The notes below the pieces were generated by a model. That model saw only the letters and a list, made by a program, of their open reading frames with translations. It was not told where the DNA came from and searched no databases. The position numbers and the translations under genes are program-made. This document shows positions 1 to 64,000 of a stretch of 64,000 nucleotides of DNA, one piece after another. Positions within the stretch are counted from its first letter, which is position 1. Each line of letters starts with the position of its first letter. The DNA is from Bogoriella caseilytica (GTDB taxonomy: Bacteria; Actinomycetota; Actinomycetes; Actinomycetales; Actinomycetaceae). The stretch covers positions 1,426,001 through 1,490,000 of the forward strand of contig NZ_RKHK01000001.1 in NCBI RefSeq assembly GCF_003752405.1, read 5' to 3'.

Positions 1-112
1 GGCTCGCCGATTCCGGCGCGGAGGACGCGCTGTAGTCCGTGCCCGGGCCGTAGGAGTCGTCCTCCGGCGGTGGGGGCGGCGGCGGAGCGCTATCCGGGGT
101 GTGCGTGCTCAC
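1..112 (-). CDS. DUF3566-type membrane protein, N-terminal fragment (cut by window edge)
   Basis: Only the first 37 or so codons are visible. The GTG start overlaps the gyrA stop codon (GTGA), so it is probably translationally coupled to gyrA. The visible part is a disordered Pro/Ser/Asp-rich stretch with a run of seven prolines. The assignment rests on context: in actinobacteria the gene directly after gyrA usually encodes a small DUF3566 protein with a low-complexity N-terminus and two membrane segments. The diagnostic domain lies outside the window, so the family call is inferred from position. Confidence 0.55.
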
Positions 113-2778
113 GACTCTCCTCCGACCTCGGTTTCGGCGGGCGATTCACTGTCACCCGACGCTACCGTCTCCGCCGCCGACGCGGTTTGCGCAGCGCCGT
201 CTCCGGCGTCAGCGGACGAGCTCTCACCCTCGGCCTCCACGGCGACCTCGGCATCCACCTTGGTCTCCAGGTTCCGGGCCACGGCGATGATCCGATCGTT
301 CTTGTCCGGGCGGGCGAAGGTCACGCCCTGGGTGTTCCGGCCGGTCAGATTGACCTCGGCCACCGCGGATCGCACGATCTTGCCGCCGTTCATGATCACC
401 AGCACCTCATCGGTCTCATCCACGATGAGCGCGCTGACCAGATCACCGCGATCCTCAACGAGGTTGGCCACCTTGATGCCCAGGCCACCGCGGCCCTGGA
501 CGCGGTACTCGCCGACTGCGGTGCGCTTGGCGAAGCCGCCCTCGGTGATGACGAAGACCTGGGAGTCGTCCCGGACGACGTCCATGGAGAGGAGCTCGTC
601 GCCGTCACGGAACTTCATGCCCGTCACTCCCGAGGTGGCCCGGCCCATCGGCCGCAGCGTCTCGTCCGTGGCGGTAAAGCGCAGCGACTGTCCCTTGCGG
701 GACACCAGGAGCAGATCGTCGGAGGAGTTCACCAGCCGCGCGGCAATGACCTTGTCGACCTCACCGTCGATCTCACGCAGGTTGATGCCGATCACGCCGC
801 CACTGCGGGGGGTGTCGTACTCACTCAGGCGGGTCTTCTTCACCAACCCGCGCTGGGTGGCGAGCACCAGGTACTCGGCGCGGTCGTACGCGCGCAGCGG
901 CACCACCTGGGCGATGGTCTCCCCGGGCTGCATCGCGAGCACGTTGGCCACGTGCTGGCCCTTCGCGTCACGGCCACCCTCGGGCAACTCGTAGGCCTTG
1001 GCACGGTAGACCCGCCCGAGGTTGGTAAAGAACAGCAGCCAGTGGTGGGTGGTGGTGACACCGAAGTGCTCGATGACATCGTCCTCGCGGAGCTGTGCCC
1101 CGCGCACGCCCTTGCCGCCGCGGCGCTGCGCACGGTAGTTGTCGACCCGGGTGCGTTTGACGTAGCCGCCACGCGTGACGGTGAAGACCACGTCCTCTTC
1201 CGGGATGAGGTCCTCCATGGACATCTCGCCGTCGAAGGGCAGGACGGTGGTGCGGCGCTCGTCGCCGTGCTTCTCCACGATCTCGGCGAGCTCGTCACCC
1301 ACGATGGAACGCTGGCGATCGGGGCGGGCGAGGATGTCGCGGTAGTCCAGGATCTCGGACTCCAGGCGGGCGTGCCGGTCCACGAGTTCCTGTCGCTCCA
1401 TGGCCGCAAGACGGCGCAGCTGCATCGCCAGGATCGCGTCGGCCTGGAGCTGGTCGATGTCGAGCAGCTCCATCAGGCCGGTGCGTGCTGCCTCGGCGCT
1501 GGCCGACCGGCGGATCAGGGCGATGACCTCATCGAGGGCGTCCAGGGCCTTGAGCTGGCCGTCAAGGATGTGGATCTTGGCTTCGGCGTCGGCCAGGTCG
1601 TAGCGGGTTCGCCGGACGATGACTTCGATCTGGTGGTTCACCCAGTGGCGGATGAAGCCGTCCAGGCTCAGGGTGCGTGGCACCCCGTCCACCAGGGCCA
1701 GCATGTTGGCGGAGAAGTTCTCCTGCAAGGAGGTGTGCTTGTAGAGGTTGTTCAGCACCACCTTGGGCACCGCATCGCGCTTGAGCACGATGACAAGACG
1801 CTGGCCGGCGCGGCCGGAGGTCTCATCGCGCACATCGGCGATACCCGTGAGACGGCCGGCGGCCACCCCCTCGGCGATCTGTTTCTCGGCCAGGCGGTCC
1901 GGGTTGACCTGGTAGGGCAGCTCGGTGACCACCAGGCAGGTGCGGCCCTGGAGTTCCTCGACCTCGACGACGGCGCGCTGCGTGACCGAGCCCCGGCCGG
2001 TGCGGTACATGTCCTCGATGCCGCGGGTGCCGAGGATGGTGGCGCCGGTGGGGAAGTCCGGGCCCTTGATGCGCTGCATGAGCGCGGCGAGCAGCTCTTC
2101 CTTGGTGGCCTCGGGGTTCTCGAGGAACCACTTCACGCCCTCGGCCACTTCGATCATGTTGTGTGGCGGGATGCGGGTGGCCATACCGACGGCGATGCCC
2201 TCGGAACCATTGACCAGCAGGTTGGGGTAACGCGCCGGCAGCACGGAGGGCTCGCGCGAGCGGCCGTCATAGTTGTCGACGAAATCGACGGTGTCCTTGC
2301 CGATGTCCCGGACCATCTCGATGGCGACCGGGGCCAGCTTGCACTCGGTGTACCGCGGAGCGGCCGCGCCGAGGTCGCCGGGGGTGCCGAAGTTGCCCTG
2401 ACCGGTCACCAGCGGCACGCGCATGGCCCAGGGCTGGACGAGACGCACCAGGGCGTCGTAGATCGCGCCGTCACCGTGCGGGTGGTAGTGACCCATGACG
2501 TCGCCGACCACGCGCGCGCACTTGGAGAAGGAGGAATCGGGGCGGTACCCGCCGTCGTACATCGCGTAGAGCACTCGGCGGTGCACCGGCTTGAGCCCGT
2601 CGCGCACATCGGGCAGGGCGCGCGAGACGATGACCGACATCGCGTAGTCCAGGTAGGACCGCTGCATCTCGGCTTGCAGGTCCACCCGCTCGACGTGGTC
2701 ACGTGGGGGGACCACAGCGCCGATCGCGGTCGCCAGAACCTCGGCGGGACCTTCGGTGTTCTCAGGAGGCTGGGTCAC
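109..2778 (-). CDS. gyrA: DNA gyrase subunit A
   Basis: Cytoplasmic type IIA topoisomerase subunit that cuts and rejoins DNA and, with GyrB, introduces negative supercoils. The 889-residue length is normal. The breakage-reunion domain carries the catalytic tyrosine (about Tyr143, in APRYTEC) and the [13 protein letters not shown] segment of the quinolone-determining region. The C-terminal half has beta-pinwheel repeats including the GyrA-box-like [10 protein letters not shown]. The tail is acidic and Ala/Ser-rich. Translation starts at a GTG preceded by GAAAGAGA. It lies 77 bp after gyrB on the same strand and its stop overlaps the next gene. The residue equivalent to E. coli Ser83 is glycine, which is unusual. 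Confidence 0.98.
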
Positions 2779-2855
2779 AACGTCTCTTTCAGTTCGTCAG
2801 TGGCGCGGCTGGAGCTCGGGGCGCGAACGCACCGGAGTGCACTCGCTCTCGACTC

Positions 2856-5057
<2,202 letters not shown>

Positions 5058-5059
5058 CT

Positions 5060-5110
5060 AGTCTAGCGTGCAGACGCCCCGAAGCCTGTATTTCCACAGG
5101 GATTCCCACA
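5060..5110 (-). promoter_or_regulatory. gyrBA promoter -10 and two DnaA-box-like motifs
   Basis: On the minus strand TAGACT (5065-5060) is a good actinobacterial -10 hexamer; no clear -35 is seen. Just upstream, at about 5088-5110, are two half-matching DnaA-box-like motifs (TTTCCACAG and TTCCCACAG, read on the plus strand). The promoter is read from sequence only, and the DnaA sites are degenerate. Confidence 0.4.
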
Positions 5111-5144
5111 GGCGGTGATCGGGGTCTCGCCGGCTGTTGAGCAC

Positions 5145-5807
5145 TCATCCATAGGTGTCGCGCGGACCACGGCCCGGCACCGAACGCAGGCCACGTTTCC
5201 AGCTCGGACCCCCCGGACCAAGCACCGTGATCCGGGTGACCGTTCCCTCGCCGACCTCCTCAGCCAACCGCTTCTCCAGCTGGGGCAGCAGCAGCTGGAT
5301 CTGTGTGGCCCAGGCCGTGGAATCGGCGCGCACCACCAAGGCTCCGCCGTCGAAGTTCTCCACCTGGCAATGGCCGGCGATCTGCTCCCCGACGATCTCG
5401 GCCCACCGGCCCACCACACCGCCCACGCCGACGTCGGCGGTCCATCCGCGCTGCAGGACCAGCCGGGCAGCGATGCCCCCCAGAAGCTGAGGATCGCGAC
5501 GCGACGGGCCAGGGCCGGAGATGCCGTAACCCATGCCCGGACCCGGCCGCCACCGTGCCGGACCAACGGAGCCCTCGCCGTCGTGCAGGTCCTCGTCCGA
5601 GACGTGCTGGTGGCGGGCAAATCCGCCCCGGCGGAGTCGAGGCGGGGCCGCCGGGCGCAGTCCCTTGTCCCGGGCCGCCTGGCGAGCACGCTCCAGAGCC
5701 AGGCGCGCCGCCCGATCTCGGGAGTCTTCCTCCTTGTCGATCGGCACCGCCGGCTGTGCCGCCGAGCCCGGCGCGGCCGGTCGATCCGGCCCCTCAGCTC
5801 TAGTCAC
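5145..5807 (-). CDS. dciA: DciA-like DUF721 protein (predicted replicative helicase operator)
   Basis: 220 residues from a GTG that overlaps the recF stop by 8 bp; a longer in-frame reading exists but would run deep into recF. The N-terminal half is basic, Arg/Ala-rich and probably disordered. The C-terminal half is a DUF721 domain with [17 protein letters not shown], the [18 protein letters not shown] strand and [14 protein letters not shown]. DciA is the ancestral DnaB loader/operator in bacteria lacking DnaC or DnaI. No dnaC/dnaI-type loader is visible in the window, which fits. It belongs to the dnaN-gnd-recF-dciA run. Confidence 0.85.
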
Positions 5808-7023
5808 GGTTGACCACGCCCGCGTTGACACTGAACCGCGCCCCCTGGAGGGCCTCGGGTACATCCTCGGCCACCGCGGCGGTGATCAGCACCTGCTGCG
5901 CACCGGCGACCATCTCGGCCAGCCGCGCTCGCCTGCTGGTGTCCAGTTCAGCGAACACGTCATCCAGGATCAGGATCGGCTCGCCGTCCTCGCCGAAGGC
6001 CTCATCGTCCCGGAGCAGTTCGTAGCTGCCGATCTTCAGGGCCAGGGCGTAGGACCAGGACTCCCCGTGGCTGGCGAAGCCCCGGGCCGGCAGAGTGCCC
6101 AATGTCAGAGCAAGCTCGTCGCGGTGCGGACCCACGAGGGCGACCCCCCGTTCGAGTTCCTTCTCTCGGACGCGAGCCATCGCCTCGATCAACCGCTCAC
6201 GGACGGCGGACTCGTCGAGCAACGCCGTCTCCCGCTCGGCGGCCTGCTCGCGAGCCTCATCTGCGGGAGCCCCGGTGCCACCGAGCAGCTCTGGGCCGGG
6301 ATCCGGAACACCATCAGCGGAATCGATGCTGGCGCGATAGTCGATGCGCGCACCGGAGGCTGCCGAAGACACGCGCTCATAGGCCTGGGCCACATAGGGC
6401 CTCAGTTGGCCCACCAAGCGGGCGCGCGCGTTGGTCAGCTGCGCACCGGCAGCGGCGAGCTGACCGTCCCAGACATCCAGCGTGGACAGGTCCGGTTTGC
6501 TGCCACGCCGTGCCGCCGCACCCGCGGACTTGAGCAGCGCTACCCGCTGGCGCAACACCTTCTCGTACTCCGCGCGCACTCCTGCCAGGCGTGGGCTCAG
6601 TAGCGTGGCGAGGTCGTCGAGGAACCGACGCCTCGTCCCGGGGTCGCCCTTGACGAGCTCAAGATCTTCCGGGGCGAACAGCACGGTGCGCACCAGACCG
6701 AGCACCTCTCGGGTGCGCACCGGCGAGCGGTTCAGTCGGGCCCGGTTGGCCTGACCCGCCACGATCTCCAGCTCGACGACGCTCGGGCGGCCGCCGCGGA
6801 TGACCTTGGCTCGGACCACCGCGCCGGTGCTGCCCTGGCGCACCAGTGCGGCATCGGCGGCGACGCGATGACTGGAGAAGGTGGAGAGGTATCCGACCGC
6901 CTCCACGAGGTTCGTCTTGCCCTGCCCGTTGGGCCCGATGAACGCATTGGCGCCCGGCTCGAGCGCCAGGACGAGTTCGTCGTAGGAACGGAAGTCGTCC
7001 AGGGCGAGGTCAGAGAGGTACAT
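5800..7023 (-). CDS. recF: DNA replication and repair protein RecF
   Basis: SMC-like ATPase that helps RecO/RecR load RecA at gapped DNA. At 407 residues it is normal for actinobacteria. It has Walker [10 protein letters not shown] (about residues 30-38), a signature region around [13 protein letters not shown] and Walker [13 protein letters not shown]. Its start overlaps the end of gnd by 14 bp and its stop overlaps dciA by 8 bp, consistent with one coupled transcript. Confidence 0.96.
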
Positions 7024-7909
7024 CCGTCTGCCGCACCGCGTGCCCTCCGAATTCCTGGCGCAACGCCGCCACAGCTCTCATGGCCGGTGAGGATTCCTGG
7101 CGAGAGGCGAAACGGGCGAACAGCGCGGCCGAGATCACCGGGGTGGGCACCGCCTGCTCGATCGCTTCGAGCAGGGTCCAGCGGCCCTCGCCGGAGTCGT
7201 CCACCCAGTCGCTCAGTTTGCCCAGATCCGGGTCGTCCTCCAGGGCTTTGACCAGAAGTTCCAACAGCCAGGACCGCACCACGGTGCCGCGCTGCCAGGC
7301 TCCCATCACAGTTCCGGGATCAGGAATCAGTTCGGGGCGAGTGGCGAGCAGCTCGTAACCTTCGGCGTAGGCCTGCATGAGCCCGTACTCGATGCCGTTG
7401 TGCACCATCTTTGCGAAGTGGCCTGCGCCGACCGGGCCGGCGTGGACGAAACCCTCAGCTGTGGGGCCATCAGGGCGCAAAGCAGCGAAGACGGGTTCGA
7501 GATGCTGGATGTCGTCCTCGGACCCGCCGGCCATCAGGCCGTATCCGTTCTCCTTGCCCCAGATCCCGCCGGAGACACCGACGTCGACGTAGCCAATCCC
7601 GTGCTCGGCGAGCATCTCGGCGTTCTTGACGTCCTGCACGAAGTGCGAGTTACCGCCTTCGACCACCACATCGCCCTCACCCAACAGGGAGGCAAGTTCG
7701 GTGAGGACGGCCGTGGTGGGCTCACCGGCCGGAACCATGACCCACACCGTCCGGCGCGGGGCGGGCAGAGCAGCCACCAGCGCGGGCAGATCGGGAACCT
7801 CGCTGACCTCGGGATCGGTGTCGTACCCGGTGACCTCGATGCCCCCGTGACGTAGGCGTGCTGCCATGTTGGCACCCATGCGACCCAGGCCGATCATGCC
7901 GATGTGCAT
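7010..7909 (-). CDS. gnd: 6-phosphogluconate dehydrogenase (decarboxylating), short GndA/YqeC type
   Basis: Oxidises 6-phosphogluconate to ribulose 5-phosphate and CO2 in the pentose phosphate pathway. The 299-residue length matches the short, usually NAD-preferring class. The N-terminal Rossmann motif is [13 protein letters not shown]. The substrate and catalytic segment [22 protein letters not shown] is interrupted by no gap; its key residues are the Lys of HFAK and the Asn of HNGIEYG. EGGNSHF is also conserved. Insertion of gnd between dnaN and recF is a common actinobacterial arrangement. The ATG lies 54 bp after dnaN. Confidence 0.93.
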
Positions 7910-7963
7910 CTGCGCCTCCTCGTGAGTGGCGTCCTCGAGGGATCGCCGAACTAGTGGCTTCGC

Positions 7964-9097
7964 TCAGCCGGCAAAGCGGATGGGCATAAGCAGGTAGCGG
8001 AAGCTGGAGTCGTCATCGCCCTCAGCCTCCGCCTGCCCGGTGAGCACCGCGGGCTTCGAGGGATGAGTGAAGGACAATCGGGCATGACTGGTGCTGAGGG
8101 CACCGAGGCCGTCGAGGAAGTAATGCGGGTTGAACGCCGTGGTGATCGGCTCGCCGACCAGATTCGCTTCGAGGGCTTCCGAGGCTTGGGCGTCATCACC
8201 CTGGCCGGCTTCGAGGACCACCTGTCCGTCGCTGAAGGACAAACGGATCGGGGTGTTGCGCTCGGCCACCAGGCTCACGCGCCGTGCGGCGGCGATCAGC
8301 GGCTCGGTGTCAATGACAGCGTGAGTCGTTGTTTCGTCGGGGAAGAGCCGCCGCACCGGTGGGTAGTCCCCCTCGACCAGCAGCGAGGTGGTGCGTCGTC
8401 CTCCGGCCTCGAACCCGACCAGAGCAGGACCGGCGGTGGCATCGGTGCTCAGGGCGACATCGATGGACCCCGCGGAGGTCATGGACTTCGCGACGTCGGA
8501 CAGCGTGCGTGCACGGACCAGCGCGGTCATGCTCGCGGCCGGGTCAGCAGGGGTCCAGGTCAATTCACGGAGCGCGAGCCGGTAGCGGTCGGTGGCGAGG
8601 AAGGTGACCTTCTCGCCCTCGATCTCCACCCGGACGCCGGTGAGCAGAGGCAGCGTCTCGTCACGGCTGGCGGCGATGGTGACCTGACTGACGGCCTCGG
8701 CGAGAAGACCAGCGTCCACCGAACCCGAGAGCTGCGGAATCTGAGGCAAGGCCGGGTAGTCATCCACCGGCATGGTCAGCAGCGTGAAGCGTGAAGCGCC
8801 ACAGGTCAGGGTGATCTTGGTGCCCTCGAGGCTGACGTCCACCGGCTTGGCCGGCAGCGACTTGCAGATGTCCGCCAGGAGGCGTCCCGAGACCAGGACG
8901 ACGCCGGCCTCTTCCACCTCGGCTGCGGTCTCGGACCGGGCCGAGACCTCGTAGTCGAAGGTGGAGAGCACCAGGGATTCGGCGGTGGCCTCAATGCGCA
9001 CACCGGCGAGGACAGGCACGGCCGGTCGCGTGGGCAGGGTGCGAGCCGTCCAGGTGACAGCTTCGGTCAGGACATCCCGTTCGACCCGGAACCTCAC
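7964..9097 (-). CDS. dnaN: DNA polymerase III sliding clamp (beta subunit)
   Basis: 377-residue homodimeric clamp. The GTG at 9097 (product VRFRVERDVLTEAV) was chosen because GAGAGGG lies just upstream and clamp homology starts there; an in-frame ATG at 9139 would add 14 unrelated residues. Clamp features include RFTLLTMPVDDYPALP, VTFLATDRYRLA and the C-terminal LLMPIRF ending. It is transcribed away from oriC in the order dnaA-oriC-dnaN. Confidence 0.97.
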   Translation of the reverse strand: MRFRVERDVLTEAVTWTARTLPTRPAVPVLAGVRIEATAESLVLSTFDYEVSARSETAAEVEEAGVVLVSGRLLADICKSLPAKPVDVSLEGTKITLTCGASRFTLLTMPVDDYPALPQIPQLSGSVDAGLLAEAVSQVTIAASRDETLPLLTGVRVEIEGEKVTFLATDRYRLALRELTWTPADPAASMTALVRARTLSDVAKSMTSAGSIDVALSTDATAGPALVGFEAGGRRTTSLLVEGDYPPVRRLFPDETTTHAVIDTEPLIAAARRVSLVAERNTPIRLSFSDGQVVLEAGQGDDAQASEALEANLVGEPITTAFNPHYFLDGLGALSTSHARLSFTHPSKPAVLTGQAEAEGDDDSSFRYLLMPIRFAG

Positions 9098-9547
9098 GAT
9101 GCGACCCTCTCTCGACGACGAATGACCCCGGTATGTCACGACCGAGGTGGCAGGCCAACCCTATGCGAGAGCCTCGCCATCTCGGTACCACCGTGACAAG
9201 CCTGGCGATCTGCAGGGATCGCTTGGCCCTGTGTCATGTGGTCTGAGCCGTCCACAGAGATCCCTGAAGAACAAGATCGTAGTCGTCATAGCCTGTGTGG
9301 ATTCTGTGGACGACAGGTATTGGTGCAGGTCAACCCGACTACGAGCATGTGCACGCGATGGTGGGCGAAGGTGTGGGGAACTCCTGTTGGTGGTGGATGC
9401 ACAGAGGTGGCCGATGCTCGGTCCACCGAAGAGATGTCATTCGTCCACCGCCGTGAGGGTGGTTGTCCACCGTCATCCACAGGGTTGTGCACACCTGTGA
9501 AACCGTTACCTGCTGTACACCTGGCGCCAGGGTGCGTGCGGGAGCGT
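9098..9547. other. oriC: Chromosomal replication origin (oriC) between dnaA and dnaN
   Basis: 450 bp with no credible gene, in the classical dnaA-dnaN interval. It contains clustered degenerate DnaA boxes on both strands: CCGTCCACA 9248-9256, TGTGGATTC 9296-9304, TGTGGACGA 9305-9313, TGTGGGGAA 9372-9380, TCGTCCACC 9441-9449, TTGTCCACC 9463-9471, TCATCCACA 9473-9481 and TTGTGCACA 9485-9493. The last three form a tight array. A palindrome CCTGGCGCCAGG lies near 9519-9530 beside the dnaA stop. The least GC-rich stretch, about 9260-9292, is a possible unwinding element. No box is a perfect TTATCCACA, typical of very GC-rich genomes. Confidence 0.88.
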
Positions 9548-11029
9548 TTACTGACTGGCCTGGTGCTTGATGCGGTTCGTCAGCTCGGTGACCTGGTTGA
9601 AGGTGGAGCGCTTCTCCGGCATCTGCTGGCGGATCTTCTTGTCCGCGTGCATCACGGTGGTGTGGTCGCGGCCGCCGAAGAGCTGCCCGATCTTGGGCAG
9701 TGAGAGTTCGGTGAGCTCGCGGCACAGGTACATCGCGATCTGGCGGGCGTTGACCAGCATGCGCGAGCGGTCGGCCGAGCAGAGCGCTTCGACGGTGATC
9801 GAGAAGTAGTTCGCCGTCTGGCTCATGATCAACGACGGCGTGATCTCCGCACCCTCGGGATCGGTGATCAGGTCCTTGAGCACCATCTCCGCGAGGGAGA
9901 GCTCCACCGGCTGCTGGTTCAGGTTCGCGAAGGCTGTGACGCGGATGAGGGCGCCCTCCAGTTCGCGGATGTTCGTGGAGATCCTCGAGGCGATGTACTC
10001 CAGGACCTCTGGTGAGGCCTGCAGGTCCTCATTGACGGCCTTCTTGCGCAGGATCGCGATGCGGGTCTCGAGGTCGGGGGGCTGGACGTCGGTGAGCAGA
10101 CCCCATTCGAAACGCGAGCGGAGCCGGTCCTCGAAGCCCTCGAGCTGCTTGGGCGGCTGGTCGGAGGTGATGACGACCTGCTTGTTGTCGTTGTGCAGCG
10201 TGTTGAAGGTGTGGAAGAACTCCTCCAGCGTCTGCTCTTTGCCCCCGAGGAACTGGATGTCATCGATGAGGAGCACTTCGATGTTGCGGTACCGGCGCTG
10301 GAAGACCTCGGCCTTGTCGTCACGGATGGAGTTGATGAAGTCGTTGGTGAACTCCTCGGAGTTCACATAGCGCACGCGCACGCCGGGGTAGAGGTTGCGC
10401 GCGTAGTGGCCGATGGCGTGGAGCAGATGGGTCTTGCCCAGCCCGGAGCCGCCATAGATGAACAGCGGGTTGTAGGCCTTGGCCGGTGCTTCGGCGACGG
10501 CGGTCGCGGCAGCGTGCGCGAAGCGGTTGGACGATCCGATCACGAAGGTCTCGAAGGTGTACTTGGGGTTCAGCCGCGCGGAGTCGTTGTTGCCGTTCTC
10601 CGGCGCCGAGGTCCCCCACTCCTGGCCCTTGCGGGAGGGGCGCTCGCCGTCTTCGGCCGACGCCGGGGTGGCGGAGGATCGGGCGACGGCCGGCGCGTCA
10701 AAGACGTGGGACGGTGCCGACGCGGCGGGGCGGGCAGGCTCGGCGGTGGGCGGGAGGTCCTTCTCCAGGGAGGGATCGACCGTGACGGCGAAGCGCACGG
10801 GTTCGCCGATGGCCTCGCCGAGCGCCTTCGTGATGGATTCGCGGGCCCGGGTCTCCAGGAACTCCTTGGCGAAATCGCTCGGGACGGCGAGCAGGATGGT
10901 GCCGTCGATGACGCCGAGTGCGCGTGTCATCCCGACGAAGGCGAGCTGCGCCTGGGTGATCTCGCCGCGAGAGGTCAAGAGTGCGACCGCGCGGTCCCAG
11001 TCGTCGACGATCGAGTCGCTGTCCGGCAC
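9548..11029 (-). CDS. dnaA: Chromosomal replication initiator DnaA
   Basis: 493 residues from the GTG at 11029, chosen because GGAGG lies seven bases upstream and the protein then begins MPDSDSIVDDWDRAVALL, as expected for domain I; longer in-frame readings are leader sequence. Domain I spans about 1-90, followed by a low-complexity domain II to about 150. Domain III has Walker A GGSGLGKT (193-200), Walker B LLIDDIQFLGG and sensor regions. Domain IV contains the DnaA-box-binding signature DHTTVMHADKKI. AAA+ initiator that binds oriC and opens the duplex. Its stop abuts oriC. Confidence 0.97.
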   Translation of the reverse strand: MPDSDSIVDDWDRAVALLTSRGEITQAQLAFVGMTRALGVIDGTILLAVPSDFAKEFLETRARESITKALGEAIGEPVRFAVTVDPSLEKDLPPTAEPARPAASAPSHVFDAPAVARSSATPASAEDGERPSRKGQEWGTSAPENGNNDSARLNPKYTFETFVIGSSNRFAHAAATAVAEAPAKAYNPLFIYGGSGLGKTHLLHAIGHYARNLYPGVRVRYVNSEEFTNDFINSIRDDKAEVFQRRYRNIEVLLIDDIQFLGGKEQTLEEFFHTFNTLHNDNKQVVITSDQPPKQLEGFEDRLRSRFEWGLLTDVQPPDLETRIAILRKKAVNEDLQASPEVLEYIASRISTNIRELEGALIRVTAFANLNQQPVELSLAEMVLKDLITDPEGAEITPSLIMSQTANYFSITVEALCSADRSRMLVNARQIAMYLCRELTELSLPKIGQLFGGRDHTTVMHADKKIRQQMPEKRSTFNQVTELTNRIKHQASQ

Positions 11030-11419
11030 GATGACCCCTCCGTCGGCCACGGCACCATGGGGCACCGAGCTGTGAACAAGATTGAAGTGCGAGTCTGCCA
11101 CTCCGGGGCGTCTTCCACATAGTTCTCCACAGATGTGGGTATCGTCTGCGGCGGCGGCACGCCCGCCATGATGCGGAAGACGGGGAATGTCGCCACTGGC
11201 TATCCCAAGGCCTCTGCGGCGTCCTTCGTCCACAAGTGTGTACGCGGGATCACGGCAGTGCTGGGCGCACGAGCCGTTGACCACCCCTGCCCCCTCACGT
11301 ATCGTGGCGAGGTCGTCTCGGCTCCGGGCTGCCCGCAGTGGTGTCCATGCCGACTGACCGCCAGCAATGCGGACTCCGATCACGGAGAATCCGCCCCGAT
11401 CCACCTGTGGAGTAGTGCC
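11030..11419. promoter_or_regulatory. Divergent dnaA/rpmH control region with DnaA-box-like motifs
   Basis: 390 bp without a gene, separating divergent dnaA and rpmH. DnaA-box-like motifs on the dnaA side are TGTGAACAA 11071-11079, TCTTCCACA 11111-11119, TTCTCCACA 11123-11131 and TGTGGGTAT 11134-11142; TCGTCCACA 11226-11234 lies mid-region. Their closeness to the dnaA start fits autoregulation by DnaA, which is inferred here and well known in other bacteria. The rpmH promoter is listed separately. Confidence 0.6.
11277..11305 (+). promoter_or_regulatory. Predicted rpmH operon promoter
   Basis: TTGACC (11277-11282) and TATCGT (11300-11305) are separated by exactly 17 bases. This is a near-consensus housekeeping promoter, about 115 bp before rpmH, and probably drives rpmH-rnpA-yidD-yidC-khpB-rsmG. 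No other pair this good is seen in the region. Confidence 0.6.
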
Positions 11420-11557
11420 GTGAGCAAGCGTACGTTCCAGCCGAACACCCGGCGCCGTAAGAAGGTGCACGGCTTCCGCCTGCGGATGCGCACCCGCGCC
11501 GGCCGCGCCATTGTGGCTGCCCGCCGTCGTAAGGGCCGCGAGAAGCTGACCGCCTGA
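11420..11557 (+). CDS. rpmH: 50S ribosomal protein L34
   Basis: 45-residue, extremely basic ribosomal protein beginning [20 protein letters not shown] and ending in GREKLTA. The GTG start was chosen by homology because the L34 sequence starts exactly there; the upstream GTGGAG may act as a weak ribosome site. First gene of the operon leading to rnpA. Length and sequence are typical of actinobacterial L34. Confidence 0.97.
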
Positions 11558-11584
11558 CGGCTGCCCGCCGTCAGCTCGCCTGCC

Positions 11585-11935
11585 GTGCTCCCGGCCATTC
11601 ACCGCATGCGCGGATCCGCGGATTTCACTGCGGCAGTGCGTGGTGGACGGCGTGCTGGGAGCCGCCGGCTGGTGGTGCATCTTCAGGAGCCGACGAGTGA
11701 GCCGCAGCAGCCGGCGCTCGTCGGCTTCGTCGTGTCCAAAGCGGTCGGTGGCGCCGTGCAGCGCAATCAGGTCAAGCGGCGCCTTCGTCACCTGATGCGG
11801 GAGCGGCTCTCGGCTGTGGGTGCCGGGGCCCGTATCGTTGTGCGCGCATTACCGGCAGCTCGCGGAGCGAGTACCGCCGAGCTGGCCGCTGATCTGGATC
11901 GTGCACTGAACTCCGCACAGCGGAGACGACGGTGA
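11585..11935 (+). CDS. rnpA: Ribonuclease P protein component
   Basis: Protein cofactor (116 residues) of the tRNA 5'-processing ribozyme. It contains the family signature GAVQRNQVKRRLRHLMRERL and the N-terminal MLPAIHRMRGSADF. The GTG start lies 27 bp after rpmH. Its stop overlaps the yidD start (GTGA). The RNA subunit gene rnpB is not in this window. Confidence 0.95.
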   Translation: MLPAIHRMRGSADFTAAVRGGRRAGSRRLVVHLQEPTSEPQQPALVGFVVSKAVGGAVQRNQVKRRLRHLMRERLSAVGAGARIVVRALPAARGASTAELAADLDRALNSAQRRRR

Positions 11936-12303
11936 CGACCTCGGGGGCAGAGCGCCCACCCGCCAGCCCCCCGGAGAAGCCGCGCAATCCCCTGGTCTGG
12001 CTCCTGATCGCTCCGGTGACGGTGTACCGCACGGTGATCTCACCCTGGTTACCCCGCACGTGCCGGTACTACCCCTCCTGTTCCACGTACGCGATCGGTG
12101 CTCTGCGTCGGCACGGATTCTTCAAAGGGCTCACGCTCGCGGTGTGGCGGATCCTTCGGTGCAACCCGTGGAGTCTCGGTGGGGTGGACATGGTGCCGGA
12201 AGTGGGACGCTGGCGGCCGGAGCCCTATCACCGGCCACATGAGGAACATCAGGCCGGTGATGGCGAGGGTCGGGGCGCGGTCAACGGGCCCCGAACGACG
12301 TAG
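11932..12303 (+). CDS. yidD: Membrane protein insertion efficiency factor YidD
   Basis: 123-residue small membrane-associated protein that assists YidC. It carries the conserved cysteine motif CRYYPSCSTYAIGAL and CNPWSLGGVD; one hydrophobic stretch (LVWLLIAPVTVY) is near the N-terminus. The C-terminal tail of about 35 residues is poorly conserved. It overlaps rnpA by four bases and is followed by yidC after 59 bp. Confidence 0.94.
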   Translation: MTTSGAERPPASPPEKPRNPLVWLLIAPVTVYRTVISPWLPRTCRYYPSCSTYAIGALRRHGFFKGLTLAVWRILRCNPWSLGGVDMVPEVGRWRPEPYHRPHEEHQAGDGEGRGAVNGPRTT

Positions 12304-12362
12304 GCTCGGACAAGATGTGCGCTCAGCGCACGTGACGGAATCAAAAGAGGAGCACACTCCGT

Positions 12363-13634
12363 ATGGGTTGGTTTGACACGATACTGTTCCCGATCAAGTG
12401 GGCAGTCGCGTGGATTCTCGTCACCGTCCACGACGGGCTGGTGCTGCTCCCCTGGCTCGAGCCGGGATCCGGACCGGCCTGGGTGCTCTCCATCGTTGGC
12501 TTGACCCTGGTCATCCGGACGCTGATCATCCCGCTGTTCTTCAAGCAGATCAAAGCTCAGCGCGGCATGCAGTTGGTGCAGCCGGAGATGCAGAAGCTGC
12601 AGAAGCGCTACAAGGGCAAGACCGACCCTGCGTCCAAGCAGAAGATGCAGCAAGAGATGATGGCGCTCTACAAGGAGCACGGCACGAACCCCTTTGCTTC
12701 GTGCCTCCCGATGCTCTTGCAGATGCCGATCTTCTTCGCGTTGTTCCGGGTGCTCTACTCCCTGGAACCGCTGGCGGCAGGCACCTACAGCGGTGGTGAG
12801 TCCATTGGCCGCCTCACCCAGAGCCACGCTGAGGAAGCGCTGACCTCCACGCTCTTCGGTGCCCCGATCTCCTCGACCTTCCTCACTGCTGAGGGAGACG
12901 AGACGGTGATCGTGCGGGTCGTTGCGGCCTTCCTGATCGTGATGATGTCGGCCACGATGTTCCTCTCTCAGCGTCAGCTGACGATGAAGAACATGCCGGC
13001 CTCGGCGCTGGACAACCCCTTCGCCAAGCAGCAGAAGCTGCTGATGTACATCTTCCCGTTTATCTTCATGATCACGGGCGTGTACTTCCCGATCGGTGTG
13101 CTGATCTACTGGACGATCTCCAACCTGTGGACGATGGGGCAGCAGTTCTACACGATCCGGCGACACCCCTCCCCGGGATCCGAGGCCTACAAGGCACGAC
13201 AGCAGCGCATCAACGCCAAGCGCGCTCGGAAGGGCCTGCCGTCCCTCGAGGAAGAGGAGAAGGCGAAGTCCGGGCAGAAGCAGGTGGAGGCCGCACCGGA
13301 GAAGACTTCCGGTCAACGGCAGCAGCCGAAGCGCAAGGATCGCGCGAAGAAGGATGTGACGAAGCCAGGTGGCGCGACCCCCGCAGGGCTCTCTGGTGAG
13401 ATGAGCGCTGCCGAGTCGGGCGGCAGTGCCTCGAGTGCCGAGTCGGCGGAGAGCCCGAGCACAGGCGGCGCGGAGTCTGAGGTCGAGGCAGCTTCGCCAG
13501 GTGCCTCGAACGGCCGGCCCGGTGCTGGTCAGACCAGTTCGACCAAGGCTCCTCAGGGCATGACGCCCGCAGAGCGTGCCGAATGGCGGTACCGCCAGCG
13601 CATGGAACGCATTCGGCAGAGCAAGAAGAACTAA
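12363..13634 (+). CDS. yidC: Membrane protein insertase YidC/Oxa1 family
   Basis: 423-residue integral membrane insertase with about five membrane segments in the first 290 residues. Conserved segments include FFKQIKAQRGMQLVQPEMQ, the MLLQMPIFFALFRVLY helix and YFPIGVLIYWTISNLWTMGQ. The C-terminal 130 residues are charged and Ser/Ala/Gly-rich, ending in a basic tail expected in the cytoplasm. GAGGAG precedes the ATG. It inserts membrane proteins alone or with SecYEG. Confidence 0.96.
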   Translation: MGWFDTILFPIKWAVAWILVTVHDGLVLLPWLEPGSGPAWVLSIVGLTLVIRTLIIPLFFKQIKAQRGMQLVQPEMQKLQKRYKGKTDPASKQKMQQEMMALYKEHGTNPFASCLPMLLQMPIFFALFRVLYSLEPLAAGTYSGGESIGRLTQSHAEEALTSTLFGAPISSTFLTAEGDETVIVRVVAAFLIVMMSATMFLSQRQLTMKNMPASALDNPFAKQQKLLMYIFPFIFMITGVYFPIGVLIYWTISNLWTMGQQFYTIRRHPSPGSEAYKARQQRINAKRARKGLPSLEEEEKAKSGQKQVEAAPEKTSGQRQQPKRKDRAKKDVTKPGGATPAGLSGEMSAAESGGSASSAESAESPSTGGAESEVEAASPGASNGRPGAGQTSSTKAPQGMTPAERAEWRYRQRMERIRQSKKN

Positions 13635-13702
13635 TGGACTTGATGCGTCCGAAACTCGGAGGCACGCCGCGGCTGCGGTGACCAAGCAATGGAGGCATAC
13701 AG

Positions 13703-14224
13703 GTGACTGAGGCGACCACGACCGAGAGTGCAGAGCGCTCCCCGCTGTCCGCTGACGTGAAGCGACTCGAGGAAGAAGGCGAAATCGCGGCGGACTACCT
13801 CGAGGAGTTGCTGGACATTGCGGATCTTGATGGCGACATCGAGATCGACGTCGAGAATGACCGCGCAGCGGTTGAGATCATCTCGGAGACTCACGGCTCG
13901 CGGTGGCTTCAGCGCCTTGTCGGGGACGACGGTGAGGTGCTCGATGCCGTGCAGGAGCTCACTCGACTCGCGGTCCAGGCCAAGACGGGCGAACGTAGTC
14001 GCTTGATGCTGGACATTGCCGGCCATCGTCGAGCACGCAAGGCCGAACTCGCTGCTCTGGCTGCCGAGGCGATCACGGAGGCGAAGTCCTCCGGAGAACC
14101 GCAGCACTTGGCGGCGATGAACCCCTTCGAGCGCAAGGTGGTGCACGACGCGGTAGCCGCGGCGGGCCTGACTTCCGATTCCGAGGGCGCCGAGCCCCAT
14201 CGCCACGTTGTCATCCAGCCGTAG
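13703..14224 (+). CDS. khpB: RNA-binding protein KhpB (Jag), KH and R3H domains
   Basis: 173 residues. A Ser/Glu-rich N-terminus precedes a KH-II-like domain (IEIDVENDRAAVEII, GDDGEVLDAVQELTRL) and a C-terminal R3H domain (NPFERKVVHDAV with the Arg-x3-His spacing, then EPHRHVVIQP). The family binds RNA and influences cell elongation in Gram-positives. GGAGG lies seven bases before the GTG start. It is followed directly by rsmG, with a parS site in between. Confidence 0.9.
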   Translation: MTEATTTESAERSPLSADVKRLEEEGEIAADYLEELLDIADLDGDIEIDVENDRAAVEIISETHGSRWLQRLVGDDGEVLDAVQELTRLAVQAKTGERSRLMLDIAGHRRARKAELAALAAEAITEAKSSGEPQHLAAMNPFERKVVHDAVAAAGLTSDSEGAEPHRHVVIQP

Positions 14225-14238
14225 GTTTCACGTGGAAC
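14225..14238. promoter_or_regulatory. parS: parS site 1 (overlaps rsmG start)
   Basis: GTTTCACGTGGAAC, one arm-base away from the perfect 14-bp palindrome GTTTCACGTGAAAC bound by ParB. It begins right after the khpB stop, and its central CACGTG includes the rsmG GTG start codon. Confidence 0.85.
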
Positions 14239-14930
14239 CTTCCGAGAACGATGCTGGCCCGAATGGGGGCACCTCGGACGCCGGGGACGCCCCGGAAGGG
14301 GGCACGGTCGAAGAAGCCTCGGTCGCCATGCGCGACGTCTTCGGACTCGCCTGGGCGCCTGTTCAGCGCTTCGCAGAGCTTCTGGTCGCAGAGGGTGAGT
14401 TGCGCGGTCTGATTGGGCCGCGTGAACTCCCCCGGCTGTGGAGCCGGCACCTGGCGAACTCGGCAGCGGTGGCGCCCTACGTGGGTGAGGACGATCGCGT
14501 CGCTGACATCGGATCGGGCGCCGGCTTCCCCGGCATCGTGCTCGCGGCCATGCGGCCCGACGCAGAGGTGCACCTGCTTGAGCCGATGGAGCGGCGGGTG
14601 GTATGGCTTGAAGAGGTAGTCGAGGAGCTGGGTCTCGAGAACGTGGTGATCCAGCGTGTGCGGGCGGAGGAGCTGCATCGGAGGGAACGATTCGATGTGG
14701 TGACAGCTCGCGCTGTGGCCGCGATGGACAAGCTGGCGCGGGTGGCCATGCCACTGGTGAATGGCGGGGGACGCCTGGTCGCCCTCAAAGGTCAGCGGGC
14801 CGAGGACGAGGTCGAGTCAGCGAAGTATGTCCTCCGGAAGTTGGGGGCGGTGGAGACCAGCATCGAACAGGTTGATCTCGGTCCCGAGGTGGAATCAGCG
14901 ACTGTCGTGCTGGTGACGAAACGGGGCTGA
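14232..14930 (+). CDS. rsmG: 16S rRNA (guanine527-N7)-methyltransferase RsmG
   Basis: 232 residues from the GTG at 14232. It methylates G527 of 16S rRNA using S-adenosylmethionine; loss gives low-level streptomycin resistance in several bacteria. The SAM motif is VADIGSGAGFPGIVLA, followed by HLLEPMERR and VTARAVAAMDKL. The start is uncertain: a TTG at 14208 (inside khpB) or the ATG of MRDVFGLAW are alternatives. No good ribosome site precedes the GTG, so coupling to khpB translation is likely. The start lies inside a parS palindrome. Confidence 0.9.
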   Translation: MEPSENDAGPNGGTSDAGDAPEGGTVEEASVAMRDVFGLAWAPVQRFAELLVAEGELRGLIGPRELPRLWSRHLANSAAVAPYVGEDDRVADIGSGAGFPGIVLAAMRPDAEVHLLEPMERRVVWLEEVVEELGLENVVIQRVRAEELHRRERFDVVTARAVAAMDKLARVAMPLVNGGGRLVALKGQRAEDEVESAKYVLRKLGAVETSIEQVDLGPEVESATVVLVTKRG

Positions 14931-15206
14931 GTCTCTCGGCCTGGCCGGTCCGGATGCACGGGCGCCAGCATTGCGGTCGACCAGGCTGTATCGATGACTC
15001 CGAGGCGTTCTGGATATGGGCCGAAGGGTCCGGCGCCTTGCGTGGACGTGCTGCACACTGACGGTGGTGCGAGCTGGAGGTTGGCCAACTTCGCCGGTGA
15101 GTTCCTCGTTGGCACCGTGACATCGACGCGACCGTGACTCGATCGCAGCGTGGATAGGCACTCGATGGCGATTCATGGGTCGAGAGTGACTTGGTCCATG
15201 GGGGTT

Positions 15207-15220
15207 GTTCCACGTGAAAC
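15207..15220. promoter_or_regulatory. parS: parS site 2
   Basis: GTTCCACGTGAAAC; one base from the perfect palindrome, in the non-coding spacer between rsmG and parA. Confidence 0.88.
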
Positions 15221-15587
15221 CTGACGTATGGCGGGGGCTTTGCCGTCTCTTCTGAGGTACGTTGCGAGCAGGTATCGGGAGCCCAGCGGGTTCGTCGTGA
15301 GATAGCCCCGGCCCCGCTATGACGTCGGGTTGCAGCGCCGCCGCCGCGACATCCAGATTCGTGTGACGTGGGGTGTTCGACCTGGCGGAGGTGGAATCAG
15401 TGCTGCTGGCGCCCGCGCGGTGCCGCCTCTCATTGCGTGGACGTGGGTTGGTACGTGCGGCGAAACGCGAAGGTCAGTCAGAGGCCGAGTAGTCGGTTAT
15501 TGCGGTTTGTGATGGTCGTTTGCCGATGGGCCGATAGAACGGTCGGACGTGGCCCGGTGGGCGGGTTGGCGGATGGCCGGCACCGAG

Positions 15588-15601
15588 GTTCCACGTGAAA
15601 C
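15588..15601. promoter_or_regulatory. parS: parS site 3
   Basis: GTTCCACGTGAAAC, identical to site 2, in the same non-coding spacer 381 bp downstream. Confidence 0.88.
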
Positions 15602-16012
15602 CTGAAAACATCGGTTATGGCCGCGTGACGGTCGGGCACCGCGTGCGGTGAAGCTCTGTGTGACACGTATCGGGTGGTCCGTACGCGTCGCGGGAGCAGC
15701 GCCCGAGTGAGTCTGGAGCTGACGCCCGGCGACGCAGACCATGCGGACAGGCGTCGGCCACCTCATTCGGTAGGACCCGATCTTCAGACTGGGCGAGGTC
15801 CGCGGACCGGTTGCCCCGCTGCCCGGACAGAGATTGGACCAGCGATGTGGCGTAGCCGAGGCGTCTCTCGTGAAACGGTGAGTACTTCCTGGTGACCAGG
15901 GATGACCCGCGAGGGCCATACATGTACGGCCGCCGCCATGCCGTACCGGACCGCAGTACGGCGAGACAGTGGCATGGGCACGCATATCCGCCACTAAGCC
16001 GGCGTCAGCCAC

Positions 16013-16026
16013 GTTTCACGTGAAAC
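16013..16026. promoter_or_regulatory. parS: parS site 4 (perfect palindrome)
   Basis: GTTTCACGTGAAAC, the exact 14-bp consensus, about 130 bp before parA. It probably also gives ParB access to the parAB promoter region. Confidence 0.93.
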
Positions 16027-16154
16027 GCCGTGCACAATCCGCCAATCCGAATCCACAGGGAACGTCTGGCCCACAACCGCGGCCGAGGCAGGCCGGATAG
16101 CATGGCACCGAGAGCCCCGCGGCAGATGTGCGGGCGTGGTCTGAGAGAGGTTTC

Positions 16155-17093
16155 GTGGGGTCTGACGAGCGCAGCGAACTGATCGGGAGCGTCCCGATGG
16201 CAGATGAGTCGACACCGCTCGCGGCACAGCTAGCGGAAGACGCGCGGCGCCGAATCGCATTGCGCGGTGCGCGCTTCGACAAGCCAAAGACCACACGCGT
16301 CATCGCCGTGGCGAACCAGAAGGGCGGGGTCGGGAAGACGACGACCGCCGTGAACCTGGCAGCGGCCCTGGCCAAAGGTGGGCTCCGTGTGCTGGTGATC
16401 GACAACGACCCGCAAGGGAATGCCTCCACCGCACTGGGCATCGAGCATCGGGCGGGTACGCCGTCGATCTACGACGCCATCATCGAGGAAGCACCTCTGG
16501 GTGACATCGTGCAGCAGAGCGACGTCATCAACGGGTTGTCATGCGCGCCGGCGACCATCGACCTGTCTGGAGCCGAGATCGAGCTGGTCTCGCTGGTCGC
16601 GCGGGAGAACAGACTGCGCAACGCCGTACGGTTTCACGTGGAACAACAGCGGGAAGCCGGCCTGCCACTCGACTACGTCGTCATCGATTGCCCGCCGAGT
16701 CTCGGCCTGCTCACAATCAACGCCTTCGTCGCTGCACGCGAGGTCCTGATTCCCATCCAGTGTGAGTACTACGCGCTGGAGGGGTTGAGCCAGCTCCTCA
16801 AGAACATCGATCTCGTCCGTGGACACCTCAACCCCGACCTCCATGTCTCCACGATCCTGCTCACGATGTTCGACAAGCGCACCAACCTGGCCCGAGAGGT
16901 GGCCGAGGAGGTTCGGGAGCACTTCGCGGAACAGACGCTGGCCACCGCAATCCCCCGGTCAGTGCGCATCTCCGAAGCGCCCTCCTACGGGCAGACGGTC
17001 CTGACTTACGACGCTGGTTCTACCGGCGCACTCGCCTATCTGGAAGCGGCGAGGGAACTTGCCGCTCGAGCCACAAGGAGCGGCCATGAGTGA
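16155..17093 (+). CDS. parA: Chromosome partitioning ATPase ParA (Soj)
   Basis: Deviant Walker ATPase that moves ParB-parS complexes. The P-loop is [35 protein letters not shown] and [16 protein letters not shown] are the other ATP-site motifs. 312 residues from the GTG at 16155 (GAGAGG upstream); a GTG at 16128 and an ATG at 16197 (GGGAG seven bases upstream) are equally possible. Its stop overlaps parB by 8 bp. A parS site lies inside the gene. Confidence 0.94.
16631..16644. promoter_or_regulatory. parS: parS site 5, inside parA
   Basis: GTTTCACGTGGAAC within parA codons for RFHVEQ. One base from the perfect palindrome. Confidence 0.85.
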
Positions 17094-18108
17094 CAAGCGA
17101 CGCGGACTGGGACGGGGCATCGGAGCACTGATCCCTAGCGGGCCGGACGCAGATCGGCCGAAGTCCAAAGAGAGTGCGGTCCGGCGCCCGACGGACTTCT
17201 TCTTCGAGGCTAGTGCGACCGAGCCTGCTGACGGATCGGCCGATGGTTCCACGTGGAACGACGGAGACCTGGCACCCGTGCCCGGGGCACGGTTCGCCGA
17301 GATCCCGGTCTCGGAGATCGTGGCGAACCGGCGTCAGCCCCGCCAGGTCTTCGACGAGGACGACCTCGAGGAGCTCACGTCCTCCATCCGGGAGATCGGG
17401 GTGCTCCAACCCATCGTTGTCCGGGAACGACCGGATGAGGATGCTGGTTACGAGCTCATCATGGGCGAACGCCGCTGGCGGGCGAGCCAGGCGGCCAGCA
17501 GGGACACCATTCCCGCAGTGATCCGCTCCACCGCGGATGGCGATCTGCTCCGCGATGCCTTGCTGGAAAACCTGCACCGGGCGGACCTGAATCCCCTCGA
17601 GGAGGCCTCCGCCTACCAGCAACTGCTGGACGATTTCGGGTGCACGCACGAGGAGCTAGCCTCTCGGATCGCCCGCTCGCGACCTCAGATCTCGAACACC
17701 CTGCGGCTGCTCAAACTCCCGCCCCTCGTGCAGCGCCGCGTGGCCGCCGGCGTGCTCTCGGCTGGGCATGCGCGGGCCTTGCTGGGCCTGACAGACTCCG
17801 CCGCCATGGAGCGGCTCGCGCAGCGCATCGTTGCCGAAGGGCTCAGCGTGCGCGCCACGGAAGAGATCGTTGCGCTGGGGGAGGAGCCGGATACGCCTGA
17901 GATGCGACGTCGTCCCCGCCGGGGCGCCCACACGGAGATGCTCGATGAGCTCGCCAGCCGCTTGTCCGATCGCTTCGACACGCGGGTGAAGATCAACCTC
18001 GGTCAGCGCAAAGGCAAGATTGCTATTGACTTCGCCTCGGTGGACGACCTCAACCGCATCCTGGATGTGCTCGCCCCCGAAGAGACCGGCATCAGTACCG
18101 AACGGTGA
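17086..18108 (+). CDS. parB: Chromosome partitioning protein ParB
   Basis: 340-residue parS-binding CTPase. The ATG at 17086 ([19 protein letters not shown]) has AGGAG upstream and overlaps parA by 8 bp. Domain order is ParA-stimulating N-terminal arginine patch (GLGRGIG), ParB/Srx CTPase domain ([46 protein letters not shown]), helix-turn-helix ([19 protein letters not shown]) and C-terminal dimerisation domain. A perfect palindromic parS lies in its own coding sequence. Confidence 0.96.
17246..17259. promoter_or_regulatory. parS: parS site 6, inside parB
   Basis: GTTCCACGTGGAAC, a perfect palindrome differing from the consensus at one symmetric pair, in the low-conservation N-terminal part of parB (codons for GSTWND). 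Confidence 0.85.
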
Positions 18109-18112
18109 TCCC

Positions 18113-18150
18113 ACCTGGGAGCATCGAACTGATGTTCGATTCTCCCAGGT
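18113..18150. terminator. Bidirectional terminator between parB and ddl
   Basis: An inverted repeat with arms 18113-18129 and 18134-18150 and the loop TGAT gives a 17-bp stem with one mismatch (18122/18141), between convergent parB and ddl. No strong U-tract follows on either side, as is usual in high-GC genomes. Confidence 0.75.
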
Positions 18151-18161
18151 CTCTCAGGGGC

Positions 18162-19196
18162 TTAACCCTGTGCTGCCGTGCGGACGAGGTCGAGGTAGAT
18201 CTCGTTCAGATCGCGCTGATCGGCGATGGCCGCCTGGGGGAAGAGCGAGGTCTCCGTCATCCCCGGCGCCACATTCACGTCAATCAGCCACGCGGTGCCG
18301 GCGGCGTCGACTATGGCGTCGGTGCGTGACAGGTGGCGAAGCCCGAGCGCCTCGTGGGCTGCCACGGCGAGTGAGTGCGCGGCCGCCAGGCGGGCCTCAT
18401 CCAGGCGCGCCGGGGTGAAGAACTGACTTCGGCCCGGGTTGTACCGGGCGTCGAAGTCGTAGGCGCCATCGGTCTCGATCTCGACTGCGGGCAGCGCCCG
18501 TGCCGAGCCCTCCACGTCGATCACCGACACGGCCACCTCGGTGCCGCTCACGTAACGTTCCAGCAGGGCCACCTCGCCGTAGGCGAAGCAGTGCACCATC
18601 GCGTCGGGTAGCTCAGCGGCAGACTCAACCAAGGTCACGCCCAGAGCCGACCCACCACCGGCGGGCTTGACCACCAGCGGGAGCCCGAGGCGCTTTTCCA
18701 CAGCTTCCAGTACTGCTCGGGCACCGACCTCCCGGAAGACCGACTGCGGCAGTGCGGCGTGTTCCGGCGTGGCGAGCCCTGCTCGAGTGGCGAGGGCCTT
18801 GGCTACGGGCTTGTCCGAAGCCAGACGACTCGCCCCTGCGGTGGAGCCCACGTAGGGCAGGCCGGTGAGGTCCAGCAGGTTCTGCAGGGACCCGTCCTCA
18901 CCCGTGGAGCCGTGCACCAGTGGCCAGACCACGTCCGGCTGCATCTCGGTCAGGTGGGGCAACAACCGGGAGTCGACGTCGAGCACGTGGACCTCGCAGC
19001 CTTCGTCACGCAGCACGCCGGCCACCCGGCGGCCCGAGCGGACCGAGACGTCGCGTTCATGCGTGAGTCCACCGGCCAGGATGGCAACCGTGAACTCCTG
19101 CCGCCCTCCGCGGCGCGAACTCGTCGAGCCGGTCCCGCGGACTCCGGGTTCGGCGCGAGCGTCCTTGCGCACGTCGTTCCCTGTGTGCTCGGTCAT
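18162..19196 (-). CDS. ddl: D-alanine--D-alanine ligase family protein
   Basis: ATP-grasp enzyme that joins two D-alanines for peptidoglycan. 344 residues from the ATG at 19196, chosen for GAGGAG seven bases upstream over the ATG at 19217. Motifs include ILAGGLTHERDVSVRSG, WPLVHGSTGEDGSLQ (the conserved HG..GEDG..Q), LPLVVKPAGGGSALGV and WLIDVNVAPGMTETS. The first 30 residues are a charged extension. Adjacent to parB and an aminotransferase. It may be the only Ddl or a paralogue; the window cannot tell. Confidence 0.9.
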   Translation of the reverse strand: MTEHTGNDVRKDARAEPGVRGTGSTSSRRGGRQEFTVAILAGGLTHERDVSVRSGRRVAGVLRDEGCEVHVLDVDSRLLPHLTEMQPDVVWPLVHGSTGEDGSLQNLLDLTGLPYVGSTAGASRLASDKPVAKALATRAGLATPEHAALPQSVFREVGARAVLEAVEKRLGLPLVVKPAGGGSALGVTLVESAAELPDAMVHCFAYGEVALLERYVSGTEVAVSVIDVEGSARALPAVEIETDGAYDFDARYNPGRSQFFTPARLDEARLAAAHSLAVAAHEALGLRHLSRTDAIVDAAGTAWLIDVNVAPGMTETSLFPQAAIADQRDLNEIYLDLVRTAAQG

Positions 19197-19223
19197 CGAC
19201 TTCTCCTCATCGGACATGGCAGA

Positions 19224-20585
19224 TCACACCTGATCCGCAGACGGGGCTTCCACCGTGTGGCCCGACGCCGGGGCGGTGCCGGAACCGAACATCTCCACAA
19301 GCTCCTGCTCGGCGCGCACCACGTCGGCCAACCGCCGCACACCTTCGCGGATGCGCTCGGGTGGGGGGTAGCAGTACGAGAGACGGATATGGCGGTGCCC
19401 GCTGCCGTCGGCGTAGAAAGCCGTGCCGGACACGTAGGCCACCAGGTTCGTGACCGCGCGCGGCAGCATGGACTGTGCGTTCAACCCCTCGGGCAGGGTG
19501 AGCCAGGTGTAGAAACCGCCGTCGGGCACAGTCCACTGCGCCTGAGGCAGGTGCTCGGAGAGCGCCCCGAGCATGGCATCGCGCCGTTCCTGGTACATCT
19601 GGCGGTACTCCTTGACCTGCTGGAACCAGTCATAGGTCTGCAGGTAGGTGGCAATGGAGAGCTGCCCCATCATCGTGGGCGAGAGGATCGCTGCCTCGGA
19701 GGCCAGCACCAGCTTCTCGCGCACCGCGTGTGGCGCAGCCGCCCACCCCACCCGGTAGCCCGGGGCGAAGGTCTTGGAGAAGGAACCGAGATACACCACG
19801 GACTGGGAATCGAAGCTGGCCAGGGCGGGCAAGGGCTCGGAGTCGAAACCGAGCAGTCCGTAGGGGTTGTCTTCCAGGATCAGCACCCCGTGCCGCCGGC
19901 AGATCTCCACCACCTGGGGGCGCCGTTCGGCGCTCAAGGTGACACCGGCCGGGTTGTGGAAGTTCGGCACGGTGTAGAGGAACTTCACCCGTCGGCCCGC
20001 CGCTGCCAGCTCCCCCAAGGTGCGGTCGAGCGCCTCGGGAATCAGGCCGTGGTCGTCCATCGGGGTGTGCACCACATCGGCCTGATAGGCCCGGAAAACC
20101 CCGAGGGCGCCCACGTAGCTGGGGGCCTCGGCCACGATCACATCACCGGGATCGATGAAGACCTCGGTGACCAGGTCCAATGCCTGCTGCGAGCCCGTGG
20201 TCACCACGACGTCATCGGGATGGGCATGAACGCTGTCGTGCCGCATGACCTCGACAATTTGCTCGCGGAGCTCCTCTTCGCCCTGCCCGCCGCCGTACTG
20301 CAGCAGCTTCGGTCCGCGTTCGCGCAGCAGCCGGGACGTCATGTCGGCGAGGAAGTCCAAGGGCAGGCCCTCGATGTTGGGCATGCCACCGGCCAGGGAG
20401 ACCACTTCGGGGCGGTTGGCCACCGCGAAGAGGGAACGCACCTCGGAGGCCCGCATGCCGTGGGCGCGCTCGGCATAGGAGGAGAACCATGGATCGAGCC
20501 GGGTGCCGGCGGCAGCGGCTGCTGCGGCTGCGGCGTCGCGCCGGATCCGCTCGCCGTGACCACCTTGCGCACCCCGTGCGTCCAT
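19224..20585 (-). CDS. PLP-dependent aminotransferase, class I/II
   Basis: 453 residues from the ATG at 20585 (AGGAGG six bases upstream). Fold-type I enzyme. The Schiff-base lysine is in YLGSFSKTFAPGYRVGW; LEDNPYGLLGF and the Asn-Pro segment TVPNFHNPAGVTLS form the cofactor and substrate site. It resembles MocR-type and 2-aminoadipate/LysN-like transaminases without the GntR DNA-binding domain. Substrate unknown. It probably shares a transcript with ddl (27 bp gap), which could suggest a role in D-amino acid or cell-wall precursor supply, but this is inference. Confidence 0.88.
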   Translation of the reverse strand: MDARGAQGGHGERIRRDAAAAAAAAAGTRLDPWFSSYAERAHGMRASEVRSLFAVANRPEVVSLAGGMPNIEGLPLDFLADMTSRLLRERGPKLLQYGGGQGEEELREQIVEVMRHDSVHAHPDDVVVTTGSQQALDLVTEVFIDPGDVIVAEAPSYVGALGVFRAYQADVVHTPMDDHGLIPEALDRTLGELAAAGRRVKFLYTVPNFHNPAGVTLSAERRPQVVEICRRHGVLILEDNPYGLLGFDSEPLPALASFDSQSVVYLGSFSKTFAPGYRVGWAAAPHAVREKLVLASEAAILSPTMMGQLSIATYLQTYDWFQQVKEYRQMYQERRDAMLGALSEHLPQAQWTVPDGGFYTWLTLPEGLNAQSMLPRAVTNLVAYVSGTAFYADGSGHRHIRLSYCYPPPERIREGVRRLADVVRAEQELVEMFGSGTAPASGHTVEAPSADQV

Positions 20586-20805
20586 GTCCGTTCCTCCTGA
20601 TGGTTGGGTTCGCCAGTATGGCGACCGTGCTGAGTCTGCCACCGTGTGGTGCTGTGAGTGCGAAGGCAGTCCGGGATGGACACCGCCCTGGTACCCGCGC
20701 GCCGTCCCCGTGCACACTCGGAAGCCTAGTGGTCAGACCAGTAGGCGCCGTGTGGCCCCTGGGAGAAACCCTCCCGAAATCCCACGCCTGGACACTAGAG
20801 GGGTG

Positions 20806-22341
20806 ATGACATCCGCGCTCCCTGCTCGCCCTGCCCGATCCACGTTTCCCGCCCGGAGGCTGAGCCGCCTGACCGCAGCCCTCGGGCTCACCGGCGCCCT
20901 TGTGCTCACCGCGTGTGACGCTGGATCCCAGGCCGAAGGCGAGTCGGTGACCATCGGGATCGCCGCGGCCCCGGCCAACCTGGACTTCACCACTCAGGGT
21001 GGGGCGGCGATCTTCGAGGCACTCCTCGGCAACGTCTACGAGGGCTTGGTGCGCCTGGACCAGGACGGCGAGATCCAGCCACTGCTTGCCGAAGCCTGGG
21101 AGGTCAGCGACGACGGGCTGGAGTACTCCTTCACGCTGCGAGAAGGAGTCTCCTTCCACGACGGCACGCCCTTCGACGCCGAGATCGTGCAGTTCTCCCT
21201 CGAGCGCCTCGACGAGTGGACGGTGAACACCCCCGGCAACCTCGGCGCCATCGAGCGCGTGGACGTGGTCTCCGAACTCGAGGTGGCCGTGGTGCTCTCT
21301 GAACCCGACTACGACGTGCTCTTCTGGCTCGCCGGCCCCCTCGGCGCCATGTTCAGCCCTGATTCTCTGGATTCCTTGGCCACCGAGGCCAATGGCACGG
21401 GCCCCTTCACCTTTGGCGAGTACCAGGAAGCCGTGCGCATGACCCTGCTGCGGAACGAGGACTACTGGGGTGACCCCGCCGAGGTGGGCGAAGCCGCCTT
21501 CGCCTACTACGCCGACGCCGCTGCGGCGGCCAACGCTCTGCGCTCCGGTGGCGTGGACGCGCTGCTACGCGCTGAGGCCTACGACCAGATCGGTTCTTTC
21601 GAGAGCGATGAGGACTTCGACGTGGCCGTCGGCACCAGCCCGGGAGTGGTGGTGATGACGCTGAACGCTGCGAACGAGGCGCTCTCCGACGTCGAGGTGC
21701 GCCGCGCCATCACTGCGGCGGTGGACAAGGAGGCCGTGCTCGCGGCCGCCACGGGCGGATACGGCACGATTCTGGGCGGGCCCAGCGTGCCCACCGACCC
21801 GTACTTCACCGACTTCACCGGCGAGATTCCCTTCGACCCGGACGCCGCAGCGGAGGCTCTGGAGGAGGCCGGCGTGGCGGGCGCCAGCCTGCGCTTCACC
21901 GTGCCGGACCGCCCCTACGCGGAAGCCGCCGCGCAGGTCATCCAGGACAACCTCACCTCCGCCGGCCTGGACGTGACCCTGGCGATCCAGGAGTTCCCCG
22001 CCGTGTGGGTCGAGCAGACCATGACCAACCAGGACTTCGACCTGACGATCGTCAACCACGTGGAGCCCCGCAATGTGGTCAACTATGCCCACTCCGACTA
22101 CTACTGGGGCTTCGACGACGCCGAGACGGCAGCGTCCTTCACTCGAGCAGCCGAGGCCACGGACGATGACGAGCACCAAGCGGCCATGGCCGCAGCCACC
22201 GAGCGGATCGTGTCCGAGGCTCCCGGCGTCTGGCTCTACAACCCGCCGCACGTGGTGATCGCCCGCTCCGGGCTGGAGGGCCTGCCGGAGAACGACCTCG
22301 GAGTCGGCATGGAACTGGCTCGCGTCACCGTCTCGGAGTAG
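20806..22341 (+). CDS. ABC transporter substrate-binding lipoprotein, family 5 (peptide/nickel type)
   Basis: 511 residues, starting at ATG 20806 (a GTG directly before it is possible). The signal peptide ends in lipobox LTAC, so Cys37 would be lipidated and the protein anchored outside the membrane. The mature part has the family-5 architecture: ANLDFTTQGGAAIFEALLGNVYEGL, LAEAWEVSDDGLEYSFTLREGV with TPFDAEIVQFSLER, and NGTGPFTF. First gene of a five-gene importer operon, only 9 bp before the permease. The 220-bp gap to the divergent aminotransferase must hold both promoters. Ligand not predictable. Confidence 0.92.
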   Translation: MTSALPARPARSTFPARRLSRLTAALGLTGALVLTACDAGSQAEGESVTIGIAAAPANLDFTTQGGAAIFEALLGNVYEGLVRLDQDGEIQPLLAEAWEVSDDGLEYSFTLREGVSFHDGTPFDAEIVQFSLERLDEWTVNTPGNLGAIERVDVVSELEVAVVLSEPDYDVLFWLAGPLGAMFSPDSLDSLATEANGTGPFTFGEYQEAVRMTLLRNEDYWGDPAEVGEAAFAYYADAAAAANALRSGGVDALLRAEAYDQIGSFESDEDFDVAVGTSPGVVVMTLNAANEALSDVEVRRAITAAVDKEAVLAAATGGYGTILGGPSVPTDPYFTDFTGEIPFDPDAAAEALEEAGVAGASLRFTVPDRPYAEAAAQVIQDNLTSAGLDVTLAIQEFPAVWVEQTMTNQDFDLTIVNHVEPRNVVNYAHSDYYWGFDDAETAASFTRAAEATDDDEHQAAMAAATERIVSEAPGVWLYNPPHVVIARSGLEGLPENDLGVGMELARVTVSE

Positions 22342-22350
22342 CGTCGATTC

Positions 22351-23301
22351 GTGGCGCTTGCAGTGACCGTGGCGCGGCGGCTCGGCGTCTTCGCGCTGAC
22401 CGCCGTGGTGGCCTCGATCCTGGTTTTCCTTCTCCTGTCTGTCCTGCCGGGCGATGTCGCTCGTGCGCAGCTGGGGATGAACGCCTCGGACGCCGCGGTG
22501 GCCCAGCTGCGGGCCGAGCTGGGCCTGGACCGGCCGGCACCGGTGCGATACCTCGACTGGGCCGGCGGCCTGCTCACCGGTGACCTCGGCACCTCCTACT
22601 CCTCGCGCACCCCGGTGGCGCCACAGGTGATGGATGCGCTGCAGGTCTCCCTGCTGCTGGTGGGCGCCGGGATGCTGGTGGCCGTGCTCATCGCCGTGCC
22701 GCTCGGCACCCTGGCAGCAGCGCGCGCCCACCGGCCCGACGGCGTGCTGCTCTCCGCGATCAGCCAGGTGGGTATTGCGGTGCCCAACTTCCTGGCCGCG
22801 CTGCTCTTGGTGGCGGTCTTTGCCGTCGGACTGGGCTGGTTGCCGTCCTCCGGCTGGCAGCCGCCGACGGCGGGCCTGGACTTCCTGCGCCACCTGGCCC
22901 TGCCGGCATTGTCCCTGGGGCTGGTGCGCGGCGCGATCCTGTCGCGCTACATGCGCGCCTCGGTGCTCGACGTCGCCGATGAGGACTTCATGCGCACCGC
23001 ACGGGCGGGGGGACTGACGCCGGCAGCGGCGCTGCGCCGCCATGGCCTGCGCAATGCCCTGGTACCGGTGGTGACGGTGACGGGTGTGGAGTTCTCGGCC
23101 CTGATCATCGGCGCCGTGGTCATCGAGACGGTCTTCGTCGTCCCGGGCCTCGGGTCATTGCTGATCCGTTCGGTGAGCGCTCGCGACCTTGTGCAGGTCC
23201 AGGCCATCGTGATGGTGGTCGTCCTTCTGGTGCTGGTGGTCAACCTCCTGGTGGACCTGTTGCGCACGATCATCGACCCGCGGATCCGGAGGGCCTCATG
23301 A
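22351..23301 (+). CDS. ABC transporter permease, DppB type
   Basis: 316 residues with six membrane helices and a large periplasmic-side loop after helix 1, as in DppB/OppB. It has the N-terminal signature VFLLLSVLPGD and the cytoplasmic EAA-like loop (DFMRTARAGGLTPAAALRRHGLRNALVP). It pairs with the next permease; the two genes overlap at ATGA. Confidence 0.93.
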   Translation: MALAVTVARRLGVFALTAVVASILVFLLLSVLPGDVARAQLGMNASDAAVAQLRAELGLDRPAPVRYLDWAGGLLTGDLGTSYSSRTPVAPQVMDALQVSLLLVGAGMLVAVLIAVPLGTLAAARAHRPDGVLLSAISQVGIAVPNFLAALLLVAVFAVGLGWLPSSGWQPPTAGLDFLRHLALPALSLGLVRGAILSRYMRASVLDVADEDFMRTARAGGLTPAAALRRHGLRNALVPVVTVTGVEFSALIIGAVVIETVFVVPGLGSLLIRSVSARDLVQVQAIVMVVVLLVLVVNLLVDLLRTIIDPRIRRAS

Positions 23302-24149
23302 GGGCCCGCATGCCAGGCAAGGCACTGCTGCTGGCCGGAGGCGTGCTGGTGGGGGTCGTGGCGGCGATGTGCCTGCTGTCCTTCCTGTGGTCGCCGCACG
23401 ATCCGCTGGCCACCAACGCCGTCGGGCGCTACCAGCCGCCCAGCGCCGAGCACTGGCTCGGGACCGATGCCCTGGGCCGCGATGTCACCAGCTTGATCCT
23501 CGTCGGCTCCCGGGTGCCGCTGCTGGTGGGGGCGGCGGCGGTGACCATCTCCTTCCTGATCGGTGTGCCCTGGGGCATTACTGCCGGCATCCTCGATCAC
23601 GAGGGCCGGGCCGCGGGGAGCTGGATGATGCGCGGCAACGACGTCGTCCAGGCCTTCCCGCCACTGCTGCTGGCCATCGTGCTGGCCGCGGTGTGGGGCG
23701 GATCGACGTGGACGGCGATGGTGGCGCTCGGGGTGGGCGCGGCGCCAGCGGTGGCGCGGGTGGTGCGCTCCGGGGCGCTGCAAGTGCTCTCCCGGGAGTT
23801 CGCGCTGGCCTCGTGGGGGTCAGGGCGTGGCCGTCTCCATCTCGCCTGGCGGCACGTGCTGCCCAACATCCGGGGCATCCTCATCGTCCAAGCCACTGTT
23901 GGTTTCGCCATCGCGGTGCTGGCCGAAGCTGCGTTGTCCTTCCTCGGGCTCGGCACGCCCCCGCCCACGCCGTCCTGGGGCCGGATGCTGCAGGACGGGC
24001 CCTCGGCGGTGCACGTCCAGCCACTGCTGTTGCTCTGGCCCGGCGGCGCCATCGCGATGACGGTGCTCGGGCTCAACTTGCTCGGCGACGGTCTGCGCGA
24101 TCGGCTCGACCCGCGCGGACTGACGCGGCGGGCGGTGACCGCGACATGA
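23298..24149 (+). CDS. ABC transporter permease, DppC type
   Basis: 283 residues, six membrane helices. It contains the DppC hallmark HWLGTDALGRDVTSLILVGSR, an EAA-like loop (REFALASWGSGRGRLHLAWRH) and SFLGLGTPPPTPSWG near the end. It overlaps both neighbours by four bases, so translation is coupled. Confidence 0.93.
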   Translation: MRARMPGKALLLAGGVLVGVVAAMCLLSFLWSPHDPLATNAVGRYQPPSAEHWLGTDALGRDVTSLILVGSRVPLLVGAAAVTISFLIGVPWGITAGILDHEGRAAGSWMMRGNDVVQAFPPLLLAIVLAAVWGGSTWTAMVALGVGAAPAVARVVRSGALQVLSREFALASWGSGRGRLHLAWRHVLPNIRGILIVQATVGFAIAVLAEAALSFLGLGTPPPTPSWGRMLQDGPSAVHVQPLLLLWPGGAIAMTVLGLNLLGDGLRDRLDPRGLTRRAVTAT

Positions 24150-25855
24150 CCGAGCTGCTGCAGGTGCGCGGCCTGAGCGTGCGGGCGGGCGACCAGGAGC
24201 TCGTCGACGGCGTCGATCTGCGCGTGGGCGCCGGGGAACGCGTGGCCCTGGTGGGCGAATCGGGTTCGGGCAAGACCATGACGGCGCTGGCGATCATGGG
24301 GCTGCTGCCACGCGGGGTGACCGCGAGTGGCTCGGTGGAACTCGCTGGCCACGGTGAGTTGCTGCGGTCCGGGCCGGGCGCGGAGAAGGCGATGTCGCGG
24401 GTGCGCGGTAACCGGATCTCCATGGTCTTCCAGGAGCCGATGACCGCGCTGGACCCGCTCATGCGGGTGGGGGACCAGGTCGCCGAGGTGATCCGGACGC
24501 ATCAGGCGGAGCGGGGTGGGGGTGCAGGGGATGACGGTGCACGGGGCGAGGGTGCGCGGGGTGGTGCCGGCGGGCGCGCTGAGGCCCGGCGCCGCGCCAC
24601 CGCACTGCTGGCAGAGGTCCGCCTGCCCGACCCACAGCAAGCCGCCCGCGCCTTCCCGCACCAGCTCTCCGGCGGTCAGCGCCAGCGCGTGGTGCTGGCC
24701 ATGGCGCTCGCCGGCGACCCTGATCTGCTCATCGCTGATGAACCCACCACCGCCCTCGACGTCACCGTGCAGAAGCAGATGCTCGAGCTGATCGACGAGC
24801 GGCTCACCCAGCGTGGCGCCGGTCTGCTGCTGGTCACGCATGACCCCGCCGTCGTCGCCGCGCTGTGCGAGCGCGTGGTGCACCTACATCAGGGTCAGGT
24901 GGTGCCGGGGCCGGGCACCCCACTTCCCCCGGCGCAGCCACTCACCTCCGCTGCCCCTTCCCCGGCGATTGTGGTCAGTTCGCGCCGCTCTCCGGGCCAG
25001 GAGGTGCCTCCTTCGCGGCACCAACTGACCACAAACGTGAAAGAAGACGGGACGGCGATGGTGCGCGTCGATCAGGTCAGCCGTACCTACGGACGCCGCG
25101 GTTTCTCCGGCAAGGGCCGCGTGATCGAGGCACTGCGCGACGTCTCCTTCGAGGTGCCCTCCGGCCAGCGGCTCGGGATCGTGGGCGAGTCGGGCTCTGG
25201 CAAGTCCACGCTGTTGCGACTGATCGCCGGGCTGGACCGGCCGACCTCGGGATCCGTCCATGTGGCCAGTCAGCAGGTCAGCGGCCCCGGCGCACCGCGG
25301 CCGGGGGTACGGCGATTGCGCTGGCTGCGGGAGACCGCTCAGGTCGTCTTCCAGGATCCTCGCGGATCACTGGACCCCCAGATGCGCACCGGCGCGATCG
25401 TCGGCGAGCCCTTACGGGGGGTCGCACGCGAGGAGCGCGAAGCCCGCGTGGCCCAAGCCCTGGACGACGTCGGGCTCCCGGCCGACGCGGCACAGCGTTA
25501 CCCCCACGAGTTCTCCGGCGGTCAACGCCAGCGCATCGCCATCGCGCGGGCCGTGGTCGTGCGGCCGCGCCTCTTGCTGGCCGACGAGCCGGTCTCCGCC
25601 CTGGACGTCTCGGTACGCGAGCAGATCCTCGAGCTGCTGGACCGCCTCGCCGCGGAGCGTGAACTGACCCTGGTGCTGGTCTCCCACGATCTGCAGGTCG
25701 TCCGGCGGATCTGCGAGGAGGTGCTGGTGATGAAGGACGGCGAGATCGTTGAGCAGGGGCCCTCGGCGCAGGTACTCCACAGCCCTCGCGCGCCCTACAC
25801 CCGCGAGTTGCTTGCCGCGGCGCTGCCATCGGCTGCGAGATACTCGCCCACGTGA
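24146..25855 (+). CDS. Fused two-domain ABC ATPase (DppD-DppF type)
   Basis: 569 residues from ATG 24146, overlapping the DppC-type gene at ATGA. Two complete nucleotide-binding domains are joined head to tail. Domain 1 (about 1-265) has GESGSGKTMTA, LSGGQRQRVVLAMAL and LLIADEPTTALDV. Domain 2 (about 305-569) has GESGSGKSTLL, FSGGQRQRIAIARAV and LLLADEPVSALDV. Domain 1 carries a Gly/Ala/Arg-rich insert (AERGGGAGDDGARGEGARGG). The linker between domains is encoded by a palindromic repeat at 24969-25034. Most such importers use two separate ATPase genes. Confidence 0.93.
   Translation: MTELLQVRGLSVRAGDQELVDGVDLRVGAGERVALVGESGSGKTMTALAIMGLLPRGVTASGSVELAGHGELLRSGPGAEKAMSRVRGNRISMVFQEPMTALDPLMRVGDQVAEVIRTHQAERGGGAGDDGARGEGARGGAGGRAEARRRATALLAEVRLPDPQQAARAFPHQLSGGQRQRVVLAMALAGDPDLLIADEPTTALDVTVQKQMLELIDERLTQRGAGLLLVTHDPAVVAALCERVVHLHQGQVVPGPGTPLPPAQPLTSAAPSPAIVVSSRRSPGQEVPPSRHQLTTNVKEDGTAMVRVDQVSRTYGRRGFSGKGRVIEALRDVSFEVPSGQRLGIVGESGSGKSTLLRLIAGLDRPTSGSVHVASQQVSGPGAPRPGVRRLRWLRETAQVVFQDPRGSLDPQMRTGAIVGEPLRGVAREEREARVAQALDDVGLPADAAQRYPHEFSGGQRQRIAIARAVVVRPRLLLADEPVSALDVSVREQILELLDRLAAERELTLVLVSHDLQVVRRICEEVLVMKDGEIVEQGPSAQVLHSPRAPYTRELLAAALPSAARYSPT
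24969..25034. repeat. REP-like palindromic element inside the fused ABC ATPase
   Basis: Perfect 12-bp arms TTGTGGTCAGTT (24969-24980) and AACTGACCACAA (25023-25034). The arms extend inward, after three unpaired bases, to GCCGC (24984-24988) and GCGGC (25015-25019). The centre holds a second small palindrome GGAGGTGCCTCC. The element is in frame and encodes the linker between the two ATPase domains. It looks like an interspersed palindromic repeat, but no second copy was seen in this window. Confidence 0.6.
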
Positions 25856-26631
25856 GCGAAAGCGCCTATCGCCGGATCATCCGGCACCTGGAGGGTGAGG
25901 TCGAAGCCGGCCGGCTCAGGCCCGGCGACCGCCTTCCGGGCGAGCGGCGCCTCATGCAGACCTACGAGGTCTCCCGCTCCACGGTGCGCGAAGCGCTCCG
26001 CGTGCTCGATGCCACGGGGGTGATCGAGACTCGGCACGGCGATCCCCGGGGTGCGGTCATCCGCCCCTTCGCCGCCGAAAGCCTGGAGCGTCCGCTGCGC
26101 CGCTTCACCGAGCAGCCGGGCGTCGAACGCCTTGAGCTGCTCCAGTTCCGCCTGGTGCTCGAAGGGCAGGTGGCGTTGCTGGCGACCGCTCGTGGGGACC
26201 AGCAGGACCTCAGCCGCATCGCGCGTGCGGCCGAGGGGCTCGGGGAGCTTGCCCGCCTCGATGGCGGCGACGGCCCAGAAGACGCTGCCGCCGCTCCGAT
26301 CGACCTGGCCGCAGAGTTCGGACGCCGGTTGCGCGATTTCCACGCCGCCGTGCGGCGCGCCTCGGGCAACCATCTGCTGCGCATCTCCGGGGAAGCCGCC
26401 GACGGCGCGCTCACCGACATCGCCCGCCGTCGCCTGAGTGACGAGCCGGACGACCTCGCCCGCCGGCAACGTTTGGCCCGATCGGCTGCAGACGCTGCGA
26501 CCCTCGCCGCCGTCATCGCCGCCGGGGATCCGGCCGCCGCCCGGCGCACGGCCACGGAGAACATCTACCGCTACTACCGTGACCGCCTCACCGAGTCCGA
26601 GCGCACAGCACTCGAGCCGCTTGTGGGCTGA
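25852..26631 (+). CDS. GntR-family regulator, FadR/FCD subfamily
   Basis: 259 residues. An N-terminal winged helix (RLRPGDRLPGERRLMQTYEVSRSTVREALRVL, key residues GDRLPGER and SRSTVREALR) precedes an all-helical FCD-type ligand domain ending in NIYRYYRDRL. The GTG start overlaps the ABC ATPase stop by four bases, so it is co-translated with the importer and probably regulates it in response to an acid or metabolite ligand. Ligand unknown. Confidence 0.88.
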   Translation: MSESAYRRIIRHLEGEVEAGRLRPGDRLPGERRLMQTYEVSRSTVREALRVLDATGVIETRHGDPRGAVIRPFAAESLERPLRRFTEQPGVERLELLQFRLVLEGQVALLATARGDQQDLSRIARAAEGLGELARLDGGDGPEDAAAAPIDLAAEFGRRLRDFHAAVRRASGNHLLRISGEAADGALTDIARRRLSDEPDDLARRQRLARSAADAATLAAVIAAGDPAAARRTATENIYRYYRDRLTESERTALEPLVG

Positions 26632-26679
26632 CTGCGGCCGGATGGACGGCGCGGCCGACTGACCGCGGCCCGCTGGTCC

Positions 26680-27771
26680 CTAGACGGTCGTGACCGACTC
26701 GGCTGCCTGCTCGACGTCGGCCTCGGCGGTCTGGGCGGCCTCGGTGCCCGGTACTCCGGCCTCGTCCAGGTCGGCGAGGTAGCGCTCGGCATCCAGCGCG
26801 GCGGAGCAACCCGTTCCAGCGGCGGTGATCGCCTGGCGGTAGATGTGGTCCACGACGTCGCCGGCCGCGAAGACGCCGGGAACGTTGGTCTCGGTGGTGG
26901 GGTGCTTGACCACCACGTAACCCTCGTCGTCCAGCTCCACGTGGCCACGGAGGATGTCGGTGCGCGGATCGTGACCGATGGCCACGAAGACGCCGGTGGC
27001 CTCGATCTCGCGCTCCTCACCGGTGATGGTGTCGCGCAGGGTCGCGCCGGTGACCTTCTCGGTGCCGTTGATGCTGGCGACCTCGCTGTTCCATTCGAAG
27101 GAGATCTTCTCGTGGTTCAGGGCTCGCTCGGCCATGATCTTCGAGGCGCGCAGCTCCTCGCGGCGGTGCACCACGGTCACGCGGTCGGCGAAACGGGTGA
27201 GGAAGAGTGCCTCTTCCATCGCGGAGTCGCCACCGCCGATGACCAGCACGTGCTGCTCGCGGAAGAAGAAGCCGTCGCAGGTGGCGCACCAGGAGATGCC
27301 CTTACCGTTCAGGGTGTGCTCCTCGGGCAGGCCCAGCTTCCGGTAAGCCGAGCCATTGGCGAGGATCACGGTGCGGGCCAGCACCGTCTGATCCTCGGTG
27401 GAGACACGCTTGAGCGGGTCGGAGAAGTCCACGGAGGTGACGTCCTCGTATTCGACTTCTGTCCCGAAACGCTCGGCCTGCTCCTGCATCTTGCCCATGA
27501 GATCCGGGCCCATGACGCCCTCGGGGAAACCGGGGAAGTTCTCCACCTCGGTGGTGGTCATCAGCGCGCCACCGGCATCGAGTTCCCCGGCAAAGATCAA
27601 CGGCTTGAGGTTCGCGCGGGCGGTGTAGAGCGCCGCAGTCCATCCAGCCGGGCCGGATCCGACGATGACGACATCGTGGACGGGCAGCTCCTCGGGGGAG
27701 GCCTCCGTTGTGCTGTCAGTGGACGGTGAGAGGTTGATGCCGGGAACGATCCCGCCGCTCTGCACGCTCAT
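26680..27771 (-). CDS. trxB: Thioredoxin-disulfide reductase
   Basis: 363-residue FAD enzyme that reduces thioredoxin with NADPH. FAD site [19 protein letters not shown], redox-active WCATCDG, NADPH site [19 protein letters not shown], and [12 protein letters not shown]. The ATG at 27771 has GGAG six bases upstream; about 25 N-terminal residues are non-conserved, so a later start is possible. The C-terminus has a 30-residue acidic extension. No thioredoxin gene is adjacent, unlike the common trxB-trxA pair. It follows murJ on the same strand. Confidence 0.95.
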
Positions 27772-27836
27772 GAATGCTCCAAAGTCTGAAGGGGTCTCGC
27801 TGGGTGAACCATCGCGATGGCGGCGATGTTCCCGGG

Positions 27837-30800
27837 TCATTCCACGCTGAGCTCGATGCGAGCGATCTCCAGGCGATTCTCGCCATCGGACTCGGCCACC
27901 GGAAGGCGGGGGAACCACAGCACGAGGCTATCGGTCTGAAGTGGCTCGAAGGTGAACTCCGAGTCCGGGCCCATCTCCCCCGAGGCGAGCACCTCGCCCT
28001 CGGTGGGCGCGCCCGCGCCCGTGGCCCGGATCTCCACCAGGCCGCCTTGGCCGCGCAGATCGATCACCACGCGGCCCACGGTGGCCTGCTCTTCGAGCTC
28101 GATGTGCATGCCGATACCCGACTTCATGCCGTACTCGGGATCGACGTAGAAGCGTGAGCGCCACCAGGAGGTGGAGTCGCCGTCGAGGGCGAGGCCGACC
28201 AGATCGGGGTTCTCCTGCCCGTCGCCCTCGGGATCCAGGGGCGTGAGGGAAGCGATGGCCGGCACGATGGGCTCCTCGCCCTCCTCGGCTTCCTCCACCT
28301 GGGCCTCGGGCTCCGGTTCGTCCGCCTCGTCCTCGTCCTCGGTGGGCTCCTCGGTTTGTTCAGCGGCGGGCTCATGTGGCGGCAGCACCACGGGCTCGGT
28401 GGGTGAGAACAGGGTGCGGATGGCGCCGTAGGTCAGCAGCACGAGAGCGGCCAGAACCAGGCACAGCACGATCGGGGCCGGGTTGATCCGCGGCTCGCCC
28501 TCGGCCGGGTCGGTGGCGCTCGGGCGCGTCACCGTCGCTGGCGCCGGAGCGGGCGCGTTGGCCGGGGCCTGCGCCGTGGGCGCCGCGGGGTGGACCGGAG
28601 CGGGTGCCTCCGGTGCGTGGGCGGCCGACGTGCCGCTCGGGGCGCTCGGCGCGCTGCTGCGGGCTGCTGACGTCTCGCCGGGAGACTGTTCCGGGGCGGA
28701 CTGGGCGGTCGCCGAGGGGCCCTCTCGCATGCTGGTGAGCTTGTCCTGCCCGCGGTTCCACCAGACACCCATCCTCCGGTGGGCCGCCGCGGTGTCCGCG
28801 AACAGCCGGCGCAGCGCCGGCTGGGCCAGCCGCGCGGCATCCGACGGGCCGGAGGCGGCATCGTTCATCAGGCGCGTGCCGATGGCGCTGACCACGCCGA
28901 GCACCGCAGCGCCTGCGCTGGCCAGCGCTCCCGCACCGGCCGCCCCCGCAGCTCCGGCCGCAGCACCGGCGGCGCCGGCTCCGGCGGCTGCACCGGCGCT
29001 ACTGCCGGCCATACCAGCAACAACACCGCCGGCTGGTGCCGAACCACTCGCACCACCGGCGCCCGAGGCTGGTTCGTCGTCGATATGGCTGAAGCGTGTG
29101 CGCTCGCCGCCGCCGGAGGGCAAGGGCGCCCAGGCAAGGGGGCGCGCACCCTCCGGCAGCTGAGCGGCACCCGGCTGCACAGCGGCGACATCGATCGCCG
29201 GCCAGGGCGCCAGCGCCCGGAGGAGCTCACCGGCTGAGCCGGGCCCCGCGCCGCGGGCGGTGGCGGAGATGAGTTCGTCGAGCTCGCTGGGCGGTGGCGG
29301 CGGGGGCGCACCCATATCGCCGCCGGTGGCCGCCAGCGCGGCAGTGTTGATTGCCCCGCTCATCGAGGCGGTATCGCTCGCGGCGGTAGCCGGGGCACCA
29401 GTGAGCGCGAAGGACAGCAGCGACACCAGGTCAGTGGCGTCGCTCCGGGAGGCCTCGAGAGGATCCTGGAGCTCGTCATTGCTGCCGCGCAGTGCCGCAG
29501 CCACCCCGAGCCCGGCGACGACCACCCCGCCGTCACGAGTGACGCGAATGTCCTCGAGCTGCAGTGCACGGTGGCGAACGCCATGGCGCCGGGCGGTCTC
29601 GAGGCCACCGGCAGCCTCACCGATGATCGCTCGGGCCTGATCGGCCGGAAGCCCGCCACTCTGTGCGAGCTCGGCCAGGGTCCATCCGGAGATGGGAACG
29701 GTCACCACAAAGCCCTGCTCGGCCGTGGTGCCGACCTCGAGGATGCGCTCCAGGCGGTGATCCTCGACGAGTGCGGCGCGCCGGGCGGCGTCGAGTGCCT
29801 CCTGAGTGCGCTCGTCGGTCTCCGGCATCAGCAGGATCTCGACCTCACGGTCCAGGGTGCGGTCGTGAGCGAGATATCGGGTGGTGCCCCCGGGGGCGGA
29901 GAGCTCGGCGCCGAGGTCGTAGCGCCCACCGACGATCACGGTGACTCCAGGGGTGGTCCGGGGTGACGTCGCAGGCTCACGGGGCTGCTCAGGGCGGCCC
30001 GACTGCGCGTCGGGGTCCGTGCGCTCATCCAGGGCCTGCTCCTTCGTGTCCTCGCCAACGACCCGGACGAGTCTACGCACCGGAATGTTCCATGCTACGG
30101 CTGACAGGAGCACCACACCCGCAGACAGGGCCGGGCCGCGAAGCGGCCCGGGCAGGCGGGGGACGACCCGGCGCACGATGGCCGCCCCGGGCGGGCCAAT
30201 GACGCCGAGTTCTTCCACCCGCATCAGCCGGGCGAGCAGCAGGTAGATCGCGGTGATCACGGCACCGATCACGACCAGGCGTGCCAGCGAGCCGAGGAGA
30301 CCGACCTCCGGCCCGGTGCCCCAGAGGGTGAGCAATGCCCATCCGGTCAGGGCGGCCGGAACGACGGCGAGGGTGAGGCGCAGGTGGGTGCGCAGGATGC
30401 GCGCGCCGTCGAGGCGCCCCAGGTGACGGCGCAGGCCCAGGTAGGCGAGCACCGCGCCCAGCCAGTTCGAAATCGCCATCGCCACGCCGATGCCCAGCAC
30501 CGTCCAGGCCGGTGGGAGCCAGAAGGCGAGGGTGGAGCCGGCCGCAATGACGCCGGTGGGCAGGAGCTGCAGACGGAAGATCCCCTTGGCGTCCTCGAAG
30601 GCGAAGAAAGTGCGCTGGCACATCACGAAGATGCCCACCGCAGTCAGCCCGGCCCCCATCGCGACGACGATCCGCGCGATCGCTTGGGTCTCGGGGTAGG
30701 AGACCGTGGCGGCGATGACGCCCACCAGCGGTTCAGAGAGCACCATCAGCCCTGCGGTGGCGAGCACCGTGAATACCCCGATGACGCGCAAGCCTTGCGA

Positions 30801-31808
30801 GAGGTCACCGCGTACGGCGGTGAGGTTGCGATCCGCGGCGTGGGCCGACATGCGCGTGAACAGGGCCGTCACCAGGGAGACGGTGACGAGCGAGGTGGGC
30901 AGGCTGTAGATCAGGTAGCTGTAGTCGTAGGCGGCGTTGCCGGCGACGCCGAGATCGCCGTCGGCGGCGCGACGGGCATGCGCTGCGGCCCGGGAGGTGA
31001 TGATGAAGGCCAGCTGCCCCATGGCCATCGCCGCGAAGGCCCACAGCGCCATCCGGCTCGCTCCACCCATGCCCTTCAGGCCCCACTGCACGCGGTAGCG
31101 GAAGCCCGAACGCACCAGCGGCACGATCAGGATCAGTGCCTGGGCCGCCACCCCGGCGGTGGCCGCGCCCGCGAGCAGGGCGGTGCGGGAGAGGCCCCAC
31201 ACGCTGGCGTCGGTGGCGTCTTCCATCGCGGTGCCGCCGTAAACGGCGAAGTAGACGCCCAGACCGGCGATGGCCACCACATTGTTGAGCGCCGGAGCCC
31301 ACGTGTACGGCCCGAAGACGTTCTTGGCGTTGAGGACCTGCCCGATGAGGGCGTAGGTGCCGTAGAAGAAGATCTGCGGAATGCACCAATAACCGAAGGT
31401 GACGGCGAGGTCGTACCACTCTGCGGGCAGGGTTCCGCCGTAGACCCTCACCAGCACCGGGGAGGCGAAGGTGAGCACGAGGGTGAGCACGGCCAGGGCC
31501 GCCATGCCCAGCGTGAGCAACCGGTTGATGTACGCCTGCCCGCCGTCGGCATCCTGCTTGATGGCGCGCACGACCTGCGGAACCAGGATGGCGTTGAGCA
31601 CGCCACCGACCAGCAGCAGGTAGATGGTGTTGGGCAGCCGGTTGGCCACGGAGAAGGCATCGGCCACCCCGGTGTTGGCGCCGATGACCGCGCCGAGCAG
31701 CAGCGGGGCCTTGACCATGCCCAGGATCCGCGAGGTGAAGGTGCCGGCGAGCATCACCGCCCCGGCACCGGCCACACCCCGGCGCGGCCCGCGATCCGGA
31801 CCGCTCAT
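27837..31808 (-). CDS. murJ: Lipid II flippase MurJ fused to pseudokinase and extracellular domain
   Basis: 1323 residues. MurJ core with about 14 helices spans 1-585 ([38 protein letters not shown]). A kinase-like domain at about 625-880 lacks catalytic residues: HRALQLEDI stands where HRDLxxxN is expected and AGLG where DFG is expected. A Gly/Ala/Ser-rich run (915-975), a Pro/Ala linker, one membrane helix (1111-1133), an acidic linker and a discoidin-like beta domain (1185-1323) follow. This is the actinobacterial MviN plan, in which the pseudokinase binds FhaA when phosphorylated. The Gly/Ala run is unusually long. Confidence 0.93.
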
Positions 31809-31818
31809 GCTGGACTGT

Positions 31819-34173
31819 TCATGAGGCCGGCTCCATACGGCGTCCGCGGCGCACGGTGCGCACCAATCCGATCACGAGCATCACCGCCAGTACCCCGGCG
31901 ATCACCGCCGTGCCCACCGTCTCCCAGTCGGCACGCACCCGCACGGCCATCTCCTGCTCCACGCCCACGGGAACCCCCGCCGGGGAGAGCAGGTGGACGT
32001 TCAAGGTGACGTCGCCGGAGCCGACGGCGCGCACCGGCACCTGCGCGGTGATCTGCCCCTGGGCCGGAACGCTCAGCTCCACGGTCTCGTCCACCTGGAG
32101 TCGCTGGTCGGAGGGATCAAGCTCGACGACCACGTGCGCCGGCACCGGGAGGGAGTTACTGAGATTCACCGGCATCACGGCGGAAGTGCTCACCACGTTC
32201 AGGGTGGAGGACTCGAGCACCGTGAGGCCACCGTCGAGGGACCCGATCTGGGAGTCCAGGTCCGTGGCGACGTCGTGGCGGGTCTCCGGGTCCTCGCGCC
32301 AGGCCGAGGACAGGAGCGGCGCGTGCGCAGCATGCATCGCCTCGGCAAGGTCCAGGTCGAGCACCGACGACCACGTATCCGCCTGCTCGCGAGTCGAGGC
32401 CAACGAGGCCAGGAACTCAGCATCGAGTTCTCCAGGCTCTGCCGCATCGGCGGGCAGATCGGCGCGGTCGAGTTCCGGGGCAGGCATGGCCAGTAGCTCT
32501 GCCACGGAGGTGGGTTCGATCCAGGGTGCCTCGGCGAGCGCTGCCACGGCCCGGGAGAGTGTCTCCAGGTCCTCGGCATCGAGGGCGGCGACCTCGTCCC
32601 GATCCAGGGCCAGTAACACCCCGCGAGGATCGGTCGGGCGTTCGCGTGCGAGTGCGGCCAGGTCGGAGAGCAGCATCTGCCGCACGTTGATCGCACTGAG
32701 TTCGATCCCGGGGCCGTTCTGCCCAGGCTGGCGCAGGAAGCCGTTGAGGATGTCCGAGGCCACCGGATCGCTGAGCACGGCCTCGACCTCACCGATGTCC
32801 GCGCGTCCGGTGGGGGTGTAGGTGAGCATCTCGGTAGGAGCGAGCTCCTCACCGGGAAGCAGGGCGGCACTCACTCCGGCCCCGGCGCCACCCTGCAGAG
32901 CGGTGGTATCTGCTTCGCCGGCGGGCCAGATCAGGGGGAGCGCGCTGATCCCAGCGCTCTCGGCGGCGTCCCAGCCACGCTCGTAGGCCTGCGCGGTGAG
33001 GTCGGCGCCGCCGGCGCGTGAGAGCGCGGCCACATCGGCATCCGCCCACGGCAGCAGGGCGAGCGAACGCGCGCCGCCGGTGGCGTGGGCATGGAGCGCG
33101 GCAGCGAGCTCCTCCGTGGCGGCTCCGGGTCCAGCGGGGGCGCCGTCCTCTGAGGTCGTGCCGTGTGCCGGCGCGAGGAGGGCAGGATCGGTGGCAAGAG
33201 TGACGCCCGGGTGGGAGAGAGCCTCGACCAGTGCCGTCAGCCGTCCGGCTGCAGCGGCGGGAGAGGAGAGCCGGCTTTCGATCTGTGCGGCGTCCATCGA
33301 CCCAGCCTCGCCGGTCTCGTCGCTGTCCTGCTGGTCGGGCGTGGGATCCTCGGCGGGCGCACCGTCTGCGCTGTCCCCCCCGGTGGTGGGATCCTCCTCG
33401 GCCCCGGCGGTCGTGCCGGTCGGGGTGGGCGTGGGATCGGCGGCCTCGCCGTCAGCGGCCGGCTCGTCGTCTGCGTTGCCGTCCTCGTCGACGGGCGGCG
33501 GCAACAGGTCGAGACCTTCGGAGGCCTCCGCCCGCTCGCTCGCCAGGGGAACCAGCGGAACCGCCACGGCGACGGGCGTCGGTTCGACCGCGATGTCGGG
33601 GAACCAGACCGTGACGCTGCGGTCGCTCGCCCGCAGCGCGCTCTCCTCCGGGTCGTTCCCGGCGTCGTTCTCGGAGTCCTCCTCATCATCCCGGTCGGCG
33701 CCGTCCTCGACGCCGTCACCATCGACGGCGACTTCCAGGCCGCGAGGGCCCCACAGGGCCATCGACACGGGGAGGTCGAGCTCCTCGGGCGCGATCTCCA
33801 GGGTGAACTCCTGCGCCTCACCAGCCGGGAGGTCCGAGATCTCCTCGGTGAAGACCGGTTGGGCGAAGCTGTCCTCCACGCCAAAGAGCCACTGGTGTGC
33901 TCCCGTGCGGGAGACCGGAGCGAAGCGCTGCAGGATGACCTCGATCTCGGCGTCGATCAGATCCACAGTCGTGCCGTTGGTGAGGGTGCCGCTGACCACC
34001 AGGGGCTCATCGGGAGTCAGGACGGCCGGAGCCAGCTCCGTGATCTCCAGGGCGAGGGTCGTGAGCTCGGGCTCGTCATCAGCGAGCGCCGGGCCGGCTG
34101 CCACGGGAAGGGCGAGGCCCGCGGCCAGCGCCGCCACCGACAGCGCGGCGATGCGGGGGCTCCTCGCGCTCAT
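31819..34173 (-). CDS. DUF6049 family secreted, membrane-anchored protein
   Basis: 784 residues with a Sec signal peptide (AALSVAALAAGLALPVAAGPALA), a large extracellular part and one C-terminal membrane helix (VGTAVIAGVLAVMLVIGLVR) with a short basic tail. An acidic Asp/Glu/Thr/Pro-rich insertion lies around residues 150-280. Homologues sit beside MurJ throughout actinobacteria (position of Rv3909 in M. tuberculosis); function is not established, but the neighbourhood suggests a role in the cell envelope. Its start overlaps the NUDIX stop by four bases and its stop lies 10 bp before murJ. Confidence 0.85.
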   Translation of the reverse strand: MSARSPRIAALSVAALAAGLALPVAAGPALADDEPELTTLALEITELAPAVLTPDEPLVVSGTLTNGTTVDLIDAEIEVILQRFAPVSRTGAHQWLFGVEDSFAQPVFTEEISDLPAGEAQEFTLEIAPEELDLPVSMALWGPRGLEVAVDGDGVEDGADRDDEEDSENDAGNDPEESALRASDRSVTVWFPDIAVEPTPVAVAVPLVPLASERAEASEGLDLLPPPVDEDGNADDEPAADGEAADPTPTPTGTTAGAEEDPTTGGDSADGAPAEDPTPDQQDSDETGEAGSMDAAQIESRLSSPAAAAGRLTALVEALSHPGVTLATDPALLAPAHGTTSEDGAPAGPGAATEELAAALHAHATGGARSLALLPWADADVAALSRAGGADLTAQAYERGWDAAESAGISALPLIWPAGEADTTALQGGAGAGVSAALLPGEELAPTEMLTYTPTGRADIGEVEAVLSDPVASDILNGFLRQPGQNGPGIELSAINVRQMLLSDLAALARERPTDPRGVLLALDRDEVAALDAEDLETLSRAVAALAEAPWIEPTSVAELLAMPAPELDRADLPADAAEPGELDAEFLASLASTREQADTWSSVLDLDLAEAMHAAHAPLLSSAWREDPETRHDVATDLDSQIGSLDGGLTVLESSTLNVVSTSAVMPVNLSNSLPVPAHVVVELDPSDQRLQVDETVELSVPAQGQITAQVPVRAVGSGDVTLNVHLLSPAGVPVGVEQEMAVRVRADWETVGTAVIAGVLAVMLVIGLVRTVRRGRRMEPAS

Positions 34174-34682
34174 GCTCGACCAGCCAGCACGTCCCGCGCG
34201 GTGGCCACCACACGGCGCTCGTTCGGGTAAGCCAGGCGCGAGGCCACCTCGGTCAGCGCCACCCAGGCGACGTCCTCGGCCTCATGATCGGGATCGTTCT
34301 CCACGGTGAGCACACCGCCGGTGGCCTCGAGGAGATAGTGGTGCACCACCTTGTGGACGCGCCGGTCGGTCCCGGCGAACCAGTAGTCGATCGTGGCGAG
34401 GTGGCGCAGCACCTGTCCCTCGATGCCGGTCTCCTCGGCGATCTCACGCACCGCTGCTTGCTCCGGGGTCTCCTCACCCTCGAGATGGCCCTTGGGCAGG
34501 CACCATTCGATACGCCCGGCGCGGTTGCGGCGGGCGATCACCGCGGTGAAAGCACGGCCGTCCTTGACGTCCACCACCAGGCCGCCGGCTGAGGTCTCAT
34601 CGACCACCGGGAGCCCGCGGTTGCCCGGCGGCCGCGCCCTCCGCGGCTTCGGGGCGCGCGGGCGCGGAGCGGGAGCAGACAT
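34170..34682 (-). CDS. NUDIX hydrolase (MutT-like)
   Basis: 170 residues; hydrolyses a nucleoside diphosphate linked to another moiety. The NUDIX box runs from GHLEGEETPEQAAVREIAEE to TGIEG with all key Glu residues (REIAEE). The N-terminal 25 residues are Pro/Arg-rich. It occupies the position of mutT4 (Rv3908) in M. tuberculosis, but the substrate is not shown. A -10-like TACAGT ends six bases before the ATG, with no ribosome site, so the mRNA may be leaderless. Confidence 0.88.
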   Translation of the reverse strand: MSAPAPRPRAPKPRRARPPGNRGLPVVDETSAGGLVVDVKDGRAFTAVIARRNRAGRIEWCLPKGHLEGEETPEQAAVREIAEETGIEGQVLRHLATIDYWFAGTDRRVHKVVHHYLLEATGGVLTVENDPDHEAEDVAWVALTEVASRLAYPNERRVVATARDVLAGRA

Positions 34683-34736
34683 AATCACACTGTAGGAGAT
34701 CGCAGGTCTGCGGGCCGTACATGGCACCCTGGTGCG

Positions 34737-36272
34737 GTGCCACTGCCTGCGTCTTCCTCCCCCTCCTCTGCCCCGGGTGCCGACCATGCCTCCGGCGAGT
34801 CCGCCCACGACGGTCCGGCTGCGGCGAGCGTCGCGAAGCGGGTGACGGAGCTACGGCGGCGTGCCGCGGCCGCACTGGCCTCCCTCCCGGCGTCGATCGG
34901 CGAGCTGGGCGAGATCTTCGCCGGTGCGGGCCATGAGCTCGCCCTCGTCGGCGGCCCGGTGCGCGATGCAGCCCTCGGCACGGTCTCCCATGACCTCGAC
35001 TTCGCCACCTCCGCCCGGCCGGAGCAGACCGCCGAGCTGCTGCGGCGCTGGAGCGACACCTGGTGGGACATCGGCAAGGACTTCGGCACCATCGGCGCAC
35101 GCCGCGGCCAGCACGTCGTTGAGGTCACCACCTATCGCACCGAGGCCTACGAGACGGGCTCACGTAAGCCCGAGGTGGCCTACGGCGACACGCTCATCGG
35201 TGACCTCACCCGCCGCGACTTCACGGTCAACGCCATGGCGGTGCGCGTGCCCTCCCTGGAGTTCGTCGACCCGCACGACGGTCTGACCGCACTCGCCGAG
35301 GGTGTGCTGCGCACCCCGGTCACGGCCGTGCAGTCCTTCGATGACGATCCCCTGCGCATCATGCGGGCCGCCCGCTTCACCGCCCAGCTTGGCTTCGAGG
35401 CGGACGCCGATGTCCTCGCCGCCATGAGCCAGATGGCCTCCCGGCTGGAGATCGTCTCCGCCGAACGGGTGCGGGCGGAACTGGAACGTCTGCTGATCTC
35501 CGGCCACGCCCGCCGCGGTCTGGAGGTGATGGTGGAGACCGGCGTCGCCGATGTGGTGCTGCCTGAGCTCTCCCGCCTGCGCGAGACCGTCGACGAACAC
35601 CGCCGTCACAAGGACGTCTACCAGCACACTCTGACCGTGCTCGATCAGGCCATCGAACTCGAGACCGGGCCCGAGGGTGCGGTGCCCGCCCCTGACCTGG
35701 TGTTGCGTCTGGCGGCCGTGATGCACGACGTCGGCAAACCAGACACCCGCCGCTTCGAGGCCGGCGGCGGGGTGAGCTTCCACCACCACGAGGTGGTGGG
35801 CGCCAAGCTGACCGCCAAGCGGATGAAGGCTTTGCGCTTCGACAAGCAGACCACCAAGGACGTCACCAAGCTGGTGGAACTCCACCTGCGCTTTCACGGC
35901 TACGGTGACGGTGCCTGGACCGATTCGGCGGTGCGCCGCTACATCACCGACGCCGGTGACCAGCTTGAGCGCCTGCACCGGCTCACCCGAGCAGACTGCA
36001 CCACCCGCAACCGCCGCAAGGCCGCTCGGCTCTCGGCCGCCTACGACGACCTCGAGCAGCGCATCGCGGCCCTGCAGGAGCAGGAGGAACTCTCCAAGGT
36101 CCGGCCCGATCTGGACGGCAAGCGGATCATGGAGATCCTCGATCTCGCCCCGGGCCCGCAGGTGGGCCAGGCCTATGCGTATCTGCTCGAGCTGCGTCTG
36201 GAGCACGGACCCCTCGGCGAGGAGGCGGCCGAAGCCGCTCTGCGCGAGTGGTGGGCCGAGCAGCAGGGCTGA
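34737..36272 (+). CDS. cca: CCA tRNA nucleotidyltransferase (PcnA-like)
   Basis: 511 residues; adds or repairs the 3'-CCA end of tRNAs. The class II polymerase head has LVGGPVRDAALG and DLDFATSARPEQ (two catalytic Asp), followed by the RRDFTVNAMAV and FDDDPLRIMRAARF motifs. A C-terminal HD domain carries VMHDVGKPDTRR and FHHHEVVGA. The GTG at 34737 is followed by about 30 disordered residues, so a downstream start is possible. Divergent from NUDIX across 54 bp. Confidence 0.93.
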   Translation: MPLPASSSPSSAPGADHASGESAHDGPAAASVAKRVTELRRRAAAALASLPASIGELGEIFAGAGHELALVGGPVRDAALGTVSHDLDFATSARPEQTAELLRRWSDTWWDIGKDFGTIGARRGQHVVEVTTYRTEAYETGSRKPEVAYGDTLIGDLTRRDFTVNAMAVRVPSLEFVDPHDGLTALAEGVLRTPVTAVQSFDDDPLRIMRAARFTAQLGFEADADVLAAMSQMASRLEIVSAERVRAELERLLISGHARRGLEVMVETGVADVVLPELSRLRETVDEHRRHKDVYQHTLTVLDQAIELETGPEGAVPAPDLVLRLAAVMHDVGKPDTRRFEAGGGVSFHHHEVVGAKLTAKRMKALRFDKQTTKDVTKLVELHLRFHGYGDGAWTDSAVRRYITDAGDQLERLHRLTRADCTTRNRRKAARLSAAYDDLEQRIAALQEQEELSKVRPDLDGKRIMEILDLAPGPQVGQAYAYLLELRLEHGPLGEEAAEAALREWWAEQQG

Positions 36273-36376
36273 GGGCGCCGGGTGGACAACGGTGATCAGG
36301 TGGTCGGGCCGAGTTCGCTCGGTGGTCCGCGGGGATCGGGGAGAGAAAGCGGCGCTGAGCGCCCGTTTGTCTACCC

Positions 36377-36409
36377 GATCAGGCTGGCGTGGTGATCAGG
36401 CTGGCGTGG
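36377..36409. repeat. Short tandem duplication at the MFS gene end
   Basis: Two adjacent copies of a 16-17 bp unit (GATCAGGCTGGCGTGG, at 36377 and 36394). The second copy contains the MFS stop codon. Upstream at about 36347-36368, an inverted GGCGC/GCGCC followed by GTTTGT may act as a terminator for cca. Confidence 0.55.
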
Positions 36410-37667
36410 CCAGCTGGAGCGTTCGGCGGCGGTAGAGGAAAGCCGTGACGAAGTAGACGGCGGTCAGGCCGAGGAAGACCGTGCGCGACCAGCCTGTATC
36501 GGGCAGGGCGAGCGCAGCCAGGGCCGCCGCCCCCACGAAGGCCACGTTGTACAGCACGTCGTAGAGCGCGAAGGCCCGGCCCCGGTAGGCATCGGCGGTG
36601 TCGCGGTGCACGATGGTGTCGACGGCGATCTTCGCGCCCTGCACGCCCAGTCCCATCAGGACGGCGCCGATGGCGATCACCGGCAGCTCGGGGCTGATGG
36701 ACAGCAGGATCTGACTGAGCGTGGAGATCCCCAGGCACACCACGACCCACGAGGCGGGTGTGAGACGACGGTGCGCCAGTGGAGTCAGCACGATCGCCAG
36801 GCCGTTCCCGGTGAAGGACACGGCCATCAGGATCCCGAAGATCGCGATGCCGGAATCGACGTCTCCGGGTTCGGCGAGCAGGTTGCGCGAGATGAGCAGC
36901 AGGGCCAGGAAATTCACGCCGTAGAGGAAGCGGTGCGCGGCCATGACAGCGAGCGCAGCAGACGGAGTGCGCCGCGCCCTGAGGTGGCGGACGCCGTCGA
37001 GCATGTCGGCCAGAGTCAACCGTTCCGTGGGTGCGTCGCCGGCGTCTGGTCCGAGCTCCTCACGGCCGATGCGCCACGCGAGCAGGGCCGCGACCGCGAA
37101 GAGACCGGCCGCCAGGAGCAGCGTCGAGCCATCGCGTGCGGGCCCGGCAGGCGCGAACCACCCGGCGGTGAAACCGGCCACGGCACCCATGACCGCCCCG
37201 GCGGCACCCAGGGTGGGAGTGAGGGAGTTCGCCATGGTCAGATGCTCACGGGGCACCACCCGCGGTAGCGAGGCGGAGAGGGCAGCAAGCAGGAAGCGGT
37301 TGATGCTCAGTGCCACCAGCGCCAGCAGGTAGACGGCGGGCCCCACCCCGAAGAGAGTCATGTGCGCGGCGAGGATGACCGCGAGCACGAGGCGCACCCC
37401 GTTGCCGAGGACCAGGATCCGCTGACGGCTCCAGCGGTCCAGCAATGGTCCGACGAAGGGCCCCACCACGGTGAAGGGCAACAGCAGGACGGCGAAGGCC
37501 AGCGCCACCGAGCCCGGCGTGGCCAGCTGCTCGGGGTTGAAGAAGAACAGGGTGGCCAGACCTACCTGGAAGGCACCATCTGCTCCCTGAGAGGCCAGCC
37601 GAACCGCGAAGAGCCGCCGGAACCCGGCATTCGCGGCGACGGCGCGGAAGTCAGTCAGCGCGGTCAC
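36396..37667 (-). CDS. MFS transporter
   Basis: 423 residues with about 12 membrane helices from GTG 37667 (VTALTDFRAVAANAGFRRLFAVR). MFS motif A-like segment GPLLDRWSRQRILVLGN lies between helices 2 and 3. It resembles permeases of the drug-efflux or unknown-function type in actinobacteria; no substrate can be named. It lies 75 bp downstream of the GH31 gene on the same strand and may be co-transcribed with it and ino1. Confidence 0.85.
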   Translation of the reverse strand: MTALTDFRAVAANAGFRRLFAVRLASQGADGAFQVGLATLFFFNPEQLATPGSVALAFAVLLLPFTVVGPFVGPLLDRWSRQRILVLGNGVRLVLAVILAAHMTLFGVGPAVYLLALVALSINRFLLAALSASLPRVVPREHLTMANSLTPTLGAAGAVMGAVAGFTAGWFAPAGPARDGSTLLLAAGLFAVAALLAWRIGREELGPDAGDAPTERLTLADMLDGVRHLRARRTPSAALAVMAAHRFLYGVNFLALLLISRNLLAEPGDVDSGIAIFGILMAVSFTGNGLAIVLTPLAHRRLTPASWVVVCLGISTLSQILLSISPELPVIAIGAVLMGLGVQGAKIAVDTIVHRDTADAYRGRAFALYDVLYNVAFVGAAALAALALPDTGWSRTVFLGLTAVYFVTAFLYRRRTLQLATPA

Positions 37668-37742
37668 GCGGCGATTCCCTCCCGCCGGCCCGGTGCCGAG
37701 GCCCAGAACGGGCAATGGCTGAGTTCGCGGACGCCGACCGCT

Positions 37743-40187
37743 TCACCAGGCAGGCCGGGCCGCAGCGCACTCCACCAGCGCATCGCGCAGCGGCGCCGGC
37801 AGCGCGATGCTGGCCAGCTCCTGCACCAGCGCCAGTCCTTCCACCGTCTGGACCGCCTGCCACGCGCGCTCCTTGTCCACGAAAGCGATCTCCGCGACGT
37901 CGAGCAGCGCGAAAGCCTCGGCGACCAGATCCCGCTCCCGCCGGCGCGCACCTCTGACCTGCAGGGTGAAGTGCTCAAGACCGAGCTGCCCAAGATCCAG
38001 GCGCAGCGCCGGCGCAAGCAGCGCCTCGGCGTCCCGGTCCGCGCCCACCACGGTGACCGGGCGCGTCTCGCCGTTGACGGTCAGCTCAGCGTGCTCGAGC
38101 GACTCGACTCCGACGAGGTCGACCAGCACGCCCCGGACGCCCGCGACAGCCGGGCCACTGAGGCGCTCGCAGGAGAGGGTGAGGTCCGCGAGAGCCGGGT
38201 CGTCCCCCACAGTGAGGCTCTGCTCGAACCGCATGACCTCGGCCTCGGGCGCCGCACTGCCGTCGTCCTCGATAAGGTGTGAGGTGCCCGTTCCGGGGAT
38301 GGCACGCAGCACCAGTGTCTCGGGCCGAGCGGAGATGTCGGCGTGCGGGTCCGCCAGCAGCGGCAGCACTGCACCGGCCCGGGCCAGTACTGGGTACTGC
38401 TCCAGCGAACGGTGGAAGCGCACCGAACGCCCGCCCTCGTGACGGGCTCCGGTGAAGAGATCCACCCAGGATCCCGGCGGCAGCCAGGCCGTGACCGTGG
38501 CCAGGTGGGACTCGCCGTCCTCCGGGGAGGTCAGCGGCGCGAGCAGGAGGTGCTCACCGACCATGGCCTGGTTCGGCACGCCGAAGGCCTCAGGTGTGCG
38601 GGAGTAGTCGTGGTACATCGGCCGCACCAGAGCCACGCCATCGGTGTGTGCGGCCCAGGCACCGGTGTAGAGCATGGGCACGAGTAGATGGCGCAGCCGC
38701 AGATACTCGGTCATGATCCGCGCGGCGCGCTCGCCGAAGGACCACGGCTCCTTCGTGGTGAAGGGGCTGTCCGAGGAGTGCAGCCGGGTGATCGGTGAGA
38801 AGACGCCGAGCTGGACCCACCGCACGGCGAGTTCGACGTCCCGGCGGCCGAACATATGGCCGCCGACGTCGTGACTCCACCAGGAGTAACCCACGTTCGC
38901 TGCCGTCGCGGTGAAGGTGGGCTGGAAGTCGAGCGAGTCCCAGCTGATGATCGCGTCGCCGGAGAAACCGATCGGGTAGCGGTGACTGCCCACGCCGGCA
39001 TAACGGGAGAAGGTGAGCGGCCGCTTGCCCTCGCGTCCGGAGTCGGCGAAGTGGATGTGGTTGAGCATCCACAGCGGATCCAGGCCGGGAATGGCGCTGG
39101 TGCCGCCCGATTGCCAGTCCAGCCACCAGAAGTCGACGCCCTCCTCCTCCAGCGGGTGGTGCAGCACGCGCAGGTAGGCGTCCACGAAGGCCCGCGAGGC
39201 GATGTCGAAGGGGACGGCCACGCCGGTCTCCGGGTCGATGCCGGTGGCTTCCGCCATCTCGGGATAGCGCTCTTCGTGGCGGCGCACCCCGTCGGCCGGG
39301 TGCGTGTTCAGGGTGACCGCGAGCCCGCGCCGGTGCAGTTCGGCCAGGAAGCGGGGCGGGTCGGGGAAAAGTTCGCGATTCCAGGTGTACCCGGTCCAGC
39401 CGGTGCCGATCTCGGGATCGATGTCGACCAGGTGCCAGTCCATGTCGATCACCGCCACCGACAGCGGGATCCCCTCGCTGGCGAAACGGTCCATCAGCGC
39501 CAGGTAGGACTCCTCGGAGTAGCGCCAGTAACGGCTCCACCAGTTGCCCAGCACGTGGCGCGGGATGAGCGGCGTGGGGCCGGTCAGGCGGTGGAAGTCG
39601 CGCAGGGCCCCGCGGAAGTCGCGGCCGTGACCGAAGAAGTAGAGGTCCTGCGAGGGCGGGTCGGTGGGCCCGTCAGCCGGCCGCGGCGCCACCCAGCCAT
39701 CGGAGCTGAGCAGGATCGAGTGCGAGTCATCGAGCACTGCGAAGCCGTAGGTGGCGAGGATCCCGTCCTCCAGTGGCGCCGCGCCGTCGACCTCATCCAG
39801 GGTGCGCGCGGTGCCGAGCAGATTGCCCCGGTGCGGGAGGTTCTGGGGGTACTCCTGCCCGAACTTCCACGTCGAGTAGTGCGGATCGCACGCGTCCCGC
39901 AGCAGGGTCACCGAGAGCGTGGAAGAGCTGAACGGGCCGCCGGCATAGTGCAGGTGGAGATGCTCGGTGACGATCTCGACGCCCTCGCCGTGCCGGGTCA
40001 CGGTGAAGGGAGGGACCTCCATGTCGCGCTCGACCACCGCCTGGGTGCGCTCGTCGACGAAGGTGCCCGTGGCGGAGTACTCCAGGCGCAGCAGCCGGCT
40101 GGTCAGCACAGTGAAGCGGTAGGTGTCCCCGGTGACGACGGCGTCGGGGTTGGCGGGGGCGGGGCGCCCGTCGGACATGCTGAACAT
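37743..40187 (-). CDS. Glycoside hydrolase family 31 protein (alpha-glucosidase/xylosidase type)
   Basis: 814 residues, no signal peptide, so cytoplasmic. Start ATG 40187 has AGGAG seven bases upstream. Domain order: N-terminal beta-sandwich, (beta/alpha)8 barrel with IDMDWHLVDIDPEIGTGWTGYTW, nucleophile region DFWWLDWQSGG and acid/base region YSWWSHDVGGHMFGRRD, then C-terminal beta domains (AWLPPGSWVDLFTGARHEGG). The WLDWQ nucleophile motif differs from the WxDMNE of classical alpha-glucosidases and points to a less studied GH31 branch. It starts 29 bp after ino1. Confidence 0.88.
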   Translation of the reverse strand: MFSMSDGRPAPANPDAVVTGDTYRFTVLTSRLLRLEYSATGTFVDERTQAVVERDMEVPPFTVTRHGEGVEIVTEHLHLHYAGGPFSSSTLSVTLLRDACDPHYSTWKFGQEYPQNLPHRGNLLGTARTLDEVDGAAPLEDGILATYGFAVLDDSHSILLSSDGWVAPRPADGPTDPPSQDLYFFGHGRDFRGALRDFHRLTGPTPLIPRHVLGNWWSRYWRYSEESYLALMDRFASEGIPLSVAVIDMDWHLVDIDPEIGTGWTGYTWNRELFPDPPRFLAELHRRGLAVTLNTHPADGVRRHEERYPEMAEATGIDPETGVAVPFDIASRAFVDAYLRVLHHPLEEEGVDFWWLDWQSGGTSAIPGLDPLWMLNHIHFADSGREGKRPLTFSRYAGVGSHRYPIGFSGDAIISWDSLDFQPTFTATAANVGYSWWSHDVGGHMFGRRDVELAVRWVQLGVFSPITRLHSSDSPFTTKEPWSFGERAARIMTEYLRLRHLLVPMLYTGAWAAHTDGVALVRPMYHDYSRTPEAFGVPNQAMVGEHLLLAPLTSPEDGESHLATVTAWLPPGSWVDLFTGARHEGGRSVRFHRSLEQYPVLARAGAVLPLLADPHADISARPETLVLRAIPGTGTSHLIEDDGSAAPEAEVMRFEQSLTVGDDPALADLTLSCERLSGPAVAGVRGVLVDLVGVESLEHAELTVNGETRPVTVVGADRDAEALLAPALRLDLGQLGLEHFTLQVRGARRRERDLVAEAFALLDVAEIAFVDKERAWQAVQTVEGLALVQELASIALPAPLRDALVECAAARPAW

Positions 40188-40216
40188 GGGACTGCTCCTG
40201 GAGTGTCGGCGAGGCC

Positions 40217-41305
40217 TCAGCGCTCGACGTCGCCGCGGATGAAGGCCTCCACGGATTCCTGCGCGACGTCGTCGGGGCGCTGCTCGGGCGGTGACTTCAT
40301 GAAGTAACTGGACGCGGCCGTCAGCGGACCGCCGATGCCGCGATCGAGCGCGATCTTGGCGGCCCGGATCGCATCGATGATGACGCCGGCGGAGTTCGGC
40401 GAGTCCCAGACCTCGAGCTTGTACTCCAGGCTCAGGGGCACGTCGCCGAAAGCCCGGCCCTCCAGGCGCACGTAGGCCCACTTCCGGTCATCGAGCCAGG
40501 CCACGTAGTCGGAAGGGCCGATGTGCACATTGCGGTCCTCGGTCTTGCCGGCGAGCTCACCGTGCAGATTCGAGGTCACAGCCTGAGTCTTCGAGGTCTT
40601 CTTCGAGGCCAGGCGTTCCCGCTCGAGCATGTTCTTGAAGTCCATGTTGCCGCCGACGTTCAGCTGGTAGGTGCGGTCCAGCGTGACGCCGCGGTCCTCG
40701 AAGAGCTTGGCCAGCACCCGGTGGGTGATCGTGGCGCCCACCTGCGACTTGATGTCGTCACCCACGATGGGCACGCCGGCGCGCTCGAACTTCTCGGCCC
40801 ACTCCGCTGTGCCGGCGATGAAGACCGGGAGCGCGTTCACGAAGGCCACCCCGGCGTCGATCGCGCACTGGGCGTAGAACTTCGCTGCCTCCTCGGAACC
40901 TACCGGCAGGTAGCAGACCAGCACATCGGCCTGGGACTCGCGCAGTGCAGCGACCACGTCAATGGGCTCGGCGGCCGATTCCGCGATGGTCTCGCGATAG
41001 TAGGTGCCCAGGCCGTCGAAGGTGTGGCCACGCTGCACCGGCACGCCCAGGGGTGGGACATCGCAGATCTTGATGGTGTTGTTCTCCGAGGCGTTGATCG
41101 CCTCGGCCAGATCAGCACCCACCTTCTTGCCGTCCACGTCGAGGGCCAGCACGAACTCCAAGTCGCGCACGTGATAGCCGCCGAACTCCACGTGCATCAG
41201 CCCGGGAACACTGGCGGCGGGGTCGGCATCGGCGTAGTAGTGCACCCCTTGAACCAAGGATGACGCGCAATTTCCTACCCCGGCAATGGCAACCCTGATG
41301 CCCAT
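40217..41305 (-). CDS. ino1: Inositol-3-phosphate synthase
   Basis: 362-residue NAD-dependent enzyme that converts glucose 6-phosphate to inositol 3-phosphate, the entry to phosphatidylinositol and mycothiol synthesis. NAD-binding [40 protein letters not shown] and [11 protein letters not shown] are family motifs. The ATG at 41305 has GAGGAG five bases upstream. In most actinobacteria a PadR-family repressor gene is next to ino1; here GH31 and MFS genes follow instead. Confidence 0.95.
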
Positions 41306-41442
41306 TCGTGCTCCTCGATTGTGTCGTTCCCTGTGGGGCGTCACCGCGGGCCTGGAGGGCGCCGCAGTGATCCCGATCCCAGGACACCCTAATGGGGCCG
41401 TGAGATCGAGCACCGTGGACGCGCGCGCGAGAGGGCTCAGCG

Positions 41443-41458
41443 CATACTGCCAATCATG
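41443..41458 (+). promoter_or_regulatory. Possible leaderless promoter of the PBP gene
   Basis: A -10-like CATACT (41443-41448) ends seven bases before the ATG at 41456, and no ribosome site is present. Transcription would then start at or next to the ATG. No good -35 element is seen. Confidence 0.35.
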
Positions 41459-43714
41459 GGCACACAGCCAACGCGAGCCTCACGCCAGGGAAAGAAGAGC
41501 CGGAGCGGCGCCACGAAGCGTGGCAGCCGCCGGAGCTTCGTGCTGCGCCTTCTCCTCGCGCTGTTCCTCCTCGGCGTGGCCGGAGCCGCCGGCGTGTTCG
41601 CGATCGCGTACGCCACCATCGACGTTCCCGAACCGGATGACTTCGCGCTCGCAGAATCGACCACCATCTACTACGCCGATGGTGAGACCGAGATGGGGAG
41701 CTTCGCGGAGGTTTCGCGCCGCGTGCTTGAGCTGGAGGACCTGCCCGAGCACCTGCCCCACGCCGTCATCGCCTCCGAGGACCGCACCTTCTACGAGAAC
41801 ATGGGCGTCGATGTGCGCGGCGTGGCACGCGCGCTGTGGAACAACGTGCGCGGCCTGCCCCGCCAGGGCGGGTCCACACTGACCCAGCAGTACGCCGAGC
41901 GGTACTACATGGGTGAGGCCACCACCTCGTACTGGGCCAAGTTCCAGGAGGCGATCCTGGCCCTCAAGCTCGACCAGTCCCAGACCAAGGACGAGGTGCT
42001 GGGCAACTACCTCAACACCATCTACTTCGGCCGCGGCGCCTACGGCGTGGAGATGGCGGCCCGGAACTACTTTGGCAAGCCGGCCGCCGAACTCGAACTG
42101 GCGGAATCCGCCCTGCTCGCGGGAATCATCCCCGCCCCTTCGGTGTGGGACCCGGCAGTGAGCCCCGAGCGCGCTGAGCAGCGCTTCGAGCGTGTCATCG
42201 CCCTGATGGTCCAGGACGGCTGGATCACCCAGGAGGAGGCCGACGAGGCCGAGTACCCCGAGGTGCTCCCGCAGCGCACCGAGAACATCTACGGCGGTCC
42301 CACCGGTTACCTGCTGCACATGGCCCGTCAGGAGACGATGGAGCGCGCCGGCCTCACCGAGGCCGAGATCGACACCCGCGGCCTGTCCATCGTCACCACG
42401 ATCGACGCCGACTCCCAGGAGGCCGCCGTCCAAGCGGTGGACAACCTGCCCGAGGATCGCCCCGAGCAGAACCGTGCGGCCCTGGTCTCCCTCGAATCGG
42501 ACACCGGCGCGATCGTGGCGCTCTACGGCGGCCCCGACTTCGTGTCCCGTTCCTTCAACGACGCCACCCAGGGCACCGCCCAGGCAGGCTCGACCTTCAA
42601 GCCCTTCGCGCTGGTGGCGGCCCTGGAAGAGGACATTCCGCTCACCCAGCGCTACCCCTCGTACTCGCCGATGGACATCGACGGCTACGACCGGCCGGTG
42701 CGGAACTACGACACCATCAATCGCGGCAACATCGACCTGATCGATATGACCGCAGACTCGGTCAACACCAGCTACGTCCTGCTGAACCGGGACGTCGGGC
42801 CGGAGGCCACACAGGACGTGGCCGTGCGGGCCGGTCTCCCCGAGGACACCTCGGGTCTGGATCCATTCATCTCCAACGTGCTGGGCACGGCCTCACCCCG
42901 GCCGATCGACATGGCGCGGGCCTTCGCCACCTTCGCCGACGAGGGCGTGCGGCACGATCCCTTCATCGTGGCCGAGGTGCGCGACAACGCCGGCAACACC
43001 CTCTACGAGGCCGAGGTCGCCAGCGAGCGGGTCTTCGAGACCGACGTGGTGGCTGAGGCGACCTATGCGATGCAGCAGGTGGTCGAGCGCGGCACCGGCC
43101 GGACCGCCGGGGAGATCGGCCGCCCGGTGGCCGGGAAGACGGGTTCCTCCCAGGAATACCGCTCGGCGTGGTTCGTGGGCTATGTGCCGCAGTTGACCAC
43201 GGCGGTGGTGATGTTCGAGGAGGACGAGGACGGCAACCCGCGCCAGCTCACCGGCTTTGGCGGTGTGGACCTGGTGGCCGGCGGAACCTTCCCGACCGAT
43301 ATCTGGCGTGACTACATGGCCGTGGCCACCGAGGGCATGGAGATCGAGGACTTCCCCGAGCGCACCTGGTCGCCGCCGCCCGGGGCTCCTGCCCCCGCCC
43401 CCGTGCCGGCCCCGGAGCCTGAGCCCGAACCGGAGCCTGAGCCGGAACCCACCGAGGAGCCGACACAGGAGCCCACGGAGGAGCCGACACAGGAGCCCAC
43501 TCAGGAGCCGACACAGGAGCCCACGGAGGAACCCAGCCCGACGCCGAGCCCCACACCCAGCCCTTCGCCGAGCCCCACACCCAGCCCGTCGCCGACCCCG
43601 CCGGGCAACGGCGGCGGTGGCAACGGCGGCGGTGGCGGCACGGATCCGCCGGGCGACGGCGAGGGCGGCGATGCGGCTCCGCCGTCCGGAAGTGACGGTC
43701 AAGCCAGCCCCTAG
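41456..43714 (+). CDS. Bifunctional penicillin-binding protein (class A, PonA1-like)
   Basis: 752 residues; polymerises and cross-links peptidoglycan at the membrane. A short basic cytoplasmic end and one membrane helix ([22 protein letters not shown]) come first. The GT51 transglycosylase follows with [14 protein letters not shown] (catalytic Glu) and [15 protein letters not shown]. The transpeptidase has STFK (serine nucleophile), SVN and KTGSS. The C-terminal 110 residues are low-complexity: repeated Pro-Glu-Thr units, then Pro-Ser-Thr and Gly runs, presumably wall-embedded. It sits at the conserved ponA1 position before rpsF. Confidence 0.95.
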
Positions 43715-43769
43715 CGCGGTGTGCTCCGGTGTGACCAGATTCGCCTGCGCCGCGCACCACTCGATGCCC

Positions 43770-43830
43770 TAGACTGCGTAGCTGGCCCTCATTCCGGCCG
43801 ATCGCGCCTGCGATCGCCGTTCGGGGGCCG
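43770..43830 (+). promoter_or_regulatory. rpsF leader: -10 element and S6:S18-type RNA motif candidate
   Basis: TAGACT (43770-43775) is a good -10. Downstream, an outer stem CGGCC (43795-43799)/GGCCG (43826-43830) encloses a capping hairpin GATCGC (43800-43805)/GCGATC (43810-43815). A 3'-side bulge (43816-43825) carries CCG at 43817-43819. This layout (capping hairpin, then asymmetric CCG bulge) is that of the known S6:S18-binding leader that autoregulates rpsF operons. Assignment is by shape only. Confidence 0.5.
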
Positions 43831-43895
43831 CGCGATGAACCCTCCTGTCACGGAGAGACCGTGACCGTTAAGCCCATAGGAGGTGGGGTACACAC

Positions 43896-44183
43896 ATGCG
43901 CAATTACGAGCTGATGCTCATCCTCGAGCCCGAGGTTGATGAGCGGACGGTCCAGCCGTCTCTCGAGAAGCTGCTCACCGTGGTCACGACCAACGGCACC
44001 GTCGACAACATCGACATCTGGGGCAAGCGTCGTCTCGCCTACGAGATCGACAAGCGCACCGAAGGCATCTACGCCGTGATCAACATGACCACGACTCCTG
44101 AGGTTGCTCAGGAACTCGACCGCCAGTTGGGCCTGAACGAGGCCGTGCTGCGCACCAAGCTCATCCGTCCCGACGCCGCCTGA
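43896..44183 (+). CDS. rpsF: 30S ribosomal protein S6
   Basis: 95 residues, complete ([47 protein letters not shown]). Binds S18 on the 30S platform. AGGAGG precedes the ATG. First gene of the rpsF-ssb-rpsR-rplI operon. Confidence 0.97.
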
Positions 44184-44237
44184 GCGCGGTTGTCACCGAG
44201 CCCAGGCACCCGCGCACACCGTTAAGGGAGCAGATCC

Positions 44238-44771
44238 ATGGCAGGCGAAACCATCATCACCATCGTCGGAAACCTGACGGCCGACCCCGAACTGCGCTTC
44301 ACGGCGTCGGGAGCTCCGGTCGCCAGCTTCACCGTGGCCTCCACGCCGCGGACCTTCGATCGTCAGGCGAACGAGTTCAAGGACGGCGAGACGCTGTTCA
44401 TGCGCTGCTCCGCCTGGCGTCAGCTTGGCGAGAACGTGGCTGAGTCCCTGACCAAGGGCTCGCGCGTGGTCGTGCAGGGACGCCTTCAGCAGCGTTCCTT
44501 CGAGACCCGCGAGGGCGAGCGCCGCACCGTGGTGGAGATGCAGGCCGACGAGGTCGGCGCTTCACTGCGCAACGCGACCGCCAAGATCACCCGCACCTCC
44601 GGTGGGGGACAGGGTGGCGGATTCAGCGGCGGCCAGCAGGGCGGCCAGGGCGGTGGCCAGGGTGGCTACGGCGGTGGCCAGGGCGGCTACAACGCCCCCG
44701 GCGGCGGCCAGTCCGACGACCCCTGGGCCACGGGCGGTTCGAGCAGCTTCGACAACGACCCGCCGTTCTGA
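44238..44771 (+). CDS. ssb: Single-stranded DNA-binding protein
   Basis: 177 residues. OB-fold in the first 110 residues ([50 protein letters not shown]), a Gly/Gln-rich disordered linker with GGQGG and YGGGQGG repeats, and the acidic partner-binding tip SFDNDPPF. Protects single-stranded DNA and recruits repair and replication proteins. Confidence 0.97.
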
Positions 44772-44778
44772 CAGAGAT

Positions 44779-44856
44779 CCGGTGCCTGATCGGCACCGGA
44801 ACCCTGCACGGCGGCGTCACTCATTGACCCAAGGGCGGCGCTACAGGCGCCCGCCC
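44779..44856 (+). other. Two intergenic hairpins between ssb and rpsR
   Basis: A perfect 8-bp stem CCGGTGCC/GGCACCGG (44779-44799, loop TGATC) lies eight bases after ssb. A second GC-rich hairpin, with arms near 44833-44841 and 44847-44856 and one bulge, lies before the rpsR ribosome site. Neither has a U-tract. They may set the ssb/rpsR mRNA ratio by processing or partial termination. Confidence 0.45.
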
Positions 44857-44882
44857 ACCTGAGAGACACGAGGAGTACCACC

Positions 44883-45113
44883 ATGGCGAAGCCCGTTCTT
44901 CGCGCACCGAAGAAGAAGGCCAACCCGTTGCGGTCGGTCGAGAAGATTGACTACAAGGACACCACGCTGCTGCGGAAGTTCGTCTCGGACCGCGGCAAGA
45001 TCCGCGCCCGTCGCGTGACCGGCGTCTCCGTGCAGGAGCAGCGCCTGATCGCCAAGGCCGTCAAGAACGCGCGCGAGATGGCCCTGCTGCCGTACTCGAG
45101 CTCGGCACGCTGA
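44883..45113 (+). CDS. rpsR: 30S ribosomal protein S18, cysteine-free form
   Basis: 76 residues with the S18 core [22 protein letters not shown] and [10 protein letters not shown] end. The zinc-ligand cysteines seen in one S18 class are absent ([14 protein letters not shown] in their place), so this is the zinc-independent type. The cysteine-free form appears usual in rpsF operons of Micrococcales. GAGGAG precedes the ATG. Confidence 0.96.
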
Positions 45114-45130
45114 GGCGAGGGAGAAATACG

Positions 45131-45580
45131 ATGGCAAAGCTGATCCTCACGAACGAGGTCGACGGCCTGGGAGCCCCGGGCGACATCGTCGAGGTCAAGG
45201 ACGGGTACGCCCGGAACTACCTCGTGCCGCGTGGCCTGGCCACCCGGTGGACCAAGGGCGGCCAGAAGCAGGTCGACCAGATCACGAACGCTCGCCGCTC
45301 CCGCGCGATCGCCAGTCTCGACGAGGCCCAGGCGATCCGCGACCGGTTGCAGTCCAAGCCGGTGCGCATCAAGGTGCGCGCGGGTGAGTCCGGCCGCCTC
45401 TTCGGCGCCGTGACCGCATCCGACGTGGCCGACGCGGTCAAGGCCGACGGCGGCCCGGAGCTGGACCGCCGCAAGATCGAGGTCCGCAACCCGATCAAGG
45501 TGACGGGTAACCACTCGGTGGAGGTGCGCCTCCACGAGGACGTGCGCGCATCCATCGCGGTGGAGGTCGTCCCCGCCTGA
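45131..45580 (+). CDS. rplI: 50S ribosomal protein L9
   Basis: 149 residues. N-terminal domain [20 protein letters not shown] with [14 protein letters not shown], long connecting helix, and C-terminal domain ([23 protein letters not shown]). Last gene of the operon; it is 17 bp after rpsR and followed by a strong terminator. Confidence 0.97.
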
Positions 45581-45613
45581 TTCGGTGGGTGGGTGACCAC
45601 CCGCAGGCTGCGG

Positions 45614-45649
45614 CGGAGCCCCTGGTGCCGGAAGGTGCCAGGGGCTCCG
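45614..45649. terminator. Terminator after rplI (convergent with MATE gene)
   Basis: A 12-bp perfect stem (45614-45625 with 45638-45649; arms CGGAGCCCCTGG and CCAGGGGCTCCG), followed by TCGT. It lies in the 188-bp convergent gap and can serve rplI, and partly the opposing MATE transcript. Confidence 0.8.
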
Positions 45650-45768
45650 TCGTGCCTGTGCACTCTTTCGCGCGTTCTCTTCACCTGTTGTCCCTGTACT
45701 CGCTCTCCCTGCGCACGTCGCTCCACTTACTCGCGAGCGCGCGCGGCGAGTCGACTGGGCGACCGGGC

Positions 45769-47172
45769 TCAGCGGCTGGCGCCGGTGACCATCCAGCGGT
45801 CGCCGCGGATCCGCACGCCCAGAGTGACGGCGCGGGCGAGCATGAAGCCGCCGCCGAAGGACAGCCAGAGCCAGGCTAGGCCCGCGACGCCGTCGTCGAC
45901 CAGGAACCACACCAGCAGGGCCAGCGGAACGTAGGCCACCAGCGTGGCGACGCCCGCTCGCGCCAGGTAGGGACCGTCGCCCGCGCCGATGAGGACGCCG
46001 TCGAGGACGAAGACGTACCCGGCCACCGGCATGCACGCGCCGATCACGGCCAGGCCCACCGCGGCCGCAAGCCGCACGTCAGGATCAGTGGTGAAGATCG
46101 GCGCGAGCCACCAGCCCGTGGCGGCGAAGAGCAGGCCGATGAGCACCCCGGCGGTCACGCCCCACTGCAGCCCACGGCGCAGCACCGCGCGCACATGGCC
46201 GCGATCGCCCGCCCCCAGGGACTGCCCCACGAGCGCCTGCGCCGCGATGGCGAGGGCGTCCAGCGCCAGGGCGGACAGACCCCACATGGCGTTGACCACC
46301 TGGTGCCCGGCGAGCGTCACGGTGCCGAGGGAGGTCGCCACGACCACGGTGAGCATCACCGCGGCGCGCAGGGTCAGGGTGCGGATGAGCAATGGCACAC
46401 CGGCGATGGCGGAGCCCCAGATCCCGGAGCCGCGCGGGCGCAGGGAGACCCCGAGGGTCCGGGACTTTCTCCACAGCACCAGGGCGAGGCACACGCCCAT
46501 GGCGGTCTCGGTGATCGCGGTGCCGAGGCCGGAGCCAGCCACCCCCATGTCGAGGCCGTAGATGAACAGCGCGTTGAGCGCGACGTTGGTGATGGCTCCG
46601 GCCACGGCCACCACGAAGGGCGTGCGGGTGTCCAGGAGTCCGCGCAGGGTGCCGGTGGCGGCCAGAACCACGAGCATGCCGGGGAGCCCGGGGGCGGAGT
46701 ACCGCAGATAGTCCTCGGCGTGCGGCGAGACCTCCGCCGGTGCGGCCGCGACCACCCAGGGGGCGATGACGATCAGGACCGCGGCGCTGAGGAGCCCGAG
46801 GAGCAGCGCGAGCCAGACGCCGTCGATGCCGGCCGCGACCCCTCCCCTACGGTCCCCGGCGCCCACGCGGCGCGCGGTGGCGGCGGTGGTGGCATAGGCG
46901 AGGAAGACGAAGGCGCCGACGACCGTCGTCAGGATCGTCGAGGCCAGGGCGAGGCCGGCGAGCTCCCCGGAACCGAGATGGCCGACCATGGCCGAGTCGG
47001 CGAGGACGAAGAGCGGCTGCGCCACGAGGGCGCCCAGGGCGGGGACGGCGAGCGAGAGGATCTGGCGGTCCAGCGCCCGCCCACGGAGCGAGGTGACGGG
47101 GGCGCCGCCGGTGCTGCGTGGTGCCTCAGGTTCAGGTTGAGGGTCGCGTGCGGGCTCGCGCGTGTCATCCAC
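45769..47172 (-). CDS. MATE family efflux transporter
   Basis: 467 residues with 12 predicted membrane helices in two similar halves (LSLAVPALGALVAQPLFVLADSAMVGHL; ALVGQSLGAGDRGHVRAVLRRG). DinF-like branch of the MATE superfamily; exports organic cations or drugs using H+ or Na+. The GTG at 47172 is a likely start; a GTG at 47097 nearer the first helix is possible. Divergent from dnaB. Confidence 0.88.
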   Translation of the reverse strand: MDDTREPARDPQPEPEAPRSTGGAPVTSLRGRALDRQILSLAVPALGALVAQPLFVLADSAMVGHLGSGELAGLALASTILTTVVGAFVFLAYATTAATARRVGAGDRRGGVAAGIDGVWLALLLGLLSAAVLIVIAPWVVAAAPAEVSPHAEDYLRYSAPGLPGMLVVLAATGTLRGLLDTRTPFVVAVAGAITNVALNALFIYGLDMGVAGSGLGTAITETAMGVCLALVLWRKSRTLGVSLRPRGSGIWGSAIAGVPLLIRTLTLRAAVMLTVVVATSLGTVTLAGHQVVNAMWGLSALALDALAIAAQALVGQSLGAGDRGHVRAVLRRGLQWGVTAGVLIGLLFAATGWWLAPIFTTDPDVRLAAAVGLAVIGACMPVAGYVFVLDGVLIGAGDGPYLARAGVATLVAYVPLALLVWFLVDDGVAGLAWLWLSFGGGFMLARAVTLGVRIRGDRWMVTGASR

Positions 47173-47190
47173 GGATCTGGGTCCTACTTT

Positions 47191-47345
47191 CCGTCCACAG
47201 CTTCTGGCCCCTGTGGAAGTGGCGTAGTGGCCGGAACCGGCGAGTCCGTGCCGGTTCTCCCACAGGTTTGTCCCCAACCTGTGCACAAGGGTGTGGGCAG
47301 GGTCCACAGGGCGTCCACAGGATACGACCGCTCCGTGCACAGGGC
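47191..47345. promoter_or_regulatory. MATE/dnaB control region with clustered TCCACA motifs
   Basis: The 346-bp divergent gap 47173-47518 has no gene. Within 47191-47345 are CCGTCCACAG (47191-47200), CTGTGGAAG (47211-47219), TTCTCCCACAGG (47255-47266), GTCCACAGG (47302-47310), CGTCCACAG (47312-47320) and GTGCACAGG. Several resemble the degenerate DnaA boxes of oriC (CCGTCCACA at 9248). DnaA binding is inferred. Confidence 0.4.
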
Positions 47346-47518
47346 GGAATCCGCCGGGCCTCGGAACGGCGTACCCTCGCGTGAGCGCACGCAGGGTGAT
47401 GGCAGGGCGAGGGCGCTGCCACGCGCATACCGTCGGCGTCTCCGGTCGGTGCCGGCTGGTGTCAGAGGCCGGTGCGAGGGTGGGCTCTGGCTCGTTGGTG
47501 AAGGGAAGTGGGTTGACG

Positions 47519-50500
47519 GTGGCTGAAGAGCGCTCGTCCGGTCAGGGATTCGACCGGACTCCGCCGCAGGACATCGCGGCGGAGCAATCGGTGCTCGGCG
47601 GCATGCTGCTGTCCAAGGACGCCATCGCAGACGTCATCGAGGAGCTGCGCCCCAATGACTTTTACCGCCCGGCCCACGAGGTGATCTACGAGGCGGTGAT
47701 CGACCTCTACGGGCGCGGTGAGCCGGCCGACGCCGTCACCGTCTCCGCGGAACTGTCCAAGCGCGGGGAGATTGCGCGGATCGGTGGCGCGCCCTATCTC
47801 CACACCCTGATCTCCTCGGTACCCACTGCGGCGAACGCCGGCTACTACGCCCGCCTGGTGCGCGAGCAGGCGGTGCTGCGCCGCCTGGTGGAGGCCGGCA
47901 CGCGCATCGTGCAGCTCGGCTACTCCACCGACGGAGGTGAGGTCGATGCCCTGGTGGACAACGCGCAGGCTGAGGTCTACGCCGTCACCGAACGCCGCAC
48001 CTCTGAGGACTACGTGCCGCTGCGCGAGACGATCAACCCCACGATGGAGGAGATCGAGGCCGCGGCGGACCGGGGCGACGGCATGGTCGGTGTGCCCACC
48101 GGCTTCGCGGACCTGGACTCCCTCACCAACGGCCTGCACGGCGGCCAGATGGTGATCATCGCGGCCAGGCCTGCGATGGGTAAGGCGCTCGCACTGGAGA
48201 CGGCTCTGCCCACGCCGTCGGGCTGGACCACCATGGGTGAGGTCAGAGAAGGTGACTGGTTGGTGGCCGCCGATGGGTCTCCGACCCGCGTGGTCGCGAC
48301 CACCGAGGTCATGGCCGATCGCCCATGCTTCGAGATCGAGTTCGATGACGGCACCACCGTGGTCGCCGACGCCGAACACCAGTGGCTCACTGATACCCGC
48401 GCGTCGCGGAAGTCGGCCCAAGCCGCGGCAGTGGGCTACAACGGTTACCGGAGCCAGCGAACTTTCGCTGAGGTGCGTACCACCGAGGAGATCGCCCGGA
48501 CGGTTCGCTGCCAGACCGCGGACAAGCGCATGAACCACAGCGTGACCAACTCGCTGCCGCTCAATCTCCCGGAGGCCGAGCTCCCTATCGACCCATACGT
48601 GCTTGGCGCATGGCTCGGTGACGGCCACAGCGCCGGGGGCCGGATGACGACGGCGGACCCGGAGATCGTCGCGAGGATGGAAGCTGGCGGATACGTGGTG
48701 AAGCCAGGAGCGGGAAAGTACGGCTACTCGATCACTCTGCCGAAGCCACCTGCGCTGCAGGAGCGCACGTGTGATGTCTGCGGAGCGACCTACCTTCCCA
48801 AGCAGGCCCACGTCCGCACCTGTGGACGACAGTGCGGTGGCCGCAGGAAGACGCTCAAGTTGCCGCAAGTGATTCCCAGCTGCCGCGACTGCGGCACGCC
48901 CGCTTCAGGCCGCGGACTTTGCCGTGACTGCTACGCGGACCACGGCAGCTTCCAGGTCTTGCTGCGCAAGGTGGGCGTGCTGAACAACAAACACATCCCG
49001 CTCACGTATCTGCGCGCTAGTGAGAGGCAGCGCCGCGAGGTGCTTGCCGGGCTGCTCGACACGGACGGCACCGTGATGAAGCAGGGGTCTGTTCAGATCG
49101 CCCTCACCCACGAGCCCCTGGCACGAGACACCCGGGAACTGATCCACAGCCTCGGCTATCGCACCGGGTGGTACACCAAGCGTGTGGCGGGCCGTTCGGA
49201 GGACTCTTCCACCAGCTACGTCATCACATTCACGACTGACGACGACGTGTTTGCGCTCGAGCGCAAGAAGCTAGCGCACAAGCGGCGCCGCCGGCCCTCG
49301 ACCCCGCGACTGCGCTCTCGATACATCAAGCATGTCCGGTCGGTGCCGAGTGTGCCGGTCCGTTGCGTACAGATCGAACACCCGAGCCATCTCTACCTGG
49401 CAACTCGATCGATGGTCCCCACCCACAACTCGACACTGGCCGTAGATATCTGCCGGAATGCGTCCGTCAGGCACGGTCAGACTTCGGTGATCTTCTCCCT
49501 GGAGATGAGCCGCAACGAGATCACGATGCGTCTGCTCTCGGCCGAGGGGCAGGTGCCGCTGCAGAAGATGCGTAACGGCACTATGCGCGAGGAGGACTGG
49601 ACCAAGATGGCCTCGGCCATGTCCAAGGTCTCGGATGCCCCGTTGTTCATCGATGACAGCCCGAACATGTCGATGATGGAGATCCGCGCCAAGTGCCGGC
49701 GCCTCAAGCAACGGCACGATCTCAAGCTCGTGGTGGTCGACTACCTGCAGCTGATGAGCTCGGGCAAACGCGTGGAGTCGCGTCAGCAAGAGGTTTCGGA
49801 GTTCTCCCGCGCCTTGAAGTTGCTGGCCAAGGAGATCGAGGTGCCGGTGATCGCCGTCGCCCAGCTGAACCGAGGCCCGGAGCAGCGCACCGACAAGAAG
49901 CCGATGATGAGCGACCTTCGTGAGTCGGGCTGCCTTCCTGCGGAGACACGGATTCTGCGCGCCGACACGGGCGCCGAGTCCACCATCGGGGAGCTCTTCC
50001 TTTCCGGTGAGAAGGACGTGCCGGTCTGGGCTCTCGATGACCGCTTGAAGTACGTACGCCGGCACATCACCTCGGTCTTCACCACGGGCACGAAGCCGGT
50101 CTACCGGATGAAGCTGGCCTCCGGGAGGGAGGTGAGGGCGACTCCGAACCACAAGTTCCTCACCTACAACGGATGGGTAGCGCTAGGAGAACTCGAAGCG
50201 GGCTCACGCATCGGCGTGCCACGGCACATCCCGGCCCCGGAACGCGAGACGGCATGGGATGACCGGAAGGTCATCATGCTGGCCCACGCCGTGGCGGCGG
50301 ACCGACCGAGCTCTGCGGTGCCGTCGGACGTGTTCAGCCTTCCCAAGCATCAGATCGCGCTGTTCCTTCGTGAGCTCTGGTCGCTGAGCGGCACGGTAGG
50401 GGATGGCCCCGGAGGTGGCTCGGTCCGCTTGAGGACCTCATCGGTGCGGATCGCGGAGGCAGTGATGAATTTGCTGCTGCGGTTTGGGCTCAACTCAATG

Positions 50501-51118
50501 CGTGCAGGTGACGGCCGGACGATGGCAATCACCGGTACACAGGAAAAGCGGATCTTTCTCGAGAGGATCGCCGTCGACGGTGCGGCCGGCCCGGTAGCGG
50601 CATCGCTCAGGCAGCGGCTTACGACAGGGGCTGTTCGCCGGGCCTCGACCTCCAGTACCCCTTGGCATGAGGTTGGCGAGATTCTCTCAGGCCCGGCGCG
50701 GGTCGAAGACGTTGTGTCTGGAATCGGTCGATCGCTGCGTGCTGCAGAGGCGAGGCAAGGCGGAGCTTTGGTGAAAGTCGCTCAGACCCTCGATCGTGAA
50801 GATCTCGAACTCATGGCCACGAATGATCTGCTGTGGGATCGAGTGGTGACGATCGAGTACGAGGGCAGTGAGCAAGTCTTCGATGCGACGGTTGCGGGCA
50901 GCCACAACTTCGTGGCCAATGGCGTGGCCGTACACAACAGTCTCGAACAGGACGCCGACATCGTGATGCTGCTGCACCGCGAAGACGCCTACGACCGAGA
51001 GTCCCCGCGCGCCGGCGAGGCCGACATCATCGTGGCCAAGCACCGCAACGGCCCCACCGACACGATCGTCGTGGCCTTTCAGGGCCACTACGCCCGGTTC
51101 GTGGACATGGCCAGGTAG
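47519..51118 (+). CDS. dnaB: Replicative DNA helicase DnaB carrying two inteins
   Basis: 1199-residue precursor from GTG 47519 (GAAGGGAAG upstream; a GTG at 47498 is possible). Removing inteins at 223-637 and 805-1140 leaves a normal 448-residue DnaB. The N-terminal domain has PPQDIAAEQSVLGGMLL. The RecA-like domain has Walker A ARPAMGK|ST, split by intein 1, and Walker B LKLVVVDYLQLM. The DLRESG|SLEQDAD junction is split by intein 2. The helicase cannot bind ATP until splicing occurs. It follows the rpsF operon position conserved in actinobacteria. Confidence 0.95.
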   Translation: MAEERSSGQGFDRTPPQDIAAEQSVLGGMLLSKDAIADVIEELRPNDFYRPAHEVIYEAVIDLYGRGEPADAVTVSAELSKRGEIARIGGAPYLHTLISSVPTAANAGYYARLVREQAVLRRLVEAGTRIVQLGYSTDGGEVDALVDNAQAEVYAVTERRTSEDYVPLRETINPTMEEIEAAADRGDGMVGVPTGFADLDSLTNGLHGGQMVIIAARPAMGKALALETALPTPSGWTTMGEVREGDWLVAADGSPTRVVATTEVMADRPCFEIEFDDGTTVVADAEHQWLTDTRASRKSAQAAAVGYNGYRSQRTFAEVRTTEEIARTVRCQTADKRMNHSVTNSLPLNLPEAELPIDPYVLGAWLGDGHSAGGRMTTADPEIVARMEAGGYVVKPGAGKYGYSITLPKPPALQERTCDVCGATYLPKQAHVRTCGRQCGGRRKTLKLPQVIPSCRDCGTPASGRGLCRDCYADHGSFQVLLRKVGVLNNKHIPLTYLRASERQRREVLAGLLDTDGTVMKQGSVQIALTHEPLARDTRELIHSLGYRTGWYTKRVAGRSEDSSTSYVITFTTDDDVFALERKKLAHKRRRRPSTPRLRSRYIKHVRSVPSVPVRCVQIEHPSHLYLATRSMVPTHNSTLAVDICRNASVRHGQTSVIFSLEMSRNEITMRLLSAEGQVPLQKMRNGTMREEDWTKMASAMSKVSDAPLFIDDSPNMSMMEIRAKCRRLKQRHDLKLVVVDYLQLMSSGKRVESRQQEVSEFSRALKLLAKEIEVPVIAVAQLNRGPEQRTDKKPMMSDLRESGCLPAETRILRADTGAESTIGELFLSGEKDVPVWALDDRLKYVRRHITSVFTTGTKPVYRMKLASGREVRATPNHKFLTYNGWVALGELEAGSRIGVPRHIPAPERETAWDDRKVIMLAHAVAADRPSSAVPSDVFSLPKHQIALFLRELWSLSGTVGDGPGGGSVRLRTSSVRIAEAVMNLLLRFGLNSMRAGDGRTMAITGTQEKRIFLERIAVDGAAGPVAASLRQRLTTGAVRRASTSSTPWHEVGEILSGPARVEDVVSGIGRSLRAAEARQGGALVKVAQTLDREDLELMATNDLLWDRVVTIEYEGSEQVFDATVAGSHNFVANGVAVHNSLEQDADIVMLLHREDAYDRESPRAGEADIIVAKHRNGPTDTIVVAFQGHYARFVDMAR
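48185..49429 (+). other. Intein 1 of DnaB: class 3 (WCT) intein with LAGLIDADG endonuclease
   Basis: 415 residues (223-637 of the precursor), inserted after the Walker A lysine. It starts with Ala, not Cys/Ser (ALALETALPTPSGWTTMGEV), and ends VPTHN before Ser+1. Trp289 in EHQWLTD (block B), Cys616 in VRCVQIE (block F) and Thr635 in PTHN (block G) make up the Trp-Cys-Thr signature of class 3 inteins, where the block F cysteine is the first nucleophile. Nuclease motifs VLGAWLGDGHS and VLAGLLDTDGTV are intact. Between them is a Cys-rich insert (CDVC, CGRQC, CRDC, CRDC). Confidence 0.88.
49931..50938 (+). other. Intein 2 of DnaB: class 1 intein with decayed endonuclease
   Basis: 336 residues (805-1140), inserted at RESG|SLEQD, the same position as the DnaB inteins of M. 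tuberculosis and Synechocystis. It starts CLPAETRILRADTGAESTIG, has block B ATPNHKFL, block F VFDATVAGSHNFVANG and ends VHN before Ser+1: all standard class 1 splicing residues. The nuclease part is reduced; where LAGLIDADG motifs are expected one sees LAHAVAADR and LRELWSLSG, without canonical acidic residues. Splicing is probably active, homing probably not. Confidence 0.85.
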
Positions 51119-51192
51119 CGGGGCGATCGGCCCACCGCACGTCGTCACGAGTCCGGGAACGCACCCGCTGACGGCCCGGCGACGTCACCCGA

Positions 51193-51212
51193 CCAGGGAC
51201 CTTCGGCCCTGG
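51193..51212. terminator. Weak terminator-like hairpin after dnaB
   Basis: CCAGGG/CCCTGG arms with a short CTTC-centred loop, in the 144-bp gap between dnaB and the stress-protein gene. No U-tract. Confidence 0.35.
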
Positions 51213-51262
51213 CCGCCGCGAGCCAATCGGTGGACGATGGGAGCACAACGTCGAAGGGACGG

Positions 51263-52126
51263 GTGAGTCCGGTGACACGTCAGATCCTGGTCGCGACCGA
51301 TGGCTCGGTCTCCAGCACGGCGGCGGTGGAATGGGCCGCGATGCGCGCCCTGGCAGTCGGTGCCGAGCTTCGGATCCTGTGCGTCCTCGAAGCCTATGCC
51401 CCCGGCCTCCAGGTCCCCCCTGATTACCTCGAGCGGGACCGGGAGGAGGGAGAGCGCATCCTGAAGAAGGCCGCGCAGGCGGCGTCCGCCGTGGCTCCCG
51501 AGATCTCCGTCAGCGTGGACCGGCGCACCGGCCCGGTGGCCGAAACGATCCTCGCCGAGATCGGCGAGGCCAGCGAGGTGGTGCTCGGCAGCCGGGGGCG
51601 CGGCGGCTTCACCAGTCTGGTCATCGGCTCGGTCTCCCTCAAAGTCGCGGGCCATACGGACAAGCCCGTGGTGGTCGTCCGGCAGACGATCGATCGCCCG
51701 CACGGCACGATCGTGGTGGGCTACGACTGGTCCGAAGCCGCGCAACGCGCCCTGACCTACGCCTTCGAGGTGGCCGCGCGCACCGGCGCCAAGCTGCGCG
51801 TCATCAATGCCGGGAACAGCACCATCTACGACGGTTCCATCTATACCCGCGTGACGCGCGCGGACCTCATCGCCGGCGAGGAGGCGGCTCTGCGTGCCGA
51901 GGTCGAACGCTGGCGCCAGGAGAACCCTGATGTCACCACCGACATTGAGATCATCGACGGACACCCCGCGTGGGTCCTCGCCGAAGCGTCCAAGACGGCC
52001 GACCTCGTGGTGGTCGGATCGCGGGGCGTGGGCACGATGCGAGCGGCCCTCCTCGGCTCCGTCAGTCACGGCGTGCTGCACCACGGTCACAGCCCGGTCG
52101 CCGTCATCGGTTCTGTCCGCAGATAG
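51263..52126 (+). CDS. Universal stress protein, tandem UspA domains
   Basis: 287 residues with two UspA domains. Domain 1 runs from ILVATDGSVSSTAAVEWAAM to VVLGSRGRGGFTSLVIGSVS. Domain 2 runs from IVVGYDWSEAAQRALTYAF to VVVGSRGVGTMRAALLGSVS. Both carry the G-x2-G-x9-G-(S/T) ATP-binding signature. The GTG at 51263 was chosen for AAGGG five bases upstream; GTG 51272 is an alternative. Such tandem proteins are usually induced by hypoxia or stress in actinobacteria. Confidence 0.92.
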   Translation: MSPVTRQILVATDGSVSSTAAVEWAAMRALAVGAELRILCVLEAYAPGLQVPPDYLERDREEGERILKKAAQAASAVAPEISVSVDRRTGPVAETILAEIGEASEVVLGSRGRGGFTSLVIGSVSLKVAGHTDKPVVVVRQTIDRPHGTIVVGYDWSEAAQRALTYAFEVAARTGAKLRVINAGNSTIYDGSIYTRVTRADLIAGEEAALRAEVERWRQENPDVTTDIEIIDGHPAWVLAEASKTADLVVVGSRGVGTMRAALLGSVSHGVLHHGHSPVAVIGSVRR

Positions 52127-52144
52127 TGCCGCAGACCGGCAGCG

Positions 52145-52552
52145 TCAGGCGCTGATGTAGGCGTCTGCGTACTCACCGGTCGGGGTGATCGGTTGGATTA
52201 CGTCGAGCAGGAGACCGTCGGGCGCCTCGATGATGAAGTGGCGCTGGCCGAAGTCCTCGTCCCGCAACGCCAAGACCACTGTCAGATCATGCTTGTCGAT
52301 CAGGCGGTCATGGAGGGCGCGCGCATCCTCGACCTCGAGGTTGAGGATCACGCCTTGCGCCGGCGCGCCGAAGCCTGCCGGGATGGTCTCGTGCCGGTGG
52401 TCCAAGAGCGCCAACTCGTAAGCGCCGAGCCGCAAGCTGACGTACCAGCCGCCGTCGTAAGTGGTTTCTAAGCCCAGAACGTCACGGTAGAAGGTCGCTG
52501 AGGCGGCGACGTCGCCGGTCATCAGCACGGGGTAGAAGCTCGTGACAGACAT
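52145..52552 (-). CDS. VOC (glyoxalase/bleomycin-resistance) family protein
   Basis: 135 residues with the two beta-alpha-beta-beta-beta modules of the vicinal oxygen chelate fold (MTGDVAASATFYRDVLGL; VEDARALHDRLIDKHD, RHFIIEAPDGLLLDVIQP). Possible roles are drug sequestration or glyoxalase-like chemistry; no substrate is evident. AGGAG precedes the ATG. Divergent from a TetR gene, with a shared inverted repeat, so probably controlled by it. Confidence 0.85.
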   Translation of the reverse strand: MSVTSFYPVLMTGDVAASATFYRDVLGLETTYDGGWYVSLRLGAYELALLDHRHETIPAGFGAPAQGVILNLEVEDARALHDRLIDKHDLTVVLALRDEDFGQRHFIIEAPDGLLLDVIQPITPTGEYADAYISA

Positions 52553-52560
52553 GGTGGTCT

Positions 52561-52619
52561 CCTTTACGTACGATGTGTATCTAACGGTTCGCAGAATACA
52601 TACACCGAGTACGTAAAGG
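52561..52619. promoter_or_regulatory. Shared operator between VOC and TetR genes
   Basis: A 59-bp interrupted inverted repeat filling the divergent gap. Outer arms are CCTTTACGTAC (52561-52571) and GTACGTAAAGG (52609-52619). After three bases each side come inner arms GTGTAT (52575-52580) and ATACAC (52600-52605). The dyad centre is 52590. The outer arms include the ribosome sites of both genes, so a bound regulator would cover both starts. Confidence 0.65.
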
Positions 52620-52626
52620 AAGGGCC

Positions 52627-53214
52627 ATGCCACGCGCCTCTGCCGCAGCGGCCGCTGCTACCGCTCGAGAAGTCCTCGCTGCCGCGCGGGACCTGTTCGC
52701 AAGCCGCGGCTTCGCTCAGGTGTCGCTCGATGACGTGGCGCAATCAGCCGGAGTGACGCGTGGAGCCGTCTACCACCACTTCGGGAGTAAGCAGGGGTTG
52801 TTCCGTGCCGTGGTGGCCCAGCTCCAGGCCGAGGTCGCGGCAGCTGTCCTCGCAGCGGCCGAGTGCGCCGGCGACGATCCGGTCGCACAACTGCGTGCCG
52901 GCAGCCATGCCTTCCTCGAGGCGACCACGCACCCCTCGGTCGCTCGCATCCTGCTCATAGACGCCCCGGCGGTCATCGGTTGGCAGGAGTGGCGTGAACT
53001 CGACGCCCAGCACTCAGGCGCCCACTTGCGCGAGATCCTGGTGCAGGCAGGGGAGGCGCAGGTCAGCGCCGAGCCCCTTGCGGTCCAGCTCTCGGGGGCG
53101 ATGAACGAGGCAGCGCTCTGGCTGGCTCAGCGCCCGGGCGATTCCGCAGCGAGTCAGTCGGCGCACGGAGTACTCGATCGTCTTCTCGCTGCGGTCCACG
53201 CGCCGGGTGAGTAG
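52627..53214 (+). CDS. TetR/AcrR family transcriptional regulator
   Basis: 195 residues. The N-terminal helix-turn-helix is FAQVSLDDVAQSAGVTRGAVYHHFGSKQGLF with the hallmark Tyr-His-His-Phe; this is followed by an all-helical ligand domain with WLAQRPGD near the end. AAAGGAAG precedes the ATG. It probably represses itself and the divergent VOC gene through the inverted repeat. Ligand unknown. (Motif positions: about residues 26-56.). Confidence 0.9.
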   Translation: MPRASAAAAAATAREVLAAARDLFASRGFAQVSLDDVAQSAGVTRGAVYHHFGSKQGLFRAVVAQLQAEVAAAVLAAAECAGDDPVAQLRAGSHAFLEATTHPSVARILLIDAPAVIGWQEWRELDAQHSGAHLREILVQAGEAQVSAEPLAVQLSGAMNEAALWLAQRPGDSAASQSAHGVLDRLLAAVHAPGE

Positions 53215-53295
53215 CGAGGTCCGGAACACTCGCCACCCACCCCCTCGGGACCTCTGTCCCATGCGCGCCCAGCTTCGATTTGAAAGGATCGTTGA

Positions 53296-56064
53296 GTGGA
53301 CACCCCTGGTCAGCACACTGAGCTCACCGCCGAACAGGACCTCGCCCCCTGGGCGAGCAGTCCTCACGAGGTCATGTCCGCGATGGAGTCCGAGGAACGG
53401 GGCCTGGCCACCACCGAGGCGGAACGCCGCCTCGAGGAGCACGGCCCCAACCGCCTCGCGCCCCCGGAGCGCGACCCGCTCTGGCGCCGGATCCTCTCCC
53501 ACTTCGATGACGTGCTCATCTATATCTTGCTGGTGGCCGCCGCGCTGAAGGCCATCCTGGGCGACTGGGTCGACTTCTCCGTCATCCTGGCCGTGGCGGT
53601 CATCAACGCCGCCATCGGATTCATCCAGGAGGGGCGCGCCGAGAAGGCACTCGACGGCATCCGGCACATGCTTTCGCCCACCGCGCAGGTACGGCGCGAC
53701 GGCGCGTGGTCGGACGTCGATGCCGCGGACCTCGTGCCCGGCGACGTCGTGCGGGTGGGCGCGGGCGCGCGCGTGCCCGCCGACGTGCGCCTGCTCGAGG
53801 CGCGATCGCTGAACGTGGAGGAATCAGCGCTCACGGGCGAGTCGGTCTCGGCGGAGAAGTCCGTGGCCGCCGTCGACGCCGAGGCCGGCCTGGGTGACCG
53901 CACCAGCATGCTGTTCTCTGGCACCCTCGTCGCGGCCGGCCAGGGCACCGGCGTCGTCACCGCCACCGGGCAGGCCACCGAGATCGGCCGGATCCAGACA
54001 ATGATCGCCGAGGTCGAGTCCCTGGAGACGCCGCTGACCCGTGAACTCGGGCGCCTGGGGAAGGTCATCGCGGTCGCCATCGCGGTGATCGCCCTGGTCA
54101 TGGCCGTGGTGGGCCGGACCGTCCACGACATACCCCTCCCGGATCTGATCTCCGCGGCTATCGGCGTCGCCGTCGCCGCGGTGCCCGAAGGCCTCCCCGC
54201 GCTGGTGACCATCACTCTGGCCCTGGGGGTGCAGCAGATGGCCCGGCGGCACGCCATTACCCGCAAGCTCCCGGCGGTGGAGACCCTCGGCGCGGTGACC
54301 ACCATCTGCTCGGACAAGACCGGCACCCTGACCAAGAATGAGATGACCGCGCGGGTGGTCCGCACCGCTTCGGGCAGCTTCGCGGTCGAGGGCAGCGGCT
54401 ATGCCCCGGTCGGCGACATCGCCCCCGAAGACGGCGGGGAGAGCGCCACACCGGACGCCGCATTGGACGGCGTCGTCGCCGTGGCGATGGCCTGCAACGA
54501 CGCGCAGATCCTGCACGACGAGGCGCGCGGCTGGCAGCTCGTGGGCGAGCCCACCGAGGGCGCGCTGCACAGCCTGGCCCGCAAGGCCGGACAGGACCCG
54601 GAGAACTGGCGGCGCCTGAACTCCCTACCGTTCTCCTCCGAGACGAAGTACATGGCCACCCTCGACGAGGACCGCGAGGGCCACACGCACATCCACGTCA
54701 AGGGCGCGCCCGACCGCATCCTCACCCGCTGTGCCACGCAGATCGGCGCCGACGGCGACGCCGTCCCCCTGGAGAGCGAGCGCTGGGAGGAGTGGATCGA
54801 GGAGCTGAGCGCTCGCGGTCTGCGCGTGCTCGCCACCGCCCGTGCCACGGCGCCGGCGGGAACGACCGAACTCACCACGGAGGATGTGGAGAGCGGGCTC
54901 GAGCTGTGCGGGATCGTCGGCATCGTCGACCCGCCCCGGCCCGAGGCCATTGAGGCGATCGCCCAGTGCCGGCAGGCCGGAATCCGGGTCAAGATGATCA
55001 CCGGCGACCACGCCGGCACAGCGCTGGCCATCGCCCGCGAGATGGGCATTGTGACCGACGAGCGCCGGCAGGAAGAGGAGACCGCAGAGACCGAGGCCCC
55101 CGCGGTGCTCACCGGAGCGGAACTCGAGGCGATGAGCACCGAGCAGCTGCGCGCCGTGGTGCGAGACGTCGACGTCTTCGCCCGCACCAGCCCCGAGCAC
55201 AAGCTCCGCATCGTCTCCGCGCTCCAGGCCCACGACGAGGTCGCGGCCATGACCGGCGACGGCGTGAACGACGCCCCCGCCCTGGCCCAGGCCAATGTGG
55301 GCGTGGCCATGGGCATCAAGGGCACCGAGGCCACCAAGGAGGCCGCCGAGATCGTCCTCGCGGACGACAACTTCACCACCATCGAGCGGGCGGTGGAGGA
55401 AGGGCGGCGGATCTACGACAACATCCGCAAGTCGGTGCTCTTCCTGCTGCCCACCAGCGGCGCGCAGGCCCTGGTGATCCTCGTGGCCGTCTTCCTCGGC
55501 CTCCAGCTCCCCCTCGCGCCCGTGCAGGTCCTGTGGATCAACCTGATCACCGCGGTCACGCTCTCCCTGGCCCTCGCCTACGAACCGGCCGAGCCCGACA
55601 TCATGAACCGGCCACCTCGGCCGGTGAAATCCGGCATCCTCACCGCTCATTACGTGGTGCGGATCGCCATCGTGTCAGTGCTCATCGGCGGCATCACTCT
55701 GGTGGCCTTCTACAGCCTGGTGGGTGCGGGCACGCCGACCGCGCAGGCCGAGACCACGGCGGTGACCCTGCTGGCCTTCGCCCAGCTGGCCTACTTGTTC
55801 AGCTGCCGCTACCTCGACAAGTCCAGCCTCACGCCGAAGGTGTTCCGCGGGAACCGGGTCATCTGGATCTCCGCCGGGGCGTTGCTCGTGCTGCAGAGCG
55901 TGTTCGTCTACGCGCCCTTCATGAACCTGTGGTTCGGCTCCGCCCCCATCACGCCCGCGCAGTGGGGTCTGGTGGTGGGCCTGTCCCTCGTGGTCTTCCT
56001 GCTCACCGAGCTCGGCAAGGCCGCCCAGCCACGGATCGCCAGGGTGCTGTTGCGGCGGGGGTGA
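53296..56064 (+). CDS. Cation-transporting P-type ATPase (P2 type)
   Basis: 922 residues with about ten membrane helices. Actuator loop [10 protein letters not shown], phosphorylation site [13 protein letters not shown], nucleotide-binding KGAPDRI, hinge [12 protein letters not shown], helix-4 [16 protein letters not shown] and helix-6 [16 protein letters not shown]. The helix-4 PEGLPA motif is that of Ca2+- and Na+/K+-type pumps. Helix 6 lacks the Asp of Ca2+-ATPases (NLVTDGLPA), so the transported ion is uncertain. GTG start with GAAAGGA upstream. Confidence 0.92.
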
Positions 56065-56437
56065 CCTCGGACTGCCCACACACCGCGGGATTCCGCCGGT
56101 AGGCAACCGGCTCGCCGTCGGCCTTGAGGCCCCTTCACACCCTGCTGCTCCGGGTTCACGATGGGGCCGCGAACGTCTGCGGGAGGCGCGACAACGCCGA
56201 CCACCACATCGCCTTCCTGATGGACCCCGAAGGGCCATTCACCGCCAGCGATGTCGAAACCCAGGAGAACCAGGCACGCAAGGGCGCTCCGCTGCCTTAC
56301 AAGGAACCGCCTGCTGGCCTCTCTCCTGACCACCGTCAGGAGAACAACAAGTAAATCAGACGTAGGTCGCCCACTTCCTTGACTCCCGCTAAGTGAGAGG
56401 CGTAGCCTCCACGCATCAACGAAACAAGAGGGTTCTT
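56065..56437. other. Intergenic stretch before the accessory cassette
   Basis: 373 bp with no recognised gene. A 76-codon plus-strand reading frame (56124-56354; ends SPDHRQENNK) has no ribosome site or recognisable domain and could be a gene remnant or chance. The composition becomes less GC-rich from about 56340, marking the left edge of the cassette. Confidence 0.4.
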
Positions 56438-56872
56438 GTGTTGTCATCAACTAGGCGTTCATTCTCTCTGCTGGTGACTGCTGTGGTCATGGTGCTTGCG
56501 CTGCCCACGGCGGTCCAGGCGGTCACGGTGGGTTACAACTATCAGATGGGATCCCTGTCGTCCGCAACGCTCAATCGAATCCCGGCAAGCAGTTCCGGCG
56601 ACTGGACAATGCCCGCCCGAACATCTTCGGGTCGAGTTCAGAGTGATGTCTATGGCTGCCCGCACTCGGAGGCTACGTACGAGATGCAGCTCCGACGCCA
56701 CCGTGCGTTCTTGCCGGATGCGATCGAATACCACCTCTTTGGGAGAGAATACTGTCTGGATGCCGCAGTCACCAACTCGGCTTCGTGGGCGGCGGGCCAG
56801 TATCACTTCGGGGTAATGCCGCTTCAGACGCCAGCATTTACCGGGCTCGGGTATTCTCAGGTCGAATGGTAG
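56438..56872 (+). CDS. Secreted protein of unknown family
   Basis: 144 residues from GTG 56438 (AAGAGGG upstream). A clear Sec signal (SLLVTAVVMVLALPTAVQA) is followed by a mature part of about 116 residues with only two cysteines (YGCPHSEAT, REYCLDAA), many aromatics, and the end GLGYSQVEW. I recognise no family. Lower GC than the neighbours. Its stop overlaps the ABC ATPase start, making it the first gene of a four-gene coupled set. It could be a bacteriocin-like product, an immunity factor or a substrate of the transporter; all are guesses. Confidence 0.75.
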   Translation: MLSSTRRSFSLLVTAVVMVLALPTAVQAVTVGYNYQMGSLSSATLNRIPASSSGDWTMPARTSSGRVQSDVYGCPHSEATYEMQLRRHRAFLPDAIEYHLFGREYCLDAAVTNSASWAAGQYHFGVMPLQTPAFTGLGYSQVEW

Positions 56873-57672
56873 ATCCTGGCGCACTGAATGAGTCCTACAA
56901 CAGACGGTTCGTAAGTAGAGAGGGTGGGACTGACCTGTCCCCGTTGCTGGAAGTGCGGTCTCTCCGTGGCGGATATCGTGGCCGCGAGGTGATTCGCGGA
57001 CTAGATCTTGCAATCTCAGGGCTGACGCTACTCATTGGTCGCAATGGGGCCGGCAAGACGACGCTGCTGCGGCTTCTTGCAGGTGATCTCATCCGGGCAG
57101 CAGGTGATGTCGCCTTCAGCGGCGCACCCGAGGGTGACCGCCCGGTCATTGGGTATCTGCCGCAGACGCTCACCCTGCCGTCGCACTTGAGCGTCAAGGA
57201 GTTCGTGACCTACGCCGCCTGGCTCCAGGGCCAAGCGAAGTTCGAGGCGAACGAGCGCGCGGTGGAAGCGATCGAACAGGTCGATCTCGCCGACCGTAGC
57301 GCTCATCGAATCGGTCGACTGTCAGGAGGCATGCAGCAGCGCTGCGCACTGGCCGCAGTCCTGGCTGGGAACCCCGCGGTGCTCTTGCTCGACGAGCCCA
57401 TGAACGCTCTCGACCCCATTCAGCGTGATGGGCTTATCGCGTTACTGAGTCGACTCAGCGACGCGATGCCGGTGATGATTTCCACACACGTGGTCGATGC
57501 GATGGCGGTTGACGCGAATCGGATTGTACTGCTCGATGATGGTCGCGCGCAGTTTAGTGGTAACCCTGCGGCACTGTGCGCGCCTCACGACCTCACCGTT
57601 GAGGCACTTAACCGGGCCATTCTCGAGCGCATGGCCATGGACCCGACCGCCGACCCAGGTGGTCCTGCGTGA
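56866..57672 (+). CDS. ABC transporter ATP-binding protein
   Basis: 268 residues from ATG 56866, overlapping the secreted-protein stop; a start after the RBS-like GAGGGTGGG near 56920 is possible. Complete ATPase: Walker A GRNGAGKTTLLRLL, Q-loop YLPQTLTLP, signature LSGGMQQRCALAAVLAG, Walker B AVLLLDEPMNALDP, H-loop ISTHVVD. Short exporter-type (CcmA/NatA-like) ATPase, fitting an ABC-2-like permease. It is coupled to the next gene by a GTGA overlap. Confidence 0.9.
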   Translation: MVDPGALNESYNRRFVSREGGTDLSPLLEVRSLRGGYRGREVIRGLDLAISGLTLLIGRNGAGKTTLLRLLAGDLIRAAGDVAFSGAPEGDRPVIGYLPQTLTLPSHLSVKEFVTYAAWLQGQAKFEANERAVEAIEQVDLADRSAHRIGRLSGGMQQRCALAAVLAGNPAVLLLDEPMNALDPIQRDGLIALLSRLSDAMPVMISTHVVDAMAVDANRIVLLDDGRAQFSGNPAALCAPHDLTVEALNRAILERMAMDPTADPGGPA

Positions 57673-58877
57673 TCGGCATATTTTTACGAAACCGCGCCAA
57701 TCTCGCGCTGGCCGCGGCGGGCACTGTCGTTGCGACGTACTACGCCCACTCGAATTCCCTCTGGATGGGTGAGGTCAACTCGGCACTGCAAATGGCAGCG
57801 ACCGCTTCGGTGCTGATGAACCCGCTGATGACCGCCACGCTGGCAGTGGCCTCAAAGAGGATGTTCGATGGCAGCTTGCGGTTTATCGAGAAGGACCCAG
57901 GGCGAGCGCGCATGGCGCGGTTGTCTGCGTATGTGGGCTTCGTGGCGCCTTTTCTGGGCGGCTACCTCGCTCTGACGCTTCTCTTGTTGGCTTCAAGTAC
58001 CTTGCATGGATCGCTCCAAGGTCTTGAGCCAGCACTCTTTTTCATGGGAGCCGGATCCATCGCCATGTGGGCGGCTATCGCCGTGATTGCCGGTTCTCGC
58101 CTCCCCCTCGTCGTCGCCGTGCCTTCGCTCATGGTGGCCAGCTTTCTGTTGCCTGTCTACGCCGGGAGCGAGCCGGACACTGTGGTGAGTGTCTTCACTC
58201 CACTGTCGTCGGTGGGCTTTCCTTCGCTGTTTGAAATCCAGTCGCACGTCATCATGGCCCAAGCCGTCTGGTTCATCTCTCTCGCTGCGTTGGGGGTGCA
58301 GTTTTTCCTCCGTCCCCCCGGTGCGCCTGGGACTTCGTCGCGCTTGGCGTGGGGTGTGTGGGGGATCGTGGCGTGCGGAGCGGTGGTGTCTGGGGTCTTG
58401 CTCCTGAACTCTGAAGGCGCGCGTTTCACGGAACGAGCTATCGGCGTCGAAGACGCGGAGTGCCAGGTGGTCGGCGCGATCGAGGTCTGCCTTTATCCCG
58501 AGAACGCGGACGTCATGGATGACGTAGCCAGCGTGATCGCCGAGATCACTGCAGACGCTCCTGCCGGGGCGTTTCCTCCCCTGGTGACAGAGCCCGGGAT
58601 GGACGACGGCGCGACAGTGGTTCTGCCCTCCCGCCCAGCGCTACACCCGACGACCGTTGCGCAGAACCTCATACAGCCCTTGTCGTCCTGGGGCGTGTGC
58701 GATGAGTGGCTCGCGGATTACGGCGATGACTACCACCTCCGGCGGGAATGGTTGTGGGATCGCTCGGGGTATGCCACGGCAGTAGGCTCCGCTCCGGCCC
58801 TCGCTGAGATCAGTGACCTCCCGGAAGACGAGCAATGGCAGTGGTGGCTCGAGCCGATCGCGCACTGCGGCGCATGA
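57669..58877 (+). CDS. ABC-2-like membrane protein with extracytoplasmic Cys-containing domain
   Basis: 402 residues. About six membrane helices in the first 250 residues, with the cytoplasmic stretch SKRMFDGSLRFIEKDPGRAR, followed by an extracytoplasmic domain of about 145 residues. That domain has four cysteines, in ECQVVGAIEVCLYPEN and WGVCDEW...HCGA, suggesting two disulfides. The VCLYPEN motif recalls a VCVWPEH-type motif I associate with actinobacterial transporter-linked membrane proteins, but that is memory, not a search. Function probably the permease partner of the adjacent ATPase. Confidence 0.75.
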   Translation: MIGIFLRNRANLALAAAGTVVATYYAHSNSLWMGEVNSALQMAATASVLMNPLMTATLAVASKRMFDGSLRFIEKDPGRARMARLSAYVGFVAPFLGGYLALTLLLLASSTLHGSLQGLEPALFFMGAGSIAMWAAIAVIAGSRLPLVVAVPSLMVASFLLPVYAGSEPDTVVSVFTPLSSVGFPSLFEIQSHVIMAQAVWFISLAALGVQFFLRPPGAPGTSSRLAWGVWGIVACGAVVSGVLLLNSEGARFTERAIGVEDAECQVVGAIEVCLYPENADVMDDVASVIAEITADAPAGAFPPLVTEPGMDDGATVVLPSRPALHPTTVAQNLIQPLSSWGVCDEWLADYGDDYHLRREWLWDRSGYATAVGSAPALAEISDLPEDEQWQWWLEPIAHCGA

Positions 58878-59527
58878 CAACGCGGTCCGTGGTCGAACCT
58901 CTGTGGGTGCTCGTGCGGGTGCGTCACCCCGCGTACACCGTGGGGGCACTTGCAGCGATCACCGCGGTCACGACCGCGCTTTGCTCGGTACCCCTTCCGG
59001 GGGCACAGTCCACCGGCGACATCTACCCGCTGGCGTACATGGTCGCGCCAATGTTCCTCCCCGTCGTCGTGGCACTAGGGCTTGTTTCGCCTGCGGCGTG
59101 GATCGAGCAGCAGGCCCGGCGCCGCGGTTGGCTCACGCTCTACTCAGGCATCGTGTGCCTAGCGGCTGTGCTTGCCGTGTTGCCATCAGCCGTCGCAGCA
59201 CATGCATTTGGCTCACCGACTGACGTGAGCCCCGCGCAGTCGAGGAATCTCGCAGACTTCGTCGGCGGTAACGCCGAGAACGCTCTGGTGAGTGTCGGTC
59301 TCACCCTGATCTGTCTTCGCTGGCTCAGCGTGACCTGGGCGTGGGCGCTCCCCACTGTGCTCGTGCTGGCGGGCGTGCTCACGCCACTGCCACTTCTGAG
59401 CTTGCTGGTGAACCATGAGACCTCCGGGTCACACCTGGCGATCGGAGTCGGCTTGCTCGTCAGCGGGTTGGCCCTGCAATGGCGATCGGGGGCGGCGCCC
59501 TTACGGCGATCGTCGCCACCGTGCTGA
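58874..59527 (+). CDS. Small multi-pass membrane protein of the ABC cassette
   Basis: 217 residues from ATG 58874, overlapping the previous stop (ATGA). About six hydrophobic helices and no recognised domain; one conserved-looking loop (AHAFGSPTDVSPAQSRNLADFVGG) lies between helices. Probably a second membrane subunit of the transporter. The C-terminus is short and basic (QWRSGAAPLRRSSPPC). Confidence 0.7.
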   Translation: MTTRSVVEPLWVLVRVRHPAYTVGALAAITAVTTALCSVPLPGAQSTGDIYPLAYMVAPMFLPVVVALGLVSPAAWIEQQARRRGWLTLYSGIVCLAAVLAVLPSAVAAHAFGSPTDVSPAQSRNLADFVGGNAENALVSVGLTLICLRWLSVTWAWALPTVLVLAGVLTPLPLLSLLVNHETSGSHLAIGVGLLVSGLALQWRSGAAPLRRSSPPC

Positions 59528-59831
59528 GGGTGCGTGACGTATCCACACGGCGCGCGGGTTGCTGGGTGGCTCCCGGTCTTGGTGTCTTCGATCCCGTCGT
59601 CCGGCCCGCCCTGTCGGGAGAACCCGTGCCGCTGCGCTTCGATTGCTGTTCCTGTCCTAGGGCTGCGACGAGCTCGCAGAGAGCGCTTACGGCGTTCGGT
59701 ACGGCCTCCGTGGCTGACTGTCGACTCACTGGAGGCGGCCGCGAGGTCGCCCCCGCACCGCTCCCTGACCGGTCGTTGGGACAATGGCGGTGTTAGCTTG
59801 AGGTGGCCGACGTTCCCGAGGAGGTGACTGG
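59528..59831. other. Gap between the ABC cassette and the Mrp operon
   Basis: 304 bp with no credible gene; composition rises back to the high-GC average. GAGGAGG seven bases before 59832 is the ribosome site for the next gene. No clear promoter hexamers or terminator were seen, though the antiporter promoter must lie here. Confidence 0.5.
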
Positions 59832-60119
59832 GTGTCCTGGGTCGAGGCGGTTCTCGCCGGCGTCGCCGTGCTCCTGGTGATCAATCTGCTCGCGGCCTTC
59901 GCTGCGGTCGCGCGGGCGCGGCACACCGCGGGCTGGCTGCTGGTCGTGCTGCTCACCGGTACCACCGGTGCGGCCGTGGCCGCCTTGCTGGCCGCTCTGT
60001 CGGAGAACCCGGGACGCTTCCTCGACGTCGCCCTGATCCTCGCCGGTTTCGCCGCCCTGACCGCGGCCGTGCGCGTCGCCGCAGGCAGGCGGCCCGCCAC
60101 CGACGCTGTGCAGCGGTGA
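59832..60119 (+). CDS. mnhF: Cation:proton antiporter subunit F (MrpF/MnhF-like)
   Basis: 95 residues, three hydrophobic helices. Small subunit of multi-subunit Mrp/Mbh-type antiporters. GAGGAGG precedes the GTG. It overlaps the next gene by four bases. Identified by size, topology and order before a clear subunit G. Confidence 0.75.
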   Translation: MSWVEAVLAGVAVLLVINLLAAFAAVARARHTAGWLLVVLLTGTTGAAVAALLAALSENPGRFLDVALILAGFAALTAAVRVAAGRRPATDAVQR

Positions 60120-60409
60120 TCGCCGTGCTTCTCGACCTCGCCACCGCCGTGCTGGTGCTCGCCGGCGCCTTCTTCTTCACGGCCGGAACAGCCGGGTTGA
60201 TCCGCTTCCCCGGGGTGCGCAACAAGCTGCACGCCCTGACTAAGGCGGACAATCTCGGGCTCGGCCTGGTGCTGGCCGGGGTGGCACTCCACCTCGGCAG
60301 CTGGGCTTGGGCCGGGCTGCTGCTCCTGACCTGGCTGCTGGCGCTCGGAGCCGCGGCGGCCTCGGCGCATCTGCTCGGTGGCCTCGACGCCCAGGACGCG
60401 CCCCGGTGA
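60116..60409 (+). CDS. mnhG: Cation:proton antiporter subunit G (MrpG/MnhG-like)
   Basis: 97 residues with three helices and the family motif GLIRFPGVRNKLHALTKADNLGLGL (core RFPxxxxKLHAxTKAxxLG). Overlaps both neighbours (GTGA). Confidence 0.88.
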   Translation: MIAVLLDLATAVLVLAGAFFFTAGTAGLIRFPGVRNKLHALTKADNLGLGLVLAGVALHLGSWAWAGLLLLTWLLALGAAAASAHLLGGLDAQDAPR

Positions 60410-61392
60410 TCCCCGCTCTCGATCCGGCCCACGCGCCGGAAGCCCTCGACGTCGCCCTCGGCCTGGCCCTGTGCGTGACGGCCGCGCTCGCGCTGATCCC
60501 GCGGTCACGCCTGGCCCAGTCCATGGCCTTCCTCGGCCTGGGTGTGCTGATGACCCTGACTTGGCTGCGGCTCGGCAGCGTGGATGTGGCCCTGGCCGAG
60601 GCTGCGCTCGGCACGGGGCTGTTGAGCGCGCTTCTGGTGTGGTTGGCCGCCCGCGGGCGGCCGCGGCCCGGGCCGGACGCCGCACCAACCGCAGCCGCTT
60701 CCGAGGCCGGCGGGCCTCGGCGTTTCCTGGTGCCGGCGCTCGGCGTCCTCGCAGGCGCGGTGGCGGCTCTGATCGTGCTGGGCGTGTGGTCGCGCGCCGA
60801 ACTCCTCCCGCCGCAGTGGGGAGAGCCGCTCGCCGAGCAGATGGACGGCACCGGCGTCACCCACGAGATCACCGGGGTATTGCTGTCCTTCCGCGCCTAC
60901 GACACCCTGCTGGAATCAGCGGTGCTGATGTTCGCCGCCGTCGCCGTGCTCGCCCTGGGCCGCGACGACGGATTCCATGCGCTGCGGGTCAGCGCGCCGG
61001 CCATGCCGAGCACTTTGCGCTGGCTGGTGCGGGCCACCGCTCCGGTGTTGCTTCTGCTCGCTTTCTGGCTGCTGGTGGCCGGCAGCTCCCAGCCGGGCGG
61101 GGCCTTTCAATCCGGCGCCGTGCTGGCGGGCCTGCTCATCCTATTGCGGGTCGCGCAGGTGCCGGTCAACCGCAGGGTCATCCGGGCGCTGCCGGCGCTG
61201 CTGGTGGCGGGGGTGATTGCTTTCCTCGCCGCCGGCCTGCTCGGCCCGGCCATGGGCCAGGCCTGGCTCGCCTGGGATCCGGCCTGGGCCTTCGCCGCGG
61301 TCTTCAGCATCGAAGTGTTGCTGACCTGCGGGATCGCCGCGGCCCTGTCGCTGCTCTATCTCGCCCTGGAGAACCCGGTGGGTGCGCGGTGA
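60406..61392 (+). CDS. DUF4040/MbhD plus MnhB fused antiporter subunit
   Basis: 328 residues. The first part (helices to about 85, with VALAEAALGTGL) resembles the MbhD/DUF4040 domain. The second part from about 190 has the MnhB-like ATAPVLLLLAFWLLVAGSSQPGGAFQSGAV. It thus unites subunits that are separate in Mbh complexes (D, E and F). Starts at a GTGA overlap with mnhG. Confidence 0.8.
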   Translation: MIPALDPAHAPEALDVALGLALCVTAALALIPRSRLAQSMAFLGLGVLMTLTWLRLGSVDVALAEAALGTGLLSALLVWLAARGRPRPGPDAAPTAAASEAGGPRRFLVPALGVLAGAVAALIVLGVWSRAELLPPQWGEPLAEQMDGTGVTHEITGVLLSFRAYDTLLESAVLMFAAVAVLALGRDDGFHALRVSAPAMPSTLRWLVRATAPVLLLLAFWLLVAGSSQPGGAFQSGAVLAGLLILLRVAQVPVNRRVIRALPALLVAGVIAFLAAGLLGPAMGQAWLAWDPAWAFAAVFSIEVLLTCGIAAALSLLYLALENPVGAR

Positions 61393-61796
61393 CGGGCGCC
61401 GCAGCCGCCGCCGGCTGGTACCTCGCCATCGGGGTGGTGATCGCGCTCGCGGGCCTGGTGCGCTTGCTCCTCGGGCGGGATCTGGTGGCCCGGCTCATCG
61501 CCCTGAACGTCACCGGTATCGGTTCACTGATCATCCTGCTGGCCCTCGGAGCCCGCGAGGAGCCGACCGACCCGGTGCTCTCCGCGCTGGTGATCACCGG
61601 GCTGGTCATCACGGTGGCCTTTACCGGCCTCGGAGCGGTGCTGATCCGCCGCATCGAGGGTGAGGAGGACGCCGAGGCCGGCGCCACCGAGGCGGCCGAA
61701 GTCGAGAGCGCACCGCCAGCGCACACCCCGCCGGACAGCGCCCCGGCGGAGCGCGCGCGGCCGGAGCGCCGTCCGCGAGAGCAGGAACCGTCATGA
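61389..61796 (+). CDS. mnhC: Antiporter subunit C (MnhC/NuoK-like)
   Basis: 135 residues with three helices homologous to NuoK (ALVITGLVITVAFTGLGAVLIRRI), then a 45-residue charged Pro/Glu/Ala-rich tail not usual for the family. GTGA overlap with the gene before and ATGA overlap with the gene after. Confidence 0.85.
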   Translation: MTGAAAAAGWYLAIGVVIALAGLVRLLLGRDLVARLIALNVTGIGSLIILLALGAREEPTDPVLSALVITGLVITVAFTGLGAVLIRRIEGEEDAEAGATEAAEVESAPPAHTPPDSAPAERARPERRPREQEPS

Positions 61797-63421
61797 CCCT
61801 CGCGCAGTTCACCCTCGGCGCCCTGCCCCTCGGTCCGCTGCTCGCTGCGGCGATCTCGGTGCTGCTCGCGCCTCGGGCGCGCCGGGTACTCGGCCTGATG
61901 ACCGCCGCCGGCGTGCTGGTGCTGGCCGGCTACCTCACCGTGATCGTGGCCGGAGGCGAGGCCGTCGCACTCCCCCTGGGCGGTTTCCTGCCACCGCTCG
62001 GCATCGTGATCCGGGCCGATGGGCTCTCGGTGCTCTTCCTGTGCCTGGCCGCGCTGGTGGGCGCCGCGGTGACGGTCTACGCCGCCGCCCTTCCGCAGAC
62101 CACCGGAGAACGGCTCCGCACCCCGGCCGCCTCCAGCGGAGAGGCGCCCGCGCCGCGCTGGCAGCCTGGGCACCCCGCCTTCTGGCCACTCTGGCTGGGC
62201 TGCTGGGCCGGCCTGAACGGCGTCTTCGTGGCCGGGGATCTGTTCAACACCTACGTGGCCCTCGAGCTCGTGGGCCTGTGCGCGGTCGCGCTGGTGGCCC
62301 TGGGCGGCAGCCGTGCCTGGGCGCCGGCGCTGCGCTACCTCTTCGTCGCGGTGCTCGGATCGCTGCTGTTCCTCATCGCCGTCGGGTTGCTGGTCTCGGT
62401 CACCGGCAGTCTGGACTTCGCCCAGGTGGCTGAGCGCCTCGCGCAGAGCCCCGAGACCCACCCCGTGGCGCTGACCGCGCTGGCCCTGGCCACGCTCGGC
62501 CTGGCGGTGAAGTTCGCGCTGGTGCCGCTGCACCAGTGGCTGGTGCCCGCCCACGCCGGGGCCGCCAGTGCGATCTCCCCGCTGCTCTCCGCGCTGGTGA
62601 TCAAGGCCGCGCTGTTCGTGCTGCTGCGCTGCTGGCTCTGGGTGGTGGGCCCGGGCGTCACCGACAGCGTGCCCGACGGCGCGACGTCTGCGTCCCTCGA
62701 TGCCCTGGGCCTCATGGCGTGGATCCCGGCTCTGATGGGTGCGGCGGCGGTGGTGCTCGGTTCCGTCATGGCCCTGCGCCAGGATCGCCTGAAGCCGCTG
62801 GTGGCCTACTCCACGGTGGCGCAGGCAGGCTACTGGACGCTGCTGTTCCCCGTGGTGCTGGGCCCCGGTGCGGATCTCGGCGACGACGGCTGGGCGGCGG
62901 GCCAGCTGGCCGACCAGGACGTCTTCGCCGCGGCACTGGGGGGCACGGTGGCGCTGGCCATCGGGCACGGCCTGGCCAAGGGCGCGATGTTCCTGGTGGC
63001 CGGCACCTTCAAGGAGCTCTACGGCACCGACGAGATCTCCCGGCTGCGCAGCGTGGCCCGGGAGCACCCCCTGCTGGTGATGACCGCGGGACTCGCGGCC
63101 GTCGGCCTGGCCGGCCTGCCGATCTCGCTCGGCTTCACCGGCAAGTGGGAGCTCGCCACCGCCGCGGTGGCGGCCGGGCATCACTGGATCCTCGCGGTCC
63201 TGGTGATCGGCACCCTGCTCAGCGCCGCCTACCTGCTGCGGATGATCGCGCCGCTCCTGGTGGAATCCGTGGACGAGGAACGGATCGAGCCGCCGGCCCG
63301 CCGGCTTCCGTCCCTCCCGCTGGCGGCCCGCGTCGCGCCCTTCACGCTCGGTGCCCTCACCGTCGCCACCGGCTTCCTCGGAGTGTGGATGGCGCGACTG
63401 CTGGAGGTGGGCGCACCGTGA
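61793..63421 (+). CDS. mnhD: Proton-conducting antiporter subunit D (MnhD/NuoN-like)
   Basis: 542 residues with about 14 helices of the complex I antiporter-like family. Conserved ion-path residues are seen in FNTYVALELVGLCAVALVAL (Glu), KFALVPLHQWLVPAHAGA (Lys), LKPLVAYSTVAQAGYW and HGLAKGAMFLVAG (His/Lys). Moves protons coupled to cation antiport in the assembled complex. Confidence 0.92.
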   Translation: MTLAQFTLGALPLGPLLAAAISVLLAPRARRVLGLMTAAGVLVLAGYLTVIVAGGEAVALPLGGFLPPLGIVIRADGLSVLFLCLAALVGAAVTVYAAALPQTTGERLRTPAASSGEAPAPRWQPGHPAFWPLWLGCWAGLNGVFVAGDLFNTYVALELVGLCAVALVALGGSRAWAPALRYLFVAVLGSLLFLIAVGLLVSVTGSLDFAQVAERLAQSPETHPVALTALALATLGLAVKFALVPLHQWLVPAHAGAASAISPLLSALVIKAALFVLLRCWLWVVGPGVTDSVPDGATSASLDALGLMAWIPALMGAAAVVLGSVMALRQDRLKPLVAYSTVAQAGYWTLLFPVVLGPGADLGDDGWAAGQLADQDVFAAALGGTVALAIGHGLAKGAMFLVAGTFKELYGTDEISRLRSVAREHPLLVMTAGLAAVGLAGLPISLGFTGKWELATAAVAAGHHWILAVLVIGTLLSAAYLLRMIAPLLVESVDEERIEPPARRLPSLPLAARVAPFTLGALTVATGFLGVWMARLLEVGAP

Positions 63422-64000
63422 GCGAGCTTTTCGCCCTGGCCGGCCCGGTGCTCCTCCCGGGCCTGATCCTGCTCTCCCTGGCCACCGCTCTGGTCATCTT
63501 CCCCATGGCCGAGGGCCGGGTACGGCTGCGCTCCACGGTGAACATCGTGGCCGCCGTGGCCAAGGTGGTGCTCATCGGGCTCCTGGTGCCGGTGGTGGTC
63601 ACCGAAGGTCTGCGGCCAGAGTTCGCGGTGCCGTTCCTGCCCGGGGTGGACCTGGTGCTCCGCGCCGACCCGCTCGCGCTGTTCGTGGCCGGGCTCTCGG
63701 CGGTGCTGTGGCTGCTCACCACCATCTACGCCATCGGCTACCTCGAGGACCGGCCCCACCGCAGCCGCTTCTTCGGCTTCTTCAGCCTCTGCGTCATGGC
63801 CACGGTCGGGATCGCCTTCGCCGGGAACCTCGTCACCTTCCTGGTGTTCTACGAACTCCTCACCCTGGTCACCTATCCGCTGGTGGCGCACTGGGGCACC
63901 CCGCAGTCGCTGCGGGCGGCCCGCTCCTACATGCGCTACGCGATGACGGGCGGCCTGGCGGTCCTCATCGGCGTCGTCACCCTCACCATGGTCGCCGGGC
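63418..64000 (+). CDS. Proton-conducting antiporter subunit, NuoL/MnhA/D-like (cut by window edge)
   Basis: GTG start at 63418 overlaps the mnhD stop (GTGA). About 194 codons are visible and remain open to the edge. VLRADPLALFVAGLSAVLWLLTTIYAIGYL and FAGNLVTFLVFYELLTLVTYPLVAH (ion-path Glu) are typical of the family. A second large antiporter-like subunit following D is normal for Mrp/Mbh-type operons. Subunit E is not in the window and may follow. Confidence 0.88.
   Translation, partial: MSELFALAGPVLLPGLILLSLATALVIFPMAEGRVRLRSTVNIVAAVAKVVLIGLLVPVVVTEGLRPEFAVPFLPGVDLVLRADPLALFVAGLSAVLWLLTTIYAIGYLEDRPHRSRFFGFFSLCVMATVGIAFAGNLVTFLVFYELLTLVTYPLVAHWGTPQSLRAARSYMRYAMTGGLAVLIGVVTLTMVAG

Follow-up and report, generated by a model that had tools for sequence, protein, structure and literature searches.

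A small secreted protein encoded directly before an ABC transporter raises the question of what the two do together. The gene considered here, P0001, lies at positions 56438 to 56872 of a window of 64,000 nucleotides (the whole stretch of DNA that was analysed) from Bogoriella caseilytica. An initial annotation had described its product as an orphan secreted protein that acts with the transporter, as its substrate or sensor. The best overall explanation that emerged from our analysis is that P0001 belongs, as the secreted partner, to an ABC cassette that was probably acquired horizontally, and that it is bacteriocin-like and accompanied by a protective exporter; we consider this explanation to have about an even chance of being correct.

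Organization of the cassette

A compact cassette of four genes begins with P0001, in the order secreted protein (P0001), ABC ATPase (P0002), permease (P0003) and second membrane protein (P0004). The features of the locus are as follows.

56124..56354, + strand: short ORF immediately before the cassette, possibly what is left of a DUF4913 gene (PF16259, E 4.1e-4, 20.9 bits, cut-off 25)
56426..56432, + strand: AAGAGGG, ribosome-binding site of the P0001 gene, read from the sequence
56438..56872, + strand: P0001, secreted two-cysteine protein of 144 aa, first cassette gene (reading of the open frame, profile matches)
56866..57672, + strand: P0002, ABC ATPase (PF00005, E 1e-25), start uncertain (ATG 56866, or CTG 56935 / TTG 56944)
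57669..58877, + strand: P0003, permease of 402 residues (permease profile, whole-length hhalign comparison, model and fold search)
58419..58874, + strand: DUF7224-like C-terminal domain of P0003 with its lead-in, residues 251-402 (hhalign)
58874..59527, + strand: P0004, second small membrane protein of 217 aa, its ATG overlapping the P0003 stop (hhalign against the third-gene family)

The open frame of the P0001 gene runs for 144 codons from GTG 56438, with a spacing of 5 bases between AAGAGGG and this codon. An alternative in-frame GTG upstream, at 56393, would give a protein of 159 aa. No promoter was found in a scan for the sigma-70 type. At the N-terminus of P0001, RR is followed by a hydrophobic segment, residues 10-26, with a mean hydropathy of 2.34, and then by AVQA, where the cleavage site was placed by eye; residues 1-28 are thus the predicted signal peptide and residues 29-144 the mature part. 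This mature part has 116 residues with exactly two cysteines (C74 and C106, precursor numbering) and the C-terminus YSQVEW, and no lipobox can be read in the sequence. The signal peptide, the length of about 116 residues, the two cysteines and the YSQVEW end had all been described before, and reading the sequence anew confirmed them.

Among the four cassette proteins, only P0002 had a meaningful family match in Pfam and NCBIfam. Walker A, Q-loop, LSGG, Walker B and H motifs can be read in it, and it was the best match in the window to a profile of cassette ATPases (E 2.7e-57). Its matches in a defence library were rejected as generic ATPase matches. Starting at ATG 56866, P0002 would overlap the P0001 stop codon (56870-56872). 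Its homologous part begins at about 56940, and CTG 56935 and TTG 56944 are preceded by a far better ribosome site at 56917-56929. Since the ATPase start is ambiguous between 56866 and 56935/56944, the translational coupling of P0001 with the ATPase proposed earlier is possible and not established, and it is not usable as an argument for joint action. Clear overlaps occur elsewhere in the cassette, between ATPase and permease (57669-57672) and, as ATGA, between permease and P0004 (58874-58877).

The cassette genes have a G+C of 0.59-0.66 and a GC3 of 0.67-0.76, against 0.70-0.74 and 0.89-0.93 in the P-type ATPase and Mrp-type genes on either side, so that the cassette appears as a G+C dip between its flanks. 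Low composition occurs elsewhere in the window as well, in a TetR gene (GC3 0.76) and in a gene at 47291 (G+C 0.65). From these sequence features, a foreign origin of the four-gene cassette by horizontal acquisition is likely, not proved. On one side (53296-56064) the cassette is bordered by a gene for a cation P-type ATPase, itself preceded by a TetR gene, and on the other by Mrp-type antiporter genes (59832-63421). Between 50000 and 64000 of the window, neither tRNA genes nor flanking repeats of note were found. The short ORF at 56124-56354, which resembles the end of DUF4913 below the cut-off, is a possible mobile-element remnant.

Relatives of the cassette

Searched against its own genome, P0001 matched its own gene only, and the genome of the window thus holds one copy. 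Among 200 genomes of its taxonomic family, own gene aside, eight weak matches appeared (E 3.6e-4 to 0.0087), 7 of them broken by stops, and there was no match among plasmids and phages. P0003 matched nothing besides itself in the 200 family genomes, gave two short matches in 396 genomes of the phylum, none in genome contigs in a pattern-led scan, and a single one at E 7 among plasmids.

The route to relatives was P0002, for which five plasmid matches out of at least 40 were inspected. Four of these five loci have the order ATPase, permease, small membrane protein, and the fifth, from Arthrobacter, has another permease kind. A Kitasatospora plasmid (L027) carries a small secreted protein, ATPase, permease and small membrane protein in the order of the window; a Streptomyces globisporus plasmid has the same four-gene order, with the small gene unannotated. 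The permeases of these two plasmids match DUF7224, one below the cut-off and one just over it. DUF7224 was then searched for in the taxonomic order of the window, with matches in 4 of 198 genomes (1 over the cut-off), and in the family that holds Streptomyces, with matches in 13 of 101 (10 over the cut-off).

A scan with a permease alignment gave 48 named loci, mainly from Streptomyces and Kitasatospora, with one from Streptosporangium and one from Phytoactinopolyspora. At many loci, the secreted genes before the ATPase share a pattern consisting of ESRRW, GC, PD, YC and G.YYF, with W or Y as the last residue. One member of this family (L054, E 1.7e-25) comes from the window's own order and lies immediately upstream of an ATPase. 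One full-text search of a collection of papers returned none mentioning DUF7224, and the titles and abstracts listed for secreted bacteriocins contained nothing on the cassette.

P0001 as a divergent member of an unnamed secreted family

With a profile built from 11 foreign sequences, P0001 scored 14.7 bits and ranked first, the best of 5000 shuffles of its mature part reaching 9.1 bits. Run against the 590 ORFs of the window, this profile again placed P0001 first (E 0.0011; next 0.4). Wider profiles kept it first by a narrower margin (11.8 vs 10.7 bits, and 11.9 vs 11.5 bits for the widest, each with 5000 shuffles). A profile of four relatives ranked it third among itself and 2000 shuffles, two shuffles scoring higher, and the family profile at E 1e-4 missed it in its own genome. 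By hhalign, the secreted protein obtained 13-41%, and 60 shuffles obtained at most 1.2%. On the rank against shuffles, the rank among window ORFs and hhalign, a chance ORF was rejected.

The neighbouring genes gave matches of their own. P0003 was the best window match to a profile of 52 foreign permeases (E 1.1e-14; next 0.029), with hhalign values of 97% for the whole protein and 57.6% when its C-terminal domain was taken by itself (no higher than 2.9% in 60 shuffles). P0004 reached 18.2% against the third-gene family by hhalign (60 shuffles, at most 2.6%), and by hmmsearch alone it was not significant (E 1.9). The case for the family is carried by neighbouring genes that agree in the same order, the weaker scores being individually open to doubt.

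Conserved positions point the same way. P0001 keeps 7 of the 10 columns that are invariant in 34 relatives, both cysteines, a W, a P and a D included, and has lost an E, a D and a T. The last residue is W or Y in 39/39 members of the main set, and W in P0001; the mature part has exactly two cysteines in 37 of the same 39. In a distant set (L140-L145) the last residue is other than W or Y. In the C-terminal domain of P0003 (cysteines at 265, 274, 344 and 400), four cysteine columns are invariant in 24/24 relatives, and the aligner puts three of the window's cysteines there. P0003 had no match to the DUF7224 model (PF23866) at E up to 10, nor was any found in its own genome at E 0.001; its resemblance to DUF7224 permeases arises through the wider permease profile only.

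When 35 aligned members were compared with Pfam and NCBIfam, no meaningful match resulted, with 4 and 3 families, respectively, listed at E up to 1. By these comparisons, the two-cysteine secreted family is unnamed and found in neither library. Lactococcin 972 family membership was rejected, no lactococcin 972 model being among the families returned for the 35 members; both libraries presumably contain such models. Taken together, these sequence comparisons indicate that P0001 very probably belongs to the cassette and to this secreted family, as a very divergent member. The term orphan used in the initial annotation no longer applies, as profiles of foreign sequences give P0001 a family.

Linkage of the secreted protein to the transporter

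When the search started from the secreted protein instead, matches at E 1e-4 appeared in 1 of 296 genomes of the phylum and in 16 of 195 genomes of the Streptomyces-holding family, the latter at 24 places. An ATPase or permease lies within 3.3 kb at 22 of the 24 places, including five with the permease alone, where the ATPase is found further down. Many of the 24 were already in the profile via the transporter; among places less than 80% identical to transporter-found members, 9 of 11 are linked. The two unlinked places correspond to one gene in two identical copies near both chromosome ends (L130 and L136), and 10.5 kb around one of these copies held no cassette gene. The variant loci L141-L145 have the order secreted protein, permease, second membrane protein, ATPase, and their secreted proteins have a short non-aromatic tail.

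The 22 places that adjoin the same ABC genes bear out the earlier view that P0001 goes with the transporter, and the link between secreted protein and transporter is supported by these sequences. Homologues with an enzymatic role in other genomic settings would have spoken against that view; a search for them turned up only the unlinked gene in its two copies, which does not overturn it.

From the transporter side, a recognisable secreted gene (E <=0.001) is present in 28 of the 48 loci, three of which (L071, L090 and L091) match part of the profile only. Two or three secreted genes occur at 10 of the 48. In the other 20 loci no such gene was recognised. Among these, the first profile partly matches L079 (E 0.0005), no ATPase was seen in L077, and L094 has little upstream sequence. 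A rough scan of the 20 loci for other secreted ORFs picked out lipoprotein-like genes in L079 and, in L088, one four-cysteine candidate encoded on the opposite strand. Some of the 20 may have members that the profile misses, or that lie past the contig end.

The position before the ATPase can also be occupied by another protein. A second secreted family, with four cysteines, is found there beside sister DUF7224-type transporters in L027, L028, L063, L065, L066 and L067, the L066 cassette looking degraded. Its genes in the first two loci are as follows.

L027, 3563-3916: four-cysteine secreted gene
L027, 6708-7187: four-cysteine secreted gene, second copy, behind the operon
L028, 3575-3922: four-cysteine secreted gene, unannotated

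By profile comparison (0.36%), the four-cysteine and two-cysteine families are unrelated. Since an unrelated family fills the same position, this transporter type appears to pair with different secreted proteins. The L027 cassette (882-8729) is flanked on both sides by a transposase (WP_331741728.1) and a hypothetical protein (WP_331741731.1), in the manner of a composite transposon.

Predicted structures

The model of mature P0001, computed with 35 sequences, has nine strands and no helix; confidence in it is moderate (mean pLDDT 67.5, pTM 0.64). Foldseek ranked a chain of an accessory secretory protein first, at E 7.6e-4 and a TM-score of 0.39. Other fold matches were jelly-roll or sandwich folds with Z up to 8.5 and identities of 4-16% among the matches listed; they include CBM6, CBM35, CBM36, GOLD, TNF-like and virus capsid proteins and the C-terminal domain of Clostridium perfringens enterotoxin. 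The Lcn972 structure was absent among the matches listed, which excludes nothing. These folds point to a binding protein and to nothing more specific.

The model argues for a binding-type fold rather than an enzyme, and P0001 was rejected as an enzyme on this fold together with the lack of a family match of weight. In line with the earlier statement that P0001 is not an independent enzyme, it does not look like one, with 35 members lacking a meaningful enzyme family match and an all-beta model. Matches by sequence to the PDB were taken as chance (P0001 against an acylase, E 0.051; family profile, E 0.94).

P0003 was modelled with an ABCG-like membrane core (about 1-221), such as would be expected in a type V (ABC2/ABCG-like) exporter, a seventh long helix at 222-248 and a C-terminal domain at about 264-402, with low confidence at 306-374. 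The best 50 fold matches listed for the core are ABC exporters (ABCG, ABCA, ABCH and NosY, with three titled "ABC transporter") at Z 11.5-13.5, values that helical bundles can reach by arrangement alone. Foldseek alone was weak on P0003 (E 0.89). The helix at 222-248 would place the C-terminal domain outside, and we infer from the model that this domain lies there.

Evolutionary rates and distances

Ten close pairs, some of which share sequences, allowed 16 comparisons; dN/dS was higher for the secreted protein than for the ATPase in 14 of these and equal in 2. The C-terminal permease domain exceeded the ATPase in 9 of 10 pairs, again with shared sequences, and tied in 1. In the trio L082-L084 the secreted protein is under ordinary constraint (dN/dS 0.08-0.19). 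Over 24 cassettes, secreted-protein distances track those of the permease membrane part beyond the ATPase, with a partial correlation of 0.32 that was reached by 0/2000 permutations; the C-terminal permease domain was not singled out by the distance correlations in the same 24.

Possible functions of P0001

The reading that we favour, by analogy with lactococcin 972, is that P0001 is a secreted antagonist accompanied by a self-protection exporter; we rate it as a serious candidate, a little short of even. P0001 would be secreted by Sec and would fold outside as a disulfide-closed beta sandwich. With a Sec-type signal, its secretion would not depend on the transporter. P0001 would then act as a bacteriocin-like protein on the envelope of related bacteria. 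The exporter may recognise P0001, or its target complex, through the permease and clear P0001 from the producer's own membrane or wall, by which the producer would be protected, as proposed for the lactococcin 972 cluster.

The Sec signal, a copy number that varies, loci with the transporter alone, a scattered occurrence and the low G+C give the system the look of a bacteriocin with ABC protection. The fast evolution of the secreted protein, as judged by dN/dS, and the second, unrelated secreted family at the same position also count in its favour. Moreover, the transporter often occurs without the secreted gene and the secreted gene rarely without the transporter, an asymmetry like that of toxin and immunity. 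The extra copies and the transporter-only loci fit an effector with its protection better than a dedicated subunit or sensor. Weighing against an antagonist are the divergence of P0001, the missing lactococcin 972 profile match, the constrained trio, distance correlations that are not specific to the C-terminal domain, the single copy in the genome of the window, the moderate confidence of the P0001 model and the cassettes with a sigma factor.

Two alternatives that leave out killing by P0001 or make it part of the transporter appear unlikely to us. In the first, P0001 would be a ligand that is read by the transporter and reported to gene regulation, as in transporter-based antimicrobial sensing. 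The cassettes with a sigma factor suggest signalling of this kind: in L025 (2518-6689) and L026 (2371-6680), an ATPase-permease-membrane protein cassette carries, in place of the secreted protein, genes for a sigma factor and a zf-HC2-type protein immediately upstream of the ATPase (L026, which has no annotation, was read by its likeness to the annotated L025). The conserved C-terminal domain of the P0003 type, with its four invariant cysteines, is also consistent with a sensor. The window cassette itself is without a regulator, however, the nearest being the TetR gene at 52627-53214, beyond the P-type ATPase gene, and tandem variable copies of a ligand would need explaining.

In the second, P0001 would stay on the outside face of the transporter as an accessory subunit needed to export or extract another substrate, and this we hold to be no more probable than a sensor. 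Tight gene linkage and the correlation with the permease membrane part would suit such a subunit. A dedicated subunit is at odds, though, with 20 of 48 transporter loci lacking a recognisable secreted gene, with two unrelated families and varying copy numbers in the same position, and with the absence of a lipobox from P0001. It is improbable that P0001 is a lectin-like module that binds carbohydrate or wall while its neighbour exports wall material, with no antagonism, as CBM6, CBM35 and CBM36 do occur among its fold matches but jelly-roll matches at Z of about 8 are generic and extend, at the low identities given above, to TNF-like, GOLD and virus capsid folds.

Returning to the antagonist with its protective exporter, it is quite possible, though less likely than not, that the locus belongs to a wider, undescribed modular antagonism system of actinobacteria. 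Interchangeable disulfide-stabilised proteins from at least two unrelated families would be combined with the same kind of exporter, whose four-cysteine outside domain would be protective, and transporter-only copies would act as stand-alone immunity. If this holds, a function would be gained for a secreted family absent from Pfam and NCBIfam and for the adjoining DUF7224-type transporters, and a new class of proteinaceous antagonists would be added in genera known mainly for small-molecule antibiotics. Whatever the function, the gene family and its close tie to one transporter are new leads.

Comparison with known systems

In LanFEG systems, an ATPase and two membrane proteins are encoded beside a secreted antimicrobial, and LanF carries a Glu-loop. 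Unlike LanF, P0002 has Gln in its Q-loop, by reading, and unlike the LanFEG systems the window has a secreted protein with a Sec-type signal. Against TIGR03740, P0002 scored 92.4 bits, below the cut-off of 309.75 for LanFEG. With the DUF7224 permeases (PF23866), P0003 shares a C-terminal domain that aligns with the wider permease family and has four cysteines.

The lactococcin 972 cluster offers a parallel. There, lcn972 is accompanied by orf2-orf3 as putative ABC immunity genes (PMC4055356), and another report gives the Lcn972 fold as a beta sandwich (PMC9964109). As with lactococcin 972, the cassette has a small unmodified secreted protein beside putative ABC genes (PMC4055356), its beta fold being predicted here. 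It differs from that cluster in sequence, with no match among the 35 members, in the two conserved cysteines, in its permease, which is of another kind and has four cysteines in a C-terminal domain, and in the extra membrane protein.

A second parallel is the transporter Mr10EFGH of enterocin MR10/AS-48, which is described as common to different enterocins and as also occurring as an orphan, with a role in resistance reported from earlier work (PMC10598978). The proteins and hosts differ, and in both cases one kind of transporter is found with different secreted proteins and also alone.
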